NCBI GenBank assembly: GCA_022578965.1
Contig: MU400525.1
Coordinates: 1 to 64,000 of the forward strand
Direction of reading: 5' to 3'
DNA length: 64,000 bases
From: Xylaria sp. FL1777
Taxonomy: Eukaryota > Ascomycota > Sordariomycetes > Xylariales > Xylariaceae
Under the pieces are notes generated by a model, which saw only the letters and a program-made list of their open reading frames with translations, was not told the origin of the DNA and searched no databases. How positions within the stretch are numbered: position 1 is the stretch's first letter; each line of letters opens with the position of its first letter. Position numbers and translations under genes: made by a program. Positions 1 through 64,000 of the stretch are shown one piece after another.

Positions 1-1670
1 TTTAGTTTTAAAATATTAATTAAATAATTATTAATTAATTATAATAATTATATTAATATATATATTAATTTTTGCTAGTTTATTTATTTTATATAATTTG
101 TTTAAAACTTAAATTTTAAGTTTATTATAAAATAAATAAAATAATATAAACTTAAACAATTTTAAAATTACTATTAATTATTTAAATTTTATAGTATAAT
201 TTATTGCTGCTTTTATTTGTTTTAAATAATAAAATGCTTTTTTTATATATTTTGCTTTTTAAATGTTTTTAAATAATATTTTTATTTAATTTTTAAACTT
301 AATATAATTTTTAAAAATTTTTTTTATTTTTAGCTTAAAATTAGTTAACTTATTAGCTTTTAAAAAATTTTTTAAAATAAATTTAAACTATTTTAATATT
401 TTTTTTAATAAAAATTATAAAATAATTATTATTTTTTGATTTTTTTTTATAATAATAATAAAATATTATTTTAAATAAAGTTTAATATAAATTAAAAAAG
501 CTTTTATATTTATAAATTTATTATAAAGCTTTAAAATAATAAGTTTAAAACTTTTAATATTTAATATTTTTAATATTATAAATAATTTTAATAATAAAAG
601 CAATAATAGTAATAAAAAATTAAGTTTTTTAATTTAAATTATTATTTTAAATATAATAATAATAAAAATAAACATTAAGTTTATTAATAATAATATTAAT
701 ATTAATTATAATATAATTATTTGTTTAAAGCTTTAATTTATTATTATAATAGCTATTATTATTATTGCTTTAATTATTATAGCTAATATTTATGCTAGTT
801 TAAAAGTTATAACGCTTAATATTTAAGCTATTTTTTGAATTAAAATAATTAATTTATTTTATAGTACTAATATTAATATTAGTTTTTTTTTATTACTATT
901 ATTTAACTTTTTTTTTTTTATTACTGCTTTTTTTTTAATAAAAATAGCTAATAAAAATATTAAAGTTTATTATTTTAATGCATTATTAATTTTAAAAATT
1001 TTTAAAATTTTTAAACTTAATTTTTAACTTTTTGTTTTTAATAATATAACTTAAATTTAATTTATTAATTATTAAATAAAGTTTATTTATATAATATTAT
1101 TTAGCATTTTTATTTTTTAAATATTTTTTTAGTATACTTTTAAAAATTTATTTTATAAATTGTTTATTATTTAATTTTTTATATTAATATTTATTTTTAT
1201 ATATTAAGTTTTACTAATTAAAAAGCTATTAAAATATAATAAATTTATTATATATTAATATAATAAGTTTACTTTTAAAGTTTTAATTTATAAGTAATAA
1301 TAAAATCTTTAATAATAATTTATTAAAAAAGTTTTTAAAGTATTTTTATTATTATATATTAATAAAAGTTTTAAAAAATTAAAAGTAATAAATATATTAA
1401 TGCTTAGCAATTATAAAAAATTAATAGCTAAAAAACTAAAAACTAAATAAATAACTAAATATAAAAAATATATAATTATATAAACAAAAAAAATAATAGT
1501 AATAATTTATAAACATTGCTTTTTTTAATAAACTTAATGTTATATTATTTTAAATTTAAAACTTAATAAACTTAATGCTTAAATTTATTAAGTTTAAGGC
1601 TTAATAAACTTAATGCTTAAGTTTATTAAGTTTATGCATTAAACCCTTATAGTAGTTTAAATACATATTT
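1..1670. repeat. AT-rich block, probably RIP-mutated repeat DNA (left edge)
   Basis: Almost pure A/T with scattered GC dinucleotides. Most remaining C bases are followed by T (contexts such as GCT, ACT, CTT), while CpA, CpG and CpC are scarce. RIP in ascomycetes converts CpA to TpA on both strands, so this bias is what heavily RIPed transposon DNA looks like. No open frame of note is present. The change to ordinary composition near 1670 is abrupt, within a few tens of bases. The original element cannot be recognised. Confidence 0.85.
1563..1638. repeat. Tandem pair of palindromic 38-nt units at the AT/GC boundary
   Basis: Two consecutive copies (1563-1600 and 1601-1638) of nearly the same sequence. 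The second copy contains a perfect inverted repeat: 13-nt arms at 1601-1613 and 1617-1629 around a TGC loop. The first copy has the same hairpin with one mismatch. It lies where the AT-rich block stops, so it may be the end of the degraded element, but that is inference. Confidence 0.7.
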
Positions 1671-4600
1671 TTTTAACAAATGGGACTCCTTTTACGCATG
1701 TCTTCTTTATACCTGGCCTCCTAACCGGCCTGGTCAGCCCATTTCGTAACAATAAAGCACATCTTTAGTACAACATTCAAATCTATAGAAAGCAAAAAGC
1801 AGTTAACATTCAACTTTACATTAAGTTAGAGTTGAATAAAACCTACGCATAGCTAACTAGGGGACGTCCGTTGGTGAATAAGTCGAGTGGCGGATCCAAA
1901 TCACTCAGCATTACGCGGTTTGCTGGTAGTGGACCGTGGTACCAACCGTCCATGAACTACCTCTACTAACTAGACTATGCTCTTGTAGAGTCCCATTTCT
2001 AATTCTATTTTTTTGGAAGAGTATGATAAGAGCTGCTTCTTTATTCAACTGTCCCTAGCTCTGAGGCGTAGTATTACAGATTACGGTATGCTTCAACGAG
2101 CCAATGATACTAACTATGCGGGCTCTAAAGCGCTGTAAATAAAAAGAGAAGGCCAGTTTCAATGACTTAGGGTGGGGATGTCATCCGGCCCTAGGAATAT
2201 CGTCAATAGCTGTCCGATCTATAGATATCTAACCTAATTATTTCATAACCTTATCCTAAGCTCCTAAAAGGGGGAGGGGAGAAAGTGGAAATACCTAAAG
2301 TATGCTCTGTTACAGTAGTAGGTATACATTCTCTTCTTCTTCTTCTTCTTCTTCTTCTTATCACATGACGGACACTCCGCGCAGTGAGATCCGTTACACA
2401 ACCTTTATTGCGCTGCAGCGGGGCCTTTACGATGTGCCTACTTACTTTCGTGACTAGGGGACTGGGGGTATTAGTGTTGGATCTCCATAAGCTAAGGGAA
2501 TCTGTCTGGCAGGTATCTGAGCCTCCTAGGAGTTAGGAAGTTTTCTCCTGGGCCGCGTTAAGAATAGCACAATTATAACTGTGTGTCAATTAAAATAACG
2601 TCGATCGATCTTGAATACCACTGTGGTAGGTAAGGGCAGACCTAAACCCCCTCGCTATGCACGCCTATTGCGGAGTGTTTTCTCTTTGAGGCTGTTAAAG
2701 TAGATCTATCTTACAAGATGGTTCTAATAGAGACTCTGTGATCAGAAATCGTCTCGTAAGGTTTATGATAATGGAGTTAAGGACCTTTATCAACGAATAA
2801 ATTTGGAAGTCGTTCTTCGACGCCATCGTTTTTAAAGCATTCAATACTATGCTTTAACCGTTATTAATACCCAACAATAGACGCTAGGTTGTATTCTAGC
2901 CCAGCGTTTTGTTGGTAAAAGTTCGTCTACTACTATTACAGTTCGGAAACTTATCGAGGATACTGGTTCAGGCCCGTTTGTGCATGCCATGGTCTGGAAA
3001 TTGCGCAGGTGATAGAGAAATCGGGCGTATTGTTCGATCATTTGATTGAGAATGAGTACTAGAGAGACTTGAACATCGCCTTCGACGTCATTAGACCGAA
3101 AGAGCGAGATTCTTGGCCGATTCGACATATCAGTGGGTGGAGATGAGGAAATAGCTAAGAATGTGTATCAAATCCAAAGTGTTGTCGATGAGCTCGGGCG
3201 GGAGAGCATCCGGATGGCATGGCAAGTTTTATTGATTTTCTCTGTTGGTAGAGTGTTGTCGGCTTATGGCTTGAGTCTCGAATTGTTGATCTTTCTGAAG
3301 TGTTGTTATACCTGACTTTGCTAGATGTACAATTTCATCAGGTTATATTTCCGTACATATTCTTTTTACTCGGTGAAAGTTCCGCTTACGTTACAAATCA
3401 ACTTTCAATATTTATGGATTTCAAGGGGCTTGAGTCACACGGAGCAAATTGCAGTAGTAATGAGAGGACTTTAATTTCAGATTCTGAAACTTTTATTCCT
3501 AACAACTCTAATACAATTAATGCATTGTTTACATGCGCCACATGCTATTATGAATTTCTGGATGTATGTTAAAGTGGGCAGAGTTGCCAACACAGCAGCC
3601 TCCATATGTTGCCACGCCCATGTATAGATAGGTTCTAATTATAGACTTCATACATACTACCGGAACGACGTCTTTCATTGTCAAGTATAGTGGATCAAAG
3701 CTCTTCGTGGTAGCTATGTAGTATTAGTTGACTTGCTGTCACATTCTGAGTGAAAAAAAGGGAAACAGTGACAAGAGTAGACTTGGATATCCATAAGTGG
3801 CTTCGAAGGATTACTCCAACCCCTATATCCCACTCACACTTATTCTACGTATAGACAGCAAGCAACCAAATCACATAATGGACCGTCATGCGCTTGTGAT
3901 TTCCCAACCTATGCTGCTTTTAGTAGAGCGTTGTCGCGTTGATGTCGATCGCATCCACGTCAGAGACACGCTCTTATTAGCATCGCTTTGAAGTTTTTAT
4001 ACTTATCTCCCATAATAGCGACCGTTGATTCTTTGCGGGTTGCTTGATCAAAGGAATTGTACATTAGTGCGCCCGGGGACCTCACTAGTAACAGTAACGT
4101 TTTCTGGTAACTCCTGTGTTACCTACACAGCTAAGCAGGCTCCGTAATAGAAATGATATATCATCGCAAAACCGGTGCAGCTAGTGCGTACTTATCTGCG
4201 CATAGATGCATGATAGTGAGCGGCTAAATACGGCAATCCGAAGCTACACAAACGGATGTTGCAAACAGAAATAGCTGTGAGGTGGTGGATGTGGCCCAAG
4301 ATGCTTCTGTCGGTTAGACCGCATGGAATCGTGCGTGCAATCACACCAAAGATGGTTCGTTGGGCACCAATACAAGGTAAGCCCAGCACCCCGAGGGGAT
4401 CCCCAGACTATGTGGGGAAGTGAGAGTGAGGCGCGACAAATGACCTGTCAACGCATGGGTGGGAGTGGGCTCGAATATTATACGACAGCCTCAAGTGGCT
4501 CGAAAAAAGCAACCGGCTTAGGCCGAAGACAGCGGCTATCCGGCAGATTCATGAAGATGGTAACTGCGTACGCGGAACGGCTTAGAATCGTAGTCGATAT

Positions 4601-5002
4601 TTGCTGACCTAGCTCTGTACAGATGCCATCATAATGCGGTTGCCCAAATGACCGTAGCGTGGACCGGCCAATCTATTTTACACGACATCCCAAACGACAA
4701 TGGGAATCAGCATACAGTCAAGAAATAATTAAAAAAAAAAAAAAAAAAAGTATGTGGGAAAACCTGTCATCAGCGCTTACAGAACCTGAACCGTAACCGT
4801 AACCGTAACCGTAGAGACCAAGAAATAACCACCTGTAATTATGAATTAGGAACCGTAAAACGCCACGCCCTATTCGAACCTATGCTGACTCCGTCATGAT
4901 CTCTCATAAATCCAAAGTTCGTGATACTCGTCTCAGTTCGTCTGGCATTAAAAACACCGACCCTACGTCTCAGGGCTGCCAAAAGGTGTAGTGAGTCTGC
5001 TC
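1671..5002. other. Gene-poor region, no supported gene
   Basis: Composition is ordinary but open frames are short and look random. Simple repeats are present: a TTC tract at about 2333-2359, a run of 19 A at 4731-4749, and about four copies of AACCGT at 4789-4813. I found no domain, splice-consistent gene or RNA gene. Confidence 0.6.
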
Positions 5003-5545
5003 TCAAGCTTCTGCAGGAGGATCGGGCGCTGGAGCTGCGCCATCAGCCCCTCCATCGCCACCACCTCCTCCCGCAGCATCCGAACCCTGCGACATCTTGG
5101 AGACGCCCGACGGTCGCCTGTGATGCCGGTGGTGGCGGCGGCGCTTGTGCGCTTGCTGGCGGAATCGAATCGACCTGCGGTAGACGTAGAGGAAAATGCC
5201 GGCCAGGATGACGAAGGCGGTGACCAAAATGCCTGCGACGACGCTCGTGGTGGTGTTGGGGCTCGGGTCGTTGGCACGTTTGCCCAGCGAGGCAGTACTG
5301 GCCGGCGAAAGGGGTTCGGCCGGAGAGGAAGTGGAAGTATTGTTGTTGCTGGACAGGACTGTGGAGATTGTCTTAATGACCCATGCGAGGAGATAGTGAT
5401 GACTTGAATTTGCTATTGAGTTGTCGGGACTATATGGAGTGACATGTGAGACGGAGAGCACTTGCTGCCGCTGTTCCGCCCCGGGCACCTCGCCTTGAGG
5501 GTCCGGGGGGATACCACCACGGCGGTGCACGTCAGGTATATACAT
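5003..5545 (-). CDS. Single-pass membrane protein with His/Arg-rich cytosolic tail (hypothetical)
   Basis: The open frame encodes up to 180 residues. A Ser/Thr/Asn-rich stretch (about residues 65-100) is followed by one hydrophobic segment (about 101-122, starting SVVAGILVTAF). Next comes a strongly basic juxtamembrane tract of Arg, Lys and His (about 123-145) and a Gly/Ala/Pro-rich tail. The positive-inside rule places the tail in the cytosol. Many fungal genomes carry such short membrane proteins of unknown role. The start is uncertain: the only upstream in-frame Met is residue 1, and the first ~60 residues look unlike coding sequence, so an intron or a later start is possible. The frame is unusually G+C-rich compared with its flanks, which supports coding. 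Confidence 0.6.
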   Translation of the reverse strand: MYIPDVHRRGGIPPDPQGEVPGAEQRQQVLSVSHVTPYSPDNSIANSSHHYLLAWVIKTISTVLSSNNNTSTSSPAEPLSPASTASLGKRANDPSPNTTTSVVAGILVTAFVILAGIFLYVYRRSIRFRQQAHKRRRHHRHHRRPSGVSKMSQGSDAAGGGGGDGGADGAAPAPDPPAEA

Positions 5546-8034
5546 TCAAGACAAGTTCGTGATATCGAGCTATACACCGTGTTTGTACTACAAGTTTGTG
5601 GAGAGTGCCCAAGTTGTGATTGGCTGGGGATATATGAATCGATATGTTGGAGACAGTATCGCACATATATGTACACGGCTACTCAGGGTCGAGAATCGAA
5701 GTAGGGCAGACGTGCAAAAAACCAAAGACATCCAGCCGGGGTCGATGGAGCGGCTATGGCTATTTTAAACTGTGTATCCTGCGTGTACAGCCAACCCCCC
5801 TCCCTCCACATGTCATCGCGAAAAGATGCCGCCCGTGGTCGTGGGTTCGTGAAAGCGAAGCAACTCTGCTCGGAACCCCGGGGTCGAGGCCGACAATATT
5901 TGCGCGCAGACGCTGCAGTTTCTTTGGCCGCAGAATCAATGAAGTAAGCAGGTCGTGGGGGACGCACGCGGTGTGATCTACAATATCATTTGTCCCCATA
6001 TGTCCCATTCTCCGCCTTGAATGGCCAACGAGCTGGTGGCCGACATGCAATGCAGGCTGAGGCGACCCTCAGAGATAAGGCGCATGCATATTAGGGAGAT
6101 CCCCTTATTCGTCTCTTAGTCGCTCAGGACTAGCGAGCTCTAATCATTGGATTGAGCCGGAATCGTGGCATACGATGGGGAAAACGTGTGAACAGTGCCT
6201 ACAGAAACGTTTCTTATAAGTATTGGTGTTTTTAGCGAACACATCTCATTGGCGCCTAGCTCTTATAAGTGGCTACGATATTACATCTTATATATCAATG
6301 TACAACAAGTCCTGCTCTCTGCTTAGGACGAGCTCAATTGCATTTATGATCTCCTGATATCTTGTTAATATGAGCACCCAAGCGTAAAGCGACGGCCGTA
6401 AATGCCAAGTACCAAGGAAAAACCCGCTTAATGCGCCGCCTCAACTCCCAATGTTTTTCGATAACGTTGGCGCGTCACATGGCTTGTAACCGTTACCAAT
6501 CGGCCGAAGCCGGGTGCCCGTTGGATGCGGTTACGTTTACGGTCGCTCCACTGTGGACATCGCTGTCTCAGGAGAATGCGATCATCTGACCATCGTGAGT
6601 ATCGGTGAACATGGCCATTGGGAACGACAGCGTATCGTTAGACAAAATGAAACCGGCGTTCCAGCCAGGTATACGTAGTGCATGTGCGCCTGATCCTCAC
6701 AGTTAAGAACTCCGTTCGCTATTCATTTAGAGAGAACGACATTGGTCGGAGTGTGTGGCTAACTGTGCGACCATGACGAGAAACCGGAACAATTGGCTTT
6801 ATCGGTGAGGCGCACATCTACGTCTGGTAGCTGTCATTGTGCTTGTAAAAACAGACTTCCTCAAGACCCCTAATGCTGTGTATGACAGCAAAAGCGCGGG
6901 TAAAACATATGGAACAATCTAGTAAGTTGAATTTATCATTTTCACTACGTGGCCTTTATCTTTCGCCTACAAATCCGACGAGCTTCGAGAAGTTATACCA
7001 TCACGTCGCTTACATGCATAAGCCTAGTCAGACCGGAAGACATAGATGGGTGTTCAACCTCCATATTATAGGAGTTGTTCGACATGGGTTAAGCTATACC
7101 GATTAAGTTTCTATGCGTAGAGAAATAGCGCATATGAGCCTTGATAGTTATAGCTGAACCTAAGGACTTCCGTTACAATTTCTACTATTGGTGATACACC
7201 CCAATCATATATTCCGAGCCGACCATCACCGTCTGGGCTGCGTAACCGCGACTAGATTTTAGGAAAGAAGCATCAGCTACATAGAAAAGATGCCGAAGAT
7301 AGCTAACGGGAGGCTAATAATCAAGAATTCTAGTAAGCTCTTTAACTATCTCTTCTCGTTCGCTGTGGCCTCGTTTGAATGTAATTACCCAAACAGATTT
7401 GCTCCTGTGTCTTTCTATTCAAAGAGATACAATATCATTAGCTGAATAGTTGTGATATGCCTGGTATCTTCTCAAACCGTCTAGAGCGGGACATGCATTG
7501 CCCATTCCGCGTTGCCCCTTTCTGATAGAGTGATCGTTGGATTATGGGTGTATTATCTGCTGATGTTTGCGTTAATTAAGTTTACCCTAAGTACTTTTCC
7601 AATTATAATGTCTACCAGATATATATTGATCGCGAGTCAGAAAATCCATAACGATATTACTATCTTAAAAATGAGCCCCTGCTAGCTCTTTCAAACGATA
7701 CTCCGTAATTACCAACCTACTTGTGAAACGTAGTGCATAAGTTCGAGATAATATACGCTGTCTCCGTTCTCTTAAATAGATCCCGGTTTCTGGTACGTGC
7801 TATAGCTTTTTTGGAACGTTATTTCCCTGGAATCTGCTTTAAATACTTTCAGACTTAACAGTAGGTTTTCTAATTTACTACTACGTGATGAATAGAACAT
7901 TCGGCCACGTAGCATAGAAAGCAAGTATATAGATAAATAAGGATAGGAGTAGCACCCGCAACAAAAATTGGCAAATGTACGTAGGCTAACTATGACTGAC
8001 CTTAGAATAGCACTCGTTTCACTTGCTACTCGCA
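5546..8034. other. Intergenic region, nothing recognised
   Basis: About 2.5 kb in which I see only short, random-looking open frames on both strands. No repeats longer than simple runs and no RNA gene signals were noticed. Confidence 0.55.
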
Positions 8035-8926
8035 CTAATACGGAGTCCAATTTTCAGGCAGCTCCGAGGCCCTGCCCCAGTTAGAAACTTGGTCCACTGA
8101 CGGATCACATTCTTCCCACTTCAGGTTTATCGCTACCTGAAAGTTATCATCGATATTGCCCTTGGGATTAGTCGCATCAGGTGCCTCTCCCATGTAAAAG
8201 GATGTCTGATGGCTGAACTGGATCTTGAACCTGTCACGGTTGACTACAATAACTAGAGTTAGCCATTTAGGTTACCGAGCATTACTTGGAACCACTTACC
8301 ATTCTGTGGCCAACAAGGCGACCAGGTAACAGACGGGGAGGGAATATTGACGTTGAATTTGCCGTTAAGGTCTTTTCCGTCGTCGGTGAGAGTGGTATTA
8401 TGCACAGTGTAGTCGCCCTAACAGAACATAATCAGTCACTGAAGGACAAGGAACGGACTGGGATGATGACGATTAAAGTTCTCTCAAGGGGAAGGCCTAC
8501 CCAACCGCCGGATCTCAAGCTCCAAACAAGCTCATCAACGCTTGCTCCTGGGTTCGTCACATAAGCCACGCTCAAGCCGAGCGCAGTCGATAGCTGGTCA
8601 AGCTGAGCACCGCTTGTGAGCATCCCTGAGCCACTTGTCTCCACACTATCAACTGCAAAGCGCCAGCCCGTAGGGGTATCGCCGATGTCGTACTCCATAA
8701 CGCAGAACGCCACTGTTGACATGGAGGAGGTTTCCGGGTATGACGATCCGAAGTCTGAAAAACTCCAAGCAAGTGCCTTAGGGGTTGAAGAAATGGCCAA
8801 TGTATCAACGCCTCGGCAGGATTTGGCGTAACCAACTTGCAGAGTTTGAACCTTGAATGACTTGTCTGGGGCGGCAGCATGAGCAACCGCAAGGGCGGCG
8901 GCCAAAATTGCTGCTGTGTTCTTCAT
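8035..8926 (-). CDS. Secreted DUF4360-like protein, three exons
   Basis: Joining exons 8926-8501, 8417-8300 and 8243-8035 gives 250 residues. Intron 1 (8418-8500) starts GTAGGC and ends GTTAG, with a TGACTGAT branch site. Intron 2 (8244-8299) starts GTAAGT and ends TTGTAG. The N-terminus (MKNTAAILAAALAVAHA) is a clear signal peptide. The mature part has the layout of DUF4360 proteins: a conserved Cys early on, a P-x-GWRFAV strand near residue 85, a Gly/Leu-rich segment, GDYTV right after the first splice junction, and WSPC before the second. DUF4360 members are small secreted fungal proteins without known activity. The family call rests on motif memory and would need an HMM check; the secretion call and exon structure are firm. 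Confidence 0.72.
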
Positions 8927-10466
8927 GTTGGGAGGTTGTGACGGGATGAACAGAGAAAGGTGTGAATCTGAAGGACTTGAAGATAATTATAAGGTCTTCG
9001 ATGCACTTGATCCTGTGTGTTCGCCCCGAGAGGACAAGAGGCTATTTTATAATTATTTTGACATAGTTTTCTGCGATAGGTAATATAGATCAGTCAAAGT
9101 GTCGGGAAGAACCATCAAGCCGTCGGTGCGATTGTTCGTCCCTTTTCTGCTTTCCGGCAAATATGATAGACCACCACACGATCTATTCTCACGTTCGGCT
9201 ATTACCACCTCTGCATATATGAGCCGAGAACTCGACATGCATGCTCTGCTCGATATGTAGTTCATTGTAACAGTTACACTCACGGGATGCTGTGTCACAT
9301 TACTGCCCGTCAATCTGTAGAAACGGCTCACCAAATTAACCATACCTATCGTCATTGGGAAGAGGCAATGTTTATCTCGAAAAGATATCTAGAGCAATGC
9401 TCGAGTTGTCTGAGATGTGGGGAAAGGTAGGTTCAAATGCGACCCATCCGACGGAGTTACCTCCACCGAGTGCTTTGTCATTATAACTTGTATAATAGGC
9501 GTTAAGGCACGCACCTCGACCGGGTGTAGAGGCGGAACAAATGTACACGAATCAGAGGCATAGAAAAAGGAACTTTTTAAAATTATAATAAACTCAGAAT
9601 AGCAGAAAAGTGCACGGTCTCTGTTGCATAGTTCTCCCGCCAGTACTACATTCTTTCGAAGGTGATGACGATCTGATCCATTCTAAGACTGAACCGAAGT
9701 TTTCATAAGTCATAGGAATTACATGATTCTTCTATCACAATCCGAGTCAGTAAGATGATTAGAAATGGCTTCCCACGATTATCGCAGTATTCGAAAAAGA
9801 AGTGTATTTATGATCTTAATCTTATAATGCATCATGACATCCTAAGTCTAAGCAGTACGCCCGTCTTTGACGGAGCTAGAGTAGGCGGCGAAAACGGGTG
9901 AGGCGGCTCAGGAAGATAGTCTATCTATCTTATGTTGTTGCCGACAATGGACCCGAATCTCTGACTCTATAGGAAATTATTAGTAATCTGAATGCTCTTT
10001 CAAGCACTTGATCTCAAGCCCTTGCTACACTAACTCTTGGCCTACTCCAGCCATGCCCCCTCCTGTTGAGAATTAAGATCTTGCAGGCAACGCTATGTTT
10101 AATGACTGTTAATTTAGATTTGAATTAGCAGATTGCAACTAGACGTTTAAACCCGGAAACGTGTAGCGAGAGGGAACTAAAAAAGAATTCTATCACTTTA
10201 TCCATCTCTACGCCTCCTCACAACCTTCCTAATATAGAACAGCTATCTCAGATGAACCCAAGAAGTGTTAGAGCGATGTCAGATTTGCCGCTAGTGTTCT
10301 ACCGGTAACATTGGGGAACTCTACGCTATATATTATCGCTATTACAATTGTCGATCCGGGCGCCAAAAGTCAACCCCTTGCTAACTAGTTCACACCCATC
10401 TGATTATCTAGTGGGAGACACCAAAATGTTCAGCAGCATATCCATGCCAACAAGCGATTGGCATGC
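8927..10466. other. Intergenic region, nothing recognised
   Basis: About 1.5 kb upstream of the DUF4360-like gene and downstream of the regulator gene. Open frames are short and carry no recognisable domain. Confidence 0.55.
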
Positions 10467-12617
10467 TTAGGAAAAGGGTGCGGATTCTCTTAGTATACTT
10501 TCTAGCCATTGGTCATTGTCCAAATCCATCGACTGCATCCAGATCATCTGGTCTAAATTGGGGATACTGTGACGATGCCCGGTTGGGCTATTGTCGGCCC
10601 TCTGGCATGGACTGGCATCCGTGCCTTGTATCTGAGGTTCAAAGTTCCACCAAGCCTCAGCCCATGCCCGACACTTACATAGAAGCTTAGATAAGAGCTG
10701 GAAGAGGCTGTCGTCGCATTGGAGTCCTGGCTCTTTGCTAGCTATATCAAGCTGTTGGACTAGGCAATCCATCGTAGTAATTAGGTCGACGGTGTTGCGC
10801 ACAGCTTGACAATCCCATGTTGGGTCTGCAAGCGTCGATAGATACTTCAAGATTGTAATGCACTGAATCATCTGTGCCCAAAAGTGAAATGGGAGACCGA
10901 CAAGTTCGGAAGGGGGTACCTTATAAAAAGTGTCGAGCCACAGCTTGATGCACTCAACAGACCGCCACAAACACTCAAGGCGCTGAAATCCGGGTAAAGT
11001 TCCAGCGCTAGTCCCCGGTCTCGATATATCAAGAAGAGGCGACTCAAAGCTAATTGAATAAGCCAACTGGTTTATATATATCTCAACGTATTGCACATAT
11101 ACAATGAGGATATCTGTATAAAATAGTTGGGCATAGCCCATGCGTTGGTGTCAATAGTCAATTGCTAGTATCCAGGAGGGTATTTCCTTAAGGCAAACTC
11201 ACCTTTCTGATGAATATCTGTAGGAATTGATGATACAAGTTCATGTAGCTGCCCCCTCATAGTCTTGAGATATAATAAGCTAGGGATTGAACCGGTCGCG
11301 GAAGAAGTGGTTGTGCTAGTACAGTCTCTCTCATGCTGGTCCCGGATGTATGCAGCTTTATTCTTTAACACATGCAAACGAACTTGGAATGCGAGTGCCC
11401 GATCAGTTGGAAGAAAATCATTCTTCTCTATTAAATGGCATGCCTCTTCCATCTGAGGTGTCCATCGAAGAGGGTCTTGACGTCCAAGGTGTGACGAAAC
11501 ACTGCCAAACATAAGCGTGTTAGTAGCTTCACTTATGACGCTAAGAGTAAAGACGAATACGAATTGAGGGAAAATAGAAGGAGATTCGTAAGTACCTACT
11601 TTGAGCTTAATACGAAACATGCCAGCAGAGCTCGTTGCTTTTCTAAGAACTCTGCGACTGTTTCATGGATGTTCTGATCGGACTCGTAAGGCCCCCCTTG
11701 TGTAATCGACATGAACAGTTGCACATCGAGTTGACACGGCTTGAATAGTCGTAGATCATATACTAGAGATATAGCTAACATCATAAGACGAGAGATGAAG
11801 TCCGCCCTGCCGAGAAAGGCGTCGGTGCTCCATGCTAGATAGGTCAGTAATCCAAGAAGCAGATCGATGCTTGACTGAACATTCAGCAATGTAGATGTGA
11901 AGAAGAGGTGCCTCAGATCATCGGCTAAAGCTAACTTTCTCTGAGTCGAGAATGTTGTTACAGTGAGGATGGCCTGAAATAGGAACGGCCGGTTTCGCCG
12001 TAGTTGCTCGGTGGTTATGTCAGGGGTAAGATGGATAAATGGAAAACACGGAAGCATTCTAGATCGGAAGAATTCGATGGCTTTATCTGCTGGAATATGT
12101 GTAATGTCAGGGAGGGACGCAGAAAGGGGAACTGTCTCTTGCTGCGCGTCCGATTGGGGCGTATGTTGATCCCCTATGCTGGAGTTGGTGCGGGTAGAAT
12201 CAGCTTGAATGCTCGTCAAACTAGACGTGAACGAGAAGATATTTTCTTCATTAAGAGGCTGGTCAAGTTTTAATTCCGACGACCCAGAAGAGCTGACAAT
12301 AGATTGTATAGCGGATATCAGTGTCTCTATCTTGCCCTCTAACTGGGCGATTCGCGAATCCGACTCCTCGGCTTTGCGGGCATTACGACTGCGAATTGAG
12401 TCTGATGGTTGACATCTTTTCTTGAGGCGATGACACCTATGAGTCTATTAGTATATTATATTTAACAGCAATAGACTGTCTTCAGGCAAATGGATTCTAA
12501 CCGCTCGCAAGTATTACCGTGTGCATTAGGTACGCACCGGCATTTTGCCTTGTAGCATTGCAAGCAAGCTTGGCCGTATGTGCTAGAGTGGCCAAGAGCC
12601 GGTCTGCTTCTCTCCAT
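10467..12617 (-). CDS. Zn(II)2Cys6 fungal transcription factor, four exons
   Basis: Exons 12617-12502, 12436-11600, 11501-11203 and 11113-10467 join in phase to give 632 residues. The zinc cluster starts at residue 18 with spacing C-x2-C-x6-C-x8-C-x2-C-x6-C (Cys 18, 21, 28, 37, 40, 47) and is split by intron 1 just before the fifth Cys. A basic linker and a predicted short coiled coil (IAQLEGKIETL) follow, as in dimeric GAL4-type factors. The middle and C-terminal parts match the fungal-specific regulatory domain, including PCFPFIHL, the LSSNVS...LRWTP stretch across intron 2, and YVEIYINQLAYSIS after intron 3. It is a nuclear DNA-binding regulator; targets are unknown. The NmrA-like gene lies 237 bp upstream on the same strand, which suggests, but does not prove, shared function. 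Confidence 0.9.
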
Positions 12618-12854
12618 ACTATTAGCTGATGCGAAATTTGGTCATTGGGCAGAAAAAGAAACAGTTCGATAATGACAAGTGAAGTAGGTAGGCCTAGATC
12701 TAAATGAGACGGAGGGAAATCCGATGGGATTTTATCTCCGACGGCATTTGCTCCGTGTCAAACGCCCGAGACGTCTCCGGAATACCTATCTCCGTCTATC
12801 ATACTATCAAGACTATCAAACAACATTGTACACATTGGTCCTAACCCAGCACTA

Positions 12855-13874
12855 CTACGCACTAAACGTTCCATCTTCTACCTTCTTGACCACCCCACTT
12901 GTGATCTCATCTAGATTCTCCTTAGGTAATCCGAGGATCTCATTTGAGATTACGTGTCTTGCTTCGTAGTCGGCATCTGCGCTTGGATAAAAAGCACGCG
13001 AATACATGCCTTTCACGAATCCCGTCGGATCACCCTTCTGCAGGGATATGAACGCATCTGCGACGCGTTTTTTTGAGGGCTCCGACCGAATGTCCCAATT
13101 CTTGTCATTTGTGCCCTGCGCGCGGTGAATGCTGTCGAGAATATCCCTCTGGCTAACGCGAAAGCTGGTGAACACAAATGGTTTATTCTTCCAGTCCGAC
13201 AACGAAGGCGTTGCGCCGCTTTCAGGGAGACTCAGCAGCGCAGCAAATGCACGTCCACACTGCCTAAAAGTGCTGACAGTAATCTTGGTGGTGCCATCGT
13301 CGAAAAGGATGGCCCTCTTAGACTTAATGTCAAAGCCGAAGGAGTTTTCTCCGGCAGCCAAACTCCACTCGTACCAGAAGCCGCAGGCCATTATGATGTG
13401 GCTTATGCCAAGGCTCTCAACCTCTTTCACCATGGCGACGACCCCCTGATGATATGGCTCGTCTCTAACCATGTTCTCATTGGTGATATCTGCGCCATAT
13501 GCGTTGGGCATAATGTAGGAGATACCAGCTTTAGCTGCGGCTCTGACGATGAGGCTATGTGTTTGAGGTGGAACCCCGGCCGCGAGCGTGATGGCAAGGA
13601 ACTCCTGGCCTTGAAGGGCAGCTACTAGACATTCTTCGTTGCTATAGTCAACTTCGACAACGTTGACACCCTCCGGAATCTTCTTTCCATTACCACTACG
13701 GGTCAGGGCTGTGATAGTATGCTGGCCAGTCTTGACAAGTTCCTCAACAAGATACGAGCCAAGATGACCCGTTGCCTGTGGCTGGTTAGAGAATGTATCA
13801 TTTCAAGATTGGCATATTTATAGATAGCTTACACCAACAATAGCGATCTTCTTGAGATGGCCGACGGGAGACAT
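12855..13874 (-). CDS. NmrA-like NAD(P)-binding protein / isoflavone-reductase-like
   Basis: Exon 13874-13833 (14 codons) and exon 13775-12855 give 320 residues, the usual length for the family. The 57-nt intron lies in phase 0 within the dinucleotide-binding loop. Once spliced, the N-terminus reads KKIAIVGATGHLGSYLVEEL, with the Rossmann GxxGxxG motif (residues 14-19) and the basic continuation ALTRSG typical of NADP preference. NmrA-type proteins either sense NAD(P) and repress GATA or other regulators, or act as atypical reductases. No SDR-type YxxxK is apparent, so a sensor role is plausible. It lies between a Zn2Cys6 regulator and a divergent SDR gene; a regulatory link is inference. Confidence 0.88.
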
Positions 13875-14511
13875 GTTGAAGATGTTTATAGATATTTAGT
13901 TGAAGGAGAGTTACCAAGGGGAGACGCTTGCTCTAACTAAGCGACCTTTGAAGAGGAATATTATGGTAGTTTATATACAATGCTGAAGATCTCTTATGGT
14001 ATTATGAACCTGTGAGTGACTAACAGAGCCATCAAGGAGAAGGCCCTATAGGAACTCTATTCCGGAATCTTCGCAGGACTCTCCGTTCCCAGAGCGGACT
14101 TGAGGTATCAACAGCAATGACAAAGCAGAAATCAATTTCTCTTTAGAGTTCTAGGCCTCATGGCTCTTCCGGAATCAACAGAACTTTCAAGCTTTTTTGT
14201 CCCTGTGAGCCACGAGCCTAGCTACCCACTCGTCTAAGCATCATATTGATTATGGCACGGAAGTTTCATCTGCTCAACACCGACGGAATTGAGTGCTCAC
14301 ACTCCGTTTCTCCGCCTATGTATTATTCAGACGTCCGGCGGTCATATTCTTTTGTAACAACACAAGACAACGTCGTTATTGCTTCTAATATACATAGTTA
14401 TTCACGTCTCATATATAAATAGATGAAATACTACACAGGGCTTCGATCACACTATCCTCTTCTCCTACCAGCAGATTTTCGTCCTTCTTTACATTATTAC
14501 TAAGAGTCATC
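13875..14511. promoter_or_regulatory. Shared promoter region between the NmrA-like and SDR genes
   Basis: The 637-bp gap separates two divergent start codons. A TATA-like stretch (ATATATAAAT, 14411-14420) lies about 90 bp before the SDR start codon, and pyrimidine-rich sequence precedes that start, as in many fungal 5' leaders. I saw no clear CGG-triplet pair for the neighbouring Zn2Cys6 factor. Confidence 0.45.
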
Positions 14512-15567
14512 ATGCCACAAAAGTCCGTTCTCATTACGGGGTGCAGTCATGGAGGACTTGGGGCAGCAATGGCAAAGGCTTACCACGCCCGAGGCTTCCG
14601 GGTCTTCGCGACAGTCCGTCATGCAGCTAAAGCCGGATCCTTGGGTGAAACAGAAGGCATAGAAATTCTTGAACTCGACGTTACACTAACAGAATCTATC
14701 CACAAATGTACGAGAAATGTCGAGAAACTCACGGGCGGTTCACTCGATATCCTCGTCAACAATGCTGGTACCTCGGGCGCCATGCCCCTTTTAGATCTTG
14801 ACCTAGATAAGGCCAGGAATATATGTGAGTAATTCTAGATGCTATTTTATTCTTAATTCGGCCACTTTTAGAGTATGCAATTCTCATTCTGGGGCAACAT
14901 CATAACTTGGATGCTTCCCGCGGTTTCAAAACACTTGCAAATGACGACCAGAAATAGCGATTACTGACCACAAGTATTGGCAGACGACACCAACGTTTGG
15001 GCGTTGGTAGCAATGACGCAGGCATTTGCGCCGATGCTCATCAAAACGAAAGGGACCGTTTGCAATATCAGTTCAGTTTCTGGAGAACTGGTCTTCGCAT
15101 GGCAAGGCATGTTGCGGCTAACTCTGCAGGACCATCAAGTATACACTAACAGTGATATAGGGACATACTGCAGCTCGAGGGCAGCTACGACAAGTATCTC
15201 TGAGACGCTACGTTTAGAAATGGCACCTCTTGGAGTTCGGGTCGTAACAGTCATCCTCGGGGGCGTCGAAACAACTGGCAACGATCCTACCCTAAAAGGA
15301 CAGCTCGAGCTACCTGCAAAGTCTTACTACCAGAAGATCAGGGACGTCATAAATCGACATTATAGGGGAGAGATATTTACCAAGAAGCAAAATGTCGACA
15401 TAGCAGCGAATAACGTTGTCAATGACGTGCTTAAGGGTGGCAGTATTTTCATCCGGCGCGGCGAGGCTTCAACCATCAGCTGGATCTCCACCACATTCCT
15501 CCCCCATGGTCTGTTCACATCTATGATTAATGGTGATGCCGGTCTTGCCGAACTCGCCAACAAGTAG
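14512..15567 (+). CDS. Short-chain dehydrogenase/reductase (Ayr1-like) with Lys-to-Arg active-site change
   Basis: Exons 14512-14824, 14984-15106 and 15161-15567 give 280 residues. The classical SDR layout is clear: cofactor loop TGCSHGGLG near residue 9, NNAG near residue 82, catalytic Ser in NISSVSG, and the active-site segment TYCSSRAA. The first intron (159 nt) splices to IYDTNVW, which restores the usual sequence. The second intron (54 nt) has a GC donor (GCATGT) and a CACTAACAG branch site, and must be removed to bring WQG next to TYCSS. The catalytic motif reads Y-x-x-x-R instead of Y-x-x-x-K. The best relatives I recall are 1-acyl-DHAP-reductase-like SDRs, but the substrate is unknown. 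If the Arg is real, activity may be low or altered. Confidence 0.87.
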
Positions 15568-16218
15568 AGATTTACTACTTCAACTGGCTTCATAAGGAGG
15601 TGATTATGTACTTAGTACCTGTCTACACTCTACACAGGCATAATATCATCTTTCTAGATATTAACCATGCCGAGAAGAACTATCATATCAGTAACCCCAA
15701 GTAACTAATCTATATCATCTAATTATCCCTTTTTAAAAAGCGATTATATCCATCTACTATACAGTTCTTCGTTACGGAGGCCCTTTCCATCGTTCTTTAA
15801 AGGCCCGAGAGCCTCACCCAAACGAGACCGAGGAAGATGATATCTCATCTTCCACCTTCAAGACTAGAAAACCCTGCGTGATGCAGAGATCGTTGCCGCC
15901 TCTATAACGAATGTTCAGACTTTTTTAGAATTCTTTTCGATGTATGTGACGTCATGTCTGCTCTAACAGCCGAACCTATCAACAGGGTCTTGGCACGCCA
16001 AAAGGAGTCTCTTACTGTGCGGATGGGGGCGGAGTTTTCAAAAGGGGTAAAGGGGTAAATGGCCTCCAGACTGGGATTCGCCAAATGCGGATACCACATC
16101 ACAACATGACGCGACGCGTTATCAACTTACTTATTTGATACTTAACATCTCATACCTAGCTGGTAACTTGCATCTGAATTCCCAATGCAAATGATAATAA
16201 TCTAATTCTTAATCGAAG
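15568..16218. other. Intergenic region, nothing recognised
   Basis: The gap of 651 bp between two co-oriented genes holds only short random-looking frames. Confidence 0.5.
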
Positions 16219-16938
16219 ATGTCTTCACAACCAGATAGTCCAAACAATCTACCACCCGCACCTCCAGGCGTACTGAAGATCGCAAATGCGCCTGAAGATA
16301 TCGTGCGTGCAGTTCTCATTGCCTTGTGTCAGGATCCTGTGCAGGAGAAGAAAGTCATGTCGTATTTTGTAAAGCTAGAGGAACTCAGGTCGGAAGGCGA
16401 GGGTATCGACGCCAGCACTAGCACCAATGAGCAAAACAACGACGGTGGTCGCACCAACGCAAAAGGACCGAAGAAAAGGATGGCCATTTCGGAAATAGGG
16501 ATCTGTGAGCTTTGCAAAGAACCCTTCAGTGCGGATGACAATCGTTCGAACGGATGCCGATACCACCCAGGTTCGTCTATTCATATCTCCTAACGCTTCT
16601 CTCTTCTTTTCCCGCTTTCCCGCTTTTGTTTATGTTCGTCGGCTGTTGCAGTTATTTCGTCTATGATATTTATGTTATCGATCATGGTATTCGTTACGTT
16701 GCATTAACAACACATTGCGGCAGGGTATATGGAGGTTAATGATGATGCTTCCACATGGGATGACTGGGAGGATTGGCGCGAGGGCGACCCAGAATTGGAG
16801 GAGAATAAGGAGGAATACCCAGAGGGTTATCGCTGGAACTGCTGTCAGCAATCTGGTGAGAGCGTCGGGTGTACTCGGGGACAGCATGTGGGGTTGTATA
16901 AGAAACCATACGATCCATCCGTGGGTATGGATGAGTAG
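16219..16938 (+). CDS. Small Cys/His-rich protein, probable zinc binder (hypothetical)
   Basis: Exons 16219-16570 and 16724-16938 give 188 residues. The N-terminal half is polar and low in complexity (Asn, Pro, Glu). The C-terminal half carries a Cys/His set: C-E-L-C, then C-R-Y-H-P-G spanning the intron, then WNCC and VGCTRGQH near residue 170. This C-x2-C ... C-x2-H ... CC ... C-x4-H arrangement recalls zinc-binding CHORD or C2H2-like fungal domains that begin with ICELC and end with GCTRGQHV. An acidic linker (DDWEDWREGDPELEE) lies between the halves of the set. The role is unknown. The 153-nt intron contains an internal TTGCAG that could act as an alternative acceptor. Confidence 0.75.
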
Positions 16939-17592
16939 TAGAGTAATGACTGAAATTCTATCCCTATTTAATAGCTTCACTCTATTCATTTTAAGATAAT
17001 ATAATTTGCTAAAGCTTAAGAGCAGCAAGTATTGTGAAACAAGTAAAAAATCTAGGATTATTGTTTCTTAGTTAACATTTTCTATAATTTCCCCCTGACT
17101 TATAACTTATAATACCACTACTTTTTTGCAATAGTAAACTTAAAGCGTTAAGTATAGTGAACATCTAAATAACTAGTGCACATGGTAATCTAGATAAATG
17201 ACTTGGGCTACATAAATGCTATAAAATTATACCTATCCTCTTATGCATTGTTAACCTATACTGCGAGGATATTTTTTTCAATGATTTGGTTAGCTTAAAT
17301 TTTTTCCCCTAATATTCTTCGATAACTGTCTAGCCACCGTTAAGGAGGTATCTCTCAACCTACGTAGCTATCTCACGTTAAGATATACTATTGTCGCGCA
17401 AAACGACGCCGTTGTTGCGGAATTGACAACAACGGTATTTATGACCACTAACTTGACAACTATTAAGTTTGAAAAATGCTACATATAACCTCCCGTATCG
17501 TATAATCTTTAACGCCTCAGTTAGATTATGCAAATTCCCAATGAAACACTAGCTACAAATTCTTAGTTGAGAATACAATTTAACCGTGCTCC
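16939..17592. other. Intergenic AT-leaning region between convergent genes
   Basis: The gap of 654 bp separates the 3' ends of two convergent genes. It is somewhat AT-rich, and no gene is visible. Confidence 0.5.
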
Positions 17593-18890
17593 CTAGTTCG
17601 TAAGTTGATAGAGCTGACTCACAGCGCCGAGACCGTCCTTCGAATACAAAGCTAGGAAGTGTGTAGAGTCTCGAGCAAACAACCCTGGCCAGTGTGAAGC
17701 AACTTGGCCTGTCACTACAGATGCATTCCAAGTCGCCCCACCCGTTGTGCTAGTAACGACTTTCATCTGGGCGCCATCAGCGCCATTACTTCCGACGCTC
17801 TCGTCTGTCATGAATGAAACCACCAGCGTGCCTCCAACATTGCATATCTGAGGTGCAATTGCTTGGCCGTTATTCGACGCTGTGTATAGCCTTGTTCGCT
17901 GGCCCCAGCTCCTCCCATCGCTGTGCGACAGCACATAATCGATAGAGAAACGGCCAGACTCTGTATTTTCGAATACCGCCCTATTGCAATCGTCTTAGTA
18001 TTACCTGTATTCTGATATGCTACTAGAGAAGATATAGAACTCACATGAGGTTACCATTGTTGTCGATTTTCGCAACACCTATCATTCCATCTCTGGATGT
18101 TACGCCAGAACCGGAGATAGTAATGGGACTGGACCACTACACATAGAAAAGTTCAGTATAAAATCGTCATAGATTATTCGACAACCAATCGTTGACCCAG
18201 ACCCATAGTCCTGTAACCTGAGTTCTACGTATAGCTGGCATCGCAGCCTCTGACCGCCTGAGGAAATTAAGGGGTGACAACGAATTCTCAGTAAATACTC
18301 ACAGTCAGTCCACCATCTGATGATTGTCTCATGTAGCCATCCTGGTCAGTGGAGCTATTCTCGCCTGAATAGTAGCATTGCAGGGTGCCATCGTTGGCAA
18401 TGCGTAGAAATGGCTCCCATAGCCCATTGAAGCCAGAGGCCGCACGCTGATCAACAGTAGATAGATACTTGAAGGTCACGCCGCCATCATCTGAGTAAGA
18501 TATGGTGATCCGATAGTATGTGTACACGGAATTAGGGCGGTCGTGGTTTCGATACGCATATAGGACACGGCCGCTTGGTAACTGCAATGGAAAGGCATTA
18601 TCCACGTCGTAGTTCGTCTTGTCTGCCCGGTAGACTTCGCCTCGAAGACTCCACGACAGGCCGCCGTTGGTAGATCTCGCTGTCCTCAAGACATGTTGCG
18701 TCCCATCTGTTGCTGCGTAGCCAGCGAGGAGACTACCGTCTTTCAAGGCGGTGGCGCGGATATACACGCCAGCAGAGTCAATGACCTCTGTACTGCTTAT
18801 CTGTACGACCCGACCTGCCAAGCGGCTTGCGGGAGTTCTGAAAGGCAGGCGAAAGAAAGCACGAGTGGCAGCCAAGATCGTAGAGAACAT
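17593..18890 (-). CDS. Asp-box (BNR repeat) sialidase-superfamily protein, possibly GH93-like
   Basis: Exons 18890-18303, 18136-18045 and 17980-17593 give 355 residues. Five Asp-box-like repeats of the S-x-D-x-G-x-x-W type are visible: STNGGLSW, SDDGGVTF, SSDGGLTW (its Trp restored by splicing intron 1), SHSDGRSW and STTGGATW. They mark the blades of a six-bladed beta propeller. Stretches such as NGLWEPFLRIANDGTLQ and SRDGMIGVAK fit fungal extracellular glycosidases of this superfamily (GH33 or GH93). The choice between sialidase and exo-arabinanase cannot be made by eye. The frame is open further upstream to 19187, but the sequence there is not coding-like, so I chose the Met at 18890. That start gives only a weak, Arg-containing hydrophobic N-terminus, so a missing signal exon is possible. 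Confidence 0.8.
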
Positions 18891-21201
18891 GATGTCGACA
18901 GCAATTTCGAACAACAGAATCTTTGGAGGACTACTTGATCTACTATCGATGCTGGCAGGGCCATCGTTGATAATTTTATATAGACAGCCCGTCGTCTTCC
19001 TTGAACTACCCGTACGTCGAATCTCAAGTCCATGCCATGCTGATGCCGACGTTTGTCGTATCCTGTGACCCTTCACATCCCTCCATGACCAGACGTGAGG
19101 GAGACTAAGTGCTCGAATAACTCGACAAAATGGAACTGCGCCGACGTGCCCGTCATGATGTATCTCCTCGCAGGGTATTAGTTTCACATTAAAATGCTGA
19201 ACGTGATTCTAGAATGCAACCAGGCAGTAACCACAAGGCTGCGCAGGCCCGTTTGGTGCATTATATCGGAGATATGATACCGGTTAAAGAAGGTCAGCTT
19301 GTTGGCCGCAATTCATATTCCATCGAAGGGGGTCAGGTTCCCCGGTCACAGGATACGCATGAGCTTACTGCGCCTTATGTTGTGGTAGCCCAAAAGTGAG
19401 CTGTTAATTATCACCAATAAAATCGAAACATATTGCCAAGCCCGTGCTTAACCTTGACAGCATACCTCCGCAGTTTAGTTTAGTTCTAATGGCTGCGCTC
19501 GGGACTGTTGAACATCAGGTGTTAATTCTAATTAAGATGCTATTATTAAATTTGAAACCGGACTGCGCAATACTGGTGACAACACTACTTGACAAGCTTT
19601 AATGAATGACCCTACTTGGTTGAGCAAGCTCGCTCGATGTAACCAATACCTACACAAAAGGGAGGTATCCCTTTCTGCAGAAAAGGTTTCGCTAGTATTA
19701 GATTAAGTAATACAACTACAAGTTGCATTTTTAACTAAATATCACAGGCTTCTTTCCGTTTAGCTGCCACACCTAGCACTACAGTAAATTCCTTTTACTA
19801 ATGACTAATGAGTTGTTGTTACCTTTCTATATGTTCCCTATCTTGACAAGATTTATAATAAGATACTGATACTTCCAGACTTTTACCGTCTTGTATACTT
19901 TAAATCTCATATAAGCCAGCTTAATTTATAATATTATAGGTTGTGATAATGACTTGAATCAGTTGCTTTAACTTTCGTAAGCTACAGGTCATGAGGAGAG
20001 CAGGGGGTCCTGTGGGTCGTATTTGGGGTAAGGACTCGATTCTTCAGAGCTGTGCTCACTACCAACTGTTTAGCATTTGTATGCCACATGCCGCAGCCGG
20101 ACCGAATGCGATCGAGTCCAACATAAAGTTAGAGTGATAATGCTACCATGGTAGCACATCTTTTTGATTCATATTACGTTAAACACTTAAAAGGATGGTG
20201 GGATGTGGAGTGAGTGACGTGTATGTACGGCACAGTTATGTTAGTTGTGGATGCTAGACTCTCGTCACGGGGATTTGATAGTGTGGGTTTAATATATGTT
20301 CATTTTTAGGGTAACGAATATTCGTTCTTCAGGTTTTTAATTTAGGACTCGTTTTTCGTTACCGCATTTTGAGTCCTGGTAGAAGAGAAGACGTGAGCTA
20401 TATAAATGAGTATGATGTGTCGCCCAGCTATGTGATATTCGAGGTGAGATCATAGAGAACTGTATATATGAGATAAGTGCATGGTATGTTTTGCTGCCTC
20501 TCTATTATATGGGTTCTTTTAATACGCAACCCTGGCTAGCTGCGATAGATTGTAGAGCAAAGACCGTGCTAGGATACTCTATTTGCTACACCTAAGAACA
20601 AGAAGTCCAGTGTATACTCAAGAGTTCTGACAGAAATGAGGTCAAAGTTCCTATATGACTTACACGTCAACAAGAAACAATAATAGTAACAACAAGAATT
20701 ACTGCTCATTTTCATAATGAAGTTCATTTCAAATTAATAAGCTGCCGCTCGGCACATGATGTGTCAGCTTTGACTTACCTACAACATCAATTAAACTCTG
20801 ACATGCGTTAAAACAACAACTTGTTTTTCATTGTATTTAGTACTACAGAGCCATCCTTCAACTATTCAGATCTCTAGTATAAGCAATCTTAATATACTTG
20901 CTTAAAACCGAAACATTGTCAAAGTAGAATTGTTAGTTATAGTGACAATGACTGATAAATCGCTGGTTTTTACGAGGTTTACCCGAGATTTCTTGCTAAT
21001 ACATTACCTGATCATTCTCTATTAATAGTTGGAATACTCACCTAACCCAAATTAGAAAAAAGCCGTTTACTCCACTCTCTATACTCCGTGTATCTGTGTT
21101 CCGATGATGATGTTTATGTTCCTGATGCGCCTTGATTTTCCTGCTCAAATCTTGTTTAAATGTGAAGCTGCCTTATTCTCTCGGGCGGCCGTTTAGAAAT
21201 C
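18891..21201. other. Intergenic region between divergent genes, nothing recognised
   Basis: About 2.3 kb with moderately AT-rich composition and no open frame worth calling. No transposon ends or RNA gene signals were noticed. Confidence 0.5.
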
Positions 21202-23235
21202 ATGGAGAAGCTGGCGCTGAGTAGTGATCCTGCGGCGCGGTCACACGCGAAGAAATGCCGGTGGAGCGTAAGACTTGCCGGTATCGCTTTGGCCCTCGTC
21301 ACGATTAGTTTATATGCCGACATCCCGAGTTCCGCATACGAAAGTCTTCGTTCTCATCAATACGAGGCCCTAACTGGGAGCTGTGCGGTATCTTCTCCGT
21401 ACGGTCGATTCCCCGTGCCTGACGATCCCTTCCAATTTCTTCCGTGCACGAATGCGACCAGACCACCGGCGCTCGATGATCCAAAACCCCGACGATCGTG
21501 GGCGCGGCTCTTCGACCCGGATCCCGATCACTGGAGTTGGGGTCGCACCGTGGCCCAAGATGCTACGCAAGCAGGCGACAAGTACTCAGGACGTGGCATC
21601 TACATGTGCGGCTATTTCGATGTCCCGCTCGACTATAAAAATCAGTCCGAACCGCGCATTGCCCGTCTCGCCGTCACTAAGTTCCAAGTGTCTGGTCTTG
21701 CACGAACCGATTCGCACATCGACACGAGTGTGGGCCCGCGCCCAGGGAGCAAGAGTAAGAGGACAATCGTGATTGAACCGGGCGGTCCGGGTGGGAGCGG
21801 CACGGCATACGCGTGGCGGGCCGCGGAAAACATAACAGAGCGCTTGAGCGATGGCCAGTTTGATGTCTTGGGCTGGGACCCCCGTGGTGTAAATGCGTCG
21901 TTGCCAGCCGCTTCTTGCTTTCCCGGCAATGCCTATCGTGACCGGTGGTCGCTGCTCACGGGGCAATACCGAGAGGTATCCGCTACTGCTGAGTCGCAGC
22001 TTGAGCTTGCGGACGCCATGAATGCAGCGCTCTTCCGGGCTTGCTGGGAACGAAATGGCGATCTCGGAAGATTCGTCAGTACTGCACTTGTGGCTCGTGA
22101 CCTCGAGGAGATTCGCAAAGCGCTTGGAGAAGATGAGTTGACCGGCTATTTGGTTAGTTACGGCACAGGCATCGGTCAGACTTACGCCAATATGTTCCCC
22201 AACAGCGCTGGTCGCATGATTCTTGACGGCACTGAATATGTTAGAGATCATCGCCTTCTGGGAGGTTTTGGTTGGACAGCGCTCGACAATGCCACAGATG
22301 CTTGGCACGATGGCTTCCTTGGAGAGTGTATCAACGCCGGCCCAGAGTATTGCGCGCTGGCTCGATCTAAGGATGGCAATAATGTGACCCTCGAGGACCT
22401 AGAGAGACGGATGAATGGCCTAATAACGTCTCTGATTTCGCGGCCGCAGCCCGGTTACTCGGAATCAAGCGGGCCTTCGCTCGTAACCTACTCTTCCCTA
22501 GTCGGCGGTATCTACGGGGCTCTCTATAACGCCGAGACGTGGCCAACCACAGCACAAATGCTATATGAACTCGAAGGCGGTAACTCCACGCTCTTTACTG
22601 AGCTGTTCGACAAGGCCGAATGGAAATACGATCCAGCATCAACACCCTCGCCCTTTCCCTATGTGCCAGGGGATGACCTTAGTGCCCTTGTGATATGCAG
22701 TGATTCTTACGATGCCCCTATGCCAAGCGACGGACTTGCGTGGTGGGCGTCTCTGTGGGCTAACATGACTTCCAAATCCTGGATCTCAGGCAACTCTCGT
22801 TTCTTTAACGTGTTCCCTTGTCGGCACTTCGCCACTTATTGGCCTGAGCCCGCCGAGGTGTACCGCGGAGACTTGAATCACACATTGAAACACCCAGTCC
22901 TACTGATCGCGGAAACCTATGATCCGGCCACACCACTGCGTAATGGAAGAAGACTACTGGCCGAGATGGGGTCGAATGCCCGGCTTATAGTCCATCACGG
23001 GTATGGACACTCCTCGAGAGACAAATCTTCCTGCACGGATGAAATAGCCAAGGCTTACATACTTGAGGGGAAACTACCCAAAGAAGAGGAAACAGCTTGC
23101 TATGCCGATGGAAAACCCTACCTTTATAACACCCAAGCTACTAACGTAGGCTCAAAAACCATGGCCGAGATGGTGACTTTATGGAGAGAACAGATTCAAG
23201 AAGTCGCATATTTCAACCCTAGAATACTACCTTAG
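21202..23235 (+). CDS. Membrane-anchored alpha/beta hydrolase, TAP-like (tripeptidyl aminopeptidase family)
   Basis: One intron-free frame of 677 residues. A single hydrophobic segment near residues 25-43 after a basic N-terminus makes it a type II membrane protein with the catalytic part outside the cytosol. The hydrolase fold shows the oxyanion region EPGGPGGSGT (about residue 192), LGWDPRGV, and a nucleophile elbow with Ser in LVSYGTG. The TAP-type C-terminal domain has ETYDPATPLRNGRRL with the acid Asp and HHGYGHSS with the catalytic His. Several N-glycosylation sites (NITE, NATD, NMTS) fit secretory passage. Relatives are fungal hydrolases annotated as proteases of the TAP family; the real substrate is unknown. 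The first Gly of the G-x-S-x-G elbow is replaced by Leu. Confidence 0.88.
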   Translation: MEKLALSSDPAARSHAKKCRWSVRLAGIALALVTISLYADIPSSAYESLRSHQYEALTGSCAVSSPYGRFPVPDDPFQFLPCTNATRPPALDDPKPRRSWARLFDPDPDHWSWGRTVAQDATQAGDKYSGRGIYMCGYFDVPLDYKNQSEPRIARLAVTKFQVSGLARTDSHIDTSVGPRPGSKSKRTIVIEPGGPGGSGTAYAWRAAENITERLSDGQFDVLGWDPRGVNASLPAASCFPGNAYRDRWSLLTGQYREVSATAESQLELADAMNAALFRACWERNGDLGRFVSTALVARDLEEIRKALGEDELTGYLVSYGTGIGQTYANMFPNSAGRMILDGTEYVRDHRLLGGFGWTALDNATDAWHDGFLGECINAGPEYCALARSKDGNNVTLEDLERRMNGLITSLISRPQPGYSESSGPSLVTYSSLVGGIYGALYNAETWPTTAQMLYELEGGNSTLFTELFDKAEWKYDPASTPSPFPYVPGDDLSALVICSDSYDAPMPSDGLAWWASLWANMTSKSWISGNSRFFNVFPCRHFATYWPEPAEVYRGDLNHTLKHPVLLIAETYDPATPLRNGRRLLAEMGSNARLIVHHGYGHSSRDKSSCTDEIAKAYILEGKLPKEEETACYADGKPYLYNTQATNVGSKTMAEMVTLWREQIQEVAYFNPRILP

Positions 23236-24399
23236 GACCCACTTGTATTACTGGAATTATTGTATCAGAACCTCATCATATTGAACAGATTATCGCTTCC
23301 CAGTCTGACCGATAACCCAGACAACCTTTTCTATATATGAACGCTCCCGGGATCTACAAACCCCGCAAATGCGGGATCGCCTAGCCCCTCACTCTAATCC
23401 AGGCGGACTGATGCGGGGTAGATGCGGGGGAGCCGCTCTAGTGGCGCTTCAACAGGGGGTAGCTTGGCTTCATATTTCTACACTAAATGTATGAGAGTTT
23501 AGGATTACAAAAACCTAACTTGTGAGCTCACAACTTCAGCATTTGAACTAAAGGTAATTTTATCAAGGAGAGCATAGTCTCTATATACGGAAATATCTTA
23601 CATTGCAAAGTGCATATTGGCCGCCTCGCGAATATTATAAGTCAAGACTCCCAAGAATCTACATACAAAGCCTAGGTATCAAAAACCCTCCCTTCAATAC
23701 ATTGTCCGTGAAGTCTCTCTTACACAGGCTCACATGATTTATAGAGTTTCACTCATGATTGCAATAGTCTAGTTGTCATAACAACCCCTGAATAGCCCGT
23801 TTTGCTAAGCTTGGTAACCTCTGTTCAGCTAGTTTTCTTTAATAGTTATCTCTAGCAAGTTGTCGTTATTCACATCTCCAGCCTAGAGGATCCCGTGGCT
23901 GGTGTCATGTGCCAACTTTTATTTTCAGTCGATAGTAAGAGTCTTTCACTCTCCACGGCCATCCTAACGACAGTCTTAATTTAGCGGCACTTCAGAAACG
24001 AACTCTTAGTAAAAGCGTCGGTTTCGCGTCGAGATGAGTCTATATCAGGGGCTTAGTTCTGGTTTTACGAAAGCCTGAGCATTGTGATATTTTGAATAGG
24101 AACGAATCAACTTGCCGATCTTCCGAACCGTTAACTTCAGTGATCAGAAGATATGACACCAGGTTCGGTCGTTGCTAATTTCACCGAACCCCACAGGGTA
24201 GGTGGTATTGTCATCCTGCTACGCTGCCCCCTGATCTTTACCTTACCCCGCGCACGTTGTGTGCACGCGCATCGCATATATAAACTGAACTAGACGATAA
24301 AGAGCTAAAGTAGGTTAAGGGAGGGTAGGAAAACTGAGGATTTATGTCTCTCATATGATAGAGCCGAATTCGGTATTCATGTCGCCTTGAGCCAAAGTT
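23236..24399. other. Intergenic region with GC-rich inverted repeats
   Basis: The gap holds no gene. At 23362-23375 a short perfect inverted repeat (CCCGCA-AA-TGCGGG) is followed by two further TGCGGGG copies at 23412-23418 and 23423-23429. Such clusters occur as subterminal repeats of small DNA transposons or as factor-binding sites; I cannot tell which applies here. Confidence 0.45.
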
Positions 24400-27300
24400 A
24401 TGTTCCGGTTTTTGTGCTTAGTTTTCGGCACTCTGTTGCACTTTGGTCTCTCATCCAACACGATCGGTGTTAAGGTTAATGATAATGGTGACTTGCAAAG
24501 AGTTAATCCAACACGGTGGAATGAAGTCCAAATTACGAATAAACACTCATTTATTGAGGATCTGGTTTCGAATATGACTGTTGAAGACTTAGGTATACTA
24601 AGCTCCACTAACATTTTTGGGAAATGACCCTGCTGACGGGTCACGTTCAAGTGCTACAACTTCACCTGATGTTTGGGGATGACATCGTAGGCGCAAACTC
24701 ACAAAATGAGCTTTATGGTAAATTCAGCAGCATGAAATATCGGACTAAGCTCATTTGAGTTCAGACTTTACGATGCGACTAAGTCCTAACTCTCCCATAG
24801 GTGTCATGCATGATTGGTACATCCTGAACACGCTTCTCCGTGTCATTAGCTCCCACTAAGGCGAAGACAGGTACCCGCTCAAAACATCTCATTACAACTC
24901 AGTTCAAGAGTTGAACCTCAAAAAAGCCAGACTGAAAGTCCCGTTCATGCATATAGGAGAGTGCCTACATGGAGTCGGATCTTTTAAGCAATCGATATTT
25001 CCGCAGAGCTTAGGGCTATCGGCGAGTTTCGACACTGACCTAGTAAATCGTGTTGGTCGTGCAATAGGGACCGAAGCTAGATCAATTGGAATTCATGCTT
25101 GTTTATCTCCAGTTCTAGATCTTGGTCAGGACCCTCGATGGGGACGAATGCAAGGTATGGGCGATGATTAGGTGCGGGCATATCGTCCTTTAGCTAAGTC
25201 GAACAGAGGCATGGGGCGAAGACAAGACCCTCACGTCTTACAGTATGTACACACTGGAGTCATTTCTTCCCCTTTCTAGTAGCCTGAGGACTCCCAATAT
25301 GTCTCGGGAGCATGCATCAGGGGCATAGTATTCACCCAAAAGAGTAATTACTGACTCCAGCGAGCATAGTGGGCGTAGCATATGCGAGTGGACTATCTAA
25401 GAATAGCTCGTGGTCTGACCCTAACGCTGTTGTGCCTGTCCTGAAGGTATGACTATGGTTCCTTCGTAAGGGCCGTCAAAATAGCTGAATAGTGGCGGTC
25501 CAGCATTTCGCCGCTCACGGCTCTCCGCAGGGAGGGCACAACGCTGCGCCGTTCATGGGGCATGGTAGTCGGCAGGTGCTCCAGGATCTTCTCACCCCTT
25601 TCAAAGCTGCGATTCAGCTGGGAGGTGCAAGAGGTGTTCTGATGTGAGATTTTCACCTCTCTTCAGATGCAATTCTCCTCACTAAACCTTCCCTAGGGCC
25701 TACAATGAGTTCGACGATGTTCCAGCTCATGTAAATCCTCTCTTCTATAAAGCACTGGAAGATTGGGGCTTTGACGGACTTGTCATAGCGGATGATACTG
25801 GTAATGCCCTGAATTTATCTGAGGGTATTATGAACTAATAGAGTAAAGGAATGTCGGAACTTTTCTCTACACATCGAGTGGCCGACTCCCCGGCTGACGC
25901 AATCCGACAGTGGTTCAATGCAGGTGGAATGGTACAGTTTTACGATTACCCATTAGAGACATATCTCAACGTAGGACTCACAATAGTATGATGGTTCGTA
26001 TTAGGTTCAGCTAACTAGCGTATTAGGCAACCAAAAACCTGATATCAAATCATTCCCTTGATATTTCCACCTTACGTTCTCATGTTACGAAGATCCTTGG
26101 AGTTAAATGGGATCTTAACCTTTTCGACGACCCCTATATCTCAGCAGATATCAATCCACTGAAAATAGTCAAAAGCCACCGCAACCTGGCTCTAGAAGCT
26201 GCACAGAAGAGCATAGTCCTTCTAGAAAATAGGAACAAGACTCTCCCGCTGAGCTCAGAGCAACAGGGATTCAAGCGGGTTGCTCTCATCGGTCCTTTTG
26301 GAGATACTCTTAACTACGGTGATTACTCAGGCGCATGGGGTCAATACCCAGCCGACACTGCAGCTAAAACTATACGAGAAGGTCTCCTTTCGTATACAAA
26401 TAGAAGAAATGTTGAGTTGATATCCGCATGGGGTGCTAATAGCTGGGAATATAACGCCCAGTACGTGATTCCGCCATATCTGCTATCAACGCCAAACGGC
26501 ACGGCAGGCGGTCTGTCAGCAACATACTTTGCCAACACTGACTTCACGGCGCCCATGGTATATAAGTTAGAAGTACCGGCACTTGACTGGGGTCTGTATC
26601 CGCCAGATGGCTTACCATATAATAACTTCAGCGCAACCTGGGAGGGCAACTTACGATCTCCGGTTGATCTCAACGTAGACGGCTGGATAGGGGTAGCAGT
26701 GGGGCCAAACACCACAGCCAGACTGTTCATAAACGACGAGTTGGTTTTATCCCAAGGCGTGGACGGGCTCTCGACGTCGAGCACGATCATGGGCAATATA
26801 ATGAACTACGACTACATCTCCAACAACAGCACATCGCCCCCGAGCGGGGCAGTCCCTTTCACATTTCGGAGAGGAAAGATTTACCGTCTTCGAATCGAGT
26901 ACCAAGCCTTCAACCTCTATAAGAAAACCGCAAACGTGAACTCTCTCAATTCGCAGATCCTCTTATTCTGGAATCTCGTCAGTCGGAACGACGATGCCGT
27001 GGATCAAGCCGTGCAGGTAGCAAAGTCCTCTGACCTCGTGATTCTAGCCGTGGGCGCCGCATGGAACAGCGACGGCGAGAGTGGCGACCGAGGTACGCTA
27101 AGCCTATCGCCCAGTCAAGAAGTCCTAGCGCAGGAGATCTATAAGCTCGGCAAGCCTGTCGTACTGATCTTAGAGGGCGGACGGCCCTTTGCCATTGATG
27201 ATTACTACCAGCGAAGCGCCGCCGTGCTAAGCACTTTCTTCCCCGGTCAGGCTGGTGGCCAAGCCATCGCGGACGTACTCTTTGGAAAGGTTAACCCCGG

Positions 27301-27829
27301 TGGAAGGATGCCAGTCTCGGTTCCGAGACATGTTGGCCAACTGCCGGTTTACTACAATTACAAGGAGACTGCCCGCAGGGTCAATTACCTCGATATCGAC
27401 TCAACGCCAGCTTATTCGTTCGGTTACGGCCTATCTTATACTGAGTTTACGGTCCTTGGTTTCGAGGCCCGAGTCGTCGGATCATTGTCTAGAAGTGATC
27501 CCGATTTCACATCAGGCGATACGGTCATTTTCACGGCGCGCGTCAAGAACGTAGGCTCAGTAGACGGGAGCTATGTGGCGCAGGTTTATAGCCTGTCCCG
27601 TGTGTCGTCAATTGTACAGCCGGTAAGGCAGCTCGTTGCGTTCAAAAGGAAGTACATAGGACCAGGTCAAGAAGCGACGATAGAGATGGAGTTAGACGTC
27701 GACCAATATCTCACGATCCTCAATCGCCAGTATGAATGGGAGCTTGAAAGGGGTGCTTATACGTTTGCGCTCCTTGAGCATGGAGGTGCTACTGACAGTA
27801 GCGTGAACGTTACTATGCGGGGTATTTAG
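24400..27829 (+). CDS. Secreted GH3 beta-glucosidase-type enzyme with PA14 insert, ten exons
   Basis: No single frame covers this gene, but ten exons join in phase into 946 residues: 24400-24592, 24652-24717, 24801-24816, 24871-25154, 25207-25242, 25370-25446, 25504-25643, 25697-25800, 25849-25970 and 26027-27829. All nine introns are GT-AG. A signal peptide (MFRFLCLVFGTLLHFGLSS) starts the protein. The GH3 N-domain includes GECLHGVGSFKQSIFPQ, SPVLDLGQDPRWGR and the nucleophile segment VIADDTG (Asp303 by alignment). A PA14 domain lies at roughly residues 500-640 (GLSATYFANTDF onward), then the GH3 C-domain (LALEAAQKSIVLLEN before the insert; GERGTLSLSP-like region after it) and a fibronectin-III-like end. 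GH3 enzymes release terminal beta-linked sugars. The third exon is only 16 nt. Intron 5 is an introner-like element (see separate entry). Confidence 0.92.
25243..25369 (+). repeat. Introner-like element, copy 1 (intron 5 of the GH3 gene)
   Basis: A 127-nt GT-AG intron (GTATGT...CATAG) with a CTGAC branch site, splitting an ATG codon as A|TG. It matches intron 2 of the MFS gene at 33782-33908 without gaps at 109 of 127 positions; most differences are transitions. A perfect 8-nt inverted repeat (CTGGAGTC at 25254-25261, GACTCCAG at 25353-25360) and inner stems (intron positions 41-45/75-79 and 49-53/64-68) predict a long hairpin. Near-identical introns in unrelated genes define introner-like elements. 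Confidence 0.9.
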
Positions 27830-28058
27830 CGATAGAAGTTACCATTGCGCGCTACCGCAGATCTTAAGACTCAGCAGCGTAGTTATTTGGGACAGACTCT
27901 AGTAGTTCATTGAAGTTGAGAGGGAAGATACTGAAATTATGAGCCAGTTAGCTACGCGCGTCTTCCCCTATAGAGCATCAACTTCACCGATAGTGGCACT
28001 TCGAGTCCTGAATTCGGACTTGATCCTAGTTGCTTTTAGATTAGGCTTATAAGCCTCC

Positions 28059-28193
28059 TTATCTCATTACTTCTTCAACCTCTGGCGCTGTAATATACAC
28101 CCACAGTGCACAATGGTCGTCATCGATAGGATAAGTGTATTGCTTGCGGAAATCCTTGAAGCTGTACGGCAGCTTCTTAGCGAGGTCATCCAT
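28059..28193 (-). pseudogene. Short coding-like frame, possible terminal exon or gene fragment
   Basis: A 44-codon frame from ATG at 28193 to TAA at 28059. The translation looks like real protein (KLPYSFKDFRKQYTYPID, then CALWVYITAPEVEE). Upstream, TTTAG directly before an in-frame continuation could be a splice acceptor, so this may be the last exon of a gene whose 5' part I could not find. The rest of 27830-28588 holds nothing recognisable. Confidence 0.3.
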
Positions 28194-28588
28194 TATGTAT
28201 ACCTAAAGACTTTATAAGTGTAGCTTTCGAATGATTCAGCTTTAGAGTGAGTAGCATGAAATAATCTCTTCTTGCTGATACTTACGTAATCTACCCTCTC
28301 TTATTTCGCCTTTATGTATAATTGCTATGCATTTTCTTTGTTTATTTCATTTGTTATAGGAAGCTTATAACGCATGTGTGCTTTTTATTGTTCTCTATCC
28401 TTTCACGAGGTCCCTTTATATGGTCATATCTCCTCCTTCGTGATATGGTGTCTCTTGTTGCCGCTCATTCTCCCCTCCTGCTTGAGATGTACTGCCTGGT
28501 CTGAATGTTCTCCACCTCAATTTCTCAACGTAAATTGATTATAACGCTAAAGTCTTGCAGGATCTATAGATAAAGTCCATGTCGACTA

Positions 28589-29917
28589 TCAAATAGACTC
28601 AAGCACTGGAGCCACGATTTGGGGTAGCGGATACTTATAACGGCGGCCGTCTTCATCAATAAGCTTATCCAGCCCAGGACAAACAACTATCTTGTTCAAC
28701 CCTTCGTCGCTCTCAAATCGAAAGCGGTACTCAGAAGGCTGTGAGAAAATGACGTAGCCAAACGTAGCACATTCCGTAATGACCTCACGAAGATGGTTCT
28801 CTTGCTCATATCTCTCCTCTCGGTCACTGGAGATGAATGGCTGGAGAAATCGTACCAAAGCAACTGTCAGTTTCTGTGCTTGCTGCGTGCTCATATCCTC
28901 TGAGGGTTCAAGAGGTGTACGCTGGCTCCGGTTCGGATGAAGCAAGAACGCCGATAGTTGCCGCCATCGAGCAATGGCAAGCTCGGTGGCTATTCACAGT
29001 CAGACTCATTGAGAGGATACCTAAATTTGGGCGGCTTTCTTACCTTCATTGCTCGCTCCATTACTATTAGATATTGGGAAGCCTTGACTCAATGCTGGAG
29101 CCATATATGGAAGCAGAGAAACACAGGCACTCCCACCGATGACTGTGCTTTCGAACGCCGCTTTGGTGATCACATACCGAATCGCACTAAGCCGCGTTCG
29201 TGGCTCCAGTACAAGTGACGCAATTCTCGCAATAGCTGGTGCACGATCTCTTTCTATTCCTAGATCTCTCAACGGTTCCCGTAATTCGCTTGATTCGAGC
29301 TGGACTGGTTGCAAATGGTAATGCATTTCGGTATGCTCTTGAACGAGACGATTCAGGGAGCGAAGCTCGTTAGCCAATGTAGGATCAGGCGTGGAATCTA
29401 GTAGAAACTGATCAAGTTGTAGTCCGCCTGTAGTAATAGGACTAGCCGCAAGCTCCTTCTCTCCATCAGAATATGTCACATATTCCGGTATAGGTCCGCG
29501 TCTCTTGCGACGTCTACCAAGAAAGAGACCCGCAACGACACCTAATATTCCTCCAGCCAGGGCGGTCGCTATCGATATACCAGCTACAGCTCCATTACTC
29601 AAGCTAGGAGATTTGGTTGCAGCATGAGATATTTGTTCTGACGTAGTACTAGGTGATGGTTGGGTGGTTGAAATGCTCGTGGCTAGAGTCGTAGTAGCAG
29701 GGCTCAACAGCGTAGTAGGAACCGTAGGAGGAACCGCAGTAGGAACCGCAGTAGGAATCGTATTTGCAAACGTCCACCAATCCTCGGTCACCAAATAAGG
29801 CACAGGAACACCATTAGGGCCAGGGGAAAAAGTGTATATCTGTACGATCTCGTACGATGTTGAAGCAGTCCAAGTTGTAGAAAGTGTAGAGTAACTCAAT
29901 CCCGTTGTTTGTGCCAT
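28589..29917 (-). CDS. Signal-anchor membrane protein with Thr/Pro-rich ectodomain (hypothetical)
   Basis: Exons 29917-29044 and 28989-28589 give 424 residues, split by a 54-nt intron. The first ~115 residues are rich in Ser, Thr and Pro, with a short imperfect repeat (TIPTAVPTAVPPTVPTT) suited to O-mannosylation. One transmembrane helix follows (about residues 113-135, GAVAGISIATALAGGILGVV) and then RRRKRR, so the larger C-terminal part (about 290 residues) is cytosolic. There is no classical signal peptide, which makes the helix itself the likely signal anchor. The layout recalls fungal Mid2/WSC-type wall sensors, but the Cys-rich WSC domain is absent. The function of the C-terminal region (residues 290-424) is not recognised. 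Confidence 0.75.
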
Positions 29918-32441
29918 TCTGAAGTGCGCGTAGCGATGGAGAATAAATTGAAGGGATCAAAATTTCCAGGCGAAAAATAGAATATACTGACAAGTATGAA
30001 CAGAGTAGTCGAGAGATGAACTCCTAAGCCTACTGTGGCGACACTGCTAATGGAAACAACATATAACCAGTACTATCTTTAGTTAGAATCAAGATAGCGA
30101 AAGTTGTGGATAATAGCCACAGCAACTATGATATAATTTTATATATAGATATATACATGTCTTACCGGGAATGAACGGCTGTAGCCTGCTTCTCCTTACC
30201 CCCTGGTAATATGCAGCTTGGGCGGACACAGCCATTCATAATCTCCAATAAGCAATTTCCAGACAGCCACTTAGCTTCATTGAAAAAGTTTGCTCAAAGC
30301 CTGCTTTATTTCTGGTGGCACCGTGTACTTGGAACCTTTGTTTGGGGTTACATTTGCGCAAACGCTCTCACTCGTCGCTGTCCCGGGTGAGCCGAATTTT
30401 CGAACGAGGACATCGTCAGATAACAACATCGGACGGAAGAGATCTCAACAAAATGAGTCAACTTTTACCCTCGCATATTATTCAGCCTTTTCTAAGTTGA
30501 ACCTAGCTAACATGGAGAGTCTCGTATTGGATCCTTTATATGGTTCTTATTAGCACGAATGCATCGCTCGTCTTATTGCTGTCCAGTTATATATAAGTGC
30601 CTGTTCTGTGAGGCAGGCTCTGCACCTCCTATAGTTCATTTCCTCACCCGATTGTTCGTGCGGAAAGAATGCTTGGTAAGGCGTCCTAGTACACCGTGGA
30701 GGCGGAGCTCGTCTTCTCCAATCATAACTCACAGCCATTCTTCCAGGCTACGTCTATTCTATGTGCAGTGCGACATAGCTACAGGCGATAACTTAAGAGG
30801 CGCATTGTAGACACTAGTTCTTATTGGACTGTCTCACTCTCGAGGTGTTGTGGTTTTACAGATCAGTGTGCTTTGTTACTGTGATACATTTCTTCACGTC
30901 GGATACAATACTAAACAGCAAACCACAGAACGACCGCACCCTCGGGACATAATCGATACAGGCAAACAAACGAATTATATTTACTGACCGTGCGACGCGG
31001 GACTTCACTGGCCAGCCTCATGACGGTGATAAGCTTTATCACTTCATGTTCCTCGATATTGTGAGGCTTGGGGATGTTGTGGCACTTCTATGACACGCCC
31101 ATTAGTGCGATTTGCCGTTAGCCGAAGCCAATTTTTGAGGGCCAGCTCTCACGATTTCTCAATTACGCCCTCGGAGCCGCGACTATGAGCTGAAAACTGC
31201 AACATATTATTATAGGCTTTAATCCTATATCTCGTTGCAACCATCTCCCAGAATGGTACAGCCCGGCGCGGCCGACCACATTCTACTAGGTGCGGTGCAC
31301 TCCTTTCCTTTCCGATAATTTCATGCTGTGATACCTCCCCTCCATCCACGTACATGGCTGCCTTGATAATGGAACTAGTTACAAGCGCCGGAATTTGTAA
31401 AGCTAAAACGGCTGCTGTTCATTGAAGCCAAGAACGTTAACCATGCTCACTGTTAAGATAGGTCTAATAGGCCATGCTGAAAGTATGCATTATCGCGTAA
31501 ATAGCCTGGAATTACATAATAGAGAGATATTTGACTCAATACACAAAACACACTCTCTGTTCCCTTGCCGTATGCCTCTCAAAATTAATCATCTCTGTAA
31601 CTATAGGGTATGCGTGAATTTAGTATACCCGAGCATGGAGCCGCCCAAGCTTAGTTCTGACAAGACTATTTGAATAGTGGCAAAACAGATAGCAGATGAC
31701 AAGGTCTTGCATATAGCTTGTAAAGTAATAAGTTCATGGCACTTAACAAGTTATCGATCTCTAGATTAGCTTCGCTGCATGTTTTGAAACATACAGAAAC
31801 GAGTTAGCCATTACCATCCACCTGTGTTGCCTTCTTCTAATGTTCCGACATTAGAAAAGAACAGATAAGAGCATTTAAATTATCTATCGCTTGCTAGTTA
31901 ATTGGGGTTATTCATAGTTTCAAATTCGACATAGGAAGTGTTGGAAAGGCAGGCATCGTCTCTGCTGTTGCTGGTTTTCATCTACCGCTACTCATCTAAC
32001 TTAGCCTTAGCTTTCTCTCTTTCACTAATGTTTTTTATCATACTATTAGTTACATTAAAATTACCCGAACAATTAAGTCAATTCTATTTTATTTGATCTT
32101 CTGACGTGACATCTAAGCCGCTTTGCCATGTAGATGAAGAATGTATTTAGGCCAAACAGCTAGCCCCTTTCATAGTTCGTCCACAAGTGCCAATTATGCC
32201 CTGTGAAGAATGATGTAGAAGACAATAAACAAAGAAATTATTGAAATGAATAGCTTTGGACTCCAAAACAAACCCATTGTTTCTCTATCACCAGAGGAGT
32301 ATAAATTCATTTTAATTTTCCGTACTCTCAGGGCGTCTAAACTCAACAGCTATCAAACCACAACACAATCCAATCATCATAAACATCTCAAAGGCTTATC
32401 CAAGAACCACGCACATCTGATCCTCTAATCATCCAATTATC
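29918..32441. other. Intergenic region, nothing recognised
   Basis: About 2.5 kb upstream of the signal-anchor protein gene. Only short frames without domains are present. The last 140 bases are CA/TC-rich and look like the 5' leader of the following small gene. Confidence 0.5.
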
Positions 32442-32690
32442 ATGCCTTCCCTAAGAATCGAAGATGCCCGAGGGCGCTGCATATCTGTTTCAGCCAGTGC
32501 TTCGGAAGAAGAGGTAAAGGCAAAAGCTCGAGAATTCTTGATTACCTGCGATGTTCGCGACAACTCCCGGAGGACATTTGGTGGCAGCGAATATTCAGAC
32601 GAGGCAATCGCAAATGCCAGGGCCGCAAGGGCGGGCAATTCCATAGGTCTGTCATTCGGGAATGACACTTACACTGCAAAGTGGTGTTAA
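32442..32690 (+). CDS. Small 82-residue protein of unknown function
   Basis: A single frame of 82 codons with an ATCATG start context. It is preceded by a C/A-rich, ATG-free leader typical of well-expressed fungal genes and by a TATAAA-like sequence about 140 bp upstream (32300-32306). The protein is soluble, with a charged helix (SEEEVKAKAREFL, about residues 21-33), a conserved-looking centre (RRTFGGSEYSDEAIANARAA) and a Gly/Asn-rich end. I recognise no domain. The complementary strand is also open over nearly the same span (32429-32668), but its product is low in complexity and I take the plus strand as real. Confidence 0.6.
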   Translation: MPSLRIEDARGRCISVSASASEEEVKAKAREFLITCDVRDNSRRTFGGSEYSDEAIANARAARAGNSIGLSFGNDTYTAKWC

Positions 32691-33047
32691 CGGCATTCGA
32701 GGGCCATACCATGAATACTTGAACTTTAGTCGCTAAGTTGTTTTTCCTCCCGTTTCCCTAAACTAACTATTCAAATACAATTTTCTGTCTAATCTGCTAA
32801 TAGTTCCCCCCATAGTGTGCAGCGAGCGTACAAAACATCCGTGAAGATAGGAATCACCCTTTCCAAGTAAGCCCATTTTTGGCTATTATGAGTGTAAACT
32901 GTGACTAAACTAATAGACACAGATATGTAGGATAAGTAGATAGGCGTATTGCGCCAATTATGGATAATTTATCTAACACTGATCTTGTAGTACTGAGAAA
33001 ACCTCTTACAGGATTTGCTAGCCTGTCTCCTGACGGGAACCTTAGAT
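32691..33047. other. Convergent intergenic gap
   Basis: The gap of 357 bp separates the ends of two convergent genes. Nothing is recognised in it. Confidence 0.5.
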
Positions 33048-34752
33048 TTACTGGTGCAGAGAAACCCTTGAGGTAACTACCGTCTTCCATATGAAACTTG
33101 AGCAGCTTAAGAGCGCGGTAACCCCAGTATACACAATCAACGTGCCAAATCCACTTCCGTATCCAGCACCTGCATGTCCTTTCCATGCCATATCTTTTAC
33201 AAGGGCATCGCTGAGGGGTCCAGAGACCAAACTACTAACACCACGCCCAGCGCACAGCCAGCCAAATATCATCGTAGGGTCGACTGCACCAGCTTCTTCC
33301 GCTTCGCGATTCCGTCCTAATGCACGCATGATCCCCGGCCAAGTCGCAGTAAAGGAACCCGCGAATAGGCCATACATGATGCAAAAGACGTACAAGACAG
33401 CTATTGAGGAGGACAATCCCCACGCGACGAAGACACCTAGAGTCGCGCCCACTGACGAGATCAGAATGCAGGTGGTAGCCGGAAGCCGATCTGTTAACGT
33501 CCCCATGATAACAGACCCAATAGTTGTCGATAGATTAATAAGAAGTACCGTAAGCGCGGAGAGGAAGCCTGACGCGCCCAGAACTGTGCGAGCATAAGTT
33601 GGAAGATATAGCCCGGGTACTAATTCATGAGGATGTGAGTATCAAAGGCTTGTCACATTCGCAGCCGTCCGGCTCTGCTAGAGTAATGACTTACTGAAGT
33701 GACCTGTCCCCTGCACGAGATTGCCAAGTTGGTAGGGCGCAAACAAACTCGAGAACAAGAATCTGACGTTCCAGGGCCGCACTATGTTCGCTAGAGTCAG
33801 CAACTACTCTTTTGGGTAAATATTATGCCACTGATGCATGCTCCCGAGAAATGTTGAGAGTCCTCAGGTTACTAGAAAAGGAAGAAGACGACTCCAGTGT
33901 GCACATACTAGCTACGGCGTTGCTCGGCGGTAGACGAGGTTTGATGAATACCGACAGCGGGGCACAGATGATGAAAATGGCGATGCCACTAGCGCGCAGT
34001 GTGGTCTTGTGGCCATACTCTGCGAGCAATTGCTGAAGGATGAGAGGTATGATGGCACTTGCTAGTCCTTCGCCGCTCCAGACGATGCCATAAGCCATTC
34101 CTTTGCGTGCCGCAAACCACTCGTCTATGTAGAGGATTGTTGGACAGTAGGCTATGGCGCCTCCGATGGCGTAGAGTACTCCTTGTAGGATAATCAAGGT
34201 ATTTGTCGAAGTTGCAAGAGACGCGAGAGAGAGCGATAGAGACGTAATGATGAGCCCAATGGGTATTGCATATCGCGTGTACTGAGGATACAGGCGATAC
34301 AGGCCGATCACAACAGGTGAGAATAGGTATAGTAGCCCTGTCGAGGTTGTTCCAATGACGGCGATATTGCCCGATGAAGCGAACGGTTCATGCTGGCTGT
34401 AGTAGTCTTGAAATACACCGAAGGAGAATGTATAACCTGTTTTGGCGTTAGTCGAAATGGTCTCTTCCCTACCTTACTCCTGTTTCTATCCAAGCTGGGA
34501 AAGCAGCTACATCGAGTTGAAGTAGTTGGGATGTCTATATAGAAGGACTTTCATACCCCAAATCAAAGCATCAACAACGAAACATGCAGCGAGGAACAGC
34601 CATGCTTCCTTGCCACCGTCAACGGGCGGTAAAGAAAATTCCGGGTTGCCGTCAGGGCTATTGTCCACCCCTTGCTCAGGCGATCCTAACCGGGAATGGT
34701 CACCGTGATCAACAGTACCGATGGCGACTAGTTCAATTGGCTCTTGCGACAT
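33048..34752 (-). CDS. MFS transporter, monocarboxylate-transporter type, four exons
   Basis: Exons 34752-34557, 34436-33909, 33781-33695 and 33619-33048 join in phase into 460 residues. A polar N-terminus of about 48 residues precedes the first helix (KEAWLFLAACFVVDALIWGYTFSF once spliced, shown here only in part). Family features include SFGVFQDYY, SGNIAVIGTTSTGLLYL, and the loop FAARKGMAYGIVWSGEGL between helices 4 and 5. The second half holds the remaining helices and ends in a short polar tail. Such proteins move monocarboxylates or related organic acids across the plasma or vacuolar membrane; the substrate cannot be read from sequence. Intron 2 is an introner-like element (separate entry). 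Splicing out the last possible intron near 33060 would change only the tail. Confidence 0.88.
33782..33908 (-). repeat. Introner-like element, copy 2 (intron 2 of the MFS gene)
   Basis: A 127-nt GT-AG intron (GTATGT...CATAG on the minus strand), again inserted as A|TG inside an ATG codon. It matches the GH3 intron at 25243-25369 at 109 of 127 positions with no gaps. The outer 8-nt stem is kept: one C-to-T change turns a G-C pair into a G-U wobble. The inner stem at intron positions 49-53/64-68 likewise changes C to T and keeps a wobble pair. The branch site CTGAC lies 14 nt before the acceptor AG. Confidence 0.9.
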
Positions 34753-35483
34753 TCTAAATGTTTAATTTGGCTCGAGGATGCTGCTCAATACTCAGATTGA
34801 GGCCATCGGTGCAGTGGTCATCTTTTAATAGCGCCACACGCCCTTATCAAGACGCTAGGTACCGGTCCCGGAGTCGCCCCACAAAACGTAACCCAGGCAA
34901 TGCTCCGGACCCGGTCGTGATGTTTTTACAGCACACACCGATGTTTACATGGTATTCATGTAGATAGATGCTCATTGCGTGAACATAAATATTGCATCGA
35001 GGACTCATGCGCGACGGAATAAAATTAATGCAGTTAGGTTGTGGCTAAATAATGTGAACTCTTTACCACCAGTCAAGGCGCCATGCCCGTTTCGGTAGCT
35101 CCGATATGCCAACTTGACTCTTTCACTTGTTACAATCGTCAAAACATCACGGGAGCTTATTCAAATGAAAAATGCTTGACCAAATATGGTCATGCCGCCT
35201 CTTGAACCACTGAGCTAGGAGTCAGTCTCTTGGCGTAGAATGCGGAGTAGACACTTGGGGTAGGAGACTCAGCTATTGATTGTGTAATCACGACATGTTG
35301 GCCTCAAGCCCTATATGAAATATAAAAAGGCACATTAGAAACTCCTGCCCAAGATTATTTGACTTAATTTATTATTTCGAAAAATAGATACCGATGATCT
35401 GGACGCCACGGCAATTCACCAGCTGTTGCATCTTCCTCCCGCACAAGAAAACGTCCAATCGCGTCCAGTAGCCACTGTTCAAC
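34753..35483. other. Divergent intergenic region
   Basis: The gap of 731 bp lies between the divergent starts of the MFS and DUF1349 genes. No clear binding-site array or RNA gene was seen. Confidence 0.5.
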
Positions 35484-36246
35484 ATGGCCGGCAGTACCTC
35501 TTCCTTTACACTCCAGGCCAATCCGGGCACAGATATCTGGAGAAAACCACCAACAGCGAATATTTGGAACGGTAAGTTTCTCACCTTTCTCATATTCCTT
35601 AACAATTGGTATACCTAAGTAGCTACTACAAGGACCAGCACAGCTGGCCTAGTCACTACCCCGCCATCACTCTATTTATACATACCTAGACTAACAGAAC
35701 CCACCAGCGCCCATATCGCGCACATCTACCGGCCAGCTGAAGAAGTTCCGCTCAGCCCGCGCGACGTTCTGGGCCCCGTGGACCGAGCGGTACGACCAAG
35801 CGGGGCTCCTCCTCGTGCCGAGGAGAGCCTCGTTGCCGCCGCCCACCACGGACGCGCCGCCGGAGAAGTGGCTCAAGACGGGCATCGAGTACTACCACGG
35901 CCAGCCGCAGCTGAGCACGGTGGGCTGCGACCGGTGGGCGGACTGGAGCATCGGCCCGCTGACGAGGCCCGTGGACCCCGCGCGCGGCGTCACGCTCGAG
36001 GCCGTGCGCGAGGGCGACGAGCACGGCCGCTCCGTCTGGATCTACCGGCTCGTTCTCGACGAGGCGACGGGCGACGTGGTCGAGCGCATCGCGCTGCGCG
36101 AGATTTGCTGGATCCTCGCGGATGAGGAGGAGGATGGGGGCGAGGGTTGGGTCCTTGATGTTAGTCCCCTTATTGCGAGACCTGAAAAGAATGCTACGGC
36201 GCCCCTGAGCGCCGAGTTTAAAGAGTTTACTGTTGTGTGGGATTAG
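35484..36246 (+). CDS. DUF1349 family protein (concanavalin-A-like fold)
   Basis: Exons 35484-35571 and 35708-36246 give 208 residues. The acceptor at 35707 was chosen because it keeps the frame and yields IWNAPISRTSTG; the nearer CAG at 35697 shifts the frame. Family features are TDIWRKPP near residue 20, YDQAGLLL near 78, and KWLKTGIEYYHGQPQLS with DRWADWSIGPL. DUF1349 proteins (yeast YNL... type and bacterial YunF-like) adopt a jelly-roll fold and may bind carbohydrate; the activity is not known. The central part of exon 2 is much richer in G+C at third codon positions than neighbouring genes. Confidence 0.87.
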
Positions 36247-37214
36247 AGAGGTGTTACGGGGCTTATTTGCGTCTTCGAGGGTTGAAGGCTGCTTCTGGCT
36301 GAACTGGATACGATAGTTTTAGCCGTCGATGTCTTAGCGTGAATGTACTCTGGGTTTACGAGCATGTTCCACGACTGATCAGCCTGGGAGGACTAGCTAT
36401 CCAGAAAGCCATATTTGACTCTTCTCGCTACTGTAGTCATAGCTATCTCGGATGGCGGCATGAGTAGCTGATCTGCAATATAACTAGCAAGACCTCCTCC
36501 TAAGTAAGCAGTTCCATCACTACCCCCTTTTAAACACAGGGGCTATCGATGTGGCGTGTGGTATTCTCCTCTTAATAGGAGCGACAATAGCGCGAGACGA
36601 CTCGCCTAAGAGAGTTTGATGTGATGGCGGGTTACGGCAGAGACACTACTATACATCATGAACATGTGCATGTTACTATATGAAACACTCTTATACAGTA
36701 TCATGAAAGAAATCAGGAGATGTTTTGTGGCGAGAAATAATGAGTAGCGTAGTACCTTAACGATGTGATAACTTAGAGACACTTTAGGGCTTCAAGAAAG
36801 CGACGAAAATGTTAGCTGCGGGTGAAGGTTGTTCCGTGCCAATCTCCGCGGGGTTTGACATTATTCGAATGCAGTCTGAAACAAAGTAAACCAATGATAC
36901 AACCACAGAACCGAAATAATCGAATCATTGGATAGCCTTCAATTAAACGGGCGAGGCCAAAAAAAAAAAAGCAGCCGGTTATTGACTCTGGGGCGTTCAG
37001 CGACACGGGAACCTGTCTACGTTTATTTCGCAAGTAACTGGAGTGACGTCAAATGAGTACGTGCGTCTAACACGAAAAATCCACGATATTTCCGCAAGGT
37101 CAAGGACAGCATCTGATCGGCGGGATCAACCGCATAGATAAAAACAAATCGTCAATGAACAAACCGACTCGAATTCATCGACGACTGACCAATCGGGACG
37201 TGGACTAAGCAAAG
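36247..37214. other. Intergenic region, nothing recognised
   Basis: About 970 bp with one run of 11 A near 36960 and no gene. Confidence 0.5.
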
Positions 37215-37655
37215 ATGGCACCTCGCAAGACAACCCTCCCGCTGACCTACCGAGTCTTCTTCCTGATCATCGAGCCAATATCCGCGCTCGTGGGCGCCTT
37301 CTACGCGCATTTCCGGCAGGACGCATACTTGGGCATGACTCATGCCCCGTCGGCATCCTCGCCAATCCCGCTTGGCACCTCTATCGTCATGTCGCAGCTC
37401 GCGAACCTGTATCTCCTGTTCGCGCTGAACGAGGCCCTGGTGCTGCGGTGCACAAGCGACCTGACGGTTTGGAAGGTGGTGCTCCTGGTGCTGCTTGTGG
37501 CTGATTTCGGCCATCTGCTCTCGGTGAGCGGGCACGGGTCCTGGATCTATTGGGATTTCACTCGGTGGAATGCGATTGACTGGGGAAATGTCCCCTTTGT
37601 TTATCTGGGAGCTTCCATGAGAATCGCTTTCCTTTATGGAGTTGGGCTCAGTTAA
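37215..37655 (+). CDS. DUF7704-type four-helix membrane protein
   Basis: One intron-free frame of 146 residues. Four hydrophobic segments are visible at roughly residues 10-30, 58-76, 84-104 and 125-143. Conserved-looking landmarks include LPLTYRVFFLIIEPISALVG, QLANLYLLFALNEALVLR, VADFGHLLSV and WNAIDWGNVPFVYLGASMR. These are the hallmarks of the fungal DUF7704 family as I remember it. It is a small integral membrane protein of unknown role; its length matches the family. Confidence 0.82.
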   Translation: MAPRKTTLPLTYRVFFLIIEPISALVGAFYAHFRQDAYLGMTHAPSASSPIPLGTSIVMSQLANLYLLFALNEALVLRCTSDLTVWKVVLLVLLVADFGHLLSVSGHGSWIYWDFTRWNAIDWGNVPFVYLGASMRIAFLYGVGLS

Positions 37656-38368
37656 AGTGGGTGCGAGGTTCGGTGGGAGTAAAGAGCGGGACGAAATCTC
37701 ACAAGACTGGTGATCTGCTTGCTAGTTTGGGGGGTTGGGGGTTTACGGGTAAAGTGTTATATAGCTCATAGTCTTTCCTTAAGTTATCAAGAGAAATAAT
37801 CTGCTTGGTTGTATCATGTCAATTCTTTCTGCTGTGCTCCCTTGATGAGTACGAGCAATTCTTGACGGCTACATCCGCGATTCAAGCATCACTCCTCTTT
37901 ATATTCGGTTTCACTGCAAAGACTTGGTGCCGAATTGACGCTCATTCGTGAAAATGACGCTGATGTACACATTGATACGAAAAACCCGTATGTTTTTCGA
38001 CTCAGCTCAGATCTAAATGTTAAGAGTCTGTTCACGCCATGCTATTGGTGGAATATTTCCGCAACTTCGAATATAACAAAATGACGGTCGTACTGTTGCT
38101 ATACATGTGGACCACCACAGTAGTTATCTAAAGCTCAAAGAACTGGGTGGGTTCATTTCCCACTCCAAGACGCCGCGGATAAAACTTGGAGATGCCCCTC
38201 ATCGCTGCTAGGCTCGCAAGGTGGGGGTTGTAATGAATATTAAGTGAGCACCCCTCCACCGTCATTGTCAGTTGTGGCAATATAATTGGGAAGTGTCGTG
38301 TCCTTTGTCTATTGCTACACTTCCCCTCTTCATTCCCAACTACTTTCCTTGACGAGAAGCCGTAAAAA
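37656..38368. other. Intergenic region, promoter of the dehydrogenase gene
   Basis: The gap of 713 bp carries CT-rich sequence just before the dehydrogenase start. No specific site was identified. Confidence 0.45.
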
Positions 38369-39516
38369 ATGTCCAAATACGACCAGTTCACGGGCTTCCA
38401 AGTCCATTCGGCAGATACCTGGACTACATTTCACAAGAATAAGTTCGACGTGCAACCATTCGGTGACCACGATGTCGAGATAAAGATCGAGTGCTGTGGT
38501 GTCTGCTCTAGCGATGTCCACACTATTAGTGGCGGCTGGGGTGATCAGAAATTTCCGTTGGCGGTCGGCCATGAGATTGTTGGCAAGGCAATTCGCGTTG
38601 GCCCAAAGGTCACACTTGTCAAAGCGGGCGAGCGTGTTGGTGTCGGTGCCCAGTCGTGGTCCTGCTTAGAATGCAAGCAGTGCAAGAACGATAACGAGAC
38701 TTACTGCCCTAAGCAAATGGACACATTCGGCGCTGTCTGGCCGGACACCGGAATCGTTAACCAGGGTGGTTACTCATCACATGTACGAACACACGAGCAT
38801 TGGTAAGTCGTCGCTCACGATAAGTTCGTTATTGTAGTCCGGGCACTGACTGATAGCACCAAAGGGTGTTTCCAATTCCCGACGCGATCCCGAGCGCTCT
38901 GGCAGCACCGATGATGTGCGCTGGTATCACAAGTTACAGCCCGCTAGTACGTAATGGCGCTGGCCCGGGTAAGAAAGTCGGCATAGTTGGTCTAGGTGGT
39001 CTTGGGCATTTTGGTGTCTTGTTCTCGAAAGCCCTCGGCGCTGAAACCTGGGTCATCTCTCGATCCCACAGTAAAGAAGAGGACGCGAAGGCCATGGGAG
39101 CCGATGGGTTTTTAGCAACCCAAGACAAGGATTGGAACAAGGATCACCTGATGACATTTGATTTGATTGTCAGCACAGCCAACAACTTCGGCGAGGGCTT
39201 CGATCTGGCCGCATATCTTGCACTCTTAGATGTCCATGGCAAATGGATATCCGTCGGCTTGCCTGAGGATGCAGACCTTACTATCAAGCCTCAGAGTTTT
39301 ATGTCTAATGGTTGCTTGATCGGGGCCTCGCATCTTGGTAGCAGAAAAGAGATGCTGGCAATGCTGAAGCTGTCAGCCGATAAAGGTATCAAGTCATGGG
39401 TTGAGACTGTGCCAATTAGCGCCGAGAACCTGTCGACCACTGTACAAAGACTGCACAAGAATGATGTTAGGTACAGGTTCACGATGGTGGACTATGATAA
39501 GGAATTCGGAGCCTAA
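38369..39516 (+). CDS. Zinc-dependent alcohol dehydrogenase, cinnamyl alcohol dehydrogenase type (ADH6/7-like)
   Basis: Exons 38369-38802 and 38865-39516 give 361 residues, the standard length. The catalytic zinc site is visible as GVCSSDVHT (Cys near residue 49) and VGHEIVG (His-Glu near 73). The structural zinc site is the Cys cluster in SCLECKQCKNDNETYC. The cofactor fold shows GIVGLGGLGHFGV, with SRSHSKEED after the second strand, where Ser/Arg/Lys favour NADPH. Yeast Adh6/Adh7 relatives reduce cinnamaldehydes, furfural and other aldehydes, so detoxification of lignin-derived aldehydes is a fair guess. The cytosolic location is inferred from the lack of any signal. Confidence 0.92.
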
Positions 39517-39906
39517 AATGAGGATATATATTCTGCCTTTTCATGTTGTTATGTAGTGTAGTGGAAAGGATAGACCATGTGTAATATGAAGTTCATTTTA
39601 TCATCGTGTTCAATAATTAAATTCCGTGAGATATATTCCGTTTGGATCACAGGAGCAGAAGAATAAAGCAGAAATATGAGATGTTGAACAGATCAAAATG
39701 CTCCGCAAGGCAAGACCAGATTCTGACAGGTGATGGTCGACTCAGCAGCTGCCAAAGACCCATAAATATTCGGTTGCCCTGAGGTCCGTGCACCACCCAC
39801 AATCACAATCGCGAAACTCTTTTGAGATTTGCTATTGGAGATTCAACCTCTCTTTTTTCTGCTTCCTCCGACATCCCCCTCGACAAGACCAAAGACATCC
39901 GCAACC
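39517..39906. other. Intergenic region with ribosomal-protein promoter
   Basis: 390 bp between the dehydrogenase and eS7. The last part is CT- and CA-rich, as is common upstream of ribosomal protein genes. Confidence 0.45.
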
Positions 39907-40854
39907 ATGTCTATCAACAAAATCGCCCCCAACAGCCCTTCGCGCGCCAACCCGTCCGAGCTGGAGACCAGCATTGCTGGTGCTCTGTACGACCTCGAGA
40001 CCAACACCGCCGACCTGAAGGCTGCCCTGCGTCCCCTCCAGTTCGTCTCTGCCAGAGAGGTGAGATAGCGTCCCCGAGTCGTCCTTGCGATGGCTCCCTA
40101 GGACCGCCCTCGATCTTATTCCACATCGGCCCAGCCTGCCGACTTTGGCTGGCGCCTGGTCCGTCGATCGTCAATTATGCGAATTTGCTACGGCCCGTCT
40201 GCGACCGAGCTCGAGACGGGTGCTGTGTGAGGGGCATAACAAGATCTATACTATACCAACACCAGTGGAGTAGGACGGGAAGCGGTCCAAGGAACACATC
40301 TTCTAGAGTGTCCTGGAGCTCGCCGGCTGACTTTGCGTCTTAATTAGATTGAAGTTGGCCACGGCAAGAAGGCAATTGTCATCTTTGTCCCCGTCCCATC
40401 CCTACAGGGCTTCCACCGGGTCCAGCAGCGGTACGCATAGCTCTTTCCCTAGCCTTCTAACGGTCTCGTACTAACAGCCATCGACAGCCTGACCCGTGAG
40501 CTCGAGAAGAAGTTCTCCGACCGCCATGTCCTGATCCTCGCCTCGCGCCGTATTCTGCCCCGCCCCAAGCGATCCGCCCGCTCGCGCAACACCCTTAAGC
40601 AGAAGCGTCCCCGCTCACGAACACTGACCGCTGTCCACGATGCCATTCTTACTGACCTCGTCTACCCCGTCGAGATTGTCGGCAAGCGTATCCGTGTCAA
40701 GGAGGACAGCAGCAAGCTCCTCAAGGTCATCCTCGACGAGAAGGAGCGTGGTGGTGTCGACTACAGACTCGACACCTACTCTGAGGTCTACCGTCGCCTG
40801 ACAGGCCGAACCGTCACCTTCGAGTTCCCTCAGTCCGGTTCCTCTGAATACTAG
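39907..40854 (+). CDS. RPS7: 40S ribosomal protein eS7 (Rps7), three exons
   Basis: Exons 39907-40059, 40348-40430 and 40488-40854 give 200 residues. Characteristic segments are FVSAREIEV across intron 1, [20 protein letters not shown], the basic [17 protein letters not shown], and the end segment [14 protein letters not shown]. eS7 is a small-subunit protein needed for 18S rRNA maturation. The first intron is 288 nt, far longer than others in the window, which is common in fungal ribosomal protein genes. Codon use is strongly C-ending (biased), as expected for high expression. Confidence 0.96.
40101..40220 (+). other. Two GC-rich hairpins inside the eS7 first intron, possible intronic RNA
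   Basis: Hairpin 1 has GGACC (40101-40105) pairing with GGTCC (40158-40162), with an inner stem CAGCC (40132-40136)/GGCTG (40147-40151) and an unpaired pocket between them. Hairpin 2 has CCCGTCT (40194-40200) pairing with AGACGGG (40214-40220). The two-hairpin layout loosely recalls H/ACA snoRNAs, which fungal ribosomal protein introns can host. I see no convincing H box, so this is only a candidate. Confidence 0.25.
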
Positions 40855-41100
40855 GGTTAGTTAGAGGTAGAGGACGGATGGGAAAGGGTACGGAAACGAT
40901 TGATCATTCGACGTGGTACGGGAATGTGTTACATTGATGAATGATATCATCTAGGGGTTCTCATGGGCAATTAAAAGGCACGGCGTTCTGACTGGTAGCT
41001 TGCGAATTCAATGGACAAGCTTCGTTTCTGAGCCCACATCTGTTCTCTATCTACTCCTTTCTGTTGTGATCTCGTAATTATGGGGTATCGTAAATTTTGT

Positions 41101-42936
41101 CTATTCCTGACTGATGCGTCCGATTCCAATGGCACACCAATACGCCAGTTCTCTCTTTTCTTTCGCATCCTTGTCCCTGCTCGTCGCTGCGCCAACCTGA
41201 TCATGCGCAGCTTCACTCTCCCATTCCAACCGTACAAACATTGGTATCTCCAATATATCTTCGTCTTCTCTTAGTGGACTCAGATCCGCCTCTGGGTCGC
41301 CTTCTGCCTCAAGTATTGCAGGAGGTGGCTCTATATGGAGAGACGCTGGTACCACCTCCACGACAATGCTGACCCAATTGCGTCCTCGCTCCCAAATCTT
41401 GCCCGCTTCCGCCTGGTGTATGCCTTCGTCTCCTCTTTGCCGCTGCCGTTCCTTTTCTCCGTCTTTTAGGACATCGTCCAGATACATATCATTATCCGGA
41501 TTAGCGTCGATGCTAAATTCAGGACAGAGCACTGTGACCCTCGATGCGAAACGGCCGGGGGTGGTTGCCGGCGTCGCGAGCGTGACTTTGACGTCGTCAA
41601 AGAGAGAATTCTTGAAGGTCAGGAGGAATTGTGCAGGTTGCAGCGGCTTGAGCAAGCCCGAGCCCGGAGGTGGGTTAAGCGGCTTGATAGAGATGGAAGG
41701 TATGGAGTTGTTGGCGACCAGTCGAATGCGCCACCGCGTGTTGCTCACCTTGGACTCAGGCTTACTGATGATGTGACGACAGACGGGACAACGTTTCGAC
41801 CGCTTGGTCCGTAGCAGGTATGGAATAGGCCATAACTGGTCCGCAAATTGAGCGCCTTCCTCTACTTGAGACTTAGTCTGGGCGCTGGTAACCGTGCCAT
41901 CCCATCCATCCCGTCGTAGTTGTGAAATAGCCGAACCCTCGTCTAGATTACTCAGCCGGAAGCCTTCACTGGCCGAATCTGCCTCTCGCATAATGGTGGG
42001 TTTGTTCTTTTGCTTCAGCCCATTCATGGCATTTCCAGAGTAGATGCTCATAATGCGCGTCAGGGCGCCGGGTGAATTGAGGCCGTAGTCCCCAAGGCCG
42101 GAAAGTCCAGCACTTGGGTTAGTATTGACAGTCTGAGAGCCATAGAAAGATTTTAATGCTGCAAACCTCCCCTTACTGGTCTCTGGGGTTGAGTCGGGTT
42201 TGGTAGGCGACGTGTCGCCGCTGACGATATGTTTCGACTGCTCCTCTCCGTAACGTATCTTTTGCAATTGGGCAAAGATACCCTGCGGTTTGTCGAACTT
42301 GACGTTTATCTCAGCCGAATTCCAATGGCAGTATGAGCAAGTTAGAACCCATGAACCCGAGGATATGGGGGTGGTGGCATTATCAGACGAAAGAAGCGTG
42401 GGATCTGGGGTGGAATCGACAGCTTGGACGGCTAAGGGGCCGATACATATGGGACACTGGAAGCAACTACGCGTACATCTATGACAGAAACTAGATTAGC
42501 AAAACTATATTCGGACTTCAGAGTTGGGTGGCTATCTACACGGCCATTAAGGCGCTTCTGATAGCGGATTACAGATACTAGGTCAAAATGTAAAAACGTA
42601 AAAGCTATGCCCACAAGACGACACGTACCTGTTCCCCTCAGTCTTCACACTGCTGGTTCCCACCTCGAACAGACAGCTGGGGCAGTATATTGTAACGAGT
42701 TCCTCCGCGACGCAGCGCGGACAGCGAATCTGGTGACAAACATCGCAGTAGAGGAGATACTCGAGCGGATACAGGTTGAAGTTGGAGCGGGAGGCGCGGG
42801 GATCGAAGGCGTGGCCATCGTCGTCCTCGTTCAACTCCTGCGAACTCGTTGGCAGCGCGTCGTCGGCGGTCCGACCCTGGGTGGTGGAGTCATGGCAAGG
42901 ACATTGTATGTACGTGTATGGTGTGAAGGATGCCAT
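41101..42936 (-). CDS. ro-2: Dynactin subunit p62 (dynactin 4, RO-2 type)
   Basis: Exons 42936-42629 and 42478-41101 give 561 residues; the 150-nt intron is in phase 2. The N-terminal third holds the Cys pairs typical of dynactin p62: LLYCDVCHQIRCPRC, IYCPSC, then FQCPIC after the intron and CSYC near residue 150. A further C-P-V-C lies near residue 300. p62 sits in the pointed-end complex of dynactin and helps link dynein cargo; in Neurospora its loss gives the ropy (ro-2) phenotype. The C-terminal half is beta-rich and ends with WCAIGIGRI. The gene runs divergently from the membrane protein gene at 43468. Confidence 0.92.
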
Positions 42937-43146
42937 TTAGAACTGGTCTCGAGCTACTACATTGTAGCAGCCGTGAAGGGGCGGGCGCCTGAGCGTTAAG
43001 CAAAGCTCTAGCTCTCGAAATCAACTGTCGTCGCGATATGACGGATATGACGTAGGCAAAGTACAGAAAGTTCAAATAGATGCATTAATTCTGACAGCAT
43101 AGAAGGATTAAAGCTTCCTCCCATCGACAGGCACAGCTGACTACTG

Positions 43147-43181
43147 AGTAGGTAGGTACCTAGTCTGTACCTAGGTAGGTT
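43147..43181. promoter_or_regulatory. Cluster of CCTAGGTA-type palindromic motifs in a divergent promoter
   Basis: Within the 531-bp gap between the divergent starts at 42936 and 43468, this stretch holds GGTAGGTACCTAG and GTACCTAGGTAGG. The core TACCTAGGTA is a perfect palindrome. Similar motifs recur in other intergenic regions of the right half: 44941, about 51715, 51778, 56540-56577 and 62041. The role is unknown. Confidence 0.4.
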
Positions 43182-43467
43182 GCACACCTCATAAATACCC
43201 CTGACTAATACTGTTGGCTACTCCGTAATTCATTTAAATGCAGTTAGTCTACGTGGGGTCTAGTGGAAATAAGATGTGGGGTATCTACCAATATTTATGG
43301 GGTTATTGCCATGTTGGGTTAAGGTTTGTTTCCGGATACCTATCAATTCTTCTTTCAATTCTTCTTCAGCTCTCCAACTTCTTTCTGGCCCCCAATCCGC
43401 CAAGCCTCATCTATCCACTTTATCCATCCAATAGCAGCGACACTCATTCCTCAGCTACTAGCGCGCG

Positions 43468-44477
43468 ATGCTCTCAATCAAATATCACATCACATACTGG
43501 GCCGCTGCCGTCTGGGCTGTCGCCATCTACCGTATTGTCGCCCTTTGCCCTCTTTGTGTCACGGCATTCCGACTTACCATCGGCCCTTTAGCCGCGTACA
43601 CCACCTATGCCTCCTTGAAATGGCATCGTTATGGCAACAAAAGGACCGAGCTAACGCTCTACACCCATCAAGCCTTGGTAGCTTGCCTCCTTGTCGCTCT
43701 CGGCTCCGTCACCAACTACTTTCAGCTGCCTAACGAGGATATTCCGAAGCCCATGGCGCTCCTTCATGTATTGTCGGCCTTTCTTACCGTCGGCGTCCTC
43801 GAGTCGCTTCGACAGAATGTATGTTACTCCTGCCCCCCATCTTATGCAATATTTCAAAGGCTAATTGCTGGGTGCTAGCGACGTGACATTGAGCCTGCAA
43901 GCTTTCGCCTTGTCCAGTCGGGGCCGAGAACCGAACTTTATTGTTGGTCCTGGCGATACATGCCTGCTTACCTGGCATCAATCCTCGTCTGCGACGTGAT
44001 TCTCTTTGGCATCTTGCTCGCCACGGACCGGGTCCTTCGCGAAGTGGGAGGCATGTCTCTCCAGCACATTGTGCCGTACTGGGGTTGGAAAGACATGCAA
44101 TACCCAGGTCGCCTAGGCAGCGCCGTCGTCGCCCATTACCTTGGCGGACCCTTTGCCGACATGGCCGAAACGGTATGTTCTAGAGTCTTAGTCTTTTGAT
44201 ATGAAGAAACCTGACTCGATGGCAAAAGATCTACTACGCGCTGTGCCGCATTTTCGTCCCGCATTTGGCCGAACCTAAGGGCTGGATGCCTAAGTCAGGA
44301 CCGCTCCTGATCCCCGTTTCCCCGTTCTTCTCGCCGTCTTTAGAGGTAGGCCAGTATGCTCTTTTCTGGCTGCCGCGAATGATTTTGCCACGGAATCAAC
44401 ATCGTGACGGCACGTCGTTGGATGGACCAAGATGGGGCATAGGTATTGGTTTGTTGAGAGTCTTGGTTGGGTACTAG
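43468..44477 (+). CDS. Multi-pass membrane protein of unknown function, three exons
   Basis: Exons 43468-43818, 43879-44172 and 44229-44477 (all phase 0) give 297 residues. About five hydrophobic segments can be seen, e.g. near residues 8-30, 65-85, 95-112, 150-170 and a weaker one near 265. The loops carry many aromatic and Pro residues (YWGWKDMQYPGRLG). I do not recognise a family. Both introns begin GTATGT. The third intron-exon boundary (AAAG|ATC) keeps IYYALCRIF in frame with the preceding MAET. Confidence 0.7.
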
Positions 44478-44944
44478 GTGCTATCGCAAAAATTAATTTA
44501 ATAACTGTCGTAAGTTATGAATACGTTAAATCTCACACCCATCTCTAGCGGGCTAAAAAGGGGTACAGCTCAGGAACACTCAGTCTTGAAGTGGCGAGTC
44601 TCAGCTACTTTGTCCCAACTTGACCCAATGAGGTAAAACCTATCTTTGGGGTAGTATACCTAGACTATACGTAGTTCCGACAGAGAGGACTCCAGATAGG
44701 AAAGATACTGTGTACAGAGGTAAGTTACAGGTCATAGGTAATAGGTAACAAGCTTGATGTTACATCTCAAACTATCATAGTGGACCCAATCAGGTGCAAT
44801 CTAGAGTCGAGATCCGAGTTAAACGGACCTAGGTGCAGACTAGGATTCGTGATATGCAGGAACATGCTATTTAATGGTATACCGGCAGCTCCTTCAATTG
44901 GCTTACCAGTAATCTTACCGAATTATATCGACGCTTTTGGTACC

Positions 44945-46165
44945 TAGGTTTTCCAGACACCAGCCAGCCCTATCAATCCTTTGGTTACTTCGTTGAAGTG
45001 GTCTTGTACGTAGACCATTGCCTTCTCAGAAACCTTATGAGCCAGTCATGAAAACGCGTTGAGATTTGAACCAGACAGAATCATCCTGTGATAATGGAGT
45101 CCCAGAGCTATTCATACTTGATGTACAGGGTCATCAGCCGGACGATCTCAAAGTTAATAGAGACTGGTAGTTGATTCCGAGACCCGCGACACGTTCACCT
45201 ACTTGATTCCCTGCAATGCAGTGATCATGACGGGAAATAGTGTGCTTCCGATATCATCATATCAAAGATAGTGGAGAACAGTTTGGCAGAGAGTTTGGAT
45301 TACGGGTCTGTAATGCGGTCCGGTCCGATGCGAACAAGGTACGGAGATATCCTAGCTGCAGACATTACCAGGAAAGTAATTCTTATGGGTCAGCCGCTGC
45401 GGCTCAAAAGTAACGATACAAATGATCACTATATTACCTATCTCCCAAGATAACATGTCTGAGACCAAAACTATAGGTCGTGGTCGAATCTTGGCGCTCT
45501 CGCCAATGTATGGTTTATGTAAATGGGTGGCACCCAATACTCCCTACCCGTTTCCATACAGATCGACAAGGTGGTTGGCAACGGTTGGAATGAAGCTGGG
45601 TCGAGTGCCGAGGGTTGCATAAAGGCGATCATCTCTAGGACCAGACGTTGTCCCACTTGATGATTGCCTCCTCGGCCTCTCAAGGTACCACTTCCATTCA
45701 CCGAACTGAGTTTCCCAATCTTCGGCAAGAGCATGACAAAGACCATGTGATTTACGCGCCAAAGCATCTTCTCTGGAGAACGGCTATTAGGGGTCGCTTT
45801 ATAGTTCTATCATCGCATATTGGAGTTCAGATAGGGCGTTTCGTCCCGTCTGTACACCCCTGGGATGCTTGGGCTCATGGTAAGCTTTGTCTACTCGCGA
45901 CACCTGGGAGATAAATCCCCTGAGCCGTCCCTGCAGCTACTGGCACTAGTTCAAATGTAGCCACATTGGGCCTCCGGAGGCTATGTTTACGCAGGAGATA
46001 TAGTTTTGGCGACAACTTGCATGATCTGCTTTCTCCTCGGCCCGTCTGCTCCTTGCGGACAGAATAACTCCTTCGATCTCGGCTCGCCCACTTAATTAGG
46101 TGGATTAAGCCCATTATCTCGGTCATCATCTGTTTTCCTTCATGCTCAGCTAGGCCCAGCAATTG
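44945..46165 (-). pseudogene. Probable decayed protein-coding gene of unknown family
   Basis: Several minus-strand stretches look like protein but sit in different frames with stops between them. One is a 72-codon frame at 45544-45762 that includes HALAEDWETQFGEWKWYLER; a one-base shift within it would continue as EEAIIKWDNVWS. Another is NFEIVRLMTLYIKYE near 45110-45155. A third is a C-terminal-looking stretch, EKAMVYVQDHFNEVTKGLIG, ending at a TAG at 44945-44947. I could not join them with convincing splice sites. Either it is a pseudogene or a multi-intron gene that I failed to splice. The rest of 44478-46409 shows nothing else. Confidence 0.35.
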
Positions 46166-46267
46166 ATATTATTGTGGCTTCAGCGGGAGGGAAAGATGAT
46201 CCTGCGTGCCCGGGTTTATGTGGTACGCAACGCAGCACAGTTCGACTGGTCTTGAGTCCAAGTTCTT

Positions 46268-46362
46268 TGACGAGCTTGATGAGGTGGGCGTGTTTGTTGG
46301 AGTTTAATGCCACATCCTCATCATTATCTCACACAAGGACTACACATTAATCAAGCTCGTCA
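46268..46362. repeat. 13-nt inverted repeat with 69-nt spacer upstream of the DUF8004-like gene
   Basis: TGACGAGCTTGAT (46268-46280) and its exact reverse complement (46350-46362). Adjacent inner segments GATGAGGTGG and CCACATCCTCATC can extend the pairing imperfectly. It ends about 50 bp before the start codon at 46410, so it could form a hairpin in the 5' leader or mark a small mobile element. Confidence 0.6.
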
Positions 46363-46409
46363 TAGTGAGGGTACATTCTAGCTCTGACTCTTCCTAGCCG
46401 TACGGGAAT

Positions 46410-49071
46410 ATGGAGACTTCTCAAGTTCAACAAACTTCCGTATACAATGGAATATCAAATAGATCGCGGGGCTGGAAGACGTGGAAGTCACACAAAACAT
46501 CACAGTTAAGATCTGTTAATCCGACTGTGATGAAATGGGATGGTGCGTCCAGGTCCAGTGAGGTTTGGGACAACCTTAGAAGAGTGAGCACAACTCCTAG
46601 TTTGCTATCGTTGATGCCTATTGCTAAACTCCCTATGTAGGACCCTGAACTGTGGTTTCGTGATGGTGATTGTTATGTGCATCTTCACGGCGAAGGACAA
46701 AGCCGTCGAGGAGCAGCCTTCAGGGTTCCATTCTCAAAGCTTCTGGAAGCGAACTTTCAACCCTTGATTAGCAAGTTCCTATCTCGAACCCGTACCGATA
46801 CAGCGAGATATTCAGAGGGTGCGGGAATAGGTCAGATCGAACTTTTTATCCCAGCACCTCCCAGAGCAGACAAAATTCATTCTTACAATTACCATCTCGC
46901 GACCCGGAACCTTTTCGCCTTCATCTTCCGGAGATCAATGGTTGGGGAATGTCTCGGGACTGCCCTTATCGCCCTCATGCACGGCCTATATCGATTTCGC
47001 ACTCCGGATGTCGACAATGTTCAAGATCTAATAAGTTACATGGATGAAGAGGGGTACTTGAACTTGAACGGCCAACCAACATATGCTTTAGCAATACTAC
47101 ACCTGGCGGAAGTGTTCCAGCTGCGAGAATTATACATTGACGCCTTTGCGCACTGCTGTGGGACGGGCGGTCGATTATTCCTCGCCCCTGAATACCTAGT
47201 TAGTATCGTACGCTGGTCTGTCGCCAGATAACCTACTAACAGAAGAACAGCTTCTATCCCAGGTGACTCGTACTTTGATCCGACGTGCACGGCGCGAGAT
47301 GCATTTCAGGTTGGGACAAGCCAGCACTATGTTGAAGACGTTTCTCCGTGATGAAATGTGCGAAATCAATATTGAGTTATACCCAAGGGCTCATGAACAT
47401 CTCGGACGGTTCCGTACTTTACTCCAAGAAGTTTATACTACGTATTTTGGCTATTACCCTCCACCATCAATAGATACACAGACCACAGTCTTCGAGGCTG
47501 ATGTTTTCCGTACTATGCGAAACGACTTCGAAGCGCTTTATAAGTTTCTATTAGACGGAAATTTCGACATTTTTCAAACTGGCGAGCTTTTAACCGAGAC
47601 TCGCATATGCACTTTGCAAAGCATCAAATTATTCGATTCGCGATACAACCATGAAAACCTTTTCCACCCTCTTCCGTTACTTCCAGATACCACACAGAGA
47701 AAATCTTCGTTCTGGAGAATGTCACGGTGGAGTAGGTCTACTAAAAGAAACCAGTTACAACGAGCCGAAACGTTAGCAGCACTGTCCAAAGCAACAAATT
47801 TGGATCGCCCGGATGTTGTAGAGAACCATCTAGTCGCAGCATATCAAAAATTTGAAGAAGACCAGATCACTTTCCAAACGAAAGCAGACCAGTTGGAAAA
47901 TCAAGGGCTCATTGACGGTCGTAGGATTCGATGGATTCTGGTCTACGCAATTTATCAGACGTTACTTCGAGCAACAGAAGTACCATCGGAGATCAAGCAT
48001 GCTACGGGAGTTCCATACCATATGTGTATCTCAACGGCTGACTTGCCTCCCTGGAAGGAAGAGCATCCGGCTCATGCACTTGTGCACACCCAGCTGGAAC
48101 GCACCTCGTCACCACCATCCCGTCTCTCGTGGCGTACTCTAGAGCCCAAATCATATAACGACTGCTTCATACTTACAAGCCCTGCTACATGCAACGCAAA
48201 AGAGCGACCTAAAAGCAGTGTTCTCGAGAACTGGAGCTTCAAAGGCGGTTTTGAAAACTCTGTGTCTCGACGATTGTCAGAGGTGCGGCGATCACTCGGT
48301 TTCCTCACTAGGCAGGGCACAGAACGGCCACTCTCTGAGATCCTAAAGACGCCCTGTCGCGAGGACATAGTCCACCGGGACAGCAGTGACGTAAACCATG
48401 TGGTCGAGAATAAGGAGCTACTAGCCGAGACGCCATCAGTCGACCCAGCACACCCGTTGAGCAATAGGCCCATCAACTCTTCTGCATCGGTGATTTCCAA
48501 CTCGTCTTGTAACTACAGTAATTCCGAAGCTAAAACTACAGATACCCCCGACACATCTGTAACAGGCAGCCCGGCCCAGTCCCCAGTCGAAAAATGGGAG
48601 AGTCAGCGCGCCACCGTCTGCATAAGCTGTGGCCTTCACGACGTTGACCGCGACACGGCTTCCAGCTCACCAAGGTGGTCCAGACCATCTCGCGTCGAGG
48701 ATATTAGCCGGGGCCACTCAAAGATGCGAGCTACTAGGCCAGGTGACGAATGCCTACCCACGCATTTAATAAGACGATCTATAATTGCCCAACAACGTCC
48801 TCGCGAAATCTCGGAGCCAACGGCGCGAGGCATCCGCAATGCTAAGAACAAGTCCACGTCCGACCTCAATATCAAAATGCCCTCGCCCCAGGCTCCTACG
48901 GCTTGGAGGTACATCCGGGCAGCTATGGAAGTCCAGGCTAGTAATTATGAACGTCAAGCTCGGACAGGATCACACCAATTCACCCGCCTCAGGGATTCCG
49001 TCGAGGTCGGCTCCGGAAGACCTCCCGCTGCGGCGGCCTCGGCATTCCGACGTGCGTCGGCAATCTTCTAG
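46410..49071 (+). CDS. Large DUF8004-like fungal protein, three exons
   Basis: Exons 46410-46583, 46641-47198 and 47251-49071 give 850 residues; all junctions are phase 0. The first ~300 residues form the recognisable core (DPELWFRDGDCYVHLHGEGQ, then SYNYHLATRNLFAFIF and TRTLIRRARREMHFRLGQA), which I recall from fungal proteins annotated DUF8004. The middle (about 300-500) is helical with many charged residues. The last 300 residues are Ser/Pro/Arg-rich and probably disordered. There is no signal peptide or membrane segment, so it is likely cytosolic or nuclear. The function is unknown. Confidence 0.82.
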
Positions 49072-49782
49072 GGGGGAAGTTGCGGATTCTATCTAGAATG
49101 CTGACTGTCGCGCTCGTGACTGGCCCGGAGTCTGAGCAGAACGAGATTGACTATGATTAATCTACCGTATCTTCTCGCCGTGGATTTTCTTATTTATCTG
49201 AAAAGCCTTCACAGTTCGCGAGTTTCCTACTCTAAGCCACGTTATTCGCCTTATTCCAACTGGCATGCGACAGCTAGAGTCAGGGGCTAGTGGAGATAGT
49301 ACCTCGTCGATTATCATTCCAGCTTTATTCTAATTTATACTAAAAGCCTACTTGATAAAACGCGACATGACTTGCATATTTTACGCCATGCTTACACGAC
49401 ATTGGGGAAAAGGAGCGGAAAGTAGCGGCAACATTGCAGTTATTAATCGATATTTCATTACTCCATAATTTATAGCCACCCGTTCTTTCCTATCTCTTGG
49501 TATCGAGTGTCTTTCACCAAACCGTCTTGTCTTGTCTTGTCATCTACATTAATTTAATTAAATCCCCAAAACCCAGACCCGTTTCGATCCCGGATTAAGT
49601 TCCCTGTGTTCCCACCCTCATTTCATGTTCCCGACATTAGAGATGTATAAAAAGGGTCTCGTATCGAAATCGACAAGACAAGAAAAGGCTAAAGCCGTTC
49701 ATTGGCTATGACGCTTCTCAGGCCTCGCTTACTCGATTTCGGGGGATATTATCGAGTATTTCTACTCCCCGGAAGTCTGAGC
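49072..49782. other. Convergent intergenic gap
   Basis: The gap of 711 bp between convergent genes contains short CTTGT repeats near 49530 and no gene. Confidence 0.5.
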
Positions 49783-50578
49783 TTAATCCTGCTTGGTGCT
49801 TCCTGTGAGCCTATCCGCGAGCTCGCTTCCCAGCTCGTAGACCATTATCGTCGGCCCAACGAGCCAAGCACCACTGTAGAGAGAAACGTTAGCACTGCTC
49901 TGAGTAAGGATGAAAAAGAGGAGACTCACTTAGGAATGATCCACAGGAAGAGCAACTCCAGCGGGGCGTTGTGGCCAATGTTGTCGAAGCCTGAGAAGTA
50001 CTCGCAAAGCCCTGTGAAATTGTATTGTTAGCCGCCAGGTCCCCAACTATATGCCCCTACCGTTCGGGTTTCCTTCCCCCAAAGAGAGACCAGAAAGCAG
50101 GACGCGGGCACTTACAGTACAGTATGGTCTTGCTGAGGGTCATGACGGCGGCGCTGAAGCCGACGAGGACGGCGATGGCGGCGGGGCGGCCGACCATCTT
50201 CTTGGTGCCGCGGACGGTGACGGCGTTCTGGTAGTAGACCCAGACGTAGTAGAAGTACAGCAGGGTCTCGAGGACGTTGAGGGTGCCCTGGCCGGCGGTG
50301 AAGCCGCTGTGGGCGTCGTAGGCCTTCCAGCCGTAGACGTAGTCGACCTTGGCGTACAGCGCGTAGGGCACGTACAGCGGCCAGTGCAGGTCGCCGCCCT
50401 CCATCGTCCGCGGCCGGAACATCACGTACCCGGAGTCCCAGATGACGAGCGGCAGCGAGATGGCCAGCCAGAACAGCGTGAACCGGCTCGGCGCGTGCGT
50501 GTACGTCGTCGGCGTCACGATCGTCGTCGACGGGCTGCTGCTGACGGCGCTCTTGTAGGCGGGGCGTTTCGTTGCCAT
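49783..50578 (-). CDS. EXPERA-domain (emopamil-binding / sigma-2 receptor type) membrane protein
   Basis: Exons 50578-50116, 50011-49930 and 49873-49783 give 211 residues. I chose the Met at 50578 (MATKRPAYKS) because the longer upstream frame is not protein-like. Hydrophobic helices lie near residues 33-50, 98-118, 133-150 and 175-195. EXPERA landmarks are WDSGYVMFRPRTM, the aromatic-rich ETLLYFYYVWVYY, and the spliced end KTILYWLCEYFSGF with NIGHN and LWIIPNGAWL. The family includes delta8-delta7 sterol isomerases and TMEM97-like proteins of the ER; many fungal members have no known substrate. Exon 1 is very G+C-rich. Confidence 0.83.
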
Positions 50579-52159
50579 TGTGTCGATGTTCTTCGAGTCC
50601 TCTCTGTACATTCGTGTCCTGCCTTTTTGTAGTTTGCGCGCTTCTTTGTCTCCCCGAGAGAGTTGCCGGCGCAAGGTTTATAGATATCTAGGAGTACTTC
50701 GTTCCTCGTCTTCTTTGTGAGCGCAATGAGGTCTCGGGGTTATTTGATATCGGACGTAGTGTCAAGTCGTCTGTGATCTGGTAGGAAATTTAGGAGAGAG
50801 AGATATATATATTTATACAAAGCGCGCTCGGTCTTTTCAAAGGGGGTGTTAGGGAACGTGGATGTTTTGGATAGGGGTAAGACAAGCAAGATATGACCTT
50901 GGGTATAGAGCAGTAAAGGATGGATGGAAGAAAGAAGAGTGGTATCAACAATAACTAACCTTCGACAGGTCGCATGGCAAGGCATATATATACAAATATC
51001 ATTTTTCAAAGACTGTAACCCGTGCTCGGTTGGCATCCCCTACTTCTGTCCCTAAGTACCAACACTATAATGGACGGACGTTTTCGGTAGCCGTTTAGGG
51101 TCTGATGAATAATGGCGATTGTGGGGTTCTGGTGCACGCTAAAAGCTGGGTCACTTAGGGAGGTAGAAGCGCTGGGTAGTAGCGCTGGTAGTGTACCCAG
51201 GTAGTGTAGTAGGTAGTGCTTCTCAGCTAGGTAGGCGCTGTTGCGTAACAAAAGGTGGCGCTGTCCCAGCGTCGCATTAGGGAACTCGGTTGTATGGCCT
51301 TCCGACGATCACCGCCAGCACAGCTGGGTAACTTGTCATGCCATTTGGAATCCTCGCTTCGGGGAGACCTTAATCGTATTCGGATTCCCGCAACACATCT
51401 CTCTCTTTCGGAACCGCGGTCGAAACAACGCACACAGCCCAACTAAACTGTCACCGTTTTGTCAGTCAGTCGCCAAGAGGTCCAGTTGATTGATTTGTAG
51501 ACAATCGGGGCAGTGACAAAAAGATGCCGCTGAGACACGCCGACCCAGTACTTTGTGTATAGCCAGCTGGGTTCTGACGTATGATGGGACTTCTGGTAGG
51601 GCTGGGATCTGGATCTCGCTACCATCTGATCACTATGAGATCATCTCTTAGCGACTACTCTATCGCGAACACGAAACTAGAATACTGGTACTGCGTATAG
51701 TACAGTACAGTACCTACCTATGTATACCAGCCCTCATCATAGGCGATGTTGGTACGCGCAGTGCATCCTCGGTTAACGTAGGTAGTCCTACCTATAGCAT
51801 GATCACGTCGCCGCAAATCAATGAGGCCATCAGGCTGAGACTCTACACAGCCATGGTCTGACTCAAATTTTTGGCCTTATGACGGAGTTGAGGGAAATCA
51901 ATCTCGGCCGTACTAATTCTGTAAACATCCGAGTGCCATCCCACCCTGCACTCAGCGATTATCCTCTACGCGAAGCTGCGTTGCTCGTTTCGAATATGGG
52001 AGAAGTATTTGTTTTAGCCATGTCTTATTTCTAAGCAAGAGAACAATTGAGACTCAGGGGCATATGTAAGAATATTAATGCCTGGACTATATTGTCATAT
52101 TCCTCTATATCCTGCCGTCGTGCTCCCGACGCCATACCGCCGCCATAACAGACCCGGCA
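50579..52159. other. Intergenic region with palindromic GGTAGT/CCTACC motifs
   Basis: About 1.6 kb without a supported gene. Repeated short motifs (AGGTAG, GTAGTG) at 51160-51240 and TACCTACCTA near 51712 belong to the motif class noted at 43147. TA-rich microsatellite near 50804-50814. Confidence 0.5.
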
Positions 52160-52968
52160 TCATGCTTTGACGTTCTTCATGGCGCTTTGCATCAGCATCC
52201 GAACATACCAGGCATGCAAGCTCACCATCTTAGACGGGATTGAATGCGGCGCACCCTCTACCTTGGGCGCCGAGCTGCTGAATAAGGCCGACTTGAAATG
52301 GAAGATGGCAATTTGCTGGTCTTGGTCGATGCGAGCACTGAGGAATATAAGACCATCCGATTTGCGTAGACCTGGCTCGAGAGGGGACGCGCCGCAGCGC
52401 ACCACGATCTCGTTGCCTGCATTCTCGACAACCTCGAAATGGTTCGAGAACCGCAGGCCCTTTTTAAATTGAGAGACGGCCAGCTCAGACGTGTGCCAGA
52501 GGTTATCGTCAGTGCCCGGCGGCTTGTCGTAGCGCTCTTGTAGTCTGCTGTGCACATAGAAAGCTAGGAGGTGTCAGCCAGTGGTTAGATAGAGGAGTCG
52601 AACCGTCGCAAGGGGTGCGGCGGAGAGCGAGCAAAACGAGGCGAAATTGAGAGATGCACGAGGTTGGTAAACATACGCCACCGGCTCCAGATTCCTCGGC
52701 AGAACTCGAGCGTGAGCGCCGCCTCGTCATTACGCAACTCCGGCCGGATCTTGCTGAGCGGCACGGCCTTGATTAAGTCATCCTTAAGCGCCGGGTTCTT
52801 TTTCGGGTTAAACCGCGACCATATCTTGGTCTTGAATATCCGGTCGTCGTTGCTGAGGGGCACGAGGCTCGCCGTCCCCAGCAGATAAGCCATTCCCGCG
52901 CCGACGCTGACCACGCCGCCGCCGAGGCCCACGAGGCCGGTGAGCGCTGCTGTCCTCAAGATCCCCAT
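52160..52968 (-). CDS. Membrane-anchored protein of unknown function, two exons
   Basis: Exons 52968-52677 and 52563-52160 give 231 residues, with a 113-nt intron whose donor is GTATGT. The N-terminus has a Gly/Ala-rich hydrophobic segment (about residues 7-33, GLVGLGGGVVSVGAGMAYLLG) that could be a membrane anchor or a mitochondrial presequence-type helix. The rest is soluble and mixed alpha/beta, with RFSNHFEVVENAGNEIVVRCG and IAIFHFKSALFSS strands that suggest a SRPBCC- or DUF1990-like beta sheet. I recognise no family with certainty. Confidence 0.75.
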
Positions 52969-54341
52969 TCCGCGCGGCCGCTTGAGTCAATTTCCTTGTT
53001 ATTTACTTACGAATGAGGTGAATGAAAAGCGATTGAACAATGCGGAGTCCACCACTTCCTTAGCGCTTTGACGATGCATACCATAATTCGGGGCGCTCGG
53101 GATTCGGTATCTAATCAATTCCTAGGTGAATCAATATGCCAAATAACAATTTTGAGTCTTCATAGCTTGCTTTTATCACTCCGGAGTCCGGACTGCCGCG
53201 GCGCTAAGTATTCCAGTATTCTGCAGAAAGAGGATCAACTGTCAGGTTTACTTATATCAATTATACATCATGTATTCTTCAATGTGATTGGTATCAATCC
53301 ACGTAGTATTTCCGAGTGGGCGTGGCATGAATATGCGACGGTTGCTCAATTGAGCGCACCATCAACCAAACTGAACAGGACATGCAGTCGGCTACGGGAA
53401 GGATGCCAGCATGCTACATATATCTTAATATGGGCATAACCCGATTGGAAGTGAAAACGACGAGCAGATTCGGTCACCGGATCCCCGCAGCAACGTGAGA
53501 CAACTCGGAACCAGCAGTGTCACCTAAAAAAAAAAATTATTTTTATGTATGACTGCCACCGCCAACGTAAAATTCTGCTCGCACGCAAAGTCATTACGAA
53601 GATTTGTCAGGGGGCAACATTCACAAATCACTCTAGCACGCAAATATGACCGATAGTAAGTGGACGAATCAGAATCGGTTGATTAATCGTGCAAATATTG
53701 AAAAGTGTGAAGAAAGGGAAAGGGAAAAAAAAAAAAAAGGCATGAGCTACGGAGCCTTTGTTGACATTGTGCCTGTGCGAAGTCACGTGACAAGACCCGT
53801 TCCAATCACGCTAAAGGAAATTTGCGCTCTGTTCAGTTGGCTCGATTTTTTCCTATCTACATCCATTTTTCCTCTCTCGCCCCAACAATCGTCAAATCTC
53901 CCAACATCAAGTCAACGGCGGGCTTCCATGCGCAATTGTAGTGCAACATTTCATGGCATAGCCAAGATAGGTAAGGGGAGTACAAGGTATTTCCATTTGT
54001 TCAAGTTCGTTTTGCATTCTGTTCTCTCTGGTCACAATTTCCGTCATCAGCCATTTTGCCTCATCCACAATATATCAACTTCCTGCGCTCTTCGATATGC
54101 AGGTAGCCAATTCTTTTTTTTGATATCGTTCGTAGTGGAAGAATGAACAAGGGCCTAGACAGCCCGTCCAATCCACCCTGCTGTCGTAGATTTCAGTGCG
54201 ACAGTGGGACTATTTGAGGACAGACATACTTAATACTATCATGTACATGTGGATCAAAGATGCCGCAAAATGATCAAAATCGTTCATTTGTCTCAGCGTT
54301 GCCCCCTAACGACTTGCTACCACTTCTAAATTCCTTTAGCT
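52969..54341. other. Intergenic region, no supported gene
   Basis: A 166-codon open frame at 53646-54146 exists but its translation is Ser/Phe-rich without domains, and a poly-A run at 53727-53740 encodes its Lys stretch. I do not call it. Two other A-runs occur near 53526 and 53727. Confidence 0.5.
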
Positions 54342-55264
54342 TCACGGGTTTCCAGGTGAACCATCGTCGGTGTTGATATCAAACTCGGGAATGAAGTCGC
54401 CACGTGCCTCGTCAAGGTTCCCCGCAAAGCTTGCATCCTTCAGCGCGAAGTTGGCGGAGCCAAAATCGTAGGCTGATAGTTTATCCCGAAGTGCAGTAGT
54501 CGGGAAGCCATTCCAAGACACGAGGTCTCCGTAGAACCACGCCCCTGTGGCATTCTCAATATTATCATCGTCTTCGTTGCCAAAGCGGAAGTCATGGGAG
54601 CTGAGGCCATCCTTGTTATAGACCATCTTTGGGTGAGTTCCATCCCAGCGAACATCGCTCGCAGCTTTGATCTCGTAGTCTCCGTGTTGCGACGCAGCCA
54701 CATATTTGGCTTCACCGTTCTGCACCCAGACTACAATATGTTCCCAGTCGTTCCGATGACCTACGTCGAATATGAAATATGGCAGCACGACACTATCAAG
54801 GCCGAGAGTTAGTGAGGAATCCATATTGAGCTTAAGAGGCAGATTTCATGCATACTCCTTCTCAAAATAGTAGTCATAAATATAAGCACACCAGCCATTA
54901 TTACAGCGAGCTCGAGAATAAACGTTGTTGTTCTGCAGGTCAGACAAATCGTGACAACCCGAGGCAAGGCCGGTATTCTTGTTGTCAAGACCTGGGTTAA
55001 TTGTGCCATCGGGGCCAATAGCAGGGGTGTTATAGCAGCCGTCGGTGTCGAAGTCCATCGCCGGTTGGAACCTGCAGCTACGTTAGCTGAAACTGCTACC
55101 AGGACGATTAATCATGTCATCTCTCACTTCAGGTCATTGGCGGTAGCTTTCTCAGGCAAGGCCTGGGGCGGGTCTCTAGCTACAAGCCTGAATGGTAAAG
55201 CATCCACAGCAGTCGCCATAAGAAGTGCCAGACCGGTGACCGCGAAGCTCCGATAAGAAGGCAT
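54342..55264 (-). CDS. Nep1-like protein (NPP1 / necrosis-inducing family), three exons
   Basis: Exons 55264-55128, 55071-54856 and 54792-54342 join in phase to 267 residues, the normal length with a propeptide. The N-terminus is a signal peptide, followed by a short pro-region. The NPP1 domain carries the two early Cys typical of type 1 members and the central heptapeptide, which reads GHRNDWE instead of the canonical GHRHDWE. The His, Asp and Glu known to hold the metal ion are kept; only the second His is changed to Asn. Intron 2 (54793-54855) lies just before the heptapeptide region. NLPs are secreted by plant-associated microbes; many fungal members are not cytolytic. The gene looks intact. 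Confidence 0.93.
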
Positions 55265-57251
55265 ACTTGCTGAAAGATTCGGCGACTATCTCGGAGAGAC
55301 CCAACGATGGCACATACCCGTCACCGCAGATAAGTAAGCCTAGAACGCGCTACCTTATAGCTTTCAACACAACCTCATACAGGCCATATCGTAGTCTCTA
55401 CATTACCAGGCATTTTTGACCATCGCCAAGCTTCTGAGCTCGGTCATTGTGATAGCTAAGGACGCGCGCTGAATGTGACAGGACAAACTCGCCTTCCTTC
55501 TTGGGCAACGCATAAATCCCCCAACCTGTTCTTAGCAACTGTCGCCGTGCTGATACTACCATCCCATACCTTCCAAAAGCCAGCGCGATCAGCACTCATT
55601 CGCTAAGTAGATGAGGAAAAGCTCTTTGTTCGAATACGATGTATCCTATCATCATTCAACGTGGTCAGCCTTACAGTGGTTTATTCGCTCCGGGGTAGGT
55701 TGCATCGGACCATCTACATGTATGCGTACAGGAGAAAAGAGCAAGACAAGAGCTTGATCTGAGCCGCGGTAGGATTGCCCAGATTAAAATAGCCTATGTA
55801 GCTGCAAATATTCGCCCGAACATGGCCCGGCCCCTGATCCCTAGCCCCTGGACGTCAAACGATCAACACACTTGCCGTTAAAGTGCGAGCCGAAACAAAA
55901 CGGCTATTCCACGTGCTCGGGAATACGATAAATGGACAAGTCCGTTCCTCGAATCGCCGCCCACTTTAACAGAACTGAAACCCGTCTCTCGGCTAGATTT
56001 CACTAGTCAGAATAAGGCCGCGCGCATGGAAGAATATTCCAGTTCGAAACCCCCCCCCACTCCCCCGGCACCGGAGTCTTTTCCGGATTGATAAAGTTAC
56101 ATGTATGTATTGTACCTATTTATCCCACGATACCACTCACCACACAACGACCTGACCAATTCCGCGACGCCATTGGACCTCGAACCTGCACGTGCACAAA
56201 TTAGCACCGAATCCCATCTTCCAACAACTTGACTAACTAGCTAGCTAGCTTGCCGAGCAGTTGGTATCGTATTCTTCGGTTGAGAACCGCGTTTCTCGTT
56301 TTCTGTGTACGAGTGCGAGCTTCTGTTTTCTTTTTTCCCCTCCTGCGATACCTACTTGATGCTTCATGGCATTGACGTCATTCCCACCAAGCTGGCCCCG
56401 TGTGATCAGCATAGCTGAGCTCAGGCAGCACGCTAGTCATGTACGCAGTAGGGCCTCGTGTCACCTGACCCACAGGGCTCTCAACCCCGCGGTAAGTAAT
56501 CCCTTGCTTGGCGCATACCGTCGGTACAATATATTGGTGTAGGTACCTAAGCGACTGTTGATCAACCCTAGGTACCTTCCTCAGCCCTCAGCCCACGTGC
56601 CCGTTCAATACCAACACCGAGTTTGGGATTATTCTAGAGACCGTCAGATGATCAAGATCTAGAGCTAAAATACAAGGGCAAAAACATTATATTAAACACT
56701 TTAGCATGCTACATTTATGACATGTGCAATGAATAAGTATGCATTTATTTAACCATAATCATGCTCAAGTCCCATTGTGCTCTTTGTACCAACTCCCTGC
56801 TTTCGTCTCCTCCCCCTTTATAGTATTTACTCCTTTGAAAGGTCAAAAATCTCGAGGAGATAAGGTGGGACAAACTTGTCTTCATTATTCTAGATCACGA
56901 AATATATCCCATCGCTGCAAGCCCCGGCTTTTACATTGCTAGGCCGCGTCACCCGTTGATTGATTGCGCAGTTCTCGACATATACATGGCCGCCTCGTGC
57001 CTCCATGCCATGTGGTGTAATCAACCTTTTATATATTCTTATTCTATGCTGGCCTGTAATGTGGCTCGCATTAGGGTTTCACGTGAGCCGCCTACGATAT
57101 TATGACTCATACCACCTGCGCTGGCGCTCAGGGGCTATGTGAATATGAATCTAGACAACATCGTAATCTAACAACCCTCCTCACTCACCGTCTGTCACGA
57201 AAATTAAGCTAGCAGGTCTCTCTGTTGCTTAAAAATTGAAGCTGGGGTACT
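55265..57251. other. Intergenic region, nothing recognised
   Basis: About 2 kb with a C-run near 56048, a TAGC microsatellite near 56241-56250 and GTACCTA-type motifs at 56540-56577. No gene was found. Confidence 0.5.
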
Positions 57252-57592
57252 AAGAAGTCGCTTGATTACCTGAGGGAGGATTCATACGTGGTAAGCAAGG
57301 AGGCTAAGGATCGCCTCACTCATGCTGATACCCGTGTCGGCATCATGGAAACAGAAGAGAATAAGATTGGCAGGGAGGTAAAGCAACGTAAGATAATGAG
57401 TGTATTTGATGATATCTGAGAAATGTTTTAGTGGCAATGATAGAATTGCCATTACTCCTACCAACGGGCGGAAACAATGCGCAGTATCAACAATTGCTCT
57501 TCAAAGGAGACGGCTTTGCACGTTCCTTCTTCCAGTTTATGAGTAAGGGTGAAGAAGTGAGGGCAAAGCATTTCGAGAAAAGAACTGTATAG
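57252..57592 (+). pseudogene. Coding-like fragments, possible gene remnant
   Basis: Two short open stretches in different frames: 57252-57419 (includes YVVSKEAKDRLTHADTRVG) and 57431-57592 (includes FKGDGFARSFFQFMSKGEE). Removing a 34-nt GT-AG piece at 57397-57430 would join them, but that is very short for an intron. Open frames of this length occur by chance, so confidence is low. No family is recognised. Confidence 0.22.
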
Positions 57593-58176
57593 GGCGTTAT
57601 CGTACCCTTTAACAAGGCTTGATGCTTTACCTTGAAGTTAGGCGGGTGGTAAGTATCTACGTTGTTCGAGGATTTGGGCAGACTTATCTAGCATCATGTA
57701 GCTATGTAAAGCATTTCTTATTCTTAAAGCCTAGAGCAAGCTCCGATTGTATCTAAACGGTTTCGTTAATTGAATGATGTCGTCTTGACATTCTTAAGTA
57801 CTAGGGCTAAGGTCACATGTTGAACAAATTTAATCTGTTTCTTTGACTTGTTAGCTAATTACCTATCGTTGAATTATCATTCACAAACTCTGATTGTTAG
57901 AGTACTACAGAGAAGACCTTGGCTCATTGATGATAGCGGCTTGTCCTAATTTCAAGATGTCAAATGATCGTCGTTGTATGTGTGGTTTTAGTGAGCTCAG
58001 TCAACTAAAGAAGCAAGATTACGGCAAGTTCTATTAGGAGATTTGTATATCTTATGAAACAAGCATTATATTATCAGGACGAACTGAATCCGATGTATCT
58101 ACACCGGTATGTGCGTGCTCTCAGATCCCGCACCCGGTTGAAGAGAAAGGGTTACCGGATCACTGAGCCCAATCAG

Positions 58177-58488
58177 TCAGTATGTATTAAACCCAACCCA
58201 TTCGCAATATCCTTCAGCATTAGGAAGGAGGCGCGCAATTCCCATCTCGTTCACAAGGTTGTTGTTGATGTATCCACTTCTTGCCAATTTCCTCGAGGGT
58301 TTTCGAAACTAACGCTCATGAGACACAAGCTGAGACCCGTGCCCAAGGACTCACTTAAGAAGTCGTAGAGCTTCGTCTCCTTTTCGATTTCAATGCCGGC
58401 ATTTGGGTTATATTTTCCTCAGCCGAATTCCCTTATCGCGGTTCAAGATCTCGTAGAAAGGATCAACCGCGTTCTGCTTCCTTAGCAT
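58177..58488 (-). pseudogene. Coding-like fragments, possible gene remnant
   Basis: Minus-strand pieces in shifting frames look protein-like: RKQNAVDPFYEILNRDKGIR after an ATG at 58488, then LYDFLSESLGTGLSLCL, then INNNLVNEMGIARLLPNAEG up to a TGA at 58177-58179. Frame changes and stops between them suggest decay. No family is recognised. Flanking sequence 57593-58176 and 58489-58810 shows nothing firm. Confidence 0.28.
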
Positions 58489-58810
58489 CTACTACATTTT
58501 CATGTCAGTTATTGCCATCTTGAGCATGACAGGTGAGCATCAAATATCCGTAAGGGGCTCCATAGGGCCTAGTTTCGGCGCAAAAGGGAAATTGTGTACT
58601 TTAATAGCTAAACCACAAAAAAAAGGACTCGAAAGCTGCTTACTAGGGTCCTCTTCCGGAGAGATACCTGATAGTGCTCTTAGCGCTTTGATTTCCGAGA
58701 AGAAAAAGATATATCTCAAATTACGCACATAGAACTTTTCCCACATGGCTCCGTGGTGTCTTGCTATGTGCGTGAGGGGCAAATGTTAGTATACACTATG
58801 TGAAAGTTGA

Positions 58811-59647
58811 CTAGAAGCTTCTTCTATCTTTTCTCTTCATACCTTTCATAAAACATCGTGCAAAGTGCTTGACCCTCACGGCAATTTCCGGAGAAAAAAA
58901 TTTTAAGTACTCCGGTAAGCATGGCTTATCGTGGCTCCATGCCCACCAGTTGCACCAAAACTCGATGACCATAAGGACCCCAACGTCCCTGACTTTAACT
59001 GGGTTGCCGTACATGATGCGGTGAGTCTCAAGAGCTGTTCCCATATACATATCCCTGTTGTTCACTGGAAGGAATCGCTCGTTGTACCAGCGGTCCAGGT
59101 CCGGCACTAAGTCGAAGAAGCCGAGGAACTCTAGGTCCCAAGCGCCGTTGTAGTACGCTCGTATTGTTGCTTCCATGTGCTGCGACCTTACCCAGTGCAG
59201 ACTCGTGTTAGATATAACCCATGATGGGGACAAGACCTTTGATAAAATTTCAGCTAGGGGGGCAGGCTCTACTGTGAGGTACATGGCGTGCATGAAGCTT
59301 TCCATCGCCAAGCAAAACCTCACTAGTTCCAGAGACCCATAACCGGTCGCCTTCCGAGCAACCTCAGCCATGAAGTTGTATCTCATTGCCTTCCGGATGG
59401 ATTTTTCGTTCTCTCTGTGCACAACCGCCATAGCTGGGTGGGCCGTAGCTAGAGCGTTGATAGATGACTGGTCAGGGAGTTGATGAAATATAGCGAGAAG
59501 TAGCTCATACGGAAGCTGAAGGATACAACTTCCCGAAGGCTTTGGTAAATCCATGGCATCAGTTTTGCCTGAGGTAGGTTGTGAATGGGTGTGATGGCGG
59601 AAAAGGTCAGTGGGGGGCTGCAAGTCTTTGGTCAAAGGGGTTATCAT
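58811..59647 (-). CDS. F-box-like protein (hypothetical)
   Basis: One frame of up to 278 residues. An F-box-like start motif (LQLPYELLLAIFHQLPDQSSINALATAHP, about residues 43-71, not given in full here) is followed by a helical region with no recognisable repeats. Fungal genomes contain many such orphan F-box proteins that may link substrates to SCF ubiquitin ligases. The Met at 59554 (MDLPKPSGS) is an alternative start that fits the F-box position better, since the first 31 residues are polar and not conserved-looking. The C-terminus is basic (MKGMKRKDRR). Confidence 0.68.
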   Translation of the reverse strand: MITPLTKDLQPPTDLFRHHTHSQPTSGKTDAMDLPKPSGSCILQLPYELLLAIFHQLPDQSSINALATAHPAMAVVHRENEKSIRKAMRYNFMAEVARKATGYGSLELVRFCLAMESFMHAMYLTVEPAPLAEILSKVLSPSWVISNTSLHWVRSQHMEATIRAYYNGAWDLEFLGFFDLVPDLDRWYNERFLPVNNRDMYMGTALETHRIMYGNPVKVRDVGVLMVIEFWCNWWAWSHDKPCLPEYLKFFSPEIAVRVKHFARCFMKGMKRKDRRSF

Positions 59648-61102
59648 GCTGTTGAAGCCGAAAGTTAATCAGTGCACCATAGGATTATTTTCAAGCAACC
59701 GAGATTATACCTTTCTTCTTTGGATCTGTGTGTAGCATGTCTTAGGGCTGTGAAGCTGGCGGCTTGTCTTGTGCAGGCTTTATCCTCGAGATATGTTGTT
59801 AGAAATGGTTAAGGTTTGAAAGAGAAAAAATCGGTAGGAGGTCGATATCGGAGGGAAGATCGAAGGGATAGGTACATTGGTACATATAACAGGCAGTGGG
59901 TTGAATAGGTACATAGGTAAAGGTATATGATTGTTTGTTATTATTACAATAGCTAAGTACATCGGTACGTATTTTTCCATTATTCTTTGCAGAAACCATG
60001 AGTAGATCGATGTATTCTACACTGGCCTTACTTTCTCACATTTAGATGGACCCAGAGGTGTACCTTGCTGTGTAATAAAGCTTGTCAGAGAACTGTACGC
60101 AATGTCAAGGAGAGTTTCCATTTATTCTTCAGCCTATTTGTCTTTGTAGGAAACCAATTTTTCATGTCCATTATACGTAGTCTCATGATTACCCTTCATT
60201 AGCTCACAATGAGGTTGGTTTATTTTAGGTAGTGAAATGGAGCAGTGCGATCGCGCAAGATCTACCATACCACTCCAATTGCAAGGAGATAAGTCATAAC
60301 TTACGCATCCAAGCAATTAGGCCATGTATGAATTGGGGAATTGAACGATCAATTGAAGGGCTATCTAACAATACAAATAAAGCGACCGTAGCTATTTTCC
60401 ATGATGTTGTGCGTGATGGTCAAGTCCATACTTCGAAGTCTAGCGCAATACCCATACTCACATTCCTACCATATGACTCAGCCCAGACTTACTCCAACTG
60501 GCTAGTCAGCTCATTCAACCACTCTACTCTACTTCAGTAGTTATGAGTTCTTGAGTGAATATATGTTGCGCAGATGTGGCTATATGCTTAGTTATATGGA
60601 AGTTAACCAGTGCGTTCTCCAAAAGGGACCAGTTAAACAGTCTCCAGAAGTTCTAAGTTCTAGAAGCTAGCTAGTAAATAACAAAGGAAACAATCGATAT
60701 ATATATATAAGTTCATCCGGCTTATGGTTTAGCTGTGCCAGTATCCACTTCAGCGCAACAATATAGTTCACGATTAGGTCACTGGTAGACAAAAATGAAT
60801 AGTAAGTCGTTTAAGTAAATGGATTCCTGAGCCCCCTCACGTAGTCTGGTAAGGACTGAACCTTTATTATATAGCGATATCCTATTATACATTTACGCTA
60901 CTCGGGGTCTCCCTTAACCCCCTACGACGCTGATCCTTGGTAGTCTATGAAATTCCCATGATCACTTGCGCCGGAGATAACTCTTGTACCCTTTTCTTGC
61001 TTCTTGTCCAATGCCAACAAATCTATACATTGCCGTTAAAATTTCTGAAAGCAGCCCCCTTTTCCCTTCTCCCCCTTAAATAAACAAAGAAAAAAAAATA
61101 CA
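59648..61102. other. Intergenic region, nothing recognised
   Basis: About 1.5 kb between two co-oriented F-box-like genes. Open frames are short and without domains. Confidence 0.5.
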
Positions 61103-61900
61103 TTAGGAGCATTGCACCCTAGCGGGCTGGTCTTCTATCATCCCTTGTTCTGACTGATCTTTAATGACTCTAGACTTCGGCTCTGGTCCAACATAGAGGA
61201 AGAACTGTTGTTTCGTCACCGCCGCCATCGGAAATAACAATCCGTAAGCACTCCAGTACATGCACGTGAGGCTTAACTCCAGCTCCCTGACAGTAGGGAC
61301 ATAGTTGGCCAGGAGCCCAGGTTTAAGAAGCCAAGGACCGCGACCATGCCCTAGTTTTCTCCTCTCGCGACGTATCGCGTGTACTCTTGCGTGCCGTTTT
61401 GCCTGCCGGTAGCAAATGCAGAGCTCGGTCTCGAACTCCGCGGTCTTGACCAGCTGGAGATCGCCGGGGGAGAAGACCCAGTTCTGACGGGAGTACTCTT
61501 GGTAGGATGCGAAGAATGCAGAAGATGGTATCCAGGAACGTTGCTTTAGCCGGAGGGATAGGATACAGAGCCTTATCAGTGTGGGCGAGTTGACTCCTAT
61601 GACCCTCTCCTGGAGTTCCCCTGCGATTCTCAGGCGGGCTGTCCTGTCGTCGTGGTACACGACGTAGAATTGCGTACATGTCTGGGCTAAGTTACGGACG
61701 GTACGGGGCTCTCGCGAAAGCTCGGCGAAAATCATGCGCCGCAGCTCGTAGGGGACTGCGACATCTTGAGTCAGCAATGGGGTCTTCAGTCAACAGTACA
61801 TAGGTCCGGGGAAGAAAGGGGAAAGAAAGAAGTAGAAAAAAAAAACCTGAAAGGACTTACGACACGTGATCGGACACCTTGCTGAGGAAGAGTTAGACAT
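61103..61900 (-). CDS. F-box-like protein (hypothetical), two exons
   Basis: Exon 61900-61861 (40 nt) and exon 61764-61103 give 233 residues; the 96-nt intron starts GTAAGT and ends CTCAAG. Splicing leads directly into HVAVPYELRRMIFAEL, an F-box-like helix. The alternative is a start at 61777 (MLTQDVAVPYELRR) without the first exon, which would also be a valid frame. Downstream the protein is helical and basic (RQAKRHARVHAIRRERRK, about residue 145) with no known domain. It resembles the orphan F-box protein 1.5 kb away in size and style only. Confidence 0.62.
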
Positions 61901-62790
61901 CTTGTTTTGTTCGTCCAGGCAATTGGAATTGTTTATCGTGCTTGTTGTATTAGATGTAGGTAGATGCTCAACAACAATAAACAGGGGGAGTAAACTGAGA
62001 AGGAGAAAAGAAAGGTATGCGAATAGAAATGCCATGTGACTACCTAGGTAATTTAATACTTGTTTATATTTTGAAAGCGAACTTTGTGATATAAACATTG
62101 TCTGATTAAGCTGTGAACTTAGTTTACGCACTTTCTTTAGTGAGATCCACGGCGACTTAAATGGCCACCGCTGCACATAGCCAGTCAAGTTGAGGAGATC
62201 TTGTGGACACTTAATTCTAGTGAGCCCATGGCATGTGAAGTTGCTGTTCGGTAAGGCTATATGACACGTATTTGAATGATTTTGAGTTTGAGAGATAGTA
62301 CTGTATATGCGTTTGAGGCTCTTATGAGACTGGATTCAATGAGTGGATATCATTGCCGGAAGTTGTTGATACCACTAGTCGCCGAGATCTGCAGGCTGTC
62401 TCGAGTATTGATGTATGTTGTCACGTATTCTTAAGACGATCGTTGACATGTTAGGGTTAGACATTCGGCAGGGTCAGAGCAGCTGTCTAAGTGGAAAGTT
62501 TAGATCTAACTATACATATAGAGTTATACTTTACAGTTTAGCATGGCTCACTCACTAAGTTTAACAGTAAAGCGACTGGATAACTAGATAACGTAAAATA
62601 CCGATATAGAACAATTTGCGGCTCGCTGAAGCTTTTGAATATATATAGCAGTAAATGCCTGCTGTCTTGGCAATCTGTATTGTATTGTATCTTGTTGTAT
62701 TTTGGTGTAGTGGTAGTTATAGATGGGATAAATCCCATACTGTAACTACTATATATAAACGGCTACATATAGCTACCTATAGTGGGTTTA
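61901..62790. other. Intergenic region with perfect TACCTAGGTA palindrome
   Basis: The palindrome lies at 62041-62050, about 140 bp upstream of the F-box gene start. From about 62690 the sequence becomes steadily more AT-rich. No gene was found. Confidence 0.5.
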
Positions 62791-64000
62791 TGCTTTATGG
62801 GTTATATAATAAGGTGCTTTCTAGCAAATTAATAATGCTTTTATTAGCTACTAATATATATACTTTTATTAACTGCTACTTTATTAGCTATTAATATATA
62901 TGCATTAAAGTGCTTAATTTTAATATATTAGTTTAATTGTTAATTTGTTTTTTATATTAATATATTTTTAATATTAATATATGCACTAAAATGTATAATA
63001 GTAGCTTTTTTACTTTATTTTGCTAGCTTTTTTTATTTATAATTTACTAGTAATTTTCTAGCTTTTTTATTTAATTTTATAAAAATAACCCATTTATAAT
63101 ATTTAAAGCTTAAACTAATATATTTAAAAAAATATTTGCGTTTTTTATAGTTTTTATTAATAATTTTTTTAATATATAACTTTAAGTAAATTTTACTAGC
63201 ATATAAAAAGTATTTCTTAAAATAATTTATAAGCAGCATAAGTTTAAAATAGTTTATAAAAATAACATTATGTATTTTAAAATAAGCTAAAAATTTAAGT
63301 TTATATATTAACTATTTAATTTTTTTAATAACTTTAAAAAGTTTAACAAATTATTGCTTAAGCTTTTTATTAAATATAATAGCTTAAAAAATGTTATAAC
63401 TTTTATAAAAGCAAAGCAAAACTTTTTAATTAACATTAAAAAACATAAATTAGTATTATTAGTTATAATATGCTTTAGCAAAAAGTAAAAAAATAGCTAT
63501 AGCATTATATATTTTTATGTAAAACATAAGCTATAATTTGCAATTATTAAAAATCTTTAAAATAAAGTTTAAAATAAACCTTAAAATAGTTTTATTTAAT
63601 ATTTAATATATTATAGTAAAACAAAAGTTATTAAGTTTAAACTAAAGTTAAAATAATGCGTTTTTTTAATAACTTAAGTTTTTTAACGTATAAAAGTAAT
63701 ACTTTAAAGTAGTTTTAATAAATAAAATTATTTTTTTAGTTTAACTATTTATTAATAAATAATATATTATAGCATAAAATAGTTAAATTTTAAAACGTTA
63801 TTAAATATATTGCTATATAATAAATAAAAACTTAGTATTTTTATTATTAATAATTATTTTTAAGATTTTTTAATTAATTAAAAGAAGTTTGTTTAATATA
63901 GCATTAGCTTATTAAACTATAGTTTAATTATAATAACTAGAAATAATTTATATTGCTTTAAAAAATTTATATATAAAAAGCATAAAAGCATTATAACTTT
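62791..64000. repeat. AT-rich block, probably RIP-mutated repeat DNA (right edge)
   Basis: The composition and C-before-T bias match the left-edge block. Repeated short phrases such as TTATTAGCTA and AATATATATGCATTAAA at 62830-62905 suggest degraded tandem or transposon sequence. No gene is supported; short AT-only frames inside it are meaningless. Confidence 0.82.

What the first reader, a model, noticed from the sequence alone, without database searches (positions are those of the whole stretch)
25243..33908. Two near-identical 127-nt introns in unrelated genes: introner-like elements
Intron 5 of the GH3 gene (25243-25369, +) and intron 2 of the MFS gene (33782-33908, -) have the same length and align without a gap at 109 of 127 positions, while the host genes and all other introns here show no such likeness. 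Most differences are transitions. Both lie in the sense direction of their host. Introner-like elements, described in some Dothideomycetes and other fungi, are introns that multiply into new genes. The two copies and both reading frames are seen directly; the mobile behaviour is inference. This may be an undescribed family.
Basis: partly seen in the sequence, partly recalled or inferred. Interest (0 to 1): 0.95.

Follow-up and report, generated by a model that had tools for sequence, protein, structure and literature searches.

The report
Self-copying introns in a Xylaria fungus
The two look-alike introns belong to a family of about a hundred near-identical introns scattered through the genes of a Xylaria fungus, which seem to insert without leaving a trace at one preferred short DNA motif and so offer a way to test how new introns are born.

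Summary
The genome is Xylaria sp. FL1777. Three patterns, each with zero hits for the reversed control, merge to 94 places; a fourth adds one. Of the 94, 88 keep GT..AG at the homologous ends and 60 of those are exactly 127 nt. Mean pairwise identity is 88.5%. The deposited GH3 protein is reproduced exactly by nine introns, of which 25243-25369 is the fifth. Copies lie in unrelated genes, biased to sense coding exons.

The exon around the insertion reads YM^TGR; M^TG occurs in 66 of 88 copies against 3.3% of nearby coding positions. The GH3 site predates the intron: 119 of 120 listed proteins (one is the host's own) have the same methionine there. The consensus carries a 9-nt near-terminal inverted repeat. 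Published Xylariales stwintrons are described as inserting at random sites, ascomycete introners as lacking inverted repeats. New variant of a known kind. An RNA route is preferred but inferred.

The parts
25243..25369 (+). Introner copy 1: intron 5 of 9 of the GH3 gene, 127 nt, phase 1
   Evidence: deposited protein P0121 is reproduced exactly by nine introns including this segment; the 40 scored of 95 candidate genome matches cover query 1-127 or 2-127
33782..33908 (-). Introner copy 2: intron of the MFS transporter gene, 127 nt, phase 1
   Evidence: 109/127 identical to copy 1; upstream exon matches MFS_1 just under the curated cut-off; downstream exon open in frame
25254..25262 (+). 5' near-terminal inverted repeat CTGGAGTCA (intron nt 12-20)
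   Evidence: complementary to intron nt 110-118; 1 of 5000 shuffles of the family consensus has a 9-nt terminal repeat; all 9 pairs intact in 50 of 88 copies
25352..25360 (+). 3' near-terminal inverted repeat TGACTCCAG (intron nt 110-118)
25351..25355 (+). likely branch-point element CTGAC (intron nt 109-113), overlapping the 3' repeat
   Evidence: sequence shows it directly; the role is inference from the fungal branch-point consensus (recalled)
25241..25242 (+). 5' half of the target motif, exon CA (Y M)
   Evidence: exon -2 C46/T31 and -1 A56/C23 of 88 copies
25370..25372 (+). 3' half of the target motif, exon TGG (T G R)
   Evidence: exon +1 T86, +2 G75, +3 G47/A29 of 88 copies; the split codon is Met in 119 of 120 listed proteins, the host's own included
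33909..33910 (-). 5' half of the target motif at copy 2, exon TA
33779..33781 (-). 3' half of the target motif at copy 2, exon TGC (R position is C here)
24400..27826 (+). host gene 1: glycoside hydrolase family 3, nine introns
   Evidence: last open frame runs to 27826

Best explanation
This is a young introner family of Xylaria sp. FL1777: a complete GT-AG spliceosomal intron of 127 nt that multiplies as a unit into new protein-coding exons. SHOWN: at least 95 places; unrelated flanks; no detectable target-site duplication, and no gain or loss of codons where testable; a target motif YM^TGR; a 9-nt near-terminal inverted repeat in the consensus. INFERRED: the copying goes through RNA. The excised intron RNA, its ends held together by the near-terminal stem, is put back into the sense strand of a transcribed exon between M and TG (by reverse splicing, or by ligation into a nick or break there), copied into DNA and kept because it is spliced out at once. 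The motif would be read by a trans-acting activity (a nuclease or the insertion machinery), since flanks do not follow the element's sequence.
For: 94 merged places from three patterns, 0 control hits each, one more. 88 of 94 keep GT..AG. GH3 copy removed in the deposited protein. Positive sense coding score above antisense in 51 of 69 copies against 16.35% of 2000 random window points (binomial 6e-26). Spliced sense frame open >= 25 codons on both sides in 60 of 68 copies, antisense 39 of 68, unspliced sense 48 of 68. No TSD: largest z 3.1 among 1584 tests. M^TG 66/88 vs 3.3%, YM^TGR 54/88 vs 0.92% of coding positions. Seamless: no gap in the 14 columns around the junction in the best 120 listed proteins for GH3 (own included) and for the L058 host gene; Pfam profiles run on across the junction in the 3 of 10 copies tested whose matches reach it from both sides. 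Flank bases do not correlate with element similarity or with element variants beyond chance (1 of 495 tests below 0.0025, 1.2 expected). Inverted repeat intact in 50 of 88; intact copies have closer relatives (0.962 vs 0.937).
Against: No RNA intermediate, reverse transcriptase or nuclease was identified or searched for. The motif YM^TGR does not look like the exon context expected for reverse splicing (AG|G, recalled). The open-frame test alone is weak: at >= 15 codons it reads 66 spliced, 59 antisense and 56 unspliced of 68. The stem is not kept after insertion: 38 of 88 copies have broken it, with one compensatory double change seen. Its fold is only weakly better than shuffles (z -1.95 and -1.04). 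Column 24 of the element against base -1 was the one association not reached in 400 permutations, and nearest neighbours match slightly more often than all pairs at -1 (0.568 vs 0.473) and +2 (0.818 vs 0.736, not tested), so a weak link between element and flank is not excluded.
Confidence: 0.66

Rival explanations
1. A non-autonomous DNA transposon without target-site duplication (Helitron-like A^T insertion, or a blunt-cutting transposase) whose ends happen to be splice sites; the motif is the transposase target and the inverted repeat its binding site.
For: Fixed target motif largely independent of element variants, with a near-palindromic core (CATG/TATG); inverted repeat near both ends; A^T in the majority of sites (A at -1 in 56 of 88, T at +1 in 86 of 88).
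Against: Strong bias to sense coding exons is not expected from DNA transposition; no TSD; the repeat is 9-11 nt from the ends, not terminal; the ends GT..TAG are not the TC..CTRR of Helitrons (recalled); none of the 88 copies with both ends is longer than 135 nt, though an autonomous relative was not searched for and could be missed.
Confidence: 0.22
2. Random insertion (capture at double-strand breaks, as proposed for Hypoxylon stwintrons) followed by selection: only inserts whose flanks let the intron splice well survive, and that filter makes the exon motif.
For: The same order has stwintrons described as seamless and random, with a break-repair model (PMC8469720, PMC12403724, sections read).
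Against: Exon +1 T in 86 of 88 and -2/-1 Y,M are not the usual splice-site exon preferences: the eight other introns of the GH3 gene have G at -1 in 6 of 8 and T at +1 in 1 of 8 (a small sample). If the flanks helped by pairing, -1 and +1 would change together, but +1 is T in 86 of 88 while -1 is A in 56 and C in 23.
Confidence: 0.1
3. Old introns at old positions made alike by gene conversion, not by insertion.
For: None found; only the lack of relative genomes leaves it open.
Against: Flanks unrelated; one shared target motif at independent sites; two similar genes carry copies at positions about 11 nt apart; ordinary introns of the same GH3 gene are 47-59 nt long.
Confidence: 0.02

Closest known systems
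[quoted passage not shown] 2021 PMC8469720, results parts 1-2 of 3 read; 2025 PMC12403724, results parts 1-2 of 3 and discussion read)
   Same: Same order; sequence-similar introns in unrelated genes; seamless insertion without TSD; near-terminal inverted repeats of 9-10 nt; type-2 cropped introns are canonical single introns.
   Different: Single 127-nt intron, not two nested ones; different repeat sequence (CTGGAGTCA/TGACTCCAG, not GUAUAAAAAC/GUUUUUAUGU); strong YM^TGR target where those papers report no exon bias; FL1777 does not occur in the 2025 main text. Full stwintron sequences were not compared.
Introner-like elements of Dothideomycetes (Collemare et al. 2015 PMC4457414, outline with abstract and passages seen; van der Burgt et al. 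2012, recalled)
   Same: Multiplying canonical introns of an ascomycete, in genes, species-specific.
   Different: Different class of fungi; no target motif or near-terminal repeat in what I saw; sequences not compared (supplements not available).
Introners of Gozashti et al. 2022 (PMC9860276, passages seen)
   Same: Family of at least 5 full-length similar introns, biased to genes. Their Fig. 2D case (Acanthoeca) has inverted repeats without TSD.
   Different: They state that ascomycete families have no TIRs or TSDs; here a near-terminal repeat and a site preference exist in an ascomycete. No splice-site co-option from the target.
Helitrons (recalled)
   Same: No TSD; insertion between A and T.
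   Different: Ends do not fit; about a quarter of sites are C^T (23 of 88); sense-exon bias.

Membership tests
Introner / introner-like element | many near-identical full-length introns in unrelated genes (5 or more) | tested here: met
   94 merged places, 88 with GT..AG; one more place; flanks unrelated except one overlapping pair and one pair of similar genes
Introner / introner-like element | copies are spliced out of coding genes | tested here: inconclusive
   GH3 copy: removed in the deposited protein and the joined exons match the listed homologues without gap; others inferred from open frames, coding score and 3 profile junctions; no RNA-seq for any copy
Introner / introner-like element | recent gain: position empty in relatives | not testable with these tools
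   no relative genomes; indirect: three pairs differing at 1 of 127 nt in different genes
[D1,2] stwintron | internal intron nested after the first G of an external donor | tested here: not met
   base before the donor GT is G in 4 of 88 copies; one intron at this place suffices for the deposited GH3 protein
[D1,2] stwintron | NTIRE-10 GUAUAAAAAC next to the donor | tested here: not met
   the element has another repeat, CTGGAGTCA; elsewhere in the genome 0 exact and 13 one-mismatch hits, against 3 for the control
DNA-transposon introner with TSD and splice-site co-option | target-site duplication | tested here: not met
   1584 offset/length tests, largest z 3.1
DNA-transposon introner with TSD and splice-site co-option | terminal inverted repeats | tested here: inconclusive
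   9-nt repeat near but not at the ends
DNA-transposon introner with TSD and splice-site co-option | one splice site taken from the target | tested here: not met
   GT and AG belong to the element in 88 of 94; exon flanks are YM and TGR
Helitron | 5' TC and 3' CTRR ends | tested here: not met
   ends are GT..AG; the Helitron rule is recalled
Helitron | insertion between A and T without TSD | tested here: inconclusive
   A at -1 in 56 of 88, C in 23; T at +1 in 86
Rfam families | match to a described structured RNA | tested here: not met
   0 matches at E <= 1 in window 25143-25469; only the GH3 copy was given

The most novel reading that the evidence does not exclude
A fungal introner with a sequence-specified landing site: a canonical spliceosomal intron that is inserted seamlessly and only in the sense of genes at YM^TGR through an RNA intermediate, with a site-reading activity that is not known from any introner I could read about. 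If so, intron gain in ascomycetes is neither random nor DNA transposition but a third, site-directed route that can be reconstituted.
Probability: 0.42. Interest if true: 0.9.

Novelty: new variant of a known kind. Interest (0 to 1): 0.72.

Why it matters
How new spliceosomal introns arise is an old open question, and ascomycete introners are the odd group in the survey I read: no TSD, no inverted repeats. Here about a hundred copies with a near-terminal repeat and a sharp target motif give a handle. The motif predicts where the next copies should land, speaks against pure random insertion, and makes assays possible (which activity cuts or reads YM^TGR, does the intron RNA re-enter there). A protein of this genome is public, so related Xylaria genomes and any RNA-seq could settle recency and splicing quickly.

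Tried and rejected
TSD search over 1584 offset and length combinations: nothing.

Idea that the CA..TG flanks are part of the element (a CACTA-like terminal repeat, CAGTATG/CATAGTG): rejected. It would add 4 nt to the mRNA; the GH3 and short-chain dehydrogenase junctions show no extra residue, and the Met is conserved in 119 of 120 listed GH3 proteins. Non-A at -1 in 32 of 88 also exceeds the element's own divergence, median 6% from consensus.

Idea that flanks are inherited from the parent copy (microhomology copying): no significant correlation; the small excesses are told under evidence against.

Idea of 5' truncation as in LINE copying (copies C19:102835 and C71:7816): rejected. Both fit a shared 12-nt internal deletion that makes a GTAAGT donor (my reading of the letters); one search found one exact match to that start, in C71.

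RNA consensus fold of 28 of the copies: weak, 3 of 27 pairs with a change on both sides; the near-terminal stem is not in it.

Rfam and viral contigs: no match (one 19-nt exact pattern in the viral scan). tRNAs in the window: none found (the tool uses the bacterial code). Stwintron marker in this genome: no exact hit.

First codon model was too weak (it scored the GH3 copy higher in antisense), so it was retrained; the random-point baseline comes from this one window. An earlier count said '7 of 20' for the Pfam pieces; the correct count is 6 of 20 (2, 4). The alignment was made before the copies were oriented and was replaced.

Full report
CHECK. The two segments are as described: 127 nt each, 109 of 127 identical without a gap, 16 transitions and 2 transversions, both GTATGT..TAG, and the only similar pair in the window at E <= 1e-4. 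The window is G000:C20:1-64000 of a 58.7 Mb assembly in 588 contigs. My spliced model of the GH3 gene (961 aa) matches the deposited protein P0121 (958 aa) of Xylaria sp. FL1777 at 100% identity; its contig has 507,626 nt, the length of C20. Taxonomy: Xylariaceae, Sordariomycetes. A neighbouring open frame is 83% identical to a Xylaria arbuscula protein. The deposited protein is reproduced exactly by nine introns: eight of 47-59 nt and the 127-nt segment 25243-25369 in phase 1. So this copy is treated as an intron in the public annotation; whether RNA evidence stood behind that annotation I do not know.

FAMILY SIZE. BLAST scored 40 of 95 candidates; those 40 cover query positions 1-127 or 2-127 at 90-100% identity. 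Patterns from the 5', 3' and middle parts, up to 3 mismatches, give 75, 86 and 75 places, with 0 hits for the reversed patterns; these merge to 94 places on 70 contigs, 50 on + and 44 on -. A further pattern adds C46:283258, which one search also finds. C94:95287 and C15:484672 are further weak candidates, not followed. The patterns used to build the 94 contain no exon base, so they cannot create the exon motif below. All 94 were fetched: 73 with 500 bases or more on each side (two are cut by a contig end), 21 with about 50.

ANATOMY. 88 of 94 have GT and AG at the homologous ends; 60 of 88 are exactly 127 nt, range 105-135 (the six others were left out of the counts below that have n = 88). 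Of those six, two fit a 12-nt deletion that makes GTAAGT, and four have altered or missing ends. Pairwise identity averages 88.5% (66-99%); 504 transitions and 220 transversions against the consensus. The consensus carries CTGGAGTCA at nt 12-20 and TGACTCCAG at nt 110-118; 1 of 5000 shuffles has as long a terminal repeat. All nine pairs are intact in 50 of 88 copies, which also have closer relatives (0.962 against 0.937); one copy shows a double change that keeps a pair (nt 15/115), so the stem is not visibly maintained after insertion. The likely branch point CTGAC overlaps the 3' repeat (inference).

WHERE IT LANDS. A codon score is higher in sense in 79 of 88 copies (76 of 88 with a first, weaker model); 51 of 69 copies with long flanks are positive and above antisense, against 16.35% of 2000 random window points. 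Spliced, the sense frame is open for at least 25 codons on both sides in 60 of 68 copies; the antisense frame in 39 and the unspliced sense frame in 48 of 68, so this test alone separates weakly (at 15 codons: 66, 59, 56). For the 20 hardest copies one sense piece each went to Pfam: 6 of 20 matched; antisense pieces were not searched. So gene and sense bias is strong, but I cannot state that no copy is intergenic. Flank BLAST finds one overlapping pair (two copies 613 nt apart on C8) and one pair of similar genes (77% over 71 nt) whose insertions lie about 11 nt apart by the alignment ends; no other flank similarity was found, with only about 50 nt a side for 21 copies.

TARGET. No TSD. Exon bases next to the intron in 88 copies: -2 C46/T31, -1 A56/C23, +1 T86, +2 G75, +3 G47/A29; beyond that only weak bias, up to 0.23 bits at -7. 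M^TG is found in 66 of 88 copies against 3.33% of 20,330 nearby coding positions; YM^TGR in 54 of 88 against 0.92%. The GH3 site existed before the intron: among the best 120 listed of 1442 homologous proteins, the host's own included, 119 have Met at the split codon, 107 of 120 with His or Tyr before it (94 HM, 13 YM, one further H before Leu), and none has a gap around the junction. At a TA^TC site (L058) none of the best 120 listed of 957 is gapped. Profile positions run on across the junction in the short-chain dehydrogenase (150, then 152 after one split codon; the downstream match is just under the curated cut-off), fructosamine kinase (214 at the last but one residue, then 216) and GH92 copies (132 at the third from last residue, then 137 at the second residue). 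Ten copies were given: these three had matches reaching the junction from both sides, two more (L019, L071) matched one family on both sides without reaching it, five matched on one side or not at all. Flank bases do not correlate significantly with element similarity; of 495 element-column by flank tests 1 lies below 0.0025 where 1.2 are expected, namely column 24 with base -1. Phases are 20/61/7 for 0/1/2, 16/49/2 in 67 copies with the second model, and 8/20/3 in 31 high-confidence cases; phase 2 is rarer than motif availability predicts (p 0.007 against YM^TGR). I have no explanation for that.

MECHANISM. Seamless entry without TSD, bias to sense coding exons and intact splice sites fit insertion of the excised intron itself, as proposed for fungal introners; that step is inferred. 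New here is that the site is chosen. Selection for splicing is a poor reason: the motif is not the usual exon context, as the eight other GH3 introns show in a small sample, and +1 stays T whether -1 is A or C. A trans-acting reader of YM^TGR is the simplest reading; which one is unknown. A DNA transposon without TSD remains the main rival.

COMPARISON. In the Xylariales, Fekete et al. describe sequence-similar stwintrons and derived canonical introns with inverted repeats, inserted seamlessly at sites they call random (PMC8469720 results parts 1 and 2 of 3; PMC12403724 results parts 1 and 2 of 3 and discussion read). The present element is not nested (G before the donor in 4 of 88), has another repeat sequence, and has a sharp target. 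Gozashti et al. state that ascomycete families lack TIRs and TSDs (PMC9860276, passages). Collemare et al. 2015 was seen as outline and passages. FL1777 occurs in one held paper, on metabolite gene clusters (listing only), and not in the 2025 stwintron main text. Searches for introners with fungi, Xylaria, horizontal transposons, insertion sites or target preference listed nothing on this family by title or abstract. Supplementary files could not be read, and a later study on introner transposons that I recall did not appear in these listings.

Noticed in passing
C8:75763-75890 and C8:76376-76503 (L043, L044): Two family copies 613 nt apart in the same orientation, probably in one gene.
   Followed up: partly
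L033 (C2:826523) and L071 (C28:388001): Two similar genes (flanks 77% over 71 nt; L071 matches PNP_UDP_1, L033 was not matched to Pfam) carry insertions at positions about 11 nt apart: probable parallel intron gain in related genes.
   Followed up: partly
88 copies, genome-wide: Insertion phase is 1 far more than 0, and phase 2 is rarer than the availability of the target motif in coding frames predicts.
   Followed up: partly
L066 (C19:102835) and L092 (C71:7816): Two copies appear to share a 12-nt deletion near the 5' end that removes part of the 5' inverted repeat and creates a GTAAGT donor.
   Followed up: partly
intron nt 117-127, e.g. window 25359-25369: A second possible acceptor CAG lies 9 nt upstream of the used TAG, so alternative use would add three codons in frame; not tested for lack of RNA data.
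   Followed up: no
L019 (C59:23012): Copy in an aminotransferase class-V gene at a C^AC site (non-consensus); the motif is a strong preference, not an absolute rule.
   Followed up: partly
window 21202-23235 (+): 677-aa open frame of an alpha/beta-hydrolase (PF00561, PF08386) next to the GH3 gene, with close relatives across Xylariales.
   Followed up: no
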